The translations under genes and the position numbers were made by a program. Under the pieces are notes generated by a model. The model did no database searches. It was not told the origin of the DNA and was given only the letters and a program-made list of their open reading frames with translations. Positions 1 to 47,974 of a DNA stretch of 47,974 nucleotides are shown here, piece after piece. Numbering within the stretch: position 1 is the first letter of the stretch; the number at the start of each line of letters is the position of its first letter. The DNA comes from Acidimicrobiales bacterium (GTDB lineage: Bacteria; Actinomycetota; Acidimicrobiia; Acidimicrobiales; VFJN01), in assembly GCA_035316325.1 (NCBI GenBank), contig DATHJB010000182.1, forward strand, positions 1 to 47,974. The letters are read 5' to 3'.

Positions 1-1
1 C

Positions 2-1146
<1,145 letters not shown>

Positions 1147-1183
1147 GCCGAGGCGACCAGAATCGACTCGAGAGGACGGGCTC

Positions 1184-2301
1184 ATGAGCGTGGACGTGGT
1201 GGTGGTGGGCGGCGGGGCCATCGGGTTGGCGTCGGCGTGGCGGCTGGCGCGGCAGGGGCTCGACGTGACGGTGGTCGACCCGGAGCCGGGGTCGGGGGCA
1301 TCGGTGGTGGCCGCCGGGATGCTGGCGCCGGTCACCGAGGCGCGCATAGGCGAGGAGGCGCTGCTGCAGCTGGGGCTGGAGTCGCTGGCCGCGTGGCCCG
1401 ACTTCGCCGCCGAGGTGGAGGAAGCCTCGGGCCTGCCGGTGGGCTTCCGCTCGGACGGGACGCTGGTCGTGGCCTACGACGGCGACGACCGGGCCGCGGT
1501 GGCCGACCTCGTCGACCGCCAGCGCTCGCTGGGCCTGGAGGTGGACGACCTGTCGGCCCGCGACCTGCGGGCCGCCGAGCCGGCGCTGGCGCCCTCGGTG
1601 CGCCGGGGCTTCCGGGCCGCGGGGGAGCGCTCGGTCGACCCCCCGGCGCTGGTCGCGGCGCTGCTGGTGGCTGCCGAGCGGGCGGGCGTCACGTTCGTCC
1701 GCCAACGCGTCCGAAACCTCGACACAAGTGGCGCCATGGCCACCAGTTCTGTCGAGGTTTCGGGGGTTGTGCTGGAGGACGGCGCCACGTTGGCCGCGCC
1801 GCGGGTCGTGCTGGCGGCGGGGGCGTGGTCGGGCGACCTCGCCGACGTGCCCGTGCGGCCGGTGAAGGGCCAGGTGCTGACGCTGCGGCCGCGGGCCGGT
1901 GACGAGCTGTTGCACCACGTCGTGCGGGCCCACGTGCGGGGATCGATCGGGTACCTGGTGCCCCGGAACGACGGCCGGATCGTGTGCGGCGCCACCGTCG
2001 AGGAGCGGGGCTGGGACGCCACGCCCACCGCCGGCGCCGCCTACGAGCTGTTGCGAGACGTGCTCACCCTGTTCCCCGGCCTCGACGACGCCGAGCTGGT
2101 CGGCATCACCGTCGGCTTCCGCCCCGGCACATCCGACGACCTGCCCCGCATCGGCCCCAGCCCCGACGTCGAGGGCCTGATCCTGGCGACCGGCCACTAC
2201 CGCAACGGCATCCTGCTGACGCCCCTCACCGCCGACCGGATCGTTGCCGCCGTAACGGCAGCGCCGGGTGACGGGGCGGCGCTGACGTCGGAGGTCGCGC
2301 C

Positions 2302-2305
<4 letters not shown>
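1184..2305 (+). CDS. thiO: glycine oxidase ThiO carrying an in-frame palindromic insert
   Basis: A FAD-dependent D-amino-acid-oxidase-fold enzyme (373 residues) that oxidises glycine to the iminoglycine used by ThiG in thiazole synthesis. The N-terminus has the dinucleotide-binding GGGAIG at residues 9-14. The C-terminus has the conserved GHYRNGILLTPLTA. The ATG at 1184 follows a GAGAGGACG Shine-Dalgarno-like stretch. Residues 177-193 are encoded exactly by a 51-bp palindromic element (1712-1762), in a loop region where family members normally have a short, variable turn before the LxDG...VVLAAGAWS strands. The reading frame is intact. The stop overlaps thiS. Confidence 0.9.
1712..1762. repeat. 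51-bp palindromic element, CGAAACCTCGAC family, inside thiO
   Basis: A near-perfect inverted repeat. The left arm starts CGAAACCTCGACA and the right arm ends TGTCGAGGTTTCG, with about 20 bp pairing around a central GCCATGGC. It is 17 codons long and in codon phase 0 of thiO, adding RNLDTSGAMATSSVEVS. The closest relative in the window is the intergenic copy at 25902-25952, with about 7 differences over 51 bases. Confidence 0.85.
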
Positions 2306-3866
<1,561 letters not shown>

Positions 3867-3870
<4 letters not shown>

Positions 3871-4682
3871 CCACACCGCCTGTCGCCCTGACGATCGCCG
3901 GGTCCGACTCGGGCGGGGGGGCCGGCGTGCAGGCCGACCTGGTCACGTTCGCCGCCATGGGCGTCCACGGGACCAGCGTGATCACGGCGCTCACGGCCCA
4001 GAACACGGTCGGCGTCGAGGGGGTGCACGTCCCGCCGGTCGAGTTCCTCGACGCCCAGCTCAGCGCCGTGCTGTCCGACATCCGGGTCGCCTCCGTGAAG
4101 ACCGGGATGCTGGCCACCGAGGAGGTGATCCGCCACGTCGCCGACAAGGCGGCCCGCGGCGGCCTCCCCAACCTGGTGGTCGACCCGGTGCTGGTGTCGT
4201 CCACCGGCGCCCGCCTGCTCGACCCGGGCGCCGAGCACGCCTACCTCGAGGCCCTGTTCCCCCACGCCCTGGTCGTGACGCCCAACACCCGGGAGGTGTC
4301 GGCCCTGCTGGGGCGGGACATCCGGACGGTCGACGATGCCGCCACCGCCGCCTTCGAGCTGGGCCGGTACGGGCCCTGGTGGGTGGTGGTGAAGGGCGGC
4401 CACCTGGGCGACGACGACGCCGTCGACGTGGTGGTGGAGATCATGACCGGCGAGATCACCGAGCTGCGCTCGCCTCGCATCGCCACCGCCAACGACCACG
4501 GCACGGGCTGCACCTTCGCCGCGGCGACCACGGCGCTGCTGGCCCGCGGCGTCCCGGTGCTCGACTCCCTCCGGATGGCGAAGGACTTCGTGCACGCCGG
4601 CCTGGTCGCCTCGGCCGACTGGCGCCTGGGCGCGGGCCACGGCCCGGTCGGCAAGCTCGGCTCCTGGCCGCTCAGCCGCTGA
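3867..4682 (+). CDS. thiD: hydroxymethylpyrimidine/phosphomethylpyrimidine kinase ThiD
   Basis: A ribokinase-fold kinase of 271 residues that phosphorylates HMP-P to HMP-PP. Seen are [15 protein letters not shown] (residues 11-25), the TAQNTVGV substrate segment, [25 protein letters not shown] and the anion-hole motif [12 protein letters not shown] near residue 209. It is the last gene of the operon. The stop at 4680-4682 is followed after 6 bases by a palindrome separating it from a convergent gene. Confidence 0.95.
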
Positions 4683-4688
4683 CCCCGG

Positions 4689-4739
4689 CGAAATGTGCAC
4701 CGGAACGCACGGAATCCGTGCGTTCCGGTGCACATTTCG
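4689..4739. repeat. 51-bp palindromic element, CGAAATGTGCAC family
   Basis: Perfect 25-bp inverted arms around one central base; the left arm begins CGAAATGTGCACCGGAACGC. It fills the gap between the convergent stops of thiD and the RecB-like gene. In RNA it would form a very stable hairpin from either strand. There is no T-tract. A second copy of the same family is at 26898-26948. Confidence 0.9.
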
Positions 4740-4740
4740 G

Positions 4741-5700
4741 TCAGGACGTGAGGACCGGCAGCCCGTTGTGGCGGCGGCCGGGGCGGATGAGCCAGGCGAC
4801 GCCCGGCGGGCAGGTCTCGCGCTCGGAGCAGTAGCGGCAGGCCGACGAGGGGACGGCGTCGCCGTACTCGTCGCCGGCGACCTCGCTGGCCCGCAGGCGC
4901 TGCCGGACGACGTCGACTGCCAGGTCGGCGCCCCGCTCCAACAGGTCGTCGGCCACGGGGAAGCGCAGCCGCTCGCCGGTGTCGGCGACGGTGAGCACCA
5001 CCGCCCGGGGCACGATCCCGATCGCCAGGGACGCCGCCGTGGCCTCGAAGGCGGCCCGCTCGGCCAGCGTCAGGTCGTCGCTGCTGTTGGCCCGGTGGAA
5101 CAGCACGTCGAACCGGCCCGAGGGAGCGACGGTGCCGACCATGGCGTCGGGCTTGCTGGCCACCGCGATCGCCACCCGACGTGTCGACGAGAGGCGGGGC
5201 CGGAACGCGGGGGTGCCGCGGCGGGCCGACGGGCTGCCGGGATCGTCGACCACCAGCACCAGGCCCTCCGGCAGCGGCCACCCCAGCACCCGCACGAACC
5301 CGGCGATCCACCGGGTGGCCAGAGACGCCGTGACGGCGAGGGCCGCCCGGTCGCCCTGGCGGGTGAGCTGGGTGACCCACTCGGCGACGGGCGACGTCGG
5401 CGTCTCCCGCGCCTCCTTCATCCACGTCTTCACGGCCGCCAGCGGGTGGGGGAGCGCCGGGTTGCTGGCCGCCACCGCGGTGACGTGGCGGTCGAGGTGC
5501 CGGGCCAGGGCGACGCGGCCGACCGCACCCGCGGCCAGGGCAGGCGACCAGCCGGGGAACCCCCAGCCGTCGACGCCGCTCGCCCGGAACCGGGCCGGGC
5601 ACCCGGCCGCGTCGGCCGCAGCCACCCACCCCACGTACACGTCGCCGGGATCGGCGTCGGCCGCCAGCCCGCCGACCAGCTCCTCGAGCCGCTCCGTCAC
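4741..5700 (-). CDS. RecB-like nuclease-fold protein with Fe-S cysteines but no E-x-K motif
   Basis: The protein has 319 residues from a GTG at 5700, the first plausible start after the palindrome at 5744-5790. It follows the pattern of the C-terminal domain of RecB/AddB/Cas4-type nucleases. C34 (GCPARFR) and C288-x2-C291-x5-C297 fit the four-cysteine 4Fe-4S clasp. KPDAMVG occupies the motif II Asp position. Where the catalytic ELK strand should be it reads RFDVLFHR (residues ~196-203), and no QxxxY-type helix is evident. It is probably a catalytically dead, structural paralogue of the gene immediately upstream (5799-6767), acting with it in DNA processing. That role is inferred. Confidence 0.6.
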   Translation of the reverse strand: MTERLEELVGGLAADADPGDVYVGWVAAADAAGCPARFRASGVDGWGFPGWSPALAAGAVGRVALARHLDRHVTAVAASNPALPHPLAAVKTWMKEARETPTSPVAEWVTQLTRQGDRAALAVTASLATRWIAGFVRVLGWPLPEGLVLVVDDPGSPSARRGTPAFRPRLSSTRRVAIAVASKPDAMVGTVAPSGRFDVLFHRANSSDDLTLAERAAFEATAASLAIGIVPRAVVLTVADTGERLRFPVADDLLERGADLAVDVVRQRLRASEVAGDEYGDAVPSSACRYCSERETCPPGVAWLIRPGRRHNGLPVLTS

Positions 5701-5743
5701 ACCTCGTCGCAGCAGGTCCGCCCGCCCGACGGCGCCGCCCGCC

Positions 5744-5790
5744 GTCTTTGAAGGAAAATCGCCCGTATGGGGTCGTTTCCCTTCAAAGAC
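5744..5790. repeat. 47-bp palindromic element, GTCTTTGAAGG family
   Basis: An inverted repeat with outer arms GTCTTTGAAGG...CCTTCAAAGAC and some internal mismatches. It lies just 3' of the upstream RecB-like gene's stop and before the start of the downstream one. A close relative is at 44211-44257. Confidence 0.85.
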
Positions 5791-5798
5791 GTGGGGGC

Positions 5799-6767
5799 TC
5801 ACGCCGCCGCCTCGTGGGCCGCGGTGCCTTCGGGGCAGCCGGGCCGCAACGGGCAGAAGGCGCAGTAGGAGCCGGGGCAGGCCCGGGCCGGCTCGCCGGC
5901 GGCGATCGCGGCGGCGGTCTCGATCGCGGTGGCGACCCGCTCGGCGGCGTGGAGGACGACCTCGGGGCGGATCGGCTCGAGCTGGGTGGCGCCGTCGGCC
6001 GCGGCGATCGACAGCACGGCTGCCGGGGCGACGCCGTCGCGCAGCCCGACGAGCAGGGCGTAGAGGTGCCCGTCCTGGCGCACCGAGTCGTGCCACTGGC
6101 CGCCCTTGAGCTCCACCACCAGCCCCGGCAGCCCCGTCGGCGGACCGCCCAGGAGGATGTCGAGCTTGCCGGACACGACCACGGCGCCGCCGGCGAGGCG
6201 CAGGCGCACCGGCTCCTCCACCCGCGGCCACCACTGCCCGTCGATCGTCGCGGGCCACCCCGCCACCAGCGGGTCGAGCCGGGCGGCGGCGTCGGCCAGC
6301 AGGGCCTCGGCGGCTTCGGCGCCCACGTCCAACAGGTGGTCGGCCACCCGCTCGTCGCCGATGGCCACCAGGTACTCGCACGCGGCGGCCACCGTCGGCG
6401 GCACCGCCGGCCCCAGGGTCGCCAGCTTCGCCCCGGCGTCGACGATCTGGCCCAGCACGATGTTGGTCAGGTCGCCGCTGTCGAGCAGGTCGGGATCGGC
6501 CAGGGAGCGGCGGGGGCACTCCAGCAGCCCCCGGACCGACGCCTTGGCCAGTCGCAGCGGCTCGTCGGCCGACCAGGACCCGGCACCCGACCCGGCGGCG
6601 TGGTCGAGGATCGCCCGCGCCTCATCGAGGACCTCACCGCCGACGGGCTGCCCCAGCCGGGAGGGATCGCCGAGCAACGCCGCCAGCACCACCCCGATCG
6701 TACGAACCCCGGTACCCCCGGTCGCGGACCCTGCCCCCCGGGCAAATTGCGTTCGTCCGCCCGCCAT
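5799..6767 (-). CDS. RecB-family PD-(D/E)XK exonuclease with 4Fe-4S cluster
   Basis: The active-site motifs of RecB-type nucleases are visible: D203 in KLDILLGG, E219-x-K221 in VVELKGG, and the motif IV helix Q231DGHLY236. C84 (ECPRR) together with C302-x2-C305-x5-C311 forms the Cas4/AddB-like iron-sulfur clasp. The start is uncertain. The ATG at 6767 lies inside a palindromic element, and GTG codons at 6692 and 6689 are alternatives that better bracket the conserved region. It is followed by a paralogue lacking the catalytic E-x-K. The substrate is probably single-stranded or end-resected DNA; no CRISPR array or helicase is nearby. Confidence 0.75.
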   Translation of the reverse strand: MAGGRTQFARGAGSATGGTGVRTIGVVLAALLGDPSRLGQPVGGEVLDEARAILDHAAGSGAGSWSADEPLRLAKASVRGLLECPRRSLADPDLLDSGDLTNIVLGQIVDAGAKLATLGPAVPPTVAAACEYLVAIGDERVADHLLDVGAEAAEALLADAAARLDPLVAGWPATIDGQWWPRVEEPVRLRLAGGAVVVSGKLDILLGGPPTGLPGLVVELKGGQWHDSVRQDGHLYALLVGLRDGVAPAAVLSIAAADGATQLEPIRPEVVLHAAERVATAIETAAAIAAGEPARACPGSYCAFCPLRPGCPEGTAAHEAAA

Positions 6768-6792
6768 ATGCGGGTTTTCGAACGCAATTTCG
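6743..6792. repeat. 50-bp palindromic element, CAAATTGCG/CATATG family
   Basis: The arms CAAATTGCGTTCG...CGAACGCAATTTCG enclose CCCGCCATATGCGGG. It lies 32 bases 3' of the ABC1-kinase gene stop. On the minus strand its CATATG provides an ATG in frame with the RecB-like gene. The reverse complement of 22599-22648 differs at only about 4 of 50 positions. Confidence 0.88.
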
Positions 6793-6823
6793 GATGGCGG
6801 TGGGGGTTACGGGCGGCGGTGGG

Positions 6824-8314
6824 TTACGGGCGGTCGGCGAACCAGGCGGCCTCCGCCTTGCCCATCTCGGTGGTGGGCGGGCGGTCGACCCAGGGCCAGA
6901 GCTCCTCGGCGATGCGGCGGAAGTTGGCCGTCGCCGCCAGGTCGCCCAGGATCGCCATCAGGCCCAGGTTGATCCGCTGGATGATCACGAAGCTGGCCGG
7001 CAGGTTGGCCGCCTTGGCGATCTCGCCGTAGGGCCCGGTCGGGTCGAAGAAGCGCTGCACCGTCTGCGACGACCACTCGGGCGTGATCGTCACCTCGGCG
7101 TCGTCGGCCACGAACGTGTAGAAGTGCCCGAAGTACTCGTCCACCTGCTCGTCGGTGAACGGCAGGCCCGGCGTGAGCAGCCCGATCTCCTCGATCACCC
7201 GCCGGAACGCCGGCAGGTCGCGCTCCAGCACGTAGGAGGTGATCATCCGCTCGAACTCGGTGACCTCGTGGGGCTCGAAGTACTTCACCAGCCCGAAGTC
7301 GAGGAACGTCACCCGACCACCCGGCCGGAACAGGTAGTTCCCCGGGTGCGGGTCGCCGTTGAAGGCGTGCAGCCGGTAGAGGCTGCGGAACACGAACCGG
7401 TAGATCGCCTCGGCGGCCAGGTTGCGCTCGTCCTGGCTCCAGGTGAGCAGCTCGTCGAACCGCACGCCGTCGGCCAGGTCGCTGGTGAGCACCCGCCCGG
7501 TCGACAGCTCCGGCACCACGTCGGGCACGTGGATGAACGGGTGGTCCCGGTAGTAGTCGGCGAAGAGCTGCTGGCTGCGGGCCTCCAGCTCGTAGTCGAG
7601 CTCCTCGACCACCCGGGCCCGGATCTCCTCCACCAGCGGTCCTGCCTCGAGGCCGGGGAACATCATGCCGACGACCCCGAACAGCAGGCCGGCGTTGTCG
7701 AGGTCCGCCCGGATCGCCTCGTCGACCCCCGGGTACTGCACCTTGACCGCCACCGCCCGGCCGTCGCGGGTGAGCGCCCGGTGCACCTGACCGATCGACG
7801 CCGACGCGATCGGCACCGGGTCCCACTCCAGGAACACCCGGTCGGGTGGGGCGCCGAGCTCCTGCGCCACGGTGTCGGCGGCCAGCTCGGGGGACATCGG
7901 CGGGGCGTCCTGCTGGAGCCCCGCGAGGACCTCCCGCACCGGTTCGGCGATGCCGGTGTCGAGGTACGACGCCATCTGGCCCAGCTTCATCAGGGCGCCC
8001 TTCATGTGGCCCAGGGCCTCGGCGACCTGCTCGGCGGTGCGCAGCTGGAAGGCGACGTCGAGCTCGTCCTGCCGCTCGGCGGAGGCGAAGGTCCGCCGGG
8101 CCTTGTGCACGGCGTACGTCGCCCCGCCCTTGGCGCCCATGCGGGCGAGCTTGCGGCTGCGGTCGACCCGGGACACCAGCCGGATCGGCGAGCGGGCGCC
8201 GGGGCCGCCGGCGGCGTCGTTGGCGTCGTTGGCGGGCAGGCGGCGGGCGTAGGCGACGGCGGCTCCCGCCACCACGAGCCCTCCCGCCACCAGGAAGGCA
8301 CGGCGGCGTCGCAC
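6824..8314 (-). CDS. ABC1/UbiB-family atypical protein kinase-like protein
   Basis: A 496-residue member of the ABC1/ADCK/UbiB group (protein-kinase-like ATPases linked to isoprenoid quinone or lipid metabolism). An N-terminal hydrophobic segment (AFLVAGGLVVAGAAVAYA) would anchor it in the membrane. The KGALMKLGQMASYL helix is the family-specific KxGQ motif. PIASASIGQVHRA is the Ala-rich nucleotide loop, AVAVKVQYPGV contains the ATP-binding lysine, and GDPHPGNYLF with FLDFGLVKYF gives the catalytic and DFG-type motifs. A GTG start at 8314 with an AGGATCCGGGGC leader was preferred over upstream starts. No quinone-biosynthesis genes are adjacent, so the substrate is unknown. Confidence 0.88.
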   Translation of the reverse strand: MRRRRAFLVAGGLVVAGAAVAYARRLPANDANDAAGGPGARSPIRLVSRVDRSRKLARMGAKGGATYAVHKARRTFASAERQDELDVAFQLRTAEQVAEALGHMKGALMKLGQMASYLDTGIAEPVREVLAGLQQDAPPMSPELAADTVAQELGAPPDRVFLEWDPVPIASASIGQVHRALTRDGRAVAVKVQYPGVDEAIRADLDNAGLLFGVVGMMFPGLEAGPLVEEIRARVVEELDYELEARSQQLFADYYRDHPFIHVPDVVPELSTGRVLTSDLADGVRFDELLTWSQDERNLAAEAIYRFVFRSLYRLHAFNGDPHPGNYLFRPGGRVTFLDFGLVKYFEPHEVTEFERMITSYVLERDLPAFRRVIEEIGLLTPGLPFTDEQVDEYFGHFYTFVADDAEVTITPEWSSQTVQRFFDPTGPYGEIAKAANLPASFVIIQRINLGLMAILGDLAATANFRRIAEELWPWVDRPPTTEMGKAEAAWFADRP

Positions 8315-8346
8315 GCCCCGGATCCTACGTGGGGTAACCGAGTGGC

Positions 8347-9180
8347 TCACCAACCGCGGTAGGTCGGATCGCGCCGCTCGACGAACGCCTGCACGCCCTC
8401 GTTGGCGTCGTCGCTGCGCATGTTCATCTCCTGGGCCACGGCCTCGTCGTGGAAGGCCGTGGTGCGGTCGCTGTCGAGCGAGCGGTTGAGCAGCCGCTTC
8501 GTCAGCCCGATCGACCGGGTGGGGCCGGTGGCGAGCCGCTTGGCCCACTCGGCCACCGCCGCGTCGAGAGTGTCGGCCGGCACCACCTTGTTCGCCAGCC
8601 CCAGCGCCTGCGCCTCGGCGGCCGGCACGTCGTCGCCGAAGAACATCAGCTCCTTCGCCTTGTGCAGGCCGACGAGCCGGGGCAGCAGCCAGGCGCCGCC
8701 ACCGTCGGGGACGAGGCCCCGGCGCACGAAGATCTCCACGAGCTTGGCGGTGTCGGCCATGACCACCAGGTCGCAGGCCAGCGCCAGGTGGGCGCCGAGG
8801 CCCGCCGCGGTCCCGTTCACGGCGGCGATCACCGGCTTCTCGCAGTCGAGCACCGCGCCCACCAGCTTCTGCGCGCCCTCGCGCAGCATGCGGGCGACGT
8901 CGCCGACCACCCGCTCGGGCGCGTCGGGCGGCTTGGGCGCTCCGGGGCGGGAGGCCCGCAGGTCGGCACCGGTGCAGAAGAAGCGGCCGGTGGCGGACAG
9001 CACCACCACCCGCACGTCGACCAGCGCCGAGGCCTCCTGCAGCAGCTCGACGATCCGGTCGCGCTGGTCGGGCGTGATGGCGTTGGCCACGTCGGGCCGG
9101 TTGAGGGTGATCGAGAGGATGCCGTCGTTGCGGCCTACCAGCAGCTCGTCGTCGTCCACGGCGACGACGCTACCGGGCAT
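8347..9180 (-). CDS. enoyl-CoA hydratase/isomerase family protein (PaaG-like)
   Basis: A crotonase-fold protein of up to 277 residues acting on acyl-CoA thioesters. It has TLNRPDVANAIT, FFCTGADL (oxyanion loop), NGTAAGLGAHLALACDLVV and FVRRGLVPDGGGAWLLPRLVG. The Asp in GLVPDGG in place of a hydratase Glu is more like PaaG/isomerase-type members. The ATG at 9180 directly abuts a 15-bp palindromic operator (9181-9195), so either the mRNA is leaderless or a GTG at 9159 is used. The site suggests control by the TetR regulator encoded at 25224-25892. Confidence 0.85.
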   Translation of the reverse strand: MPGSVVAVDDDELLVGRNDGILSITLNRPDVANAITPDQRDRIVELLQEASALVDVRVVVLSATGRFFCTGADLRASRPGAPKPPDAPERVVGDVARMLREGAQKLVGAVLDCEKPVIAAVNGTAAGLGAHLALACDLVVMADTAKLVEIFVRRGLVPDGGGAWLLPRLVGLHKAKELMFFGDDVPAAEAQALGLANKVVPADTLDAAVAEWAKRLATGPTRSIGLTKRLLNRSLDSDRTTAFHDEAVAQEMNMRSDDANEGVQAFVERRDPTYRGW

Positions 9181-9195
9181 CTGACGAGCCGTCAG
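9181..9195. promoter_or_regulatory. TetR-type operator CTGACGAGCCGTCAG
   Basis: Inverted repeat CTGACG-AGC-CGTCAG between the divergent enoyl-CoA hydratase and DoxX genes. It shares both half-sites exactly with those at 16917-16931 and 21943-21957 and has one mismatch to the site at 25188-25202. Confidence 0.7.
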
Positions 9196-9224
9196 ATTCC
9201 TCGGAGAGGTAGGGTCCCGCCCGT

Positions 9225-9749
9225 ATGGAGAACCTCCCGACCGTCGATGAGCTCAACTGGGGCCTGCTGCTGCTCCGGGTCGTGGTCGGCCCGGTGTTCG
9301 CCTTCCACGGCTTCGCCAAGATCTTCCGGGGTGGGCGCCTCACCGGCACCGCCGGGTGGTTCGAGTCACTGGGCATGAAGCCCGGGTCGCTGCACGCCCG
9401 CCTCGCCGCCGGCGGCGAGTTGGCGACCGGCACGTGCATCGCCCTCGGCCTGCTCACGCCATTCGCAGGCCTGGGGCTGGTGGCGCTCATGTCGGTCGCC
9501 TTCTGGACCGTGCACCGGGGCAACGGCCTGCTCGTCTTCCAGAACGGCTGGGAGTACAACCTGGTGCTCGGCGCCATCGGCGCGCTGCTGGGCACGGTGG
9601 GCGCCGGCGAGTGGAGCCTCGACAACGCCATCGGCTTCGACCTCAACGGCGGGTGGGGCCTCGCCGTCAGCGTCGTCGGCGGCATCGCTGCGGCCGCCGG
9701 CCTGCTGGCGGTCTTCCACGACCCGCCGCCGCCGACGCCCGAAGACTGA
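9225..9749 (+). CDS. DoxX-family membrane protein
   Basis: A 174-residue integral membrane protein with about four hydrophobic helices. It starts LLLLRVVVGPVFAFHGFAKIF, the typical DoxX opening, followed by a GWFESLGM loop and LAAGGELATGTCIALGLLTP. DoxX proteins have been linked to redox and thiol stress in actinobacteria, but the activity here is not predictable. The ATG at 9225 lies 30 bases beyond the palindromic operator it shares with the divergent hydratase gene. The stop is followed two bases later by a nested palindrome. Confidence 0.85.
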   Translation: MENLPTVDELNWGLLLLRVVVGPVFAFHGFAKIFRGGRLTGTAGWFESLGMKPGSLHARLAAGGELATGTCIALGLLTPFAGLGLVALMSVAFWTVHRGNGLLVFQNGWEYNLVLGAIGALLGTVGAGEWSLDNAIGFDLNGGWGLAVSVVGGIAAAAGLLAVFHDPPPPTPED

Positions 9750-9750
9750 C

Positions 9751-9851
9751 CCCGAGTCGTCCGTGGTCGCCGGCGGCGACCCGAGTCGTCTGTCGTCGGA
9801 GACCGACCACAGACGACTCGTCCTCGGCCGAGCGACCACAGACGACTCGGG
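9751..9851. repeat. nested double palindrome, GAGTCGTCTGTGGTC family
   Basis: Two palindromes, one inside the other, fill the convergent gap between doxX and the yidB-like gene. The outer arms 9751-9770 and 9832-9851 (CCCGAGTCGTCCGTGGTCGC and its complement) have one mismatch. The inner hairpin 9782-9820 has 18-bp arms, CGAGTCGTCTGTCGTCGG, also with one mismatch. The core GAGTCGTCTGTGGTC thus occurs four times in alternating orientation. Confidence 0.88.
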
Positions 9852-9855
9852 CTGA

Positions 9856-10284
9856 TCAGCCGCCGAGCTGCTTGCCGAGCGAGCCCAGGAGGCCGGAGAG
9901 GCCGTCCTGGTCGGGGAGCTGACCCTCGGGGGACGCCTTGTCGACCAGCTTGGGGAGCAGCTGGGAGATGGCGTCGGCGGCCTCGTCCTTGGAGACGTTC
10001 GCCTGGCTGGCGACCTGCGACAGCTCGTCGTCGCCCATCACGTCCTTGATGTCGGCGGCCGACACCGGCTTGTTGTCGCCGCCCTTGGCCTGCCAGGAGT
10101 CGACCTCGCTGGTGAGGCCCTTCGCCTGTAGGCCACCGAGGAGCTTTTGCAGGCCACCGCCGGCGAGCAGGCCCGTGAGGGCGGGCAGCACCATCGCGAC
10201 GAGGTTGCCGCCACCGCCGCCGCCGGACTTCTCCTTGTCGCCGCCGGTCAGGCCGCCGAGCAGGTCACCGATGTTGATGGACAT
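9856..10284 (-). CDS. YidB-like/DUF937 protein
   Basis: A small 142-residue protein with a Gly-rich N-terminal stretch (GGDKEKSGGGGGG), a hydrophobic MVLPALTGLLAGGG helix and a C-terminal half typical of YidB/DUF937: GLTSEVDSWQAKG, ADIKDVMGDDELSQVASQANVSKDEAADAISQLLPKLVD. The biochemical function of this family is not established. The ATG at 10284 is preceded by AAAGGGCT. It is convergent with doxX across the nested palindrome. Confidence 0.85.
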   Translation of the reverse strand: MSINIGDLLGGLTGGDKEKSGGGGGGNLVAMVLPALTGLLAGGGLQKLLGGLQAKGLTSEVDSWQAKGGDNKPVSAADIKDVMGDDELSQVASQANVSKDEAADAISQLLPKLVDKASPEGQLPDQDGLSGLLGSLGKQLGG

Positions 10285-10323
10285 GTGTAGCCCTTTCCGA
10301 TTGGGCCACCCGCTGCCGGGAGC

Positions 10324-10722
10324 CTACGAGGGGAGCGGACCGGGGCGGTAGGTGCCGAACGACCACACGTTGCCCTCGGGGTCGAGCGCCGCGTAGTCCC
10401 GCGACCCGTAGGGCTGGTCGACCAGCTCCATCACGATCTCGGCGCCCTCGGCGACGGCGTGGTCGTGGTGCTTATCCGGGTCGTCGACCGCCAGGTACAC
10501 CACGGTCTTGCCGGTGTCGAAGGGCCCGTCGCCGCCCTCCGAGTCGCTCCCGAGCATCACCACGCCGGTGCCCCAGGTGAGCTGGGCGTGGAGGACGGTG
10601 CCGTCGGGCCCCTCGTGGACCTCGGACCGCCCGAGCTGGAACGCCCGCGTGAGGAACTCGATGGCCGCGGGAGCGTCCCGGTAGCGGATGACGGGGTAGA
10701 CGCTGGGGAGTGCAGAGGTCAT
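10324..10722 (-). CDS. VOC superfamily (PhnB/glyoxalase-like) protein
   Basis: 132 residues with the vicinal-oxygen-chelate fold pattern: VYPVIRYRDAPAAIEFLTRAF at the N-terminus, LHAQLTWGTGVVMLG, AVDDPDKHHDHAVAEGAEIVMELVDQPYGSRDYAALDPEGNVWSFGTY. This is the single-module, PhnB/YaeR-like type often annotated as a glyoxalase or bleomycin-resistance relative. The substrate cannot be told from the sequence. It is separated from the AraC gene by a short gap and shares its direction. Confidence 0.85.
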   Translation of the reverse strand: MTSALPSVYPVIRYRDAPAAIEFLTRAFQLGRSEVHEGPDGTVLHAQLTWGTGVVMLGSDSEGGDGPFDTGKTVVYLAVDDPDKHHDHAVAEGAEIVMELVDQPYGSRDYAALDPEGNVWSFGTYRPGPLPS

Positions 10723-10779
10723 GTGGCCGACGGTACGACCACGACCACCCGGGGTCTTGGACGAATGTGACTGCCCGCG

Positions 10780-11655
10780 CTACCCGCCGACGCCCACCAC
10801 GTCGGGCAGCTGCGACGCCAGCCAGGTCGACGGTGTGCAGCCCGCCATCCGCTGGAACTCCCGGGTGAGGTGGCTGTGGTCGGCGTAGCCACAGGCCATG
10901 GCCACGTCGGTGATGGTGGTGCCCGGCCGACGCTCCTGCAGCAGGCCGGTCGCCCGGGTGAACCGCAGCACCTGGGCGGTCTCCTTCGGGGCCAGGCCGA
11001 CCTGCTCCCGGAACCGGGCGATGAAGTGGCGCCGGCTCCAGCCGATCTCGTCGGCCAGCAGGCCCACCTCCACCCGACCCGCGGTCCGTTGCATCTGCCC
11101 CCACGCCCAGGCGACGGCCGGGTCGGGCTGGGGACCCTCGTCGGCCCAGCGCAGCAGCTGCTCGTCGAGAGCGGCGAAGCGCTCGGTCCAGGTGGTGGCG
11201 GTGGCCAGGCGGTCGACCAGCTCGACCACCGCGCCGCCCCGCAGCGCGTCGAGCTCCACGACCGAGTTGGCCAGCTCCCGCATGGGGACGCCGAACAGCC
11301 GGTAGGCGGCGAGCGGCGCCAGGTCGAGCTGGATGCCGGTCTGGTCGGCGCTGTCGACGAGGGCGTAGCCGCTGTGCAGGCCCGCCACGAACGACTCGAT
11401 GCGGCCGGGCGACGGGGTCGGCGAGTTCGACATCTCGGGGATCTCGACCTTGCCGCCGAAGCTCAGGATGAGGACGATCCGGCCGGACGGCACCTCGCGG
11501 CGCCGCACCCCGAGGGCGACCCGCTCGTCGTAGCCGCACAGCTGGGAGTACCCGCCGCCCAGGGCCGCCGGCACCGCCCGGTACGCCATCGTCCACGAGC
11601 TGTGGGGCGACTCGTGGCTCGTGACGGTCACCGCAGGGCTCTCACCAGCGGCCAT
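10780..11655 (-). CDS. AraC-family transcriptional regulator
   Basis: About 291 residues. The N-terminal half resembles a ligand-sensing region. The C-terminal double HTH starts VGLLADEIGWSRRHFIARFREQVGLAPKE and ends TTITDVAMACGYADHSHLTREFQRMAGCTPSTW, the classic AraC signature. The ATG at 11655 is used here; a GTG at 11664, next to the stop of the upstream gene, is also possible. It may control the adjacent VOC gene (inference from adjacency only). Confidence 0.88.
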   Translation of the reverse strand: MAAGESPAVTVTSHESPHSSWTMAYRAVPAALGGGYSQLCGYDERVALGVRRREVPSGRIVLILSFGGKVEIPEMSNSPTPSPGRIESFVAGLHSGYALVDSADQTGIQLDLAPLAAYRLFGVPMRELANSVVELDALRGGAVVELVDRLATATTWTERFAALDEQLLRWADEGPQPDPAVAWAWGQMQRTAGRVEVGLLADEIGWSRRHFIARFREQVGLAPKETAQVLRFTRATGLLQERRPGTTITDVAMACGYADHSHLTREFQRMAGCTPSTWLASQLPDVVGVGG

Positions 11656-11665
11656 GCAGGTCACA

Positions 11666-12397
11666 CTAGGAGACGGTCTCCACGAACCCGCCGTCGGGGG
11701 TGAACTCGACGTAGCCCCCGCCGCCCCGCTCCGGGTGGTCGACGTACACCCGCACCAGCACCCGGGTGTCGAAGGGGAGGAACCGGTCGACGATGACGTG
11801 GGTCACCTCCATGCCTTCGTCGGGGAACTGCGCCCGCGCCTGCTCGGTCATCCCGGGGAACCTGGTGGGGTCGATCTCGCCGAGGTCGAACAGCTTGTCG
11901 GGGAGCTCCTCGATCTCCATGTCGAGCATCTGCTGGGGCTCGGGGCCGGACACGCCGTCGCCGCCGCGCCACGTGTACTCGTCGACGTGGGTGGGCTCGT
12001 CGGGCACCTGCACGTCGACGTAGGCCCAGTCGGGGTAGACGAGGATCTCCAGCACCTTCACCGGGGCGCCCTCGTAGATGTCCGCGAAGGCCCCGAACGC
12101 CTGGGTGGCGTCGCCGTGGAGGAGGTCGGGCTCGCCGGCCGGTGCGGTCGACGGCGGCACCTCGGTCGGCGGCGGGGTCGCCGTCGCTCCTTCGCCGGTG
12201 GTCGACTCCGTGGCCGCGTCGTCGACGACGGCCGCGCCGACCCGATCCGCGGCCACGTCGTCGTCGCCACCCCCGCCCCGGGTCGTCAGCACCAGCGCCG
12301 CCACCGCGACGCCGACCACCAACAGCCCTAGCAACATCCTGGCCAACCACCGCTTGGAGGGATCCTCCCCGATGATCGGCCCGCCCGCCGGTTCCAT
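11666..12397 (-). CDS. membrane-anchored protein of unknown function
   Basis: 243 residues not assigned to a family. A short cytosolic N-terminus ending SKRWLARM is followed by one transmembrane helix (LLGLLVVGVAVAALVL, residues ~22-37). Next comes an acidic Thr/Pro/Glu-rich linker (residues ~45-90) and a ~150-residue extracytoplasmic domain with many aromatic and acidic residues (YPDWAYVDVQV, GGGGYVEFTPDGGF). The domain ends in what look like beta strands. The layout suggests a surface sensor or lipid/ligand-binding protein. It lies just upstream of the AraC gene on the same strand, with 1-10 bases between them depending on the AraC start. Confidence 0.65.
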   Translation of the reverse strand: MEPAGGPIIGEDPSKRWLARMLLGLLVVGVAVAALVLTTRGGGGDDDVAADRVGAAVVDDAATESTTGEGATATPPPTEVPPSTAPAGEPDLLHGDATQAFGAFADIYEGAPVKVLEILVYPDWAYVDVQVPDEPTHVDEYTWRGGDGVSGPEPQQMLDMEIEELPDKLFDLGEIDPTRFPGMTEQARAQFPDEGMEVTHVIVDRFLPFDTRVLVRVYVDHPERGGGGYVEFTPDGGFVETVS

Positions 12398-12423
12398 GGC
12401 GGGTCAGTCAACACCCCGTGGGA

Positions 12424-13542
12424 TCAGGTGTCGAGCACGTCGGCGGCGATCAGCTCTTCGAGGTAGCGGTCGTTCCACAGGCCCACCTGGAGGGCCTTGG
12501 CGCGGCGGAAGTAGAGCTGGACGTCGTAGTCGAGCGTGAAGCCGACGCCGCCGAAGATCTGCTGGGCCGTGGCCGTGACGTCGCGGAACACCTGGCAGGC
12601 GAACAGCTTCGCCATCGGCGCCAGCCGGCTCACCGGGAGGCCGGTCGACCGGGCCCACGCCGCCTCGTGCACCAGCGTGCGGGCGCCGTCGAGCTCGGTC
12701 TGGCGGTCGGCGAGGTAGTGGGCGATCGACTGGAAGGCGCCCAGCGGCTTGTCGAACTGGTGGCGGTCCTTGGCGTACTGGACGGTGATCTCCTGGGCGT
12801 AGCCGGCGGCGCCGACGGCCCAGGCGGCCAGCAGGATGAGGGCGTCGTCGCGCACGGTCTCCCACACCGACCAGCCGGCGGTGCCGATCCGCTCGGCGGC
12901 CGCGCCCTCGAGGTCGACCCGGTACTGGGTGTCGGAGGCGATGCTGAACTGCTGGGTGAGGGTGACGCCGGGGGCCGTGGGATCGACCAGGTAGAAGCCC
13001 ACGTCGTCGGGCCCGTCGCCGCTGCGGGCCACCACGACCAGCCGGGTCGCGGCCTGGGCGAACACCACGTGCCGCTTGGTGCCGGTGACCGTCCAGCTGC
13101 CGTCGGCGGCGACGGCGGCGGCCGACACGCCGGCGGGCCCGAAGCCACCCCCGGGCTCGAGCCACGCCGGCGTGAGGATGGCGTCGCCGGCGACGAGGCG
13201 CGGCAGCCACTCGGCCCGCTGCCCGTCGGTCCCGCCGGCGGCGAGGAGGCCCCCGGCCAGCACGCAGCTGACGAAGTGGGGCGTCGGCGCCAGCGATCGG
13301 CCCAGCTCCTCGTAGACGACGATGCCCTCCACCGGGCTCATCCCCGAGCCGCCGTGCTCCTCGGGGAGCAGCAGGCCGAGGAGGTCGAGGTCGGCGAGCT
13401 GCTTCCACAGCTCGGGCGGGTAGCCGGAGGGGTCGTCCTCCATCTCCCGCACGACGGTGAGCGGCGCGTGCTCGGCGCACAGCCCCCGCACCACGTCGCG
13501 GAGCATGTCCTGTTCCTGGCTGAACGAAAGGTCAAGCGCCAT
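12424..13542 (-). CDS. acyl-CoA dehydrogenase (FadE-like, unusual active-site region)
   Basis: 372 residues with the acyl-CoA dehydrogenase fold: an N-terminal helical domain (LSFSQEQDMLRDVVRGL), a middle beta domain (WTVTGTKRHVVFAQAA) and a C-terminal domain (YAKDRHQFDKPLGAFQSIAHYLAD, QIFGGVGFTLDYDVQLYFRRAK). The YEGTSE segment that carries the catalytic Glu of MCAD-type enzymes is replaced by LQVGLWNDRYLE. Such proteins in actinobacterial steroid catabolism often form heterotetramers with a second FadE. The partner here is probably the dehydrogenase at 15701-16888 in the same operon. This gene is the last of four. Confidence 0.85.
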   Translation of the reverse strand: MALDLSFSQEQDMLRDVVRGLCAEHAPLTVVREMEDDPSGYPPELWKQLADLDLLGLLLPEEHGGSGMSPVEGIVVYEELGRSLAPTPHFVSCVLAGGLLAAGGTDGQRAEWLPRLVAGDAILTPAWLEPGGGFGPAGVSAAAVAADGSWTVTGTKRHVVFAQAATRLVVVARSGDGPDDVGFYLVDPTAPGVTLTQQFSIASDTQYRVDLEGAAAERIGTAGWSVWETVRDDALILLAAWAVGAAGYAQEITVQYAKDRHQFDKPLGAFQSIAHYLADRQTELDGARTLVHEAAWARSTGLPVSRLAPMAKLFACQVFRDVTATAQQIFGGVGFTLDYDVQLYFRRAKALQVGLWNDRYLEELIAADVLDT

Positions 13543-13560
13543 GCGAGTAGCTCCTGGGGC

Positions 13561-14577
13561 TCACGGGTTCCATTGGTCGCCTCGGCGGCGCCACGGGTTG
13601 TCGTCGGGGTCGGCGGGAAGGGCGACCCGCACGGTCGCGGTCGTGCACAGGCGGGCGTCGGCGTCGTCGCCGGTATCCGTCGCCCACACCTCGATCCCGA
13701 CCGTGGCCCAGCGGCAGCCGACGTCGTCGGTGCTGTCGTCGTCGACCCGGCCGGTGATGATCATGGTGTCGCGGGGGTAGATCGAGTCGATCATCCGGAA
13801 CCGCAGGCGCCCGAGGCGTCCCTTCGGCCCCGACCAGTCGGTCACGAAGCGTTCGAACCACGCCTGCTGGTTGGGGGTGTTGAGGAAGATGTCCTTGGTG
13901 CCGTTGCGGTTGACGGCGAAGTCGACGTCGTGGTGCATCGGCCGCCAGTCCCGGGTCGCCAGCGCCCCCAGCACCACGGTCGACGCCGTGACGGGGTAGC
14001 GGAGGGTCGGCAGCTCCCCCTCCCGAGATTGCGACAGGACACGCCCGTTCTGGGCCGGTTTCGTCGCAGTTTCGCCCCGCCGGTAGCCGAAGCCGGTGAA
14101 GATCTCGACGCCGACCTGGTCGCCGTGCTGGTTGCGGTAGTCGACGTCGATCACCCAGAAGCGGCCCGTGCCGAGCTTGGTGGTCTTCGGCTCGCTGACC
14201 GACCGCAGCACCTGCGACACGGAGACGACGTCGCCCGGGCGGACCGGCGTGGCGAAGACGACCTCGTTGTCGGTCATCACCGCCTCTGGCAGCCCCAACC
14301 GCGACTTCAGGTCGAAGTGCACCTGCAGCGGCAGCCGGGGCGCCGACTGGCCGGGCTCCCAGCTGTGCGGCCGGAACCACAGCGACAGCGTGGTGGGCGG
14401 GGCGATCGGCCCGTCGGTCAGCTCGGCGGCCACGGCGTCGTCCCAGAACAGCGGGTTCCCGTTCTCCACCGACGCCAGCGACGTCCAGCAGTACCCCCGT
14501 TCGACGGGGAAGTTCGCCGTCTCCGGGTACCGCTCCTCGCCGATCCACTTCTCGACGTCGGCCGGAATCCCACTCAT
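13561..14577 (-). CDS. double-hotdog acyl dehydratase (FAS1-like/MaoC fusion) with in-frame palindrome
   Basis: 338 residues with two hotdog modules. The first (residues ~1-160: MSGIPADVEKWIGEERYPET..., VRPGDVVSVSQVLRSV) resembles the N-terminal FAS1-like dehydratase half. The second has a MaoC hydratase-2 type active site, ATRDWRPMHHDVDFA, giving the Asp and His expected for hydration of an enoyl-CoA. Residues ~168-185 in the linker come from a 51-bp palindromic element (14024-14074). The ATG overlaps the TGA of the CoA-transferase gene. Likely role: hydration step between the dehydrogenases and the thiolase of the neighbouring genes. Confidence 0.8.
   Translation of the reverse strand: MSGIPADVEKWIGEERYPETANFPVERGYCWTSLASVENGNPLFWDDAVAAELTDGPIAPPTTLSLWFRPHSWEPGQSAPRLPLQVHFDLKSRLGLPEAVMTDNEVVFATPVRPGDVVSVSQVLRSVSEPKTTKLGTGRFWVIDVDYRNQHGDQVGVEIFTGFGYRRGETATKPAQNGRVLSQSREGELPTLRYPVTASTVVLGALATRDWRPMHHDVDFAVNRNGTKDIFLNTPNQQAWFERFVTDWSGPKGRLGRLRFRMIDSIYPRDTMIITGRVDDDSTDDVGCRWATVGIEVWATDTGDDADARLCTTATVRVALPADPDDNPWRRRGDQWNP
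14024..14074. repeat. 51-bp palindromic element inside the dehydratase gene
   Basis: On the minus strand it begins CGAAACTGCGACGAAACC and ends TGTCGCAATCTCG, so the outer arms pair with a few mismatches. It keeps the 51-bp length and CGAAA/TCTCG-type ends of the other elements. It is read in frame, giving ETATKPAQNGRVLSQSR, with no stop. The position is the linker between the two hotdog domains. Confidence 0.75.
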
Positions 14578-15701
14578 GCCACGACTCCTTCTGTCCGCAG
14601 GGCGGCGATCTCGTCGGCGGTGAAGCCGGCCTCGGTCAGGACCGCGTCGGTGTCGGTCGTCGTGGTGTCGGGCAGCTCGTAGACGGCCTGTCGCGGCGAG
14701 CCGGCGAGCACCGGCCCCAGCTGGCGGAACGTCCCGTGGACGGGGTGCTTGGCCTCGACGACCGCGCCGCGGGCCACGAACTGCGGGTCGGCGACGGCCT
14801 CGGTGATGTCGTTGACCGGCGTGACGCAGGTGTCGGCGTCGGCGAGCAGCTCGGTCCACTCGTCGCGGTCCCGGGTGGCGAACACCGCGACCAGGTCGGC
14901 CCGGATGGCGTCCTGCCGATCGTCGTCGGTCTGGTGCTCGATCCACCGCTCCAGCCCCAGCGACCGGCACAGGTTCGCCCAGAACACCGGCTCGATCGCC
15001 CCGACCGCCAGCCACCGCCCGTCCCGAGTGCCGTAGATGCCGTAGCAGGCGTAGCGCCCGGTCAGGATCGAGTGGCCGGGCCCCGGGATCTCGCCGGTGG
15101 CCAGGTACTCGTCGAGGTAGAGCGACAGCATCCAGGCGACCCCGTCGGCCACGGACACGTCGAGGTAGGCGCCTTGTCGCTCCACGAGGGCGGCGAGGAT
15201 GGCGACGGCGGCGTGCATGCCACCGGCGGCGATGTCGGCCACGGTCGCACCCGGCAACGTCGGCCCGTTGGTGTGCAGGAACCCGCCCACCGCCAGGTAG
15301 TTCACGTCGTGACCGGCGCGCTGGGCCGTCGGTCCCGACTGCCCGTACCCCGAGGTGGAGCAGTAGACGACCGACGGGTTCACCGCCCGCACCGCCTCGT
15401 ACCCGATCCCCAACCGGTCGACGACCCCCGGCCGGAAGCTCTCCAACACCACGTCGGCCGTCGCCGCCAGCCGCAGGAACGCCGCCTTGCCGGCCTCCGA
15501 CCGCATGTCGACCTGCACCCTGCGCATCCCCCGGTGCCCGGAGTACGCGTGGAACGCCAGGTCGGCGATGTCCATCCGGCCCGGCCCCGACACCTTCACC
15601 ACCGAGGCCCCGTAGTCGGCCAGCACCCGCGCACACCGCGCCCCCGGCCCCACCACGGAGAGGTCGAGCACGGTGATCCCGGCGAGCGGCCCAGCACCCA
15701 T
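14574..15701 (-). CDS. CaiB/BaiF-type (class III) CoA-transferase
   Basis: 375 residues. The N-terminal Rossmann part reads LAGITVLDLSVVGPGARCARVLADYGASVVKV, followed by VLESFRPGVVDRLGIGYEAV, YCSTSGYGQSGP and TVADIAAGGMHA, where D156 matches the catalytic Asp that forms the acyl anhydride. The family transfers CoA between acids or, in AMACR-type members, racemises 2-methylacyl-CoAs. The sequence does not settle which. It is flanked by overlaps on both sides (ATGA) with the acyl-CoA dehydrogenase upstream and the dehydratase downstream, so it probably primes or epimerises the substrate of that pathway. Confidence 0.88.
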   Translation of the reverse strand: MGAGPLAGITVLDLSVVGPGARCARVLADYGASVVKVSGPGRMDIADLAFHAYSGHRGMRRVQVDMRSEAGKAAFLRLAATADVVLESFRPGVVDRLGIGYEAVRAVNPSVVYCSTSGYGQSGPTAQRAGHDVNYLAVGGFLHTNGPTLPGATVADIAAGGMHAAVAILAALVERQGAYLDVSVADGVAWMLSLYLDEYLATGEIPGPGHSILTGRYACYGIYGTRDGRWLAVGAIEPVFWANLCRSLGLERWIEHQTDDDRQDAIRADLVAVFATRDRDEWTELLADADTCVTPVNDITEAVADPQFVARGAVVEAKHPVHGTFRQLGPVLAGSPRQAVYELPDTTTTDTDAVLTEAGFTADEIAALRTEGVVA

Positions 15702-16888
15702 CAGAAGTTCTTCGGGAGGCCGAGCTTGCGGGTGGCGATGATGTTCTTCTGCACCTCCGACGTGCCGCCGCCGATCGTGTCGATCACCGTGTAGCGGTAG
15801 GTCGACTCGGCCCGGCCGGCCATCGGGGCGTCCTCGGTCTTGACCCGCAGCTGCGTGCCCGGCCCGCCGATGTCCATCGACGCGTCGGCCACCCGCTTCG
15901 ACAGCTCGGTGGCGAACAGCTTGTACTCCGAGGCTTCGGTGCGGGGCGGGTCGCCCCCGGCCAGCGAGGCGTGCACGAACCGCAGCCCCAGCACCCGGGC
16001 CACCTCGCCCTGCGTCACGATCTGCGCCACCTTCTGCCGGACGACCGGGTCGTCCTTCAAGGGCTTCCCGTCGACCACCGCCGTGCGCACGTAGTCGAGC
16101 AGCACCTGGATGCGCTGGTCGATCTGCGAGAAGGTGAACATCGTGAAGCGCTCGAGGTCGAGCGCCTGGGCGATGTACTGGAAGCCCCGGTTGAGCTGGC
16201 CGACCACGTACTCGTCGGGGACGAAGACGTCGTCGAAGAACACCTCGTTGGTGCGCTCGTCGCCCATGGTCCAGATGGCCACGATCGTCAGGCCCGGGTG
16301 GTCCATCGGCACCAGGAACAGGGTGATGCCGTGGTGCTTGGCGGCGTCGGGGTCGGTGCGGGCGCCCACCCAGTACCACTGGGCGAAGTGGGCGGAGGTG
16401 GTCCAGGTCTTCTGGCCGTTGAGCACCCAGCCCTTGCGCTTCTCGTCGCGCACCGCCTTGAGCTGCATCGACGCGGCGTCGGACCCGGCGTTGGGCTCCG
16501 AGTAGCCGACGGCGAACTCCACCTCGTTGGCCAGGATCTTGGGGAGGAACTCCTCCTTCATGATCTCCGAGCCGTGGCGGATGATCGTCTTGCCGACGAT
16601 GCCGACGCCCTTGCCGATCTGCGGCGCCCCCCGCCGGGCCAGGGCCTCGTTGAGCAGGTACTCGTAGACGCCGTCGCCTTCCTGGCCGCCGTAGTCCTTG
16701 GGCCAGGTCATGCCCAGCCAGCCCATGGCGCCCAGCTGGGCCATGAAGGCCCGGCGCTCGGGGGTGTCGACGATCTGCGCCATGTTCTCCCTGGTGGGGT
16801 CCATGACGGAGATGTCCTCGTGCTCGTCGAGGAAGCGCTCGACCTCGGCGAGGAAGCTGAGCTGCTCCTCGGAGAACTCGAAGTCCAT
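15701..16888 (-). CDS. acyl-CoA dehydrogenase (FadE-like)
   Basis: 395 residues, first gene of a four-gene minus-strand operon. It shows FEFSEEQLSFLAEVERFLDEH, GYSEPNAGSDAASMQ (FAD/substrate loop), WVLNGQKTWTTSAH and a C-terminal TIGGGTSEVQKNIIATRKLGLPKNF. The usual YEGTSE is GGGTSE, with Gly at the MCAD catalytic-Glu position, as in many actinobacterial FadE paralogues. Pairing with the second FadE at 12424-13542 is likely. The start at 16888 has a strong GGTGGAGGCCAC leader. A 27-bp perfect palindrome (16911-16937) lies just upstream and is shared with the divergent gene. Confidence 0.9.
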   Translation of the reverse strand: MDFEFSEEQLSFLAEVERFLDEHEDISVMDPTRENMAQIVDTPERRAFMAQLGAMGWLGMTWPKDYGGQEGDGVYEYLLNEALARRGAPQIGKGVGIVGKTIIRHGSEIMKEEFLPKILANEVEFAVGYSEPNAGSDAASMQLKAVRDEKRKGWVLNGQKTWTTSAHFAQWYWVGARTDPDAAKHHGITLFLVPMDHPGLTIVAIWTMGDERTNEVFFDDVFVPDEYVVGQLNRGFQYIAQALDLERFTMFTFSQIDQRIQVLLDYVRTAVVDGKPLKDDPVVRQKVAQIVTQGEVARVLGLRFVHASLAGGDPPRTEASEYKLFATELSKRVADASMDIGGPGTQLRVKTEDAPMAGRAESTYRYTVIDTIGGGTSEVQKNIIATRKLGLPKNF

Positions 16889-16910
16889 GTGGCCTCCACC
16901 CGTTCGACGG

Positions 16911-16937
16911 CATAATCTGACGGACCGTCAGATTATG
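16911..16937. promoter_or_regulatory. 27-bp palindromic operator containing CTGACGGACCGTCAG
   Basis: A perfect inverted repeat of 13-bp arms (CATAATCTGACGG / CCGTCAGATTATG) about one base. It is centred between the divergent dehydrogenase operon (start 16888) and the ketosynthase-like gene (start 16953). Its core CTGACGNNNCGTCAG recurs at three other promoters in the window. The symmetry and size fit a TetR-family dimer site. Confidence 0.8.
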
Positions 16938-16952
16938 CGGAGGGGTGCGCTC

Positions 16953-18311
16953 GTGCCAGCGAGAGGGATCGTCGACTACGCCACCTACCGGCCCTACCGC
17001 CGCCTCGACCTGACCGAGATCGCCTCGGTCGCCGGGGGAGGGGGCGGTCGCGGCACCCGGCCGGTCGCCTCGTACGACGAGGACACCACCACCATGGCGG
17101 TCGCCGCCGCTCGCCGCTGCTCGCTCGACGGGGTCGGGTCCCTGTGGTTCTCCACCACGACACCCGCCTACGTCGACAAGACCAACGCCACCGCGATCCA
17201 CGCGGCGTTGCGGCTCGACCCGGCGGCGCCCGCGTTCGACGCCAACGGCTCGGTGCGCTCCTCGGTGGGTGCCCTGCGAGCCGCCCTTGCGGGGGCGCGG
17301 TCGCTGGTGGTGGCGTCCGACCTGCGGACGGGCCTGCCGGGGTCGCCCGACGAGGCCGCCGGGAGCGACGGGGCCGCGGCGTTCGTGGTGGGCGAAGGCG
17401 AGGACGAGGGCGAAGGCGACGGTGGCGTGATCGCCGAGGTCGTGGGGTGGGGCAGCGCCACCGCCGAGTTCCTCGACCGCTGGCGGACGCCCGGCGACCC
17501 GGCGTCGAGGGTGTGGGAGGAGCGGTTCGGCGAGGGCCGCTACGTCGCCGCCGGCCGGGCCGCCTGGGACGACGCCCTCAAGGCGACCGGCCTCGCCGCC
17601 GACGACATCGCCCGGGCCGCCGTCGTCGGTTCCCACACGCGCGCCTGCACCCAGTTCGAGCGTTCTGTCTTCGCTGAGCCCGGAATAGCCGGCTCAGCGA
17701 AGACAGAAGGGTTCGCCGGGGCCGCCGCTCCCGGGCTGGCGCTCGCCCGGCTGCTCGACTCGGCGGCCCCCGGCGAAACCCTGGCCCTCGTCGTGTTGGC
17801 CGACGGCGCCGACGTCCTCGTCCTGCGCACCACCGACGCCCACCGCCCCCGGCCCGTCGAGGAGCCCGTCGGGGCGCCCCTCGCCTACGGGACCTACCTG
17901 CGCTGGCGGGGGCTCCTGACCACCGAGCCGCCCCGCCGGCCCGAGCCCGCCCGCCCCTCGGCCAGCGCCGCCGGTCGCAACGCCGACTGGAAGTTCGGGT
18001 TCGTCGGGTCCCAGGACGACGCGGGCACGGTGCACCTGCCGCCCGCCCCGCTCGACGCCGAGGCCCGCCCGATGGCCGACGCCACCGGCACCGTCGTCAC
18101 CTTCACCGTCGACCGCCTGGCCTACTCGCCCAGTCCGCCGGTGGTGTTCGCGGTGGTCGACTTCGACGGCGGCGGCCGCCTGCCGGTCGAGCTGACCGAC
18201 GTCGACCCGGCCGACGTGGCCGTGGGCACCCGGGTCGAGATGACCTTCCGCAAGCTCTTCACCGCCGACGGCATCCACAACTACTTCTGGAAGGCGAGGC
18301 CGATCCGATGA
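16953..18311 (+). CDS. HMG-CoA synthase/ketosynthase-like protein fused to an OB-fold (DUF35) domain
   Basis: 452 residues from a GTG at 16953 preceded by GGAGGGG; an upstream ATG at 16935 lies inside the operator and is unlikely. Residues 1-~310 resemble the thiolase-fold HMG-CoA synthase/KAS III group: an opening GIVDYATYRPYRRL, then SLWFSTTTPAYVDKTNATAIHAALRL and GFAGAAAPGLALARLL. The usual catalytic Cys region lacks an obvious Cys. Residues ~350-452 look like the acyl-CoA-binding OB/DUF35 domain (GTVVTFTVDRLAY...VGTRVEMTFRKLFTADGIHNYFWK). A palindromic element at 17663-17708 adds ~15 residues before GFAGAAAP. The acidic run GEGEDEGEGDGG near residue 150 is low complexity. It is probably an accessory partner of the thiolase encoded next. 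Confidence 0.75.
   Translation: MPARGIVDYATYRPYRRLDLTEIASVAGGGGGRGTRPVASYDEDTTTMAVAAARRCSLDGVGSLWFSTTTPAYVDKTNATAIHAALRLDPAAPAFDANGSVRSSVGALRAALAGARSLVVASDLRTGLPGSPDEAAGSDGAAAFVVGEGEDEGEGDGGVIAEVVGWGSATAEFLDRWRTPGDPASRVWEERFGEGRYVAAGRAAWDDALKATGLAADDIARAAVVGSHTRACTQFERSVFAEPGIAGSAKTEGFAGAAAPGLALARLLDSAAPGETLALVVLADGADVLVLRTTDAHRPRPVEEPVGAPLAYGTYLRWRGLLTTEPPRRPEPARPSASAAGRNADWKFGFVGSQDDAGTVHLPPAPLDAEARPMADATGTVVTFTVDRLAYSPSPPVVFAVVDFDGGGRLPVELTDVDPADVAVGTRVEMTFRKLFTADGIHNYFWKARPIR
17663..17708. repeat. 46-bp palindromic element inside the ketosynthase-like gene
   Basis: Perfect 18-bp arms TTCTGTCTTCGCTGAGCC and GGCTCAGCGAAGACAGAA around a 10-base loop. It is translated in frame as SVFAEPGIAGSAKTE. 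It differs in sequence from the CGAAA-ended families but matches them in size, symmetry and AT-enriched ends. Confidence 0.85.
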
Positions 18312-18382
18312 GCGAGCGTCCGCAACGCAGGGAGCGTGGCCCGAGCGGCCCGGCGCGTAGCGCCAAGAGCGGGAAGCAATGA
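18308..18382 (+). CDS. 24-residue basic mini-ORF linking two genes
   Basis: The ATG at 18308 overlaps the TGA of the ketosynthase-like gene (ATGA). Its own TGA overlaps the ATG of the thiolase gene (ATGA). The predicted peptide starts MSERPQRRERGPSG and is rich in Arg, Lys, Ser and Gly. It has no recognisable domain. It could be a coupling leader that carries ribosomes between genes, or a chance reading of a spacer. The thiolase also has a GGGAAG leader of its own. Confidence 0.35.
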   Translation: MSERPQRRERGPSGPARSAKSGKQ

Positions 18383-19569
18383 GCTCCCACGGCATCAAGG
18401 ACCGAGTCGCCATCATCTCGGTGAGCTGCACCCGCTTCGCCGAGCACTGGGACAAGGGCGTCGACGAGCTGCTCCTCGACGCCACCACCGACGCCTTCAA
18501 GGGCGCCGGCCTCACCGCCGACGACGTCGACGCCTACTGGCTCGGCACCGCCCAGTCCGGCATGAGCGGCATGGTGCTGGCCAAGCCCCTCGGCCTGGAG
18601 GGCAAGCCCGTCACCCGGGTGGAGAACATGTGCGCCACCGGGTCGGAGGCCCTGCGCCAGGCCGCCTACGCCGTGGCCGCCGGCGCCTACGACACCGCCA
18701 TGGCCGTGGGGGTCGAGAAGGTGAAGGACTCCGGCTACCAGGGCCTCAACGCCTTCCCCATCCCCACCGACGGCACCAACCGCACCCTCACCGCCGCGGC
18801 CATGTTCTCGATGGTCGCCCCCGCCTACGCCCAGCGCTACGGCGTCGACCCCGACGAGCTGCGCCGGGTCCTCGCCCGCATCGCCTCCAAGAACCACTAC
18901 AACGGCGCCCGCAACCCCAAGGCCCTGTTCCGCCGCGAGATGTCGGTCGACCAGATCTGCGGCATGCCCGCCGTGGCCGGGGGGCTCTCGGTGTTCGACT
19001 GCGCCGGGGTGGCCGACGGCGCCGCGGCCGCGATCGTCTGTCGAGTCGAGGACGCGCATCGCTACGTGGACGACCCCTTGATCATCAAGGCGCTGTCGTT
19101 CGTGGCCGGCAACGGCAGCGGCCTCACCGATCCCGCTTACGACTACACGACGTTCCCGGAGATCGTCCGCTGCGCCGAGGACGCCTACGCCCAGGCCGGC
19201 ATCACCGACCCCCGCACCGAGCTGGCGATGGCCGAGGTGCACGACTGCTTCACCCCCACCGAGCTGGTGCTCATGGAGGACCTGGGCTTCTGCGAGCGGG
19301 GCACCGCCTGGCAGCAGGTGCTCGACGGCGCCTTCGACCTCGACGGCGACCTGCCCGTCAACCCCGACGGCGGCCTCAAGTCGTTCGGCCACCCGACCGG
19401 CGCCAGCGGCCTGCGGATGCTCTACGAGGCCTGGCTGCAGCTCCGGGGCGAAGCCCCCGACGACCGCCGCATCTCCACCGTCAGCCCCACCCGCAACCTG
19501 GCCCTCACCCACAACCTGGGCGGCTACCCGGGCGAGATGGTGAGCTTCGTCGGCATCTTCGGCACCTGA
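18379..19569 (+). CDS. SCP-x/lipid-transfer-type thiolase
   Basis: 396 residues of thiolase fold, cleaving 3-ketoacyl-CoA with CoA. The nucleophile is Cys85 in VENMCATGSEAL. His288 lies in AEVHDCFTPTE and His338 in KSFGHPTGASG. The end carries HNLGGYPGEMVSF, the HNxGG variant typical of SCP2-like thiolases that often work with an OB-fold partner. The preceding OB-containing gene fits that arrangement. The start follows GGGAAGCA. It is convergent with the acyl-CoA ligase gene, with a gap of only 7 bases. Confidence 0.9.
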   Translation: MSSHGIKDRVAIISVSCTRFAEHWDKGVDELLLDATTDAFKGAGLTADDVDAYWLGTAQSGMSGMVLAKPLGLEGKPVTRVENMCATGSEALRQAAYAVAAGAYDTAMAVGVEKVKDSGYQGLNAFPIPTDGTNRTLTAAAMFSMVAPAYAQRYGVDPDELRRVLARIASKNHYNGARNPKALFRREMSVDQICGMPAVAGGLSVFDCAGVADGAAAAIVCRVEDAHRYVDDPLIIKALSFVAGNGSGLTDPAYDYTTFPEIVRCAEDAYAQAGITDPRTELAMAEVHDCFTPTELVLMEDLGFCERGTAWQQVLDGAFDLDGDLPVNPDGGLKSFGHPTGASGLRMLYEAWLQLRGEAPDDRRISTVSPTRNLALTHNLGGYPGEMVSFVGIFGT

Positions 19570-19576
19570 CACATGA

Positions 19577-21046
19577 TCAGGCGTCCGCCGCCGGCTCGGG
19601 GGACTCCGGGGCCTCGGCGGCGGCGAGGGCCCGGCGGTCGACCTTCTGGCCCGACGTGAGCGGCAGGACGTCGACCACCCGCACGGCCTCGGGGAGCTTG
19701 TGGTGGGCGACGTTGCCGTCGAGGTGGGTGCGCAGGTCGTCGAGGGTCGGCGGCGCCGCCGGGTCGCGGGCGACGACGACGGCCACGCCGATCTCGCCCA
19801 TCACGGGGTCGGGCCGGGGCACCACCACGGCGTCGGCGACCCCCGGGTGCCCCACCAGGTGGGCCTCCACCTCGGCCGGGTGCACGTTGTAGCCGCCCCG
19901 GATGTACATGTCGCCCTCCCGGCCGGCGAGCACGAGGTTGCCCCGCTCGTCGACCCGCGCCAGGTCGCCGGTGCGCAGCCAGCCGTCGACCAGGGTGAGC
20001 GCCGTGGCGTCCGGGTCGCTCCAGTAGCACTCCATCTGGGTGGGGGTGCGGAGCCACAGGTCGCCGACCTCGCCCACCGGCCTGGGCATCCCCTCGTCGT
20101 CGATGACCGCCGCCTCGACGCCGGGCCGGGGGCGGCCGACCGTGTGGAGGGCCTCGGCGTCGTCGGCGTCGAACGCCGTGCCGGTGCCGCAGCCGCCCGA
20201 CTCGGTGGACGAGTAGCGGATCGAATAGGGCGCCCCGAACGCGTCCCGCACCGCCGCGACCAGGGACGGGGGCGACGCCGCACCGCCCACCACGATCGTC
20301 TGCACGTGCGCCCAGTCGTGCTCGGCCAGCACGGGCGACTGGAGCATCAGCGCCAGCTGCGGCGCCACCCCGCCGATCGACGGCATCTGCTGCTCGGCGA
20401 TCGTGCGCAGGGCGTCCTCGGCGGTCCAGCGGCCGAGGATGTGGGTGCGGATCGCCATCCGCAGGTACCAGGGCAGCTTGGTCATGAAGCCGACGTGGGC
20501 GAACTGGGTGGAGGCCAGCATCGCCGGGCCCAGGGTGCCGGCGGGCGCCCAGACGTCGCCCGTGTCGATCTGGGCGACGGCGGTGAGCTGCGCCTCGGTG
20601 AACAGGGCGCCCCGGGGCAGGCCGGTGGTGCCTGACGTGAAGACGATGGTGACGGGACGCTCGGGGTCGGGCGGCAGGTCGGGGACCCGGCGGCCGCGGC
20701 CGTCGGCCTCGAACAGCCGCACCTCGACGGGGTCGCTGAGCACCAGGGCCGGGTCGGCCAGGGCGATCAGCGCCTCCTGCTCGGGCGGGGCGAGCCGGGG
20801 GTTGATGCCGGCAGCGACGGCGCCGACCTTGGCGACCGCCGCGTAGGCGATCACGTACGACGTGTCCGACGGCAGCTGGAGAACCACCCGGTCGCCGCGG
20901 CGCACGCGGCGCCGGATGAGGCTGGCGGCGGCTTCGTCGGAGCGCCGGTCGAGGTCGGCGTAGGTGAGGGGCGTGCCGTCGGGGTCGACGAAGGCGATCG
21001 CCTCGCCGAACCGGGCCGCGGCTTCCCGCACCGTCTGTGCCAGCAT
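19577..21046 (-). CDS. acyl-CoA synthetase (ANL superfamily)
   Basis: 489 residues with the full adenylate-forming set: the P-loop IVFTSGTTGLPRGA, YSSTESG (A5-like), GDLARVDERGNLVLAGREGDMYIRGGYNVHP (A7-A8) and a late lysine in LTSGQKVDRRAL. It would activate a carboxylic acid to an acyl-CoA through an acyl-AMP. Downstream of the enoyl-CoA hydratase at 21118-21915 on the same strand, it is likely under the operator at 21943-21957. The substrate is unknown; the short N-terminus and neighbours suggest a medium-size or cyclic acid. Confidence 0.9.
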   Translation of the reverse strand: MLAQTVREAAARFGEAIAFVDPDGTPLTYADLDRRSDEAAASLIRRRVRRGDRVVLQLPSDTSYVIAYAAVAKVGAVAAGINPRLAPPEQEALIALADPALVLSDPVEVRLFEADGRGRRVPDLPPDPERPVTIVFTSGTTGLPRGALFTEAQLTAVAQIDTGDVWAPAGTLGPAMLASTQFAHVGFMTKLPWYLRMAIRTHILGRWTAEDALRTIAEQQMPSIGGVAPQLALMLQSPVLAEHDWAHVQTIVVGGAASPPSLVAAVRDAFGAPYSIRYSSTESGGCGTGTAFDADDAEALHTVGRPRPGVEAAVIDDEGMPRPVGEVGDLWLRTPTQMECYWSDPDATALTLVDGWLRTGDLARVDERGNLVLAGREGDMYIRGGYNVHPAEVEAHLVGHPGVADAVVVPRPDPVMGEIGVAVVVARDPAAPPTLDDLRTHLDGNVAHHKLPEAVRVVDVLPLTSGQKVDRRALAAAEAPESPEPAADA

Positions 21047-21117
21047 CCGTCAGTGCTTATCAGAGGCCCCGCAGGCAGGGCGTTCCTGCCGCCCAGGAGC
21101 GGGGGTTCGGCGCAGTT

Positions 21118-21915
21118 TCAGCGGATCTTCGGCTTGATGCGCGTGCCGGAAGCGAACGTGGCCTGTCCCTCGGCCAGTGCCTCGGGGCTCATCGCCAGGT
21201 TGAGGAACGTGTTGCCCAGCTCCAGGGCCTGGCGGCGGGACAGCTCCCGGGCCGCCCACAGGGTGCGCACCGTGGCCTGCACGGCGGCGGGCGGTGCCGA
21301 CGCGATGGCTGCGGCGGCCCAGCGGGCGGCGTCGAGCAGCTCCGCGCCCGGCACGACCTCCGACACCAGCCCGATCTCGTAGGCCCGCTGGGCCGACATG
21401 CGCTCGTGGTTGCCCAGCAGCGTGAGCCGCATGATCTCGCCGAACGGCATGCGCGACGCCATGAGCGTCGGCTCGAACACGGCCGGCATCCCGTAGGTGA
21501 CGTGGGGGTCGAAGAAGGTGGCGTGGTCGGCGGCGACGATGAACTCCACCTCGCCCAGCAGGTAGAAGGCGCCGCCGCAGGCCATGCCGTTGACCGCCGC
21601 GATCACCGGCTTCCACAGCTCGTTGCCCTTGGGGCCGATGTGGTCGCCGGGGTCCTCGTAGGTGAAGGGGTCGAAGAAGTAGGCGTCGTCGTCCTCGGGG
21701 ACGTCGTCGCGGTCGATCCCGGTGCAGAACGCCTTGTCGCCGGCGCCGGTGAGCACGACGGCCCGCACGGCGTCGTCGTGCCGCAGCGCCTTCCACAGCG
21801 TCGACAGCTCGTCGCACATGGTGGCGTCGAAGGCGTTGTGGCGCTCGGGGCGGTTGAGCGTCACCACGGCGACGCCGTCGTCGCCCGGCTCGTAGGTGAT
21901 CGTGGTGTAGGTCAT
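21118..21915 (-). CDS. enoyl-CoA hydratase/isomerase family protein
   Basis: 265 residues. The crotonase fold is shown by VVTLNRPERHNAFDATM, KAFCTGIDRDDVP (CoA-binding oxyanion loop), AVNGMACGGAFYLLGEVEFIVAA and TYGMPAVFEPTLMASRMPFGEIMRLTLLG. Start ATG 21915 has GAGGACG upstream. An in-frame ATG at 21951 falls inside the operator and was rejected. It is divergent from the isochorismatase-fold gene across a 15-bp palindrome and followed by an acyl-CoA ligase, so it probably belongs to the same catabolic regulon. Confidence 0.88.
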   Translation of the reverse strand: MTYTTITYEPGDDGVAVVTLNRPERHNAFDATMCDELSTLWKALRHDDAVRAVVLTGAGDKAFCTGIDRDDVPEDDDAYFFDPFTYEDPGDHIGPKGNELWKPVIAAVNGMACGGAFYLLGEVEFIVAADHATFFDPHVTYGMPAVFEPTLMASRMPFGEIMRLTLLGNHERMSAQRAYEIGLVSEVVPGAELLDAARWAAAAIASAPPAAVQATVRTLWAARELSRRQALELGNTFLNLAMSPEALAEGQATFASGTRIKPKIR

Positions 21916-21942
21916 CGTCCTCGGGGGGGATTCTAGGCAAAC

Positions 21943-21957
21943 CTGACGCACCGTCAG
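21943..21957. promoter_or_regulatory. TetR-type operator CTGACGCACCGTCAG
   Basis: The same half-sites as 9181-9195 and 16917-16931 with a different spacer. It lies between the divergent hydratase (start 21915) and isochorismatase-fold gene (start 21972), overlapping the probable promoters of both. Confidence 0.75.
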
Positions 21958-21971
21958 ATATCGTCGCGCCC

Positions 21972-22592
21972 GTGCCGATCTCTCTGGGCAACCTGGTCGA
22001 CCCGGCGACGACCGCAGTCGTCACGTCGGAGCTGCAGAACGGCGTGGTGGGGGAGCACAGCGCCCTCCCGGCGCTGGCCGACGCCGCCCGGGTGACCATG
22101 CTGCCCGCCGCCGGTCGGCTGGTGAAAGCCGCCCGCGCCGCCGGCGTCCAGGTGATCCACGCCACCGCCTACCGCCGGGCCGACGGGAAGGGCGCCAACC
22201 GCAACGCCCGCCTCTTCGCCGGCGTCCAGCGATCGCCGGTGCCGCTGCTGCCCGGCTCGCCCGCGGTCGACGTGGTGCCGGAGATCGGCGTCGAGCCCGA
22301 CGACCTGGTGCTCAGCCGCACCCACGGCCTCAACCCGATGGCCGGCACCGACCTCGACCCCGTGCTGCGCAACCTCGGGGTCCGCACGATCGTGGTCGCC
22401 GGCGTGTCGGTGAACGTCGCCATCACCAACCTGGTGATGGACGCGGTGAACAAGGGCTACCAGGTGGTGCTGCCCCGCGACGCCGTGTGCGGCATCCCGG
22501 CCGACTACGCCGACGCCGTCGTCGACAACACGCTGGCGCTGCTGGCGACCGTCACCACGGTCGACGAGCTGGCCGCCGTGTGGCACACGTGA
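21972..22592 (+). CDS. isochorismatase-fold protein lacking the catalytic triad
   Basis: 206 residues with the Rossmann-like cysteine-hydrolase pattern: AVVTSELQNGVVG, VQVIHATAYRR, DDLVLSRTHGLNPMAGTDLDPVLRNLGVRTIVVAGVSVNVAITNLVMDAVNKGYQVVLPRDAV. Active members use Asp, Lys and Cys. Here the aligned positions read E20, R116 and A150, so ordinary hydrolase chemistry is unlikely. It may be a binding or scaffolding protein or use another mechanism. The GTG start lies 14 bases after the operator. It is the first gene of a run with the FadD3-like ligase and a luciferase-like oxidoreductase. Confidence 0.8.
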   Translation: MPISLGNLVDPATTAVVTSELQNGVVGEHSALPALADAARVTMLPAAGRLVKAARAAGVQVIHATAYRRADGKGANRNARLFAGVQRSPVPLLPGSPAVDVVPEIGVEPDDLVLSRTHGLNPMAGTDLDPVLRNLGVRTIVVAGVSVNVAITNLVMDAVNKGYQVVLPRDAVCGIPADYADAVVDNTLALLATVTTVDELAAVWHT

Positions 22593-22598
22593 CCAAAC

Positions 22599-22648
22599 CG
22601 AAATTGCGTCCGAAAACCCGCATATGGCGGGCGGATCGACGCAATTTG
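22599..22648. repeat. 50-bp palindromic element, CAAATTGCG/CATATG family
   Basis: Arms CGAAATTGCGTC...GACGCAATTTG around AACCCGCATATGGCGGG. It starts 6 bases after the isochorismatase-fold gene stop. It is the inverted twin of 6743-6792 (about 4 differences in 50). Its CATATG supplies an ATG (22624) in frame with the downstream ligase, although the ATG at 22663 is the better start. Confidence 0.88.
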
Positions 22649-22662
22649 CAGACAGGGGGACC

Positions 22663-24261
22663 ATGCGAGGCGATCTCGAGTGGGGGACGATCCCGAACCT
22701 GGCCCGGTCGGCCGCCGAGCGCTTCGCCGACGACGAGGCCCTGGTCGACGGTGACGCCCGGCTGACCTTCGCCGACCTCTGGACCGAGGCCCGCCACGCC
22801 GCCAAGGCGTACGTCGCGGCGGGGGTCGAGGCCGGCGACCGGGTGGCGATCTGGGCGCCCAACATCTGGGAGTGGCCGGTCGCCCTGCTGGGCCTCCAGG
22901 CCGCCGGGGCTGTGGCCGTGCCGCTCAACACCCGTTTCAAGGGTGGCGAGGCCGCCTACGTGCTCAGCCGCAGCCGGGCCCGACTGCTGGTCACCGTCGA
23001 CGGCTTCCTCGGCAACGACTACGTGGCGATGCTCGCCGACCAGGAGCTCCCGCACCTCGAGCGCATCGTGGTGCTGCGGCCGGTCGAGGGTGGCGCAGAG
23101 GACCGGCCGGGCGTCCCGCCGGTGGTCCCGTGGATCGACTTCCTGCTGGAGGGCGCCAAGGTCGACGACGCCGTGGTCGACGAGCGCCTCGCCGCCCTCT
23201 CGCCCGACGACGTGAGCGACATCATGTTCACCTCGGGCACCACCGGGGCACCGAAGGGCGTGATGGCCGCCCACGGACCGACGGTGCGGGCGTACGCCGA
23301 CTGGGCCGACCTCGTCGGGCTCCGCCGGGGCGACCGCTACCTGGTGCTCAACCCGTTCTTCCACTCGTTCGGCTACCGGGCCGGCATCGTGTCGTCGCTG
23401 GCGGCGGGGGCGACGATGGTCCCCCAGGCCGTGTTCGACGTGCCCGAGGCCATGCGCAACATCGCCGACCACCGGATCACGATGCTCCCGGGCGCGCCGG
23501 CCATCTACCAGACCATCCTCAACCACCCCGACCTGGCCGACTTCGACCTCTCGTCGCTGCGGCTGGCGGTGACCGGCGCCGCCGCCGTCCCCGTGTCCCT
23601 GGTGGAGCGGATGTGGTCGGACCTCGGCTTCGAGACGGTGCTGACGGCGTACGGGCTCACCGAGGCGACCGGCTTCGTCACCTCGTGCCGGGCCGACGAC
23701 GACGCCCGGACCGTCTCCGAGACGTCCGGCCGGGCCATCCCCGGTGTCGAGGTGCGGATCGTGTCCGACGACGGCGTGGCGCTGCCCGCCGGCGAGACGG
23801 GCGAGATCGTGGTGCGGGGCTACCAGGTGATGCTCGGCTACTTCGAGGACCCGGAGCAGACCGCCGAGGCCGTCGACGTCGACGGCTGGCTGCACACCGG
23901 CGACGTGGGCTGGATGGACGAGCAGGGCTACGTCCGGATCACCGATCGCCTGAAGGACATGTACATCGTCGGCGGGTTCAACGCCTACCCGGCGGAGATC
24001 GAGAACCTGCTGTCGCGGCACCCCGACATCGGGCAGGTCGCGGTGATCGGGGTGCCCGACGAACGGCTCGGCGAGGTGGGCGTGGCGTTCGTGGTGCCGG
24101 CCGTCGGCCACACGCCCGAGCCCGACGCCATCGTCGCCTGGGCCCGCGAGCAGATGGCCAACTACAAGGTGCCGCGCCACGTGCGCATCGTCGACGCCCT
24201 GCCGCTCAACCCCTCCGGCAAGGTCCTGAAGTACCAGCTACGAGACGAGGTCGCCCGATGA
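22663..24261 (+). CDS. FadD3-like acyl-CoA synthetase
   Basis: 532 residues of ANL fold: IMFTSGTTGAPKGVMAAH (P-loop), FFHSFGYRAGIVSSL, AYGLTEATGF, GWLHTGDVGWMDEQGYVRITDRLKDMYIVGGFNAYPAEIE and the catalytic lysine in NPSGKVLKYQL. The arrangement and motif wording are close to actinobacterial FadD3, the ligase for HIP (steroid rings C/D), but this is a resemblance and not proof. Start ATG 22663 follows CAGGGGGACC. The TGA overlaps the ATG of the next gene, a luciferase-like oxidoreductase. Confidence 0.85.
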   Translation: MRGDLEWGTIPNLARSAAERFADDEALVDGDARLTFADLWTEARHAAKAYVAAGVEAGDRVAIWAPNIWEWPVALLGLQAAGAVAVPLNTRFKGGEAAYVLSRSRARLLVTVDGFLGNDYVAMLADQELPHLERIVVLRPVEGGAEDRPGVPPVVPWIDFLLEGAKVDDAVVDERLAALSPDDVSDIMFTSGTTGAPKGVMAAHGPTVRAYADWADLVGLRRGDRYLVLNPFFHSFGYRAGIVSSLAAGATMVPQAVFDVPEAMRNIADHRITMLPGAPAIYQTILNHPDLADFDLSSLRLAVTGAAAVPVSLVERMWSDLGFETVLTAYGLTEATGFVTSCRADDDARTVSETSGRAIPGVEVRIVSDDGVALPAGETGEIVVRGYQVMLGYFEDPEQTAEAVDVDGWLHTGDVGWMDEQGYVRITDRLKDMYIVGGFNAYPAEIENLLSRHPDIGQVAVIGVPDERLGEVGVAFVVPAVGHTPEPDAIVAWAREQMANYKVPRHVRIVDALPLNPSGKVLKYQLRDEVAR

Positions 24262-25130
24262 GGTTCTGCCAGTCGCTGATGTTCGCCGATCCGGCCCAGT
24301 GGGTGGAGCTGGCGCGCCACGCCGAGGACGTGGGCTTCGACCAGGTGGCGCTGTCCGACCACGTCTTCTACCCCGAGAGCATGACCTCGGTGTACCCCTA
24401 CACCCCCGACGGCACGCCGCTGTTCCCGCCGGACACCGCGTGGCCCGACGTGTGGGTGATGGTCGGGGCGATGGCGTCGGTGACCAGCCGCATCACCTTC
24501 ACGACCAACGTGTACGTGCTGCCGTTGCGCAACCCGTTCGTGGTGGCCAAGGCGGTGGGTACGGCGGCGTTCCTGTCGGGCGACCGGGTGTCGCTGGGGA
24601 TCGGGGCCGGCTGGATGAAGGAGGAGTTCGACCAGCTGGAGCAGCCGTTCGCCCGCCGGGGCAAGCGCATGGACGAGCAGGTGGAGGTGCTGCGGAAGCT
24701 GTGGCAGGGCGGCCTCGTGGAGCACCACGGCGAGTTCTACGACTTCGACAAGCTGCAGATGGCGCCGGTGCCGTCGAGGCCCGTGCCGATCATCGTCGGC
24801 GGCCACAGCGAGATCGCCCTGCGCCGGGCGGCCCAGCGGGGCGACGGCTGGGTGGGGATCTACTACACGCGTGACGAGCTGCGGGGCTACGTCGCCCGGC
24901 TCGACGAGCTGCGCTCCGAGGCGGGGCGGGCCGACGAGCCGTTCGATGTCCAGGCCTCCATCATCGACGCCCCGCCCACGGCCGACGTCGTCGCCCAGCT
25001 CGAGGGCATGGGCGTCACCACGCTGCTGACGTCCGCCTGGATGATGGAGGGTCTCACCAACGCCTCGCTCGACGACAACAAGCGGGCCCTCGACAGCTTC
25101 GCCGAGCGCTACATCGAGCCGCTGCGATGA
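24258..25130 (+). CDS. LLM-class (luciferase-like) oxidoreductase
   Basis: 290 residues of the bacterial-luciferase TIM-barrel family that uses F420 or FMN. Signatures are WVELARHAEDVGFDQVALSDHVFYP, ITFTTNVYVLPLRNPFVVAKAVGTAAFLSGDRVSLGIGAGWMKEEFDQL and VPIIVGGHSEIALRRAAQRGDGWVG. The IGAGW and GGHSE segments are usual in F420-dependent members. It is co-translated with the FadD3-like ligase (ATGA overlap), so it probably reduces or oxidises the CoA ester or a ring ketone of the same pathway. Confidence 0.88.
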   Translation: MRFCQSLMFADPAQWVELARHAEDVGFDQVALSDHVFYPESMTSVYPYTPDGTPLFPPDTAWPDVWVMVGAMASVTSRITFTTNVYVLPLRNPFVVAKAVGTAAFLSGDRVSLGIGAGWMKEEFDQLEQPFARRGKRMDEQVEVLRKLWQGGLVEHHGEFYDFDKLQMAPVPSRPVPIIVGGHSEIALRRAAQRGDGWVGIYYTRDELRGYVARLDELRSEAGRADEPFDVQASIIDAPPTADVVAQLEGMGVTTLLTSAWMMEGLTNASLDDNKRALDSFAERYIEPLR

Positions 25131-25187
25131 GAGCGGCGCTGCGGGCGGCCGTGGGCAGTACGTCGGGTAACCAGCGCTCTTCGTCAC

Positions 25188-25202
25188 CTGATGGGGCGTC
25201 AG
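25188..25202. promoter_or_regulatory. TetR-type operator CTGATGGGGCGTCAG (autoregulatory candidate)
   Basis: One mismatch from the consensus CTGACGNNNCGTCAG found at three acyl-CoA gene promoters. It sits directly in front of the TetR gene and overlaps its most upstream ATG (25191), as expected if the regulator represses itself. Confidence 0.65.
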
Positions 25203-25223
25203 AAATGGCTACGGTTGTTGTCC

Positions 25224-25892
25224 GTGGCCGACGCAGCATCGCTCGACGAGAACGAGGACGTCCGTGCCTCGGACGGGCGAGTGCCGGGGCGACGAGGTCG
25301 TGCCACGCGCCAGAAGCTGCTCGACCAGACCGCGGAGATGCTCCGCAACACCGCGTACCGCGACCTCAAGGTGATCGACATCGCCCGGGGCGCGGGCACC
25401 TCGCCGGCGACCTTCTACCAGTACTTCGGCGACGTCGAGGCGGCGATCCTGCTGCTCGGCGAGGAGATGGCGCTCGACAGCAGCCGGCTCGTCCGCATGA
25501 TCCAGCAGGGGTCGTGGCGGGGCAAGGGCGGCTACGAGACGGCGCTGGCGTTCGCCGACGAGTTCATCGAGTTCTGGGACGAGCACCGGCCCGTGCTGCG
25601 GGTGGTCGACCTGAGCACCGACGAGGGCGACCGGCGGTTCCGCAACGTGCGGGTGCGCTGGCTCAACAGCCTCACCAAGGCGTTCGCCGAGGTCACCGAC
25701 ACGTTCCAGGCCGAGGGCAAGAACCGGGGCTTCGACGCCATGGCCAACGCGGGTGTGCTGGTCACGATGATCGCCAACGTGGCGGCGCACCACTACGGCT
25801 TCGAGTTCTGGGGCATCCGCACGGCCGACGTCCGGGTCGCCCTGGCCCGCCACATCTACTGGGGCGTGACCGGCCAACGCCCCCCCGACTGA
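25224..25892 (+). CDS. TetR-family transcriptional regulator
   Basis: About 222 residues. The N-terminal HTH reads RATRQKLLDQTAEMLRNTAYRDLKVIDIARGAGTSPATFYQYFGDVEAAILLLGEEM, a textbook TetR DNA-binding domain. The helical C-terminal half should bind a ligand such as an acyl-CoA. The start is uncertain: ATG 25191 overlaps the operator, and GTG 25224 is used here. Because the palindrome in front of it also controls three divergent acyl-CoA gene pairs, it is the prime candidate regulator for that set. No exact orthologue is asserted. Confidence 0.85.
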   Translation: MADAASLDENEDVRASDGRVPGRRGRATRQKLLDQTAEMLRNTAYRDLKVIDIARGAGTSPATFYQYFGDVEAAILLLGEEMALDSSRLVRMIQQGSWRGKGGYETALAFADEFIEFWDEHRPVLRVVDLSTDEGDRRFRNVRVRWLNSLTKAFAEVTDTFQAEGKNRGFDAMANAGVLVTMIANVAAHHYGFEFWGIRTADVRVALARHIYWGVTGQRPPD

Positions 25893-25901
25893 CGGTCCAA
25901 C

Positions 25902-25952
25902 CGAAACCTCGACAGAGATGGCGCCATAGCCACCGTTTCTGTCGAGATTTCG
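25902..25952. repeat. 51-bp palindromic element, CGAAACCTCGAC family, intergenic copy
   Basis: Left arm CGAAACCTCGACAGAGATGG, right end CTGTCGAGATTTCG. It starts 10 bases after the TetR gene stop and ends 13 bases before the next ATG. It is the intergenic relative of the copy that lies in frame in thiO (1712-1762). Confidence 0.85.
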
Positions 25953-25965
25953 CCGGGAGCCGGGC

Positions 25966-26892
25966 ATGACGGGGGTCGGGTACGGGATCCAGCTGCCGAT
26001 CCAGGCTCAGTCGCCGGTGTTCGCCGACGAGTGGGAGGCGTCGGCGGGGGTGCAGGAGCTGGTGGCGATCACCCGGGCGGCCGAGGACGCGGGGCTGTTC
26101 TACGTCGCCGTGTGCGACCACATCGCCATCCCCCGGTCGCGGGCCGAAGCGATGGGGACCACCTGGTACGACACCATCGCCACGCTCTCGTACCTCGCCG
26201 GGGTCACGTCGCGGGTGGGGCTCATGTCGCACGTCGCCGTCGGCGGCTACCGGCATCCGCTGCAGACGGCCAAGCAGTGGGCCACGCTCGACGCGCTGTC
26301 GGGCGGGCGGACGATCCTCGGCGTCGGGGCGGGGCACGTCGAGGGGGAGTTCCAGGCGCTGGGGCTCGACTTCGCGGCGCGGGGTGCCGTGCTTGACGAG
26401 GCGCTCGACGCCCTCCGGGCCGCGTTCTCCGACGAGTTCTCGTCGCACCACGGGAAGGTCTGGTCGTACGACGACATGGGCATCCGGCCCCGGCCGGTGC
26501 AGGCCCGCATCCCCATCTGGGTGGGCGGGTCGACCCCGGCGGCGATCCGTCGGGCTGCTCTCCGGGGCGACGGCTGGCTGCCCCAGGGGCCACCGCCCGA
26601 CGGGATGGCCGGCGGCATCGCCCGGCTGCGGGCACTGCGGGAGTCGGCGGGCGTGGCCGACGAGCCGTTCGTGGTGGGGGCGCTGTCGGGGCCGCTGTAC
26701 GTGGGGTCGCCGTCGTGGGACGTGGGCCGTTCGGTCGTCGGGCCGCCCGAGCGGCTGGCGAAGTACCTGCAAACGCTGGTCGACGTGGGCGTCGAGCAGA
26801 TCCAGGTGCGGTTCAAGAGCCGTGACGCCGCCGAGCAGTGCGACCAGCTCGCGGCGTTCGGCGCCGAGGTCATGCCGCTGGTCGGCTGCTAA
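25966..26892 (+). CDS. LLM-class (luciferase-like) oxidoreductase
   Basis: 308 residues. Visible are VGYGIQLPIQAQSP, LFYVAVCDHIAIPRSRAEAMGT, SYLAGVTSRVGLMSHVAVGGYRHPLQTAKQWATLDALSGGRTILGVGAGHVEGEFQALG and IPIWVGGSTPAAIRRAALRGDGWLPQG. The shared GVGAG and WVGGS motifs indicate the F420/FMN-dependent family. It heads a plus-strand run (luciferase-like, SDR, EthD-like, SDR) interrupted by one palindrome. The substrate is unknown. Confidence 0.88.
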   Translation: MTGVGYGIQLPIQAQSPVFADEWEASAGVQELVAITRAAEDAGLFYVAVCDHIAIPRSRAEAMGTTWYDTIATLSYLAGVTSRVGLMSHVAVGGYRHPLQTAKQWATLDALSGGRTILGVGAGHVEGEFQALGLDFAARGAVLDEALDALRAAFSDEFSSHHGKVWSYDDMGIRPRPVQARIPIWVGGSTPAAIRRAALRGDGWLPQGPPPDGMAGGIARLRALRESAGVADEPFVVGALSGPLYVGSPSWDVGRSVVGPPERLAKYLQTLVDVGVEQIQVRFKSRDAAEQCDQLAAFGAEVMPLVGC

Positions 26893-26897
26893 CCCAC

Positions 26898-26948
26898 CGA
26901 AATGTGCACCGAGGTGCACGGAATCCGTGCGCTGCGGTGCACATTTCG
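26898..26948. repeat. 51-bp palindromic element, CGAAATGTGCAC family
   Basis: The same length and ends as 4689-4739, with about 6 differences over 51. The arms match each other except for three positions in the middle. It starts 6 bases after the luciferase-like gene stop and precedes the SDR ribosome-binding site. Confidence 0.88.
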
Positions 26949-26965
26949 CCAAGAGGGAGGACGAG

Positions 26966-27748
26966 ATGACGTTGTTGGAGGGGAAGGTGGCCCTGGTGGC
27001 GGGGGTCGGGCCGGGGATGGGGCGGGAGATCGCCCTGCTGTTCGCCCGGAACGGCGCCAGCCTGGTGCTGGGCGCCCGGCGGACCGAGAAGGTCGACGAG
27101 GTGGCGGCCGAGGTGGCCGACCTGGGGGCCAAGGCCGAGGTGGTCCGGCTCGACATCACCGACCAGGCGTCGTGCCAGGACGCGGTGTCCCGGGCCACCG
27201 ACACGTTCGGCGGGCTCGACGTGCTGGTGAACAACGCGTTCCACCAGGGCGACTTCACCACGTTCGAGGAGAGTGACCCCGACAGCTGGCGCCACGTCAT
27301 GGACGTCAACCTGTGGGGGACCCTGCAGATGACCCGGACGGCCGTGCCCGCCCTGAAGGCGCAGGGCGGCGGGCACATCGTGATGATCAACAGCATGTCG
27401 GCGTGGCGCCACGAGGTGCGCTTCGGGGCCTACACGATCTCGAAGGCGGCGCTCGAGTCCGCCACCCGGATGCTCGCCCTCGAGCTGGGAGAGCACGGCA
27501 TCCGGGCCAACAGCGTGCACCCGGGCTACATCTACGGGGACTCGGTGAAGCTGTACTTCGACATCCTGGCCGATCAGCGGGGCGTGACGTCCCAGGAGGT
27601 GTACGACGAGGTGGCCGCCGAGACCTGCCTCAAGTACCTGCCCACCCCCGCCGAGATCGCCGGGTCGGTGCTGTTCTTCGCCTCCGAGCTGTCGGCGCCC
27701 GTGTCCGGCCAGAGCCTGGGCGTCAACGCCGGGCACTGGATGCACTGA
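26966..27748 (+). CDS. short-chain dehydrogenase/reductase
   Basis: 260 residues. VALVAGVGPGMGREIA is the NAD(P)-binding GxxxGxG, DVLVNNAF is the adenine-side NNA motif, and the catalytic triad is Ser in MINSMSAW with Tyr-x-x-x-Lys in AYTISKAAL. Start ATG 26966 has a strong GAGGGAGG leader. It probably oxidises a 3-hydroxyacyl-CoA or a cyclic alcohol in the adjacent acyl-CoA pathway. The next gene begins 9 bases after the stop. Confidence 0.9.
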   Translation: MTLLEGKVALVAGVGPGMGREIALLFARNGASLVLGARRTEKVDEVAAEVADLGAKAEVVRLDITDQASCQDAVSRATDTFGGLDVLVNNAFHQGDFTTFEESDPDSWRHVMDVNLWGTLQMTRTAVPALKAQGGGHIVMINSMSAWRHEVRFGAYTISKAALESATRMLALELGEHGIRANSVHPGYIYGDSVKLYFDILADQRGVTSQEVYDEVAAETCLKYLPTPAEIAGSVLFFASELSAPVSGQSLGVNAGHWMH

Positions 27749-27757
27749 GGTGGTGTC

Positions 27758-28117
27758 GTGATCCGCCTCACTGCGTTGCTGCGGCGCAACCCCGCCCTGT
27801 CGGCCGAGGAGTTCCAGGCCCACTGGCGTGACGTCCACGGGCCGCTGATCCTGTCGGTGCCCGGGATCGACCGGTGGGTGGTGCGCTACGAGCAGCACAC
27901 CCGGGCGTCGCTGCCGGCGGGGTCGTGGACGGGGACCGAGGACGTCGACGGCATCACGCTCCAGTGGTTCCGCTCCTACGACGACTTCCTGGCGATGATC
28001 TCCGACCCGGTGTACCAATCGACGGTCGGGCCGGACGAGAAGCACCTGGTCGACCTCGACCGTTCCGTGTTCCTGCTCACCGAGGAGCCGAGGGTGGTGA
28101 TCGACGGTGCCGTCTGA
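27758..28117 (+). CDS. EthD-like dimeric alpha-beta barrel protein
   Basis: 119 residues matching the EthD ferredoxin-like fold: IRLTALLRRNPALSAEEFQAHWRDVHGPLI and VPGIDRWVVRYEQH, with WFRSYDDFLAMISDPVYQSTVGPDEKHLVDLDRSVFLLTEE towards the C-terminus. EthD-type proteins accompany oxidative or dehydratase steps in degradation clusters, but the activity is usually unknown. The GTG start lies 9 bases after the SDR stop. It overlaps the next gene by 11 bases. Confidence 0.8.
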   Translation: MIRLTALLRRNPALSAEEFQAHWRDVHGPLILSVPGIDRWVVRYEQHTRASLPAGSWTGTEDVDGITLQWFRSYDDFLAMISDPVYQSTVGPDEKHLVDLDRSVFLLTEEPRVVIDGAV

Positions 28118-28838
28118 TCCGGCCCCCCGGGTCGCCCTGGTCGTCGGCGGCGGCTCCGGCATCGGCAAGGCGACGGCCCGCCTCCTGTCCGAGGCCGGCG
28201 ATCGTGTGGTCGTGGCCGACCTCGACATCTCGAACGCGGAGGCCGACCTCGCGGTCAAGACCGACGTGACCGATACGGCCGCCGTCGACGCCATGCTCGC
28301 GGCGGTGGTCGACGCCTTCGGGCGCCTCGACGTCGCCGTGAACTCCGCCGGCGTGTCGGGCACCTACGGCAACACCGTCGACCAGGAGGTCGACGAGTGG
28401 CGCCGGGTGATCGACGTGAACCTCACGTCGGTGTTCCTGTGCGTGCGGGCCGAGCTGCGCCAGATGCAGGCCCAGGACCCGGCGGGCGGCGTGATCGTCA
28501 ACGTCGCCTCAGCGGCGGGGGAGATGGGCGTGCCCGGCCTGGCGCACTACGCGGCGTCGAAGCACGGGGTGATCGGCCTCACGAAGACGGCCGCGCTCGA
28601 GGTCGCCCGCAGCGGCATCCGGGTGAACGCCGTGCTCCCCGGCACCGTCCGCACCCCGATGCTCCAGCGCTTCGCCGGCGGTGACGACGCCGTCACCGCG
28701 ATGGGCAAGACCATGCCCATCGGCCGCGCCGCCGAGCCCGACGAGATCGCCCAAGCCATCACCTGGCTCACGACCCCCGCCGCTGCCTACATCACCGGCA
28801 CCGCGCTCCCCGTCGACGGCGGCGCCCTCGCCACCTGA
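28107..28838 (+). CDS. short-chain dehydrogenase/reductase
   Basis: 243 residues with VALVVGGGSGIGKATA (cofactor loop), DLDISNAEADLAVKTDVTD, LDVAVNSAGVSG, catalytic Ser in VNVASAAGEMG and YAASK (HYAASKHGVIGLTK), ending in the usual ITGTALPVDGGALA. The Asp after the second strand (VVVADLD) indicates NAD preference. The GTG start overlaps the EthD-like gene. It is convergent with the ABC permease, with a palindrome between them. Confidence 0.9.
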   Translation: MPSDPAPRVALVVGGGSGIGKATARLLSEAGDRVVVADLDISNAEADLAVKTDVTDTAAVDAMLAAVVDAFGRLDVAVNSAGVSGTYGNTVDQEVDEWRRVIDVNLTSVFLCVRAELRQMQAQDPAGGVIVNVASAAGEMGVPGLAHYAASKHGVIGLTKTAALEVARSGIRVNAVLPGTVRTPMLQRFAGGDDAVTAMGKTMPIGRAAEPDEIAQAITWLTTPAAAYITGTALPVDGGALAT

Positions 28839-28843
28839 CCGTA

Positions 28844-28890
28844 AAACTGCGTGTGTGGTGGCCGGGGAGCAGCCACCACACACGCAGTTT
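28844..28890. repeat. 47-bp palindromic element, AAACTGCGTGTGTGG type
   Basis: Perfect 19-bp arms AAACTGCGTGTGTGGTGGC and its complement around a 9-base loop. It sits 5 bases after the SDR stop, in the convergent gap with the ABC permease. It is followed at 28892-28911 by a G-rich run of four G blocks separated by TT. Confidence 0.88.
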
Positions 28891-28911
28891 CGGTTGGGGT
28901 TGGGGTTGGGG

Positions 28912-31446
28912 TCAGGTGGAGGCGATGGCTTCCAGGATGGGGGTGCGGGCCGCACGGCGGGCGGGGCGGCGGGCGGCGAGGACGCCGGCGAGGGCGCCCA
29001 TGACCGCGATCACCAGCAGGCGGAGGATCGGCAGGGTGAAGCCACCCGAGCCGTCGGTCCACAGCGTGGCGAACAGCGCCCAACCCAGGTACGACCCGAG
29101 CACCAGCCCGACGACCGTGCCGAACAGCGCCACGATCACCGACTCCAGCCGCAGCACCGACCGCACCTGACGGCGGGTCTGGCCCACCGCCCGCAGCAGC
29201 CCGAGCTCCCGGCGCCGCTCGTGCACCGCCAGCGACAGCGTGTTGCCGATGCCCAGCAGGGCGATCACCACGGCCAGCGCCAGCAGCACGTACACCACGC
29301 CGAGCAGCAGGTCGAGCCCCTGGCCGGCGGTGGCCGCCAGCTCCGAGCCGTCCTGCACGTCGCCGCCGTGGCTGTCGGCCACCGGGGTGATGGCGGCCTT
29401 GGCGTCGTCGATCGACACCCCGGACGCCACGTCGACCAGCACCGTCGTGTCCGCAGGCTGGACGTTGTGGGCGTCCCACAGGGCGTCGTCGACGACCAGG
29501 CCGCCGAGCAGCGAGTTGTCCGGGTAGATCGCCCGCACCTCGACCGACTCCCGGGCGCCGTCCACGAAGGCGAGCTCGACGGAGGAGCCGAGCGACCAGC
29601 CCTCGTCGTCGGCCCGGGTCTCCGAGATGGCGATCCCGTCGTCGCCTACCGAGTCGAACGACCCGGCCAGCGGCTCGATGCCACCCACGTCGGTCAGGTC
29701 ACCCGGCGACGTGGCCGTCACCTGGGCGTTGGACCCGTCGACGTCGGCGGCCCCGCCACCCAGGCCGACCACACCGGCGACCTCGTCCATCGACGACAGC
29801 TCCGAGGCCAGCTCGGGGCTCAGCCGGCCACCGCCGAACGACGGGGTGGACACGGCCAGGTCGGCGGCGAAGTCGTCGGCCACCTGCTCGGCCAGGGCCT
29901 GCTTGGTCGAGGCGGCGAACACCGTGAACAGGGCCACCACGGCGACGCCGACCACCAGAGCGGTGGCGGTGGCCGCCGAGCGACGGGGGTTCCGTCGGGC
30001 GTTCTGCTCGGCCAGCATCCCGTTGACGCCCCGCAGGCGGCGCAGCCCGCCACCCAGCACACCGGCGACCGGCGACAGGCCGGCCGGTGCCAGCAGCAGG
30101 GTCGCCACGACCATGCCGACCGCACCCACGCCGGTGAGCACCACGGCATCGGCCGAGGCGCCGACCAGCGTCAGGGCGACACCGCCGACACCGACCACCG
30201 AGCCCAGCACCAGCCGCACCCGGCCGAGCGCCGAGGGCTCGACTGCCGCGTCGCGCATGGCCTCGACCGGCGCCAGAGAGGCGGCACGTCGGGCCGCGGA
30301 CCGGGCCGCGATGTACGTGACGGTCACGCCCACCACGAAGGCGGCGGTCATCGACAGGGGCTTGATCTCCAGCCCACCGGCGGGCAGGGCGAAGCCGAAG
30401 GCGTCGAACACGCCCTTCAGCGTCGCGGCCACGCCCACGCCGGCGACCACGCCCGCAACCGAGGCGACCAGCCCGATCCCCAGCGCCTCGATCGCCACGG
30501 TCCGGCGCAGTTGCCGGCGGGAGGCGCCGACGGCCCGCACGAGCGCCAGCTCGCGGGTCCGCTGCGCCACCGTGATCGAGAAGGTGTTGGCGATGCTCAG
30601 GGTGGCGACGACCAGGGCGATCCCGGCGAACACCACCAGGAAGGTCCGCAGCATGTCGAGGAACTCGGCCGAGATGGCGTCGGTGCGCTCGCCGGCCAGG
30701 TCCGCCCCGGTGATGGCCTCCACGCCGTCGGGCAGCGCCCGATCGACCCGCGACCGCAGCTCGGCGCTCGACACGCCGTCGTCGGCCTGCAGCAGGATGG
30801 TCGACACCTCGTCGGGCCGCTTCGTGACGTGCTCCTGTGCGCCCTCCAACGTGAAGGCGGTCCAGGTGGTCTGACCCAGGCCGTCGGTGCCGCCGAAGGT
30901 CGAGATGCCGACCACGGTGACCTCCACCGGCTCGGGGGTCTGGACGACCGCGGTGTCACCCACCGACACGTCGGCCAGCTCGGCGGCACCCCGGTTGACG
31001 ACGACCTCGTCGGACGTCTCGGGAGCGCGGCCCTCGGCCAGCTCGTAGGGGTTCAACCCCGGTGTGTCGATCCAGCTGCCGGCGAGGCGGGGCGGGCCGT
31101 TGCCGCCGACGGGCTCGCCGTCCTTGTCGGCCAGGGCGCCGTAACCGACGACCTGCCCTTCGGCGACGTCGACACCGTCGACCGACGCCAGCGACGAGAC
31201 CAGCGACTGGTCGAGCGGGGCCCGCCCGCCGTCGATGTCGTCCTCGTTGGAGATGGACGAGTCGCTGCGCACGACCACGTCGGTGCCGGCCGACACCTCG
31301 GCGAACAGCCGGTCGAAGTTGGCGCTCAGCGTGTCGCCGAGCACGAGGGTGCCGCTCAGGAAGGCGACACCGAGGAACACGGCGAGCGTGGTGCCCATGA
31401 GGCGTCGGCGCCGTGCCCACAGTGAGATGAGGCTGATGCGGATCAT
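28912..31446 (-). CDS. ABC transporter permease (FtsX/MacB-like, duplicated)
   Basis: 844 residues. It starts IRISLISLWARRRRLMGTTLAVFLGVAFLSGTLVLGD and has two FtsX-type core repeats. The first has transmembrane segments after LDMLRTFLVVFAGIALVVATLSIANTFSI and RTRELALVRAVGASRRQLRR. The second begins LGVVYVLLALAVVIALLGIGNTLSL, with RRRELGLLRAVGQTRRQVRS. Large extracytoplasmic domains follow the first helix of each half. This is the architecture of lipoprotein/lipid or antimicrobial-peptide exporters. The ATG overlaps the TGA of the ATPase gene, so they form one unit. Confidence 0.9.
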   Translation of the reverse strand: MIRISLISLWARRRRLMGTTLAVFLGVAFLSGTLVLGDTLSANFDRLFAEVSAGTDVVVRSDSSISNEDDIDGGRAPLDQSLVSSLASVDGVDVAEGQVVGYGALADKDGEPVGGNGPPRLAGSWIDTPGLNPYELAEGRAPETSDEVVVNRGAAELADVSVGDTAVVQTPEPVEVTVVGISTFGGTDGLGQTTWTAFTLEGAQEHVTKRPDEVSTILLQADDGVSSAELRSRVDRALPDGVEAITGADLAGERTDAISAEFLDMLRTFLVVFAGIALVVATLSIANTFSITVAQRTRELALVRAVGASRRQLRRTVAIEALGIGLVASVAGVVAGVGVAATLKGVFDAFGFALPAGGLEIKPLSMTAAFVVGVTVTYIAARSAARRAASLAPVEAMRDAAVEPSALGRVRLVLGSVVGVGGVALTLVGASADAVVLTGVGAVGMVVATLLLAPAGLSPVAGVLGGGLRRLRGVNGMLAEQNARRNPRRSAATATALVVGVAVVALFTVFAASTKQALAEQVADDFAADLAVSTPSFGGGRLSPELASELSSMDEVAGVVGLGGGAADVDGSNAQVTATSPGDLTDVGGIEPLAGSFDSVGDDGIAISETRADDEGWSLGSSVELAFVDGARESVEVRAIYPDNSLLGGLVVDDALWDAHNVQPADTTVLVDVASGVSIDDAKAAITPVADSHGGDVQDGSELAATAGQGLDLLLGVVYVLLALAVVIALLGIGNTLSLAVHERRRELGLLRAVGQTRRQVRSVLRLESVIVALFGTVVGLVLGSYLGWALFATLWTDGSGGFTLPILRLLVIAVMGALAGVLAARRPARRAARTPILEAIAST

Positions 31447-32279
31447 GACCGGATCTCCTTCGTGGGGCCCGACGTCTCGCCGAAGGCCTTCATGCGGTCG
31501 AGGACGCGCTGGGCGGTGGGCGACTCCATCGAGTCGACCGGACGCCCGTCGGCGAGGAACACCACGGAGTCGGCGTAGGCGGCCGCCACCGGGTCGTGGG
31601 TGACCATCACCACGGTCTGGCCGAACGTGTCGACCGCGTGGCGGAGGAACCCGAGGATCTCGGCGCCCGAGTGGGAGTCGAGGTTGCCGGTGGGCTCGTC
31701 GGCGAACACCAGCTCGGGCCGGGTGACCAGCGCCCGGGCGACGGCGACGCGCTGCTGCTGGCCGCCGGAGAGCTCGCTGGGGTGGTGCGTGAGCCGGTCG
31801 GCCAGGCCGACGGTGGTGACCACCTGCTCGAACCACGCCGGGTCCGGCGAGCGGCCGCCCAGGGTGAGGGGCAGCAGGATGTTGTCGCGGGCCGTCAGCG
31901 TCGGGACCAGGTTGTACGCCTGGAACACGAAGCCGACCCGCTCCCGCCGCAGCAGGGTGAGGTCGTTGTCGGACAGCTCGGCCAGGTCGTCGTCGCCGAT
32001 GTGGACGCTGCCGTCGGTGAGCGTGTCGAGCCCGGCCATGCACTGCAGCAGCGTCGACTTGCCGGAGCCGGAGGGCCCCATGACGGCGGTGAGCCGCCCG
32101 GTCGGGATGCTGAGCGTGGCCTCGTCGAGCGCTCGGACGGCGGCCGGGCCGGTGCCGTACACCTTGGTGGCCCGTTCGGCGCGGGCCGCCGCGGGAGCGG
32201 CGTCGAGGTCGTCACGACCGGCGCCGACGGGCGGTCCGGGTGCAGGTGCAGGGATGGTGCGGGAGGAGTTTCGTGCCAT
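31443..32279 (-). CDS. ABC transporter ATP-binding protein (MacB/LolD type)
   Basis: About 278 residues. Walker A is GPSGSGKSTLLQ, the Q-loop lies in FVFQAYNLVPTLTARDNI, the signature is LSGGQQQRVAVARAL, Walker B is LVFADEPTGNLD and the switch His is in VMVTHD. A Pro/Ala-rich N-terminal tail of ~35 residues precedes the domain. The ATG at 32279 is chosen; GTG 32285 is possible. It is paired with the permease gene and divergent from a two-component system, which suggests that the exporter is induced in response to a membrane-active compound (inference). Confidence 0.92.
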   Translation of the reverse strand: MARNSSRTIPAPAPGPPVGAGRDDLDAAPAAARAERATKVYGTGPAAVRALDEATLSIPTGRLTAVMGPSGSGKSTLLQCMAGLDTLTDGSVHIGDDDLAELSDNDLTLLRRERVGFVFQAYNLVPTLTARDNILLPLTLGGRSPDPAWFEQVVTTVGLADRLTHHPSELSGGQQQRVAVARALVTRPELVFADEPTGNLDSHSGAEILGFLRHAVDTFGQTVVMVTHDPVAAAYADSVVFLADGRPVDSMESPTAQRVLDRMKAFGETSGPTKEIRS

Positions 32280-32302
32280 GCCCACAGCGTGCGGATCGCG
32301 GG

Positions 32303-32325
32303 CCGCCGGGTCGTCCGACCGGCGG
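32303..32325. promoter_or_regulatory. imperfect palindrome in the ABC/two-component divergent promoter
   Basis: CCGCCGGGTCG then TC then CGACCGGCGG: about 10-bp inverted arms with one bulged base, in the 150-base gap between the ATPase and sensor-kinase genes. It could be the site of the NarL-type regulator, but GC-rich palindromes arise easily here, so this is weak. Confidence 0.3.
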
Positions 32326-32433
32326 CGGGTCCTCGCCTGCGCCGGCCGGGGTACGGCGGGCCGACGACCGGGCCCCGCCTACTCCCGGGGGAGTACGCGC
32401 ATCGTCGCTACCCGGTGGATGCCCGGGGCGCCC

Positions 32434-33624
32434 ATGGTCCGTACGCTCGGAGTCGTGCTCACCTGGGTCCAGGACCGTCGGCACCTCCTCCAGGAGGCGC
32501 TGCTCCTCGCCGTCGTCGGTTTCGTCACCGTCGTCGGCACCTACTTCGCGTCCCAGAACCAGCCGGACCGCAACTACGGCGTCGCCGGAGCGTTGCTGCT
32601 GGGCGCCGGGGTGGTGTCGCTGGCGTTCCGCAACCGCTTCCCGGCCGCGACGCTCGCCGCGGCGGTGACGTTCACCCTCACCTACTGGTCGCTGGGCTAC
32701 GCCCGCGGGCCCGTCTTCCTGCCGATGATCGTCGCCCTGGTCACCGTGGTCTTCAAGGGGCGCCGCGTCGCCGCGATCACGGCGCTGGTGGTCGGCTTCG
32801 TTGGGTTCCCCTGGTTGCCCTACCTGCTCGACGACGGCGACCGGCCCGCCGTCGTCCACATGGTGGCGCTGGCGGCATGGCTGGTGGCGCTGATCTCCAT
32901 CACCGAGACGGTGCGCTACCGGCGCGACCGGGCCGAGGCGGCGGCGCTGTCGCAGACCGAGGCGCTGCGGCGCCGCGAGACCGAGGAGCGCCTGCGCATC
33001 GCCCGCGAGCTCCACGACGTCGTCGCCCACAACATGTCGCTCATCAGCCTCCAGGCGGGCGTGGCGCTGCACCTGATGGACCAGCAGCCGGAGCAGGCCC
33101 GCACGTCGCTGACCACCATCAAGCAGGCCAGCAAGGACGCCCTGGTGGAGCTGCGGTCGATCCTGGGCGTGCTGCGCCAGATCGACGAGGCGGGCGACGA
33201 CGGGACCGGCGCCGCGCCCCGTGCACCCACCCCCAGCCTGGAGGGTCTGGGCGACCTGGTGGACAAGGCCCGGGCCGCCGGCGTCGACGTGCAGGTGGAT
33301 CGGGACGGCGTCGGCGACGACGTGCCCCGTCCCGTCGGCCTGGCCGCCTACCGCATCGTCCAGGAGTCGCTGACCAACGTGGCCAAGCACTCGTCCGACC
33401 CGCGCGCCGTGGTGCGGCTCCACCTCGACGACGGCGGCCTGGTGGTCGAGGTCCTCGACGAGGGACTCGCCAAGCCGACCCCCCACAACGGCACCGTCGG
33501 CGGCCACGGCATCGTCGGCATGCGCGAGCGGGTGGCGCAGCTCGGCGGCAGCCTCGACGTGGGTCCGCGCGCCGGCCGGGGCTTCGCCGTGCGAGCCTGG
33601 CTGCCGCTCGAGGAGGACACATGA
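32434..33624 (+). CDS. NarL-type sensor histidine kinase
   Basis: 396 residues. The N-terminal half is membrane-embedded, with several hydrophobic segments from ~residue 20 to 157 (for example ALLLAVVGFVTVVGTYF and VHMVALAAWLVALISI). The dimerisation/phosphoacceptor box RIARELHDVVAHNMSLI carries the phosphorylated His194. A HATPase_c domain follows (YRIVQESLTNVAKHS N-box, VVEVLDEG, GHGIVGMRERV). No extracellular sensor domain is obvious, so the ligand is probably sensed in the membrane. The start may instead be ATG 32419 or GTG 32455. It is translationally coupled (ATGA) to the response regulator. Confidence 0.9.
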   Translation: MVRTLGVVLTWVQDRRHLLQEALLLAVVGFVTVVGTYFASQNQPDRNYGVAGALLLGAGVVSLAFRNRFPAATLAAAVTFTLTYWSLGYARGPVFLPMIVALVTVVFKGRRVAAITALVVGFVGFPWLPYLLDDGDRPAVVHMVALAAWLVALISITETVRYRRDRAEAAALSQTEALRRRETEERLRIARELHDVVAHNMSLISLQAGVALHLMDQQPEQARTSLTTIKQASKDALVELRSILGVLRQIDEAGDDGTGAAPRAPTPSLEGLGDLVDKARAAGVDVQVDRDGVGDDVPRPVGLAAYRIVQESLTNVAKHSSDPRAVVRLHLDDGGLVVEVLDEGLAKPTPHNGTVGGHGIVGMRERVAQLGGSLDVGPRAGRGFAVRAWLPLEEDT

Positions 33625-34286
33625 TCAAGGTGGTGTTGGTCGACGACCAGGTGCTGGTGCGGGCGGGCCTGCGCGCGCTGCTCGACTCGGAGGACGGGAT
33701 CGAGGTGGTCGCCGAGGCGGGCGACGGCGCCGATGCCGTGCGGGCCGTCGCCGAACACCGCCCCGACGTGGTGCTCATGGACATCCGCATGCCCGGCATG
33801 GACGGCCTCGAGGCCACCAAGGCCATCACCGCCGACGAGCGCTACGACGCCGTCCGCATCGTGATCCTCACGACCTTCGACCTCGACGAGTACGTGTTCG
33901 AGGGCCTGCGCTCGGGAGCCTCCGGCTTCCTGGTGAAGGACACCGAGCCCGCCGACCTGCTGCGGGCCGTCCGGGCCGTGGCCGCCGGTGACGCCCTCCT
34001 GTCGCCCCGGGCCACCCGTCGCCTGGTGGAGGAGTACGCCACCCGGGCCAAGCCGGCCGAGCGGGCGCCGAGCCTCGACCTGCTGACCGACCGCGAGCGC
34101 GAGGTGATGGCCCAGGTCGCCGCCGGCCTCTCCAACGACGAGATCGCCACGGCCCTCTACATCAGCCCCACCACCGCCAAGACCCACGTGAGCCGAGCGA
34201 TGATCAAGCTCGGCGCCCGCGACCGGGCCCAGCTGGTGGTCTACGCCTACGAGACCGGCCTGGTCCGCCCCGGCTGGGCCGACTGA
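33621..34286 (+). CDS. NarL/FixJ-family response regulator
   Basis: 221 residues. The receiver domain has DD at 8-9, phospho-acceptor Asp54 (VVLMDIRMPGMDGLE) and Lys in GFLVKDTEP. The C-terminal LuxR-type HTH reads LTDREREVMAQVAAGLSNDEIATALYISPTTAKTHVSRAMIKLGARDRAQ. It overlaps the kinase gene by four bases. The divergent ABC exporter is its likely target. Confidence 0.94.
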   Translation: MIKVVLVDDQVLVRAGLRALLDSEDGIEVVAEAGDGADAVRAVAEHRPDVVLMDIRMPGMDGLEATKAITADERYDAVRIVILTTFDLDEYVFEGLRSGASGFLVKDTEPADLLRAVRAVAAGDALLSPRATRRLVEEYATRAKPAERAPSLDLLTDREREVMAQVAAGLSNDEIATALYISPTTAKTHVSRAMIKLGARDRAQLVVYAYETGLVRPGWAD

Positions 34287-34305
34287 CGTTCTGAGGTTCC
34301 GAGCG

Positions 34306-34342
34306 CCGTCCTCGTCCCCCGCCCGCCGGGGGACGAGGACGG
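34306..34342. terminator. strong stem-loop between convergent genes
   Basis: Perfect 15-bp arms CCGTCCTCGTCCCCC and GGGGGACGAGGACGG around a 7-base loop. It is centred in the 63-base gap between the response regulator and the convergent 34350-35168 gene. There is no U-tract, so it would act, if at all, as a U-less terminator or RNA-end stabiliser for both strands. It does not belong to the CGAAA-ended repeat families. Confidence 0.6.
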
Positions 34343-34349
34343 GAGGCGA

Positions 34350-35168
34350 TCACCAGAGCTGGTCGGTGTAGCGGTCGGTGCCGGGGACCGTCGGGACGAA
34401 CGGCGACGCCCACCGGACGACGCCCTCGCCGTTGGCCTCGAGGGCCTCGGCGTAGGCCTCGACGGCGGGCCACCAGTGCTCGGGCTCGGAGTCGGCGAAC
34501 CACAGCTGCAGCTCCCGCCGCTCGACGCCCGTGGCGCCCGGCTGGGTGACGGGGGCGCCCGGCGGCAGCGGGATGCCGGACCAGCGCAGCACCAGCGCCA
34601 CCGACGAGTCCGGGCCGAGGTCCCACTGGGGGACCGGGGCCTTGCGGTCGGCCTCGGGCGGCCGCTCGACGATCACCGCCGCCAGCCCCTGGAACGGGTG
34701 GTCGAGCGCCAGCTCGGGCGGGACACCGTCGTCGTCGCGCCGCTCGGCGCCCCGGTAGCGGTAGATCAGCGTGTGGATGTGGTCGCGGTGGGGGAACATC
34801 CGGCCGTTGTCGTGCAGCCACTTCACCTGCCGCGAGCCCCAGTCGGTGTTCTCGGGGCCCCGGCCGTCGAGCACCCAGTACAGCGCCAGGTACGACCCGG
34901 CGGCGTCGTCGCCGAACAGCGGCGACTCGCCCGAGCCGATCCGCCGGTCCTTCAGGTCGCGGGTCGACACCCAGCGGCGGCCGGCGAAGAACCACGGCCC
35001 GACCATGCAGCCGGCGTAGAAGTGGTCGCGCTCGTACCATCGGTGGTACGCCACCTCGTGGCCCTTGTGCGGCTCCACCAGGGTGAACAGCATCGACCCC
35101 AGCACCACCTCGCCGCCGAGGTCGTCGACCCGATCGCTCAGGGCTCCGGTGTCGCTCGCGGCGCTCAC
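34350..35168 (-). CDS. unknown protein coupled to an amidohydrolase
   Basis: 272 residues from a GTG (35168) that overlaps the TGA of the amidohydrolase (GTGA). No family is recognised with confidence. The N-terminal part (GSMLFTLVEPHKGHEVAYHRWYERDHFYAGCMVGPWFFAGRRWVSTRDLK) looks like a dimeric alpha-beta barrel of EthD/antibiotic-biosynthesis-monooxygenase style, with conserved-looking His and Trp. The second half contains FPHRDHIHTLIYRYRG and EPEHWWPAVEAYAEALEANGEG. It contains many Trp, His and Tyr. The operon position behind a KstR-like site suggests a role in steroid or terpenoid breakdown. Confidence 0.7.
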   Translation of the reverse strand: MSAASDTGALSDRVDDLGGEVVLGSMLFTLVEPHKGHEVAYHRWYERDHFYAGCMVGPWFFAGRRWVSTRDLKDRRIGSGESPLFGDDAAGSYLALYWVLDGRGPENTDWGSRQVKWLHDNGRMFPHRDHIHTLIYRYRGAERRDDDGVPPELALDHPFQGLAAVIVERPPEADRKAPVPQWDLGPDSSVALVLRWSGIPLPPGAPVTQPGATGVERRELQLWFADSEPEHWWPAVEAYAEALEANGEGVVRWASPFVPTVPGTDRYTDQLW

Positions 35169-36400
35169 CGGGTGATCCCGAAGCGCTCGAGCCCGAAGGC
35201 GGTGATGGCGTTGCCCCGGAGCAGCTGGTAGGTCTCGGTCTCGCTCAGCCCGGCGCCGGCGCAGATCTCCGTGGCCACCTTCTTGCTGTGCGGGAACGTC
35301 GAGTCGGCGTGCGGGTAGTCGGTCTCGAAGCAGATCTGCTCGATGCCGATGGCGTCCCGGTTCCGCAGCCCGGTCTCGTCGTCGAAGATGCAGCCGTACA
35401 CCCGGCCGGCGATGTACTCGGACGGGCGGCGGGGGAGCGACGTGCCGAAGCTGTTGTCGGACCGCTCGGCCCACAGCTTGTCGGCCCGCTCCAGCACGTA
35501 GGGCATCCAGCCGACCTGGCCCTCCGAGTAGGCGATCTTCATCGTCGGGAAGCGCTCGAGCGTGCCGGAGAAGATGAAGTCGAGCATCGAGCCCATGGCG
35601 TTCTGGAACGTGAGCGTGGAGCTGACGATGAAGGGGGCGTCGGGCGACGTGGCCGGCATCCGGGACGACGAGCCGATGTGCATGCACACCACGGTCTCGG
35701 TGTCCTGGCAGGCGGCGAAGAACGGGTCCCACTTGCCCGAGTGGATCGACGGGAGGCCCAGTGGGTGCGGGTTCTCGGAGAAGGCGACGGCGTGGCTGCC
35801 CTTGTCGGCGCAGCGGTGGATCTCGTCGGCGGCCAGCTCAGGGTCCCACAGGGGGATGATCGTGAGCGGGATGAGGCGGCCCTTGCCCTCGCCGCCGCAC
35901 CACTCGTCGATCATCCAGTCGTTGTAGGCCTCGACGCAGAGCTGGGCGAGCTCCGGGTCGCCGTCCTCCCGCTTGATGCCCTGCTCGTAGAAGGTCTGGC
36001 CGCAGAAGCGGGGGAGCGTGTTGGGGAAGCAGATCGAGGCGTCGACGTGGTTGGCGGTCATGTCGGCCAGGCGCTCGGACTGGATCCAGCAGCCGGGGCG
36101 GATCTCGTCGTAGGTGGTGGGGGTGACGTCGAGGTCGTCGAACCCCACGGCGGCGGAGAGCTTGGGGAAGGGGTAGACGAGGCCGTCGTAGAGCCACCAG
36201 TCGCACCACTCGCCCTCGGGGACGCCCTTCTCGAAGGAGAAGCGGCCCCCCTTGAAGGAGAAGACGGCCCGGTCGCGCTCCACCCGGGGGCCCCGGTCCT
36301 GGTACTTGGCGGGCAGCCGGTTGCTCCACAGGTCGGGTGGCTCGACCACGTGGTCGTCGACCGAGATGATCCTCGGGATCTCGGTTGTCGCTTCGCTCAT
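35165..36400 (-). CDS. amidohydrolase-2 family metal-dependent hydrolase
   Basis: 411 residues. It starts IPRIISVDDHVVEPPDLW, the usual opening of the PF04909-type group, where the D-x-H provides metal ligands. A middle His lies in VVCMHIGSSSRMP and the C-terminal metal Asp in CFETDYPHADSTFPHS. This group includes decarboxylases and hydrolases of cyclic acids. ATG 36400 is preceded by GAGGGGGCC, and a KstR-type palindrome lies 22 bases upstream. The gene is coupled to the unknown protein downstream. Confidence 0.9.
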   Translation of the reverse strand: MSEATTEIPRIISVDDHVVEPPDLWSNRLPAKYQDRGPRVERDRAVFSFKGGRFSFEKGVPEGEWCDWWLYDGLVYPFPKLSAAVGFDDLDVTPTTYDEIRPGCWIQSERLADMTANHVDASICFPNTLPRFCGQTFYEQGIKREDGDPELAQLCVEAYNDWMIDEWCGGEGKGRLIPLTIIPLWDPELAADEIHRCADKGSHAVAFSENPHPLGLPSIHSGKWDPFFAACQDTETVVCMHIGSSSRMPATSPDAPFIVSSTLTFQNAMGSMLDFIFSGTLERFPTMKIAYSEGQVGWMPYVLERADKLWAERSDNSFGTSLPRRPSEYIAGRVYGCIFDDETGLRNRDAIGIEQICFETDYPHADSTFPHSKKVATEICAGAGLSETETYQLLRGNAITAFGLERFGITR

Positions 36401-36421
36401 GGAGGCCCCCTCGACGTGAAA

Positions 36422-36435
36422 TAGAACGCGTTCTA
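36422..36435. promoter_or_regulatory. KstR-like operator TAGAACGCGTTCTA
   Basis: A perfect 14-bp palindrome that fits the published mycobacterial KstR pattern TnnAACnnGTTnnA. It lies directly upstream of the amidohydrolase start at 36400. KstR represses cholesterol-catabolic genes until a CoA thioester intermediate relieves it. The kstR gene itself is not in the window. Confidence 0.75.
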
Positions 36436-36477
36436 ATCCTAGGTCCCCGACGAGGCGCACACCAGTGCCGGCGGCGC

Positions 36478-37368
36478 CTATTCCCCGTCCTCTGTGGCGG
36501 CGACGTCGTGGCAGCGGCGCTGCGGTGCGTCCGATCGCCAGGCTTCGAGGATCAGGGTGACCGGGCCGAGCGGTCCGGCGATGCCGAGACGGTGCTCACG
36601 GTCGGGGTCGTCGGCCGGTTCGCCGTCGTGGTCGTGATCGTGCCCGCTGCCGTCGGCCAGGCTGCAGTCGGGGCAGAGCATCCGGAGGGTGCGGGTCCAG
36701 TCCTCGGCCTCGTGGCCCGCCTCGACGAGCCTGGTGACCAGCTCGTCGACCTCGGCCACGCGTCCGGCGCTCACCGACGCCTGGATCGTCGGCACGTCCG
36801 ACGGCGCCCACCGGGCGAGCTCGTCGAACACCGGTCGTAGACCTTCGTCGAACGCACGACGGCCCCGGGGTTCACCGTCGTGCAGGACGACGTCGCCCCA
36901 CCGGTGTCCCGACTCCGGGGTCGGGATGCAGGCAACTCGTATCCGGGCAGGGTCGATCCGGTGCCCCCACACCACCTCCGCCGTCGGGTTGAGCCGGAGG
37001 GCCGCGCGGCCGAGGTCCGCCTCGATCGGACCGTCGCCGTCCGGCAGGTCGACGCCGTAGACGCGCCATGCCCGCCGTGCCGCCGGCCAGCGGTGCAGGG
37101 CGGTCGCCGCGATCCCGAGGTTCCACCAGGCCGGTTCGTCCCGCTTCTCCCCGATCAGCTCGGTGGCCCGGAGGTTGCAGTCGAAGGCTTCCTCCCAGCG
37201 CTGCGTCCACTTGCAGACGAGGCCGAGGTCGAACCACGCCACGTGCGAGCTCGGATCCAGCCTCAGCGCCTTGCGGTAGCGCAGCTCGGCGCTGTCGAGG
37301 TCCATGTGGAGGAACCGGCCGCCGGAGCGGGTGAGCCGCTGCGCCCGCACCCTGTTGATCCCGCGCAT
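36478..37368 (-). CDS. TPR-like protein of unknown function
   Basis: 296 residues. Residues ~23-95 contain tetratricopeptide-like repeats (SAELRYRKALRLDPSSHVAWFDLGLVCKWTQRWEEAFDCNLRATELI, DEPAWWNLGIAATALHRWPAARRAWRVYG). The rest is not assigned. It contains a His/Asp-rich run (GHDHDHDGEP) and CPDC, which together could bind a metal. The start may be ATG 37368 or the Met about 21 codons later. Only 77 bases separate its stop from the amidohydrolase start, including the KstR-like site, so it is probably transcribed separately. Confidence 0.7.
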   Translation of the reverse strand: MRGINRVRAQRLTRSGGRFLHMDLDSAELRYRKALRLDPSSHVAWFDLGLVCKWTQRWEEAFDCNLRATELIGEKRDEPAWWNLGIAATALHRWPAARRAWRVYGVDLPDGDGPIEADLGRAALRLNPTAEVVWGHRIDPARIRVACIPTPESGHRWGDVVLHDGEPRGRRAFDEGLRPVFDELARWAPSDVPTIQASVSAGRVAEVDELVTRLVEAGHEAEDWTRTLRMLCPDCSLADGSGHDHDHDGEPADDPDREHRLGIAGPLGPVTLILEAWRSDAPQRRCHDVAATEDGE

Positions 37369-37381
37369 GGCGGCACGGTAG

Positions 37382-38809
37382 TCAGCTCGGGGGGATGCTC
37401 TGGGGGAAGTGGAAGAGGTGGTCGGGGTCGTAGCGGGCCTTGACCTGCCGGAGGCGGTCGAGGTTGGTGCCGTGGTAGGCGGCGGGGGCGTCGTCGCCGA
37501 GGTCGGGGTCGGCGAAGTTCGGGAACACCCGGTTCGACCCCCAGGGGTGCACCGCGGCCCACGACGCCGTCACGTGGTGGTGCGCCGCTTCCTTGTCGAC
37601 GTCCGCGGCGTCGGGGCGGAGGGCGGACGTGTGCTTGAGCTGGAACAGCTCGTCGCGGTGGACGAACGCGGTGGCGTCGGGCGCCACCCGGCCGAAGGCG
37701 CCGCCCCAGGGCATGAAGTCCAGCTCCCGGGCCTCGCCGGGCGCCGGCGGTTCGGCGAAGCGGTCGAGCAGCGTGGCGATCGCGTCGGCGGGCAGCGGGT
37801 GGCGGAAGAACTCCGACCGGCTGAGGAAGTGGAGCTGGTCGGCCGGCTCGCCGCCGTCGTCGTCGCTGCTGTCGTCGTCGCTGCCAAAGCTGGCGCCGTC
37901 CACCGTGGGGAGCTGCGCCCAGAACGCTCGGGTCTCGGGAAACGACAGCTCCGCCGACCAGGACCACCGGGGACCGGCGCCCACCCGGTCGACCAGCCCC
38001 GGCACGAGATCACCGGCGTCGCCCAGGAACGTTCCGTAGACGTCGACCGACGGCGCCCGGTCGCCCTCGGCGGTGATCTTGAGGCTGGCGTACAGCTGGT
38101 CCGGCCCGGCCGGTGCCCACGCCTGCCAGGCCTCGATCGCCGCGGCGGCCCGGGCGAAGGGCCACGACAGGTGGAACGTGGTGGTGGCCGGCGGCGCCGG
38201 GACCGTCCGGAAGGTGAGCGACGTGACCACGCCGAAGTTGCCCGCCCCCGCGCCCCGCAGCGCCCAGAAGAGGTCGGGGTGCTGCGACCCGTCGCAGGTG
38301 AGGATGCGCCCGTCGGCCAGCACGATCTCGGCGGCGAGCAGGCGATCCGACGTCAGCCCGTAGCGCCGCCCGAGGATGCCGAGCCCGCCGCCCAGCGTCA
38401 GCCCGGCGATCCCGACCGTCGGACACGTGCCCGCGGGGATGGCGAGCCCGTGGTCGTCCAACGCGGAGTACACCGCGCCCAGCCGGGCGCCGGCGCCCAC
38501 CGTGACCAGCCCACCCGCCACACCGCCCGCCAGGTCGACCGAGACCGACGCCAGCGGTGACACGTCGACGACCACACCCCGGGCGATCGTCGAGTGCCCG
38601 GCGAAGCAGTGCCCGCCGCTCCGGGCCACGAGCGGCAGCCCCTGCCGGCGGACGAACCCGATCGCCTCCCGCACGTCGGAAGCCGTCGCGCAGCGCACGA
38701 CCGCGAGCGGTGCCGGCGAGGCGAACCGGGTGTTGAACACCGGGTTCGGGCCACCCACCACGACCTCCCCGGCGATCGTCCGCTGCAGCGCCGGCCAGTC
38801 AGGTCGCAC
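37382..38809 (-). CDS. BBE-type FAD-linked oxidase with bicovalent flavin motifs
   Basis: 475 residues of the PCMH/berberine-bridge-enzyme group. VARSGGHCFAGHST carries the His for the 8-alpha bond and GTCPTVGIAGLTLGGGLG carries the Cys for the 6-S-cysteinyl bond, so FAD is likely held by two covalent links. The C-terminal NFADPDLGDDAPAAYHGTNLDRLRQVKARYDPDHLFHFPQSI is the BBE region. A low-complexity acidic run (SDDDSSDDDGGE) interrupts the substrate domain. Start GTG 38809. There is no secretion signal, so it is probably cytosolic. The substrate is unknown (carbohydrates or alcohols are usual). Confidence 0.88.
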   Translation of the reverse strand: MRPDWPALQRTIAGEVVVGGPNPVFNTRFASPAPLAVVRCATASDVREAIGFVRRQGLPLVARSGGHCFAGHSTIARGVVVDVSPLASVSVDLAGGVAGGLVTVGAGARLGAVYSALDDHGLAIPAGTCPTVGIAGLTLGGGLGILGRRYGLTSDRLLAAEIVLADGRILTCDGSQHPDLFWALRGAGAGNFGVVTSLTFRTVPAPPATTTFHLSWPFARAAAAIEAWQAWAPAGPDQLYASLKITAEGDRAPSVDVYGTFLGDAGDLVPGLVDRVGAGPRWSWSAELSFPETRAFWAQLPTVDGASFGSDDDSSDDDGGEPADQLHFLSRSEFFRHPLPADAIATLLDRFAEPPAPGEARELDFMPWGGAFGRVAPDATAFVHRDELFQLKHTSALRPDAADVDKEAAHHHVTASWAAVHPWGSNRVFPNFADPDLGDDAPAAYHGTNLDRLRQVKARYDPDHLFHFPQSIPPS

Positions 38810-38859
38810 CCGGCGAATCTACGGGTGGACCCCGCTCGACCGGCCCGCTTGCTCAGAAT

Positions 38860-38873
38860 TAGAACGTGTTCTA
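38860..38873. promoter_or_regulatory. KstR-like operator TAGAACGTGTTCTA
   Basis: Matches TnnAACnnGTTnnA exactly; its half-sites are identical to those of 36422-36435. It lies in the gap between the divergent BBE-type oxidase and the aldehyde dehydrogenase, about 30 bases before the dehydrogenase start. It probably controls the four-gene run ending with the FadD19-like ligase. Confidence 0.8.
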
Positions 38874-38902
38874 TTCTCAGGGGCGTGACGGGGGAAGAGC
38901 AG

Positions 38903-40342
38903 ATGCTGATCGGGGGCGAGCGGGTCGCCGGTGCCAGGGGCACCTACGACATCGTGAACCCCGCCACCGAGGAGATCGTCGGCGCTGCCCCCGAGGCATC
39001 GCCCGACCAGGTGGCCGACGCCGCCCAGGCCGCCGCCGACGCCTTCCCCGCCTGGTCGCGCACCAAGCCGGCGGAGCGGGCCGAGCTGCTCGACCGCCTG
39101 GCCGACGCCGTGCGCGAGCGCAAGGACGACTGGATCCCCCTGGTGCAGGCCGAGACGGGGGCGACGCTGCGGGTGGCCTCCACCATGCAGGTGCCCACCA
39201 CCATCGAGCGCTTCCGCCGCTACGCCCGGGGCGCCATGGAGTCGACCACCGAGCCTCTCGCGCCGGCCGAGATGCCGGCCACCGCGCTGTCGACCGGAGC
39301 CCTCGTGGGCGCGGTCGTCGAGCGCCGGCCCGTCGGCGTGGTCGCCTGCATCACCCCGTACAACTTCCCGCTGGTCAACATGGCCGGCAAGCTCGGCCCT
39401 GCACTGGCGATGGGCAACACGGTCGTGATCAAGCCCGCCCCGCAGGACCCGCTCGCCGTGCTCCGCTTCGCGGAGGCGGTGGAAGCGGCGGGCTTCCCGC
39501 GGGGCGTGGTCAACATCGTCTCCGGGAGCGGCGCCGAGGCCGGCGAGGCCCTCGTCGCCGCTCCTCAGGTCGACATGGTGAGCTTCACGGGCTCCACCGC
39601 GGTCGGCCAGCGCATCGGCCAGGTCGCCGGCCACGACATGAAGCGCCTGCTGCTCGAGCTGGGTGGCAAGGGCGCCGGTCTGGTGTTCGACGACGCCGAC
39701 CTGAAGACCTCCATCGGCGCCATCGCGAGCGCGTGGGCGTTCCACTCCGGGCAGATCTGCACCGCACCGACGCGGGTGATCGCACAGCGCGGCATCTACG
39801 ACCAGTTGGTCGAAGGTCTGGCGTTCGCGAGCACGAAACTGCAGGTCGGAGACCCTCTCGATGCAAGGACTGTGGTGGGGCCGGTAATCTCCGCCGCACA
39901 GCGAGATCGCATCGAGGGCTACATCCGAGTGGGCGCCGGGGAGGGCGGGTCGGTCGTAGCTGGGGGCGAGCGGCCCGCGCTGGGGCCTGGGTTCTACGTC
40001 ACCCCGACGCTGATCTCCGGGTGCAAGGCGGGCATGACCGTGGTCCAGGAGGAGATCTTCGGACCGGTCGTCGTCGTGCTGCCGTTCGACGACGAGGACG
40101 AGGGCATCGCCCTCGCCAACGGCACCGACTTCGGGCTCAACGACTACGTGTTCACCGGCGACACCGCCCGGGGGATGCGGGTGGCCCGGCAGCTGCGATC
40201 GGGCAACGTGGCCATCAACACCGTGCAGCAGCATCCCGAGGCGCCCTTCGGCGGCTTCAAGCTCTCCGGCGTCGGCCGGGACCGGGGCAGCTACGGGTTG
40301 CACGCCTACAGCGAGATCCAGTCGATCGTCTGGCCGGGCTGA
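38903..40342 (+). CDS. NAD(P)-dependent aldehyde dehydrogenase
   Basis: 479 residues. The opening is MLIGGERVAGARGTYDIVNPATEE. The cofactor/oxyanion segment is ACITPYNFPLVN, FTGSTAVGQRI is the nucleotide-binding loop, the catalytic Glu is in LLELGGKGAG and the nucleophile Cys in HSGQICTAPTRV. ATG 38903 has a GGGGGAAGAG leader; GTG 38885 is an alternative. It is the first gene behind a KstR-like site and is followed by an alcohol dehydrogenase, so the pair probably oxidises a side-chain alcohol to the acid that the FadD19-like ligase activates. Confidence 0.92.
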   Translation: MLIGGERVAGARGTYDIVNPATEEIVGAAPEASPDQVADAAQAAADAFPAWSRTKPAERAELLDRLADAVRERKDDWIPLVQAETGATLRVASTMQVPTTIERFRRYARGAMESTTEPLAPAEMPATALSTGALVGAVVERRPVGVVACITPYNFPLVNMAGKLGPALAMGNTVVIKPAPQDPLAVLRFAEAVEAAGFPRGVVNIVSGSGAEAGEALVAAPQVDMVSFTGSTAVGQRIGQVAGHDMKRLLLELGGKGAGLVFDDADLKTSIGAIASAWAFHSGQICTAPTRVIAQRGIYDQLVEGLAFASTKLQVGDPLDARTVVGPVISAAQRDRIEGYIRVGAGEGGSVVAGGERPALGPGFYVTPTLISGCKAGMTVVQEEIFGPVVVVLPFDDEDEGIALANGTDFGLNDYVFTGDTARGMRVARQLRSGNVAINTVQQHPEAPFGGFKLSGVGRDRGSYGLHAYSEIQSIVWPG

Positions 40343-40358
40343 GAGGACGAGGGAAGCC

Positions 40359-41465
40359 GTGAGAGGAATCGTTTGGACCGGTGACCTGGAGGTCCGGGAC
40401 GACGTCGAGGTGCGTGACGTCCGCCCCCACGAGGTGCGGGTGCACATCGTCAACGCCGGTCTCTGCCACAGCGACGTGTCCGTGATCGACGGCACCATCC
40501 CGTTCCCGACGCCCGTGGTGATGGGCCACGAGGGCGCGGGCGTGGTCGACCAGGTGGGCGACGCCGTCACCAAGGTGAAGGTCGGCGACCACGTCGTGCT
40601 GACGACCCTGGGCAACTGTGGCCGCTGCGCCGCCTGCGACCGGGGCCAGCCCACCCACTGCCGCGACACGATGGGCCGGCTGCCCCGCCCCTTCACGGTC
40701 GGCGGCGAGAAGGCGTTCCAGTTCGCCAACGCCGGGGTGTTCACCGAGGCCGTGGTGGTCAGCGAGACCCAGGCGGTGGTGATCGATCCCGAGGTCCCCT
40801 TCACGGCCGCCTGCCTCATCGGCTGTGCCGTCGTGACGGGGGCGGGCGCGGTGCTCAACCGGGCCAAGGTCCAGCCGGGCCAGACGGTGGTGATCATCGG
40901 CGCCGGCGGCATCGGTCAGTCGGCCATCCAGGCGGCCCGCATCGCCGCGGCGAGCCGGATCGTCGTGGTCGACGCCAACCCCGCCAAGGAGGACGTGGCC
41001 CGCCGCTTCGGCGCCACCGACTTCGTCGACCCCCGCGCGGTCGGAGCGAGCGGTGACGGCGCGGCGAGCCATGAGATGTCCACGGTGGTCGCCATCAAGG
41101 ACCTGGGCCTGCCCAACGGCGTGGACCACGTCTTCGAGTGCGTCGGCCACCCGGACCTGATCCGCCAGGCCGTCGCCCTGCTCGACTGGGGTGGCACCGT
41201 CACCCTGCTCGGCGTCCCCAAGCTGGGCAGCGAGGCCGGCTTCGTGGTGAACGACCTCTACAACGACAAGTCGATCCTCGGCTGCCGCTACGGCTCGACC
41301 CGGCCGCACCACGACATCCCGCTGCTCGTCGGCTTCTACAAGGACGGCCGGCTGCTGCTCGACGAGATGGTCAGCCAGGTCTACCCCCTCGACCAGATCA
41401 ACCAGGCCCTCGACGACCTGCACCACGGGAAGCTCAATCGTGGCGTCCTGCAGGTCGCCCAGTAG
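40359..41465 (+). CDS. zinc-dependent alcohol dehydrogenase (class III-like)
   Basis: 368 residues of the medium-chain dehydrogenase family. The catalytic zinc ligands are in NAGLCHSD and MGHEGAG. Structural zinc is held by the four-Cys run NCGRCAACDRGQPTHC. The cofactor motif is VVIIGAGGIGQSAIQAA, with VVVDAN. It resembles the NDMA-dependent or formaldehyde-type actinobacterial alcohol dehydrogenases. The GTG start is 17 bases after the aldehyde dehydrogenase stop. Confidence 0.92.
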   Translation: MRGIVWTGDLEVRDDVEVRDVRPHEVRVHIVNAGLCHSDVSVIDGTIPFPTPVVMGHEGAGVVDQVGDAVTKVKVGDHVVLTTLGNCGRCAACDRGQPTHCRDTMGRLPRPFTVGGEKAFQFANAGVFTEAVVVSETQAVVIDPEVPFTAACLIGCAVVTGAGAVLNRAKVQPGQTVVIIGAGGIGQSAIQAARIAAASRIVVVDANPAKEDVARRFGATDFVDPRAVGASGDGAASHEMSTVVAIKDLGLPNGVDHVFECVGHPDLIRQAVALLDWGGTVTLLGVPKLGSEAGFVVNDLYNDKSILGCRYGSTRPHHDIPLLVGFYKDGRLLLDEMVSQVYPLDQINQALDDLHHGKLNRGVLQVAQ

Positions 41466-41479
41466 GAGGAAAGCACGAC

Positions 41480-42607
41480 ATGGAGTTCGGCGTCTTCGCC
41501 CAGCTGTTCGTCCCCCGCTTCGAGCGGGACAAGGATCCGAACGCTGAGCACCTGCGCATCTTCCGCAACGTCGAGATCGCCAAGGCGGCGGACCAGCACG
41601 GCTTCAAGTACGTGTGGTGCCCGCAGCACCACTTCCTCGACGAGTACAGCCACATGCCCGGGCCCGAGGCCTTCCTGGCGTTCTGCGCCGCGCAGACCGA
41701 GCGGGTGCACCTCGGCTCGGCGATCTTCAACATCACGCCGGCGGTGAACAAGCCGCAGCGGGTGGCCGAGAACGTCGCCCTGCTCGACCACCTCACCAAC
41801 AACCGGTTCGAGTTCGGCACCGGTCGCGGGTCGTCGACCACCGAGGTCCATGGCTTCGACATCGCCGACATCAACGAGACCAAGCTGATGTGGCGCGAGG
41901 CGATCAACGAGATCCCGAAGATGTGGAAGGACGCGCCCTACAGCTACGACGGGCAGTACTTCCGCATGCCGGAGCGCAAGGTGTTCCCCAAGCCCCACGG
42001 GCCGCTGCACCCGGCGATGTGGGTGGCCGCCGGCTCGCCGGGCACCTTCACCGAGGCCGGTGAGCTGGGACTGGGCGCCTTCTGCTTCTCGCTGGGCCGC
42101 CCCCAGCAGATGGAGCCGCTGGTCACCAACTACAAGAAGGCTGTGGTCAACGCCACGCCGGTGGGCGACTACGTGAACGACAACATCATGGGCGTGACCA
42201 ACATGCTGTGCATGGAGGACCGCCGCAAGGCGTTCGAGGTCGCGTCCAGCATGGGCATGAACTACTACTCGACGCTCGCCTACCACTGGCTCGACAACGT
42301 GCCCCGGCCCAAGACCCTGCCCGAGTGGCCCGAGAAGATCCCGGAGCCGACGCCCGAGCAGGTGGAGCAGCTGTCGGCCGACGGCTTCGTCGTGATCGGT
42401 GACCCCGACGACTGCGCCCGCTCGGTGCAGAACTGGGTGGACATGGGCTTCGACCAGCTCACCTTCAGCCCCACCACCAACACGCTGCCGACAGAGGTCG
42501 TGGTCGGGTCGATGGAGCTGTTCGGCCACGAGGTCGTCCCGCAGTTCGACACCGACCCGGAGCACTCCACCACGCGCTATCGCCGGCAGGCCGTGGCGAA
42601 GCTGTAG
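41480..42607 (+). CDS. LLM-class (luciferase-like) monooxygenase/oxidoreductase
   Basis: 375 residues, longer than the two other family members here and closer to bacterial luciferase-type monooxygenases: MEFGVFAQLFVPRF, AKAADQHGFKYVWCPQHHFLDEYSHMPGPEAFLAF, LGSAIFNITPAVNKPQRVAENVALLDHLTNNRFEFGTGRGSSTTEVHGF. AGGAGGA is a strong ribosome-binding site. It sits between the alcohol dehydrogenase and the FadD19-like ligase under the KstR-like site, so a steroid or terpenoid side-chain or ring substrate is plausible. Confidence 0.9.
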   Translation: MEFGVFAQLFVPRFERDKDPNAEHLRIFRNVEIAKAADQHGFKYVWCPQHHFLDEYSHMPGPEAFLAFCAAQTERVHLGSAIFNITPAVNKPQRVAENVALLDHLTNNRFEFGTGRGSSTTEVHGFDIADINETKLMWREAINEIPKMWKDAPYSYDGQYFRMPERKVFPKPHGPLHPAMWVAAGSPGTFTEAGELGLGAFCFSLGRPQQMEPLVTNYKKAVVNATPVGDYVNDNIMGVTNMLCMEDRRKAFEVASSMGMNYYSTLAYHWLDNVPRPKTLPEWPEKIPEPTPEQVEQLSADGFVVIGDPDDCARSVQNWVDMGFDQLTFSPTTNTLPTEVVVGSMELFGHEVVPQFDTDPEHSTTRYRRQAVAKL

Positions 42608-42619
42608 CAAGCTGCGGTC

Positions 42620-44218
42620 ATGGGGGGACCCCGCAGCTTCAACCTGGCCGACATCTGGGAGATGGCGGCCGACCTGGTGCCGGCGCGCGAAGCGCTGGTG
42701 GTGGGCGACCAGCGTCGCACCTACGCCGAGCTCGAGGACCGGGCCAACCGCCTGGCGCACCATTGGGCGTCGCTCGGGGTGGGCCCGGGCGACCACGTGG
42801 GCGTGTACCTGCAGAACTGCGCCGAGTACGTCGAGGCGATGCTGGCGGCGTTCAAGCTGCGGGCCGTGCCGGTCAACGTCAACTACCGCTACGTGACCGA
42901 CGAGCTGCGCTACCTGCTCGACAACAGCGACAGCGTGGCGGTGCTCACCCAGCCGTCGCTGCGCGACCGGGTCGACGCGGTGCTGGGCGACCTGCCGGAC
43001 GTGCGGTCGGTGCTGTCCACCGGCGACGACTACGAGGCGGCCCTGGCGGCGGCCCCGGGCGACGGCGCCCGGCCGGACGTCGAGCGCTCCGGCGACGACC
43101 ACTACGTGCTCTACACGGGCGGCACCACGGGCCTGCCCAAAGGCGTCGTGTGGCGCCACGAGGACGCCTTCTACGCCTGCATCGGCGGCGGCGACGCCAT
43201 GCGCCTGCAAGGCCCGGCCGAGCGGCCCGACGAGCTGCCGGACCGCATGCTCGACCAGCAGTACACGTACATGCCGCTGGCGCCGATGATCCACGCCGCG
43301 GCCCAGTGGACCACGCTGTCGTGGCTGTTCTGCGGCGGCAGGACGGTGCTGATGCCGGGCTCGCTCGACCCGGCCGCGGTGTGGCGGACGGTGGCCGCCG
43401 AGGGCGTGCAGGGGCTGACCGTGATCGGCGACGCCGTCGCCCGACCGCTGCTCGACGAGTGGGACCGGGCCGGCGGCTACGACGTCTCGTCGCTGTTCTC
43501 GTTCAGCAACGGCGGCGCCCCGATGTCGAGCGCCACCAAGGAGCGGGTGCTGAAGGCGCTGCCGCAGGTGATCCTGGTCGACGGGTTCGGCTCGTCGGAG
43601 GCCGGGACGCAGGGGGCGTCACGGGTCACGGCCGACCAGCGCGACGCCGGGGCCTCGCTGGTGAGCTTCGACCGGCCGACCAAGCCGACGATCGTGGTCG
43701 ACGGTGCGGGCACGCCGGTCGTGCCGGGGTCGGGAGTGGTGGGCCAGGTGCTGGCCGGGGGGCGCCTGCCGCTCGGCTACCACAACGATCCGGAGCGCAC
43801 CGCCGCCACCTTCCTGGAGCGCGACGGCGAGCGCTGGCTGGTCACCGGCGACATGGCCACGGTCGAGGCCGACGGGGCCATCGCCCTGCTGGGCCGGGAG
43901 TCGGGCGTGATCAACACGGGCGGCGAGAAGGTGTTCCCCGAGGAGGTCGAGGCGGTCCTCAAGGCGCACCCGTCGGTGTACGACTGCCTGGTGGTGGGCG
44001 TGGCCGACCCGCGGTGGGGGAGCGCCGTGACGGCCGTCGTCCAGGCGGTGCCGGGCGTCGCGCTGTCGCTCGACGACCTGGTGGCGCACTGCAAGGGGCA
44101 CCTGGCGGGCTACAAGGCACCCAAGCGGGTGGTGCTGGTCGACTCGGTGGTGCGGTCGCCTACCGGCAAACCCGACTACCGCTGGGCCGCTTCGGTCGGC
44201 TCCTCCGGCAGTCTTTGA
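42620..44218 (+). CDS. FadD19-like steroid side-chain acyl-CoA ligase
   Basis: 532 residues of the ANL family. The wording closely follows mycobacterial FadD19 (the C24/C26 sterol side-chain ligase): RTYAELEDRANRLAHHWASLGV, VPVNVNYRYVTDELRYLLDNSD, YTGGTTGLPKGVVWRHED (P-loop, residue ~163), INTGGEKVFPEEVEAVLKAHP and the end SPTGKPDYRWA with the catalytic Lys. It is the last gene of the KstR-site operon. Its TGA (44216-44218) is supplied by a palindromic element that also supplies the stop of the convergent gene. Orthology to FadD19 is inferred from memory of the family. Confidence 0.85.
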   Translation: MGGPRSFNLADIWEMAADLVPAREALVVGDQRRTYAELEDRANRLAHHWASLGVGPGDHVGVYLQNCAEYVEAMLAAFKLRAVPVNVNYRYVTDELRYLLDNSDSVAVLTQPSLRDRVDAVLGDLPDVRSVLSTGDDYEAALAAAPGDGARPDVERSGDDHYVLYTGGTTGLPKGVVWRHEDAFYACIGGGDAMRLQGPAERPDELPDRMLDQQYTYMPLAPMIHAAAQWTTLSWLFCGGRTVLMPGSLDPAAVWRTVAAEGVQGLTVIGDAVARPLLDEWDRAGGYDVSSLFSFSNGGAPMSSATKERVLKALPQVILVDGFGSSEAGTQGASRVTADQRDAGASLVSFDRPTKPTIVVDGAGTPVVPGSGVVGQVLAGGRLPLGYHNDPERTAATFLERDGERWLVTGDMATVEADGAIALLGRESGVINTGGEKVFPEEVEAVLKAHPSVYDCLVVGVADPRWGSAVTAVVQAVPGVALSLDDLVAHCKGHLAGYKAPKRVVLVDSVVRSPTGKPDYRWAASVGSSGSL

Positions 44219-44257
44219 AGGGAAACGACCCGAATACGGTCGTTTCCCTTCAAAGAG
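44211..44257. repeat. 47-bp palindromic element, GTCTTTGAAGG family, encoding two stops
   Basis: Arms GTCTTTGAAGGGAAACGACC and GGTCGTTTCCCTTCAAAGAG, nearly perfect. TTTGA on each strand contains the TGA stop: 44216-44218 for the FadD19-like gene and 44250-44252 (complement) for the minus-strand gene. A relative is at 5744-5790. Confidence 0.9.
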
Positions 44258-44735
44258 CCCGGTAGCAGAGGGCGCGCCACTCGCCGGTGCGGCGGATGGG
44301 GCACAGCAGGCCGGTGGCCGTGAGCAGCCACTGGAGCGTGGCGTCGAGCTCGTCCGGGTCGGTCGACGGCGGCACGGCGAGGACGAGGCCGCGCCGGGGG
44401 TGGTCCTGCAGCCGACGCCAGCCGTCGGGCAGCGCCAGGCCCTTGGCGGCGAGCATCTCGATCGTGCGGGGCCCCTGCCCGTGGTGGACGCCGACCGTCG
44501 CCGGATCGCGCTCCGAACGGCGCTCGGGCGGGCTCCACGTGCCCAACGGCACGTCGGGGCCGCGGGCGGTGAACAGGCCCGACAGCGGCGACCGCTGCGG
44601 CGGCGGCTGATCGACGTCGAGGCCCGGCGAGAAGTTGATCCACCCCTCGCGCTTGGCGGCCATCGTCACCATGCGCTTGACGACCGCCGCCCGTTCGTCC
44701 TCGTGGAACTCGATCACCAGGGGCTCAGCCACCAT
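44250..44735 (-). CDS. unknown protein, about 161 residues
   Basis: No family recognised. The sequence MVAEPLVIEFHEDERAAVVKRMVTMAAKREGWINFSPG suggests an alpha/beta N-terminus. It continues through a Pro-rich middle and RTIEMLAAKGLALPDGWRRLQDHPRRGLVLAVPP to a C-terminal WLLTATGLLCPIRRTGEWRALCYRAL. No signal peptide or membrane helix is evident. The C-terminus and stop are encoded by the palindrome shared with the convergent ligase gene. Confidence 0.65.
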   Translation of the reverse strand: MVAEPLVIEFHEDERAAVVKRMVTMAAKREGWINFSPGLDVDQPPPQRSPLSGLFTARGPDVPLGTWSPPERRSERDPATVGVHHGQGPRTIEMLAAKGLALPDGWRRLQDHPRRGLVLAVPPSTDPDELDATLQWLLTATGLLCPIRRTGEWRALCYRAL

Positions 44736-44820
44736 CCGGCGACCATACCGGGCGGTTGCCGCACCAATGCCGCACCAATGACGCCGGTCGGGTGCCGCCT
44801 GACCCCTAGGCTGCCCCGCC

Positions 44821-45279
44821 ATGGAGTTGGCGGAATCGCTGCGCGAGGCCTTCGAGGCCCAGGTACTCGACCACGAGCCCGCCCAAGCGGCGTTGGTGCT
44901 GCGCAACGCCGTGGCCGACACCGGACCGGTGGAGGTGGCCGACGGCCTGCTCGACGCGGCCGCCGTGGCGCTGCGCCGCATGGTCGCCGAGACCGACGAG
45001 GCGCTGCTGCTCGACGAATTGATCGAGCGCTTGACCCTGGACGGCGCGGTGCCGGCCGACAGCGCCGGCCTCCTGGCCCACATGCTCACGATGGCGGCGG
45101 CCACGGCCGGGGGCATCCGCCCGACGGTGCAGACCGCCATCGACCAGATCGGCGCGGAGCGGGCGATGTCGGGCGCCTGGCTGGCCGCCCTCGCCACGGT
45201 CCGCCTGGTGGCCATCACGCTGGAGGTCACCGAGTCCGACATCGTCGAGGACATCCTCCACGCCCTCGAGGCCGCTTAG
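44821..45279 (+). CDS. unknown helical protein, 152 residues
   Basis: The sequence is almost entirely predicted helix, rich in Ala, Leu and Glu (MELAESLREAFEAQVL, TDEALLLDELIERLTLDGAVP, AERAMSGAWLAALATVRLVAITLEVTESDIVEDILHALEA). There is no catalytic motif or signal peptide. It precedes the PhoD-type phosphatase by 42 bases on the same strand. The function is not predictable. Confidence 0.7.
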   Translation: MELAESLREAFEAQVLDHEPAQAALVLRNAVADTGPVEVADGLLDAAAVALRRMVAETDEALLLDELIERLTLDGAVPADSAGLLAHMLTMAAATAGGIRPTVQTAIDQIGAERAMSGAWLAALATVRLVAITLEVTESDIVEDILHALEAA

Positions 45280-45321
45280 AGGCCGAGCGCAGAGGGCGCT
45301 CCTCCTGACAGAATCGCGCCC

Positions 45322-46926
45322 ATGCTGGGGCGCAGGGGGTTCCTCGCGGGTCTGGGTGCGGCCGGAGCGGGGGCAGCAGGATGGCTCGACCTGGTGGCGG
45401 CGTCGGCCGACGTGGCGCCGATCGACCCGAACTACCCGCTCGGCGTGGCGGCGGGCGACCCGCAGCCGTCGGGTGCGGTGATCTGGACCAAGGTGGCCGA
45501 CCCGGTGGGCCGGGCCGCCGGCCGTCCGGTGACGGTGCGGTGGGAGGTCGCGTCCGACGACCGGTTCCGCCGGATCGTGCGCAGGGGCCTGACGACGGCG
45601 CGAGCGTCGGGCGGCTACACGGCGAAGGTCGAGGTCGACGGGCTGCGGTCCGACCGCTGGTACCACTACCGGTTCCGCACGGCAGCGGGCGTGAGCCGCC
45701 GCGGGCGGTTGCGCACAGCGCCCCATCACCGGGCCGACGTGGCGTCGCTGCGGTTCGCCTTCTCGTCGTGCCAGCAGATCAACGACAGCCAGTACGTCGC
45801 CCACCTGGCCATGGCCGACGAGGACATCGACTTCTGGGTCCACTACGGCGACTACGTGTACGTCCACGACACCGCCACCCTGACCCTCGACGACTACCGG
45901 GGCGTCTACCGGCGCTTCAAGGCCAACCCGCTGCTGCAGGAGCTCCACGCCCGCTACCCGGTGGTGGCGATGTGGGACGACGGCGAGTTCGTCAACGGCA
46001 TCGACCGCACCCTCGACCCGGCCCGGTTCGCCGCCGCCAGCCAGGCGTGGTTCGAGCACATGCCGGTCTCCCGGGTGCGGTCGGACCCCACGCGCACCTA
46101 CCGGGAGATCGGCTGGGGGCGGCTGGCGTCGTTCCTGCTGCTCGACGCCCGCCAGTACCGCGACCGGGTGGTCGACGGCGTGCCGGGCGGGCCGCTCGGC
46201 CTGTCGACCATCGACACCGCGACGCCCGAGGGCGCGGGCATCTTCGCCGAGGACCGCACGTGCCTGGGCCGGGCGCAGAAGCGCTGGCTGCAGCGGCGGC
46301 TCCGCGACAGCGACGCGACCTGGCGCCACATCGGCCACGGCTACAACTTCCTGGCCCTGCGGCTGGCCGACTACGACACCCCCGAGGCCCGTGCGGCCGG
46401 GGCGCCCGGGTTCCACCTCAACGGCGGCAGCTACGTGGCGAGCGACGCCTGGGACATGTACTGGGCGGAGCGGCGGGAGCTGCTCGACTTCGTCGCCCGC
46501 CACGAGATCCCCAACGTGCTGGTGACGGCGGGTCACACCCACATCTACTTCGCCGGTGCCCTGCGGCCCGACTACGACGACCTGGCGGCATCGCCGGTGG
46601 TGGCCCACGAGTTCGTGTGCGGCTCGCAGACCGCCGACCCGGACCTGCGCCGGGCCTACCTGCCCGACCTGCCGCTGGACCAGGCCGAGGCGGTGCTGCG
46701 GACCCTGGAGGACGGCTTCCTCGCCATCAACCCCCACCTCGACTACATGGACCTGGTGAGCCAGGGCTACGGCCTGGTCGACCTGACCCCGACAGAGGCC
46801 ACGGTGTCCTTCCGCGTGATCGACACCTTCGACCGCTCGGCCCAGGCGTCGACGCGGGCGTCCTGGCGGATCCCCGCGGGCGACGGCTCCCTGTCGCCCG
46901 TCTCGTCCGCGGAGCGGACGCTCTAG
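45322..46926 (+). CDS. PhoD-like secreted alkaline phosphatase/phosphodiesterase, Tat signal
   Basis: 534 residues. The N-terminus LGRRGFLAGLGAAGAGAAGWLDLVAASA is a twin-arginine signal. A small beta domain (YPLGVAAGDPQPSGAVIWTKV) precedes the metallophosphoesterase part: AFSSCQQINDSQYVAH, WVHYGDYVYV, VVAMWDDGEFVNGIDR and LVTAGHTHIYF. In standard PhoD the second motif is WDDHE; here His is Gly, so metal binding may be altered. It releases phosphate from phosphodiesters outside the cell. Its TAG shares bases with the convergent MarR stop. Confidence 0.88.
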   Translation: MLGRRGFLAGLGAAGAGAAGWLDLVAASADVAPIDPNYPLGVAAGDPQPSGAVIWTKVADPVGRAAGRPVTVRWEVASDDRFRRIVRRGLTTARASGGYTAKVEVDGLRSDRWYHYRFRTAAGVSRRGRLRTAPHHRADVASLRFAFSSCQQINDSQYVAHLAMADEDIDFWVHYGDYVYVHDTATLTLDDYRGVYRRFKANPLLQELHARYPVVAMWDDGEFVNGIDRTLDPARFAAASQAWFEHMPVSRVRSDPTRTYREIGWGRLASFLLLDARQYRDRVVDGVPGGPLGLSTIDTATPEGAGIFAEDRTCLGRAQKRWLQRRLRDSDATWRHIGHGYNFLALRLADYDTPEARAAGAPGFHLNGGSYVASDAWDMYWAERRELLDFVARHEIPNVLVTAGHTHIYFAGALRPDYDDLAASPVVAHEFVCGSQTADPDLRRAYLPDLPLDQAEAVLRTLEDGFLAINPHLDYMDLVSQGYGLVDLTPTEATVSFRVIDTFDRSAQASTRASWRIPAGDGSLSPVSSAERTL

Positions 46927-47411
46927 CCGAGAGGCGTGCGGGCGGTGGAGCGGGCGGCGTCGATGGCGAGCTGGTTGAGCTGCTGGAGGACCTCGCCGAG
47001 GGCGGCGCGCTGGCCGGGGTCGAGGGTCTCGAACAGGTCGGCGACCACGCTCGCCTGCACCCGACGGCCCTCCTCGTAGAGGCGACGGCCGGCGTCGGTG
47101 ATGGTGATGATCGTGGCCCGCCCGTCCTGCGGGTCGGACCGGCGGGTGACCAGACCGTCGCGCTCCATCGCCTCGATCGTGGAGGTCATGGTGCGGGCGG
47201 CGACGCCGATGCAGGTGCTCAGCTCACCGATGCGGATCGCCTGCCCGTCGACCAGCTGGAACAGCACCTGCAGCCGGGCCAGCGACAGCCCGGTGGGCTG
47301 CACCCGGGCGTTGATGTTCCGCTTGAGGGCGTGGGACACGGCGAAGAAGGCATCCGCCAGGTCGACGGCATCGACCGGCGTCGTTGTCGGTGTCGGTGAT
47401 GTCGAGACCAT
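46923..47411 (-). CDS. MarR-family transcriptional regulator
   Basis: 162 residues from ATG 47411 (upstream AGGAATTCTCC). A longer start at 47459 would run through the operator and was rejected. Winged [77 protein letters not shown], with the DxR wing typical of MarR. It is divergent from an MFS efflux gene with a palindrome between them, the usual repressor-pump layout. The stop overlaps that of the phosphatase gene. Confidence 0.92.
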
Positions 47412-47443
47412 CGGAGAATTCCTGTTGGCGTTCCCGTGACTAG

Positions 47444-47476
47444 TGAGTACCCTCAGCAACTGCTGAGGTCACTCAG
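47444..47476. promoter_or_regulatory. palindromic MarR operator candidate
   Basis: The core CCTCAGC-AACT-GCTGAGG at 47451-47468 is a 7-bp perfect inverted repeat, flanked by a partly symmetric GTGAGTAC / GTCACTCA. It lies in the divergent gap between the MarR gene (start 47411) and the efflux gene (start 47505), where a MarR dimer would block both promoters. Confidence 0.65.
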
Positions 47477-47504
47477 GAATCTACCCGTAGGAGGGGCAAG
47501 CGCC

Positions 47505-47974
47505 ATGCGCGACTGGCAACACGACGCCGACCACGTCCATCGACGGCGCTGGCTCACGCTCATCGTGCTGTGCCTCAGCCTCGTCGTGATCGTCGTCGAC
47601 AACAGCATCCTCAACATCGCGTTGCCCACCCTGTCGAAGTCCGAGTCGCAGGGCGGCCTCGGTGCCCAGGCCAGCGACCTCCAGTGGATCGTCGACTCGT
47701 ACGTGCTCGTGTTCGCCGGCCTGCTGCTCACCGCCGGGGCGCTGGGCGACCGCTTCGGCCGCTACCGGGCCCTGGCCGGCGGCCTCGCCGTGTTCGGCGT
47801 CGGCTCGGCGCTGGCCGCGTTCTCGTCGTCGGCGAACTCCCTCATCGGCTTCCGCGCCCTGATGGGCGTGGGAGGGGCGTTCATCATGCCGGCCACCCTG
47901 TCGGTCGTCACGAACGTCTTCCACGACCCGAAGGAGCGCGGCCGGGCCATCGGCGTGTGGGCCGGCGTGTCCGC
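47505..47974 (+). CDS. MFS drug-efflux transporter (DHA2/EmrB-QacA type), N-terminal part
   Basis: About 156 residues before the window ends. Transmembrane helix 1 is [28 protein letters not shown], whose [11 protein letters not shown] segment is the DHA2 motif D1. Then come [28 protein letters not shown] (motif A in the loop) and [23 protein letters not shown] (motif B). These are typical of 14-helix proton/drug antiporters. ATG 47505 has TAGGAGGGG upstream. Regulation by the divergent MarR protein is expected. Confidence 0.92.

Follow-up and report, generated by a model that had tools for sequence, protein, structure and literature searches.

KstR-type operators and a putative KstR-family regulon in an Acidimicrobiales genome

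The described systems closest to the locus presented here are the KstR (Rv3574) regulons of M. tuberculosis and M. smegmatis (PMC1995591, PMC3068626). In M. tuberculosis, this switch governs the breakdown of cholesterol. TAGAAC(N2)GTTCTA has been proven by EMSA to be the KstR palindrome of this species; the repressor binds it as a dimer, at a position that extends from upstream into part of the −10 region (PMC1995591). FadD19 was found to be required in M. smegmatis for C24-branched, not for straight, sterol side chains, and Ltp3 and Ltp4 of Rhodococcus are reported to follow the same pattern (PMC6273163). Based on a comparison of 31 genomes, KstR and its sites were concluded to have originated in the ancestor shared by Rhodococcus and the mycobacteria (PMC3388012).

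KstR homologues are also found in Streptomyces, and almost all of these loci have TAGAAC..GTT(T/A)CA some 200 bp upstream. The steroid pathway is missing from 55 of 57 Streptomyces genomes (PMC4810484), so that sterol use cannot be diagnosed from KstR-type sites. Another system for comparison is Acidiferrimicrobium sp. IK (L124), also a member of the Acidimicrobiia, in which the KstR homologue is located inside a cluster of Ltp3, Ltp4, OB-fold, LLM, EchA19, FadE and ALDH genes. Unlike the genes described here, these form a single compact cluster, and no site was detected in it by the pattern used. In the literature collection searched, nothing relevant was found on KstR in Acidimicrobiia, on hopanoid degradation or on a link between KstR and riboflavin.

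In this study, we analyzed a stretch of 47,974 bases (the window), which is contig C182 of a 6.37-Mb Acidimicrobiales genome available as a draft of 244 contigs with 96.8% completeness. A first-pass annotation had proposed two KstR-type sites marking a probable sterol catabolic locus in a lineage outside Mycobacteriales, which Acidimicrobiales indeed is. Both sites were recovered as exact 14-bp palindromes, intergenic and 22–30 bp ahead of start codons. Operator 1 (TAGAACGCGTTCTA; 36422..36435) is followed after 22 bp by the start of an amidohydrolase gene. Operator 2 (TAGAACGTGTTCTA; 38860..38873) is followed after 30 bp by the start of an aldehyde dehydrogenase (ALDH) gene and lies 51 bp from the start of a divergent FAD oxidase gene; neither palindrome was assigned a strand. 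Thereby, the operator form of the KstR regulon, TAGAAC(N2)GTTCTA with the core TnnAACnnGTTnnA in front of the putatively regulated genes, was found twice. Both sites run into TATTCT or TATTTC, which is consistent with the −10 arrangement in M. tuberculosis; in a promoter scan, nothing exceeded the threshold.

The two sites are the only matches to TnnAACnnGTTnnA in the window, at an expectation of 0.07 from dinucleotide shuffles, and at least two matches were reached by only one of 100 shuffles. With TAGAACNNGTTCTA and up to two mismatches allowed, the same two sites were obtained, and two were reached in none of 100 shuffles. For the whole genome, the strict motif yielded four sites versus none for the reversed control, and the loose motif yielded 35 versus 14 for the control. 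Site placement was judged from the gene calls of a simple codon-usage caller. According to these calls, all 13 genomic sites with a TAGAAC half are intergenic, most of them 3–70 bp ahead of a start codon. Of six examined sites lacking this half, in contrast, five fall inside genes.

Regulator and motif co-occur across the order. Among 79 Acidimicrobiales genomes, the strict motif was present in 22 of 30 KstR-positive versus 2 of 49 KstR-negative genomes (p 6e-11). This also applied outside the window's family (15 of 23 versus 2 of 49; p 4e-8) and when counted by family (14 of 20 versus 2 of 40; p 2e-7). In total, 67 sites versus 4 control matches were detected in the KstR-positive genomes, and 2 sites versus 11 control matches in the KstR-negative ones.

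The gene content behind the sites is as the first-pass annotation had described it. On the minus strand, operator 1 is followed by the amidohydrolase gene (35165..36400; PF04909, E 3e-28) and by a conserved partner (34350..35168, minus strand) belonging to no Pfam or NCBIfam family. Partners with 53–66% identity were found in three related genomes (G001, G051 and G002); the structure model of the partner was of low confidence (mean pLDDT 52) and gave no significant fold match. On the plus strand, operator 2 is followed by the genes for the ALDH (38903..40342), a zinc alcohol dehydrogenase of the class III / NDMA-type family (ADH; 40359..41465), a luciferase-like (LLM) flavin oxidoreductase (41480..42607) and an acyl-CoA ligase (42620..44218) of the FadD19-containing subfamily PRK07798. 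The LLM protein scored under every NCBIfam LLM cut-off and was therefore rejected as an Rv3520c-type enzyme; the protein of this type is encoded on contig C176. Between the two sites, a TPR protein (36478..37368, minus strand) and the berberine-bridge-type FAD oxidase (37382..38809, minus strand), which is divergent from operator 2, are encoded.

Comparison with relatives delimits the conserved part of this arrangement. ALDH orthologues with 78% identity in G001, a genome of the same family but of a sister genus, and with 74% identity in G051, which belongs to another family, have perfect sites at the same place. On contig C174 of G001, the ALDH-ADH-LLM-ligase operon has its site at 13160 and the amidohydrolase-partner pair at 14790; the latter is TAGAACGTGTTCTA, which also precedes the amidohydrolase operon in G003 (C430, 7415). 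In G051 (C485), one site is shared divergently between the amidohydrolase and ALDH operons. Between the two operons of G001, an MFS-like transporter replaces the TPR protein and the FAD oxidase. The conserved unit is therefore formed by the operons with their sites, not by the intervening DNA. The TPR protein, which is not conserved there in the sister genus, is probably outside the regulon, and membership of the FAD oxidase is uncertain because the MFS-like transporter stands at its place in G001.

The search of the genome for kstR was positive, giving two TetR-type KstR homologues on other contigs (C240:9010-9609 and C1:6819-7478) and no third one. Both match M. tuberculosis KstR over nearly the full length (E 1e-24 for C240 and 1e-27 for C1 in a PDB search). 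For each of them, the five best PDB matches, comprising KstR entries and the Rhodococcus-type TetR relative 3bjb, had E values from 1e-22 to 1e-27, and the next matches about 1e-7. The recognition-helix stretch GGY.AVQMR.VA...VA.GT.YRYF.SK is nearly invariant among KstR and the two proteins. Furthermore, each homologue lies near a site: a TAGAACGTGTTCTA site at C240:7763 precedes FadE-kstR, so that a KstR-family TetR has a site at its own operon, and next to the C1 repressor gene, a TAGAACGCGTTTCA site at C1:9040 separates a ligase gene and a FadE gene that diverge from each other. With 136.8 and 138.3 bits, both proteins missed the cut-off of the KstR equivalog model NF033703 (280 bits), which Nocardia KstR passes with 334.5 bits. 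We therefore regard them as KstR-family members, not as KstR equivalogs, and their ligand may differ. In the tree, the Mycobacteriales and Streptomyces proteins fall outside a clade made up of the Acidimicrobiia KstRs (100/99), which speaks against a recent acquisition from mycobacteria. A record titled Thermoanaerobacterales (L086) groups with Acidimicrobiia in this tree and is probably mislabelled.

The window ligase had been described as close to FadD19. Its membership in the FadD19 subfamily stands, since it reached 644.9 bits with PRK07798 (cut-off 543; Nocardia FadD19, 827.9 bits), and in the suggested phylogeny all PRK07798-type ligases, including that of the window and Nocardia FadD19, fall into one clade (12 rows, 100/100). 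Orthology to FadD19 was rejected by the same tree: the window ligase, which is 44.6% identical to Nocardia FadD19, belongs to a subclade with its counterparts from G001, G002, G008 and G051, while Nocardia FadD19 and the ligases on C1 and C240 form the other subclade, the dividing branches having 89% support. Judged by this topology, the window ligase is a FadD19-like paralogue, and closer counterparts are encoded on other contigs. For a second ligase on C1, the nearest NCBIfam family was FadD4, below its cut-off. The window also contains a FadD3-family ligase gene (22663-24261), the product of which passes its cut-off; a ring C/D pathway would also use such an enzyme.

TAGAAC-type sites elsewhere in the genome adjoin further genes. 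The site on C1 is associated with a ligase gene and a divergent FadE gene. Behind the site at C176:508, genes for an OB-fold protein, Ltp4-type and Ltp3-type thiolases and an SDR are located, and behind that at C176:8136 an amidohydrolase gene with a gene for a KshA-type Rieske oxygenase. Further sites were found at genes for a nitronate monooxygenase-type protein (C160), an enoyl-CoA hydratase (C219:2369), another amidohydrolase-like protein (C50) and a DAP_DH_C-domain reductase with an SDR (C52). The site at C219:25392 belongs to a riboflavin operon (ribD-ribE-ribBA-ribH), and in three related genomes this operon has the same perfect site. A further site was found at a LIV-type ABC transporter of G001 (C155).

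As a positive control, we used the cholesterol cluster of Nocardia farcinica NCTC11134 (NZ_LN868939.1, ~190-320 kb), in which KstR, KstD, hsa-type, KshA-type and mce-type genes were detected together with sites; FadD19, Ltp3 and Ltp4 of this strain were named by family and gene order. Counterparts on C1 and C176 were found for EchA19 (71% identity), Ltp3 (66%), Ltp4 (57%), the Rv3520c-type LLM (54%), FadD19 (52%) and the OB-fold partner (51%). This LLM protein, both thiolases and the ligases pass the NCBIfam cut-offs of TIGR03559, PRK07937, PRK08313 and PRK07798; the EchA19 counterpart passes PRK07799 and narrowly missed the EchA19 equivalog cut-off (397.6 versus 400). The expected set of sterol-side-chain-type enzymes in a different gene order was thus recovered as FadD19, EchA19, Ltp3, Ltp4 and Rv3520c counterparts on scattered contigs.

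Like the mycobacterial KstR regulon, the genome combines the 14-bp palindrome and a KstR-family TetR having a site at its own operon with FadD19-, EchA19-, Ltp3-, Ltp4- and Rv3520c-type genes near sites. Unlike there, two repressors are present in a member of the Acidimicrobiales, the genes are distributed over several contigs, mce4, KstD and HsaC were not found, and sites occur at amidohydrolases, the ALDH-ADH-LLM-ligase operon and the riboflavin operon. The Nocardia cluster resembles C176 in that LLM, OB-fold, Ltp4 and Ltp3 genes adjoin a TAGAACGTGTTCTA site, but differs by its KstD, hsa and mce genes and a KstR passing the NCBI cut-off. Streptomyces shares the KstR-family TetR with a TAGAAC-type site upstream, and in S. 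scabiei an Rv3520c-type LLM and an ALDH are encoded near the KstR homologue, as here; the other half-site in Streptomyces is usually GTTTCA or GTTACA, and its KstRs form a separate clade.

Sterol catabolism as such was not borne out by the search for import and ring-degradation genes. The only two full FAD_binding_2 proteins found in the genome are L-aspartate oxidase (NadB) and succinate dehydrogenase (SdhA), and the Nocardia KstD query had no match in this genome or its six same-family genomes. KstD matches are present in 12 of the 79 Acidimicrobiales genomes, and no KstR-type site was found within ~1.5 kb of the six best of these genes. MlaD/Mce-domain proteins, as for Mce4 sterol import, were not detected in the genome and are absent also from five of the six same-family genomes; among the 79 genomes, 25 have Mce, and its association with KstR is not significant (p 0.09). 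For the best extradiol dioxygenase (C72), the closest proteins are BphC/biphenyl and catechol enzymes, whereas HsaC ranks ninth; its gene has no hsa-like neighbours. Thus, of the ring-degradation and import genes suggested for a check, only the kshA type was recovered: five KshA_C proteins scored above the cut-off, one of them, on C176, under a site and with KshA structures as its best matches (E 1e-35 to 1e-42). A KstR2-type motif had no exact match in the window and one match with one mismatch, which is at chance level. G005, also of the window's family, combines KstR, a site and an mce operon on a single contig, but this region was rejected as a sterol locus: 40 kb were read without any kstD, kshA or hsa gene being seen, and no site belongs to the mce operon.

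As genes for sterol import (Mce) and ring opening (KstD, HsaC-like enzyme) were not found, the switch most likely serves a broader or different acid-degrading use. Probably, the genes under the sites constitute a KstR-family regulon by which bulky branched acids are broken down in a CoA-dependent way, independently of sterol import and of degradation of the sterol nucleus. The sites, the repressor homologues, their co-occurrence and the conserved placement are directly readable from the genomes, and from these we infer repression by the C240 and C1 proteins. Bound to the palindrome, adjacent to or covering the −10 region, a repressor dimer would keep both window operons off until released by a bulky acyl-CoA, the product of a FadD19-type ligase. 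The acid would come from the reactions of the alcohol and aldehyde dehydrogenases, and its CoA ester from FadD19-type ligases. Chain shortening would then be carried out by FadE, EchA19, Ltp3/Ltp4 with a ChsH2-type OB-fold partner and LLM oxidoreductases, while ring or ester portions may be attacked by KshA-type oxygenases and amidohydrolases. The presumed substrate is a terpenoid-, isoprenoid- or sterol-side-chain-type acid.

One special case of this explanation, for which we see slightly less than an even chance, is a general regulon for lipid or terpenoid acids, with the KstR family being an old acyl-CoA regulator and its sterol use in Mycobacteriales derived. A more general lipid role has already been proposed for KstR (PMC3388012), and an older, broader role is supported by the TAGAAC..GTT(T/A)CA sites of Streptomyces KstR homologues, as most Streptomyces are without steroid pathways (PMC4810484). 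The separate clade of the Acidimicrobiia KstRs points in the same direction. However, such a regulon would not by itself account for the association of the FadD19-Ltp3-Ltp4-Rv3520c set with the regulator in Acidimicrobiia.

A second special case is side-chain-only sterol metabolism, in which C24-branched phytosterol-type chains would be shortened and the nucleus released. FadD19, Ltp3 and Ltp4, tied to such chains (PMC6273163), are among the retained members, but little carbon would be gained, the Mce importer was not found, and no P450 to start side-chain oxidation was identified under a site, which makes this case rather unlikely.

Full sterol catabolism under KstR-like control, with the missing genes lying in assembly gaps or replaced by unrelated enzymes, is quite improbable. 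A single missing gene could be due to an assembly gap; several together are less likely to be. The side-chain set, the five KshA-family oxygenases with one under a site, and the joint presence of KstR, KstD and Mce in some Acidimicrobiales (G009, G052, G060, G066, G074) would fit this explanation, but KstD was found neither in this genome nor in its six same-family genomes, and Mce neither in this one nor in five of those six, the best dioxygenase is not HsaC-like, and the best KstD genes of the order have no site nearby. Chance palindromes, or sites of an unrelated TetR, were rejected as very improbable, since, even though short palindromes arise by chance and the genome contains many TetR genes, the shuffles, the genome controls, the intergenic placement, the footprint conserved in relatives and the co-occurrence with KstR are all contrary.

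Returning to the regulon for bulky branched acids, its operator, regulator family and side-chain enzyme set are those known from the KstR regulon; different are the lineage, the added members and that no Mce, KstD or HsaC-like proteins for sterol import and ring degradation were found. As a tentative extension, the Acidimicrobiales KstR-family regulator might be the main switch of a catabolic regulon not directed at the sterol nucleus, which also controls cofactor supply via the riboflavin operon. This operon would feed the synthesis of FAD, FMN and F420 for the many flavin and F420 enzymes. If true, and together with the Streptomyces sites, the pair of KstR and TAGAACNNGTTCTA would be older than the cholesterol catabolism of Mycobacteriales. 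The statistical association of the same operator with KstR homologues in a second class of the phylum points to a system that is older, or to a transfer that happened long ago. For annotation, this means that no organism should be called a sterol degrader merely because a KstR-type site, or a homologue of KshA or FadD19, is present. At the same time, the genome offers a testable FadD19/Ltp enzyme set detached from the steroid nucleus.

Perfect KstR-type sites and relatives of them were also found outside the two site-bearing operons of the window. In the related Acidimicrobiales genome G001, a TAGAACCTGTTCTA site lies ahead of a LIV-type ABC transporter, close to the kstR operon (G001:C155:13617, L235:5617). 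This transporter is a possible importer standing in for Mce4. Five KshA-family Rieske oxygenases are encoded in G000, the window's own genome, on contigs C29, C46, C176, and C187. Amidohydrolase-like genes occur near several of them, a recurrent oxygenase-amidohydrolase pairing.

Within the window, the site-preceded amidohydrolase is partnered by the product of 34350-35168, in which an N-terminal motif (GHEVAY.RWYERDH..AGCM.GPW) shows strong conservation. This partner protein gave no family match, and its predicted model was too uncertain for naming a fold. Another large acyl-CoA catabolic region extends from 8347 to 28838 and comprises genes for a CoA transferase, a MaoC-type protein, FadE, an OB-fold protein with a thiolase, hydratases, two F420 luciferase-like (LLM) proteins, and a TetR regulator with a TetR_C_38 domain, as well as a FadD3-family ligase scoring above the family cut-off. 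No KstR-type site was found within this region.

An Acidimicrobiales-type KstR locus was also detected on PKRH01000043.1 (L086), titled Thermoanaerobacterales bacterium ZC4RG19, which is probably a mislabelling. In Streptomyces and related genera (L109-L165; Streptomyces, Yinghuangia, Embleya, and Microtetraspora), almost every KstR homologue has TAGAACAAGTT(T/A)CA-type sites about 200 bp upstream of the match, although steroid pathways are absent from most Streptomyces (PMC4810484).

Finally, a perfect KstR-type site is present upstream of ribD-ribE-ribBA-ribH in G000 (C219:25392-25405; L025:8393), where the gene families were confirmed, and ahead of like-placed genes, matched by placement, in the related genomes G001 (C190:5743; L236) and G003 (C454:2848; L242). 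This site at the riboflavin operon hints that flavin and F420 supply is co-regulated with the catabolic enzymes.
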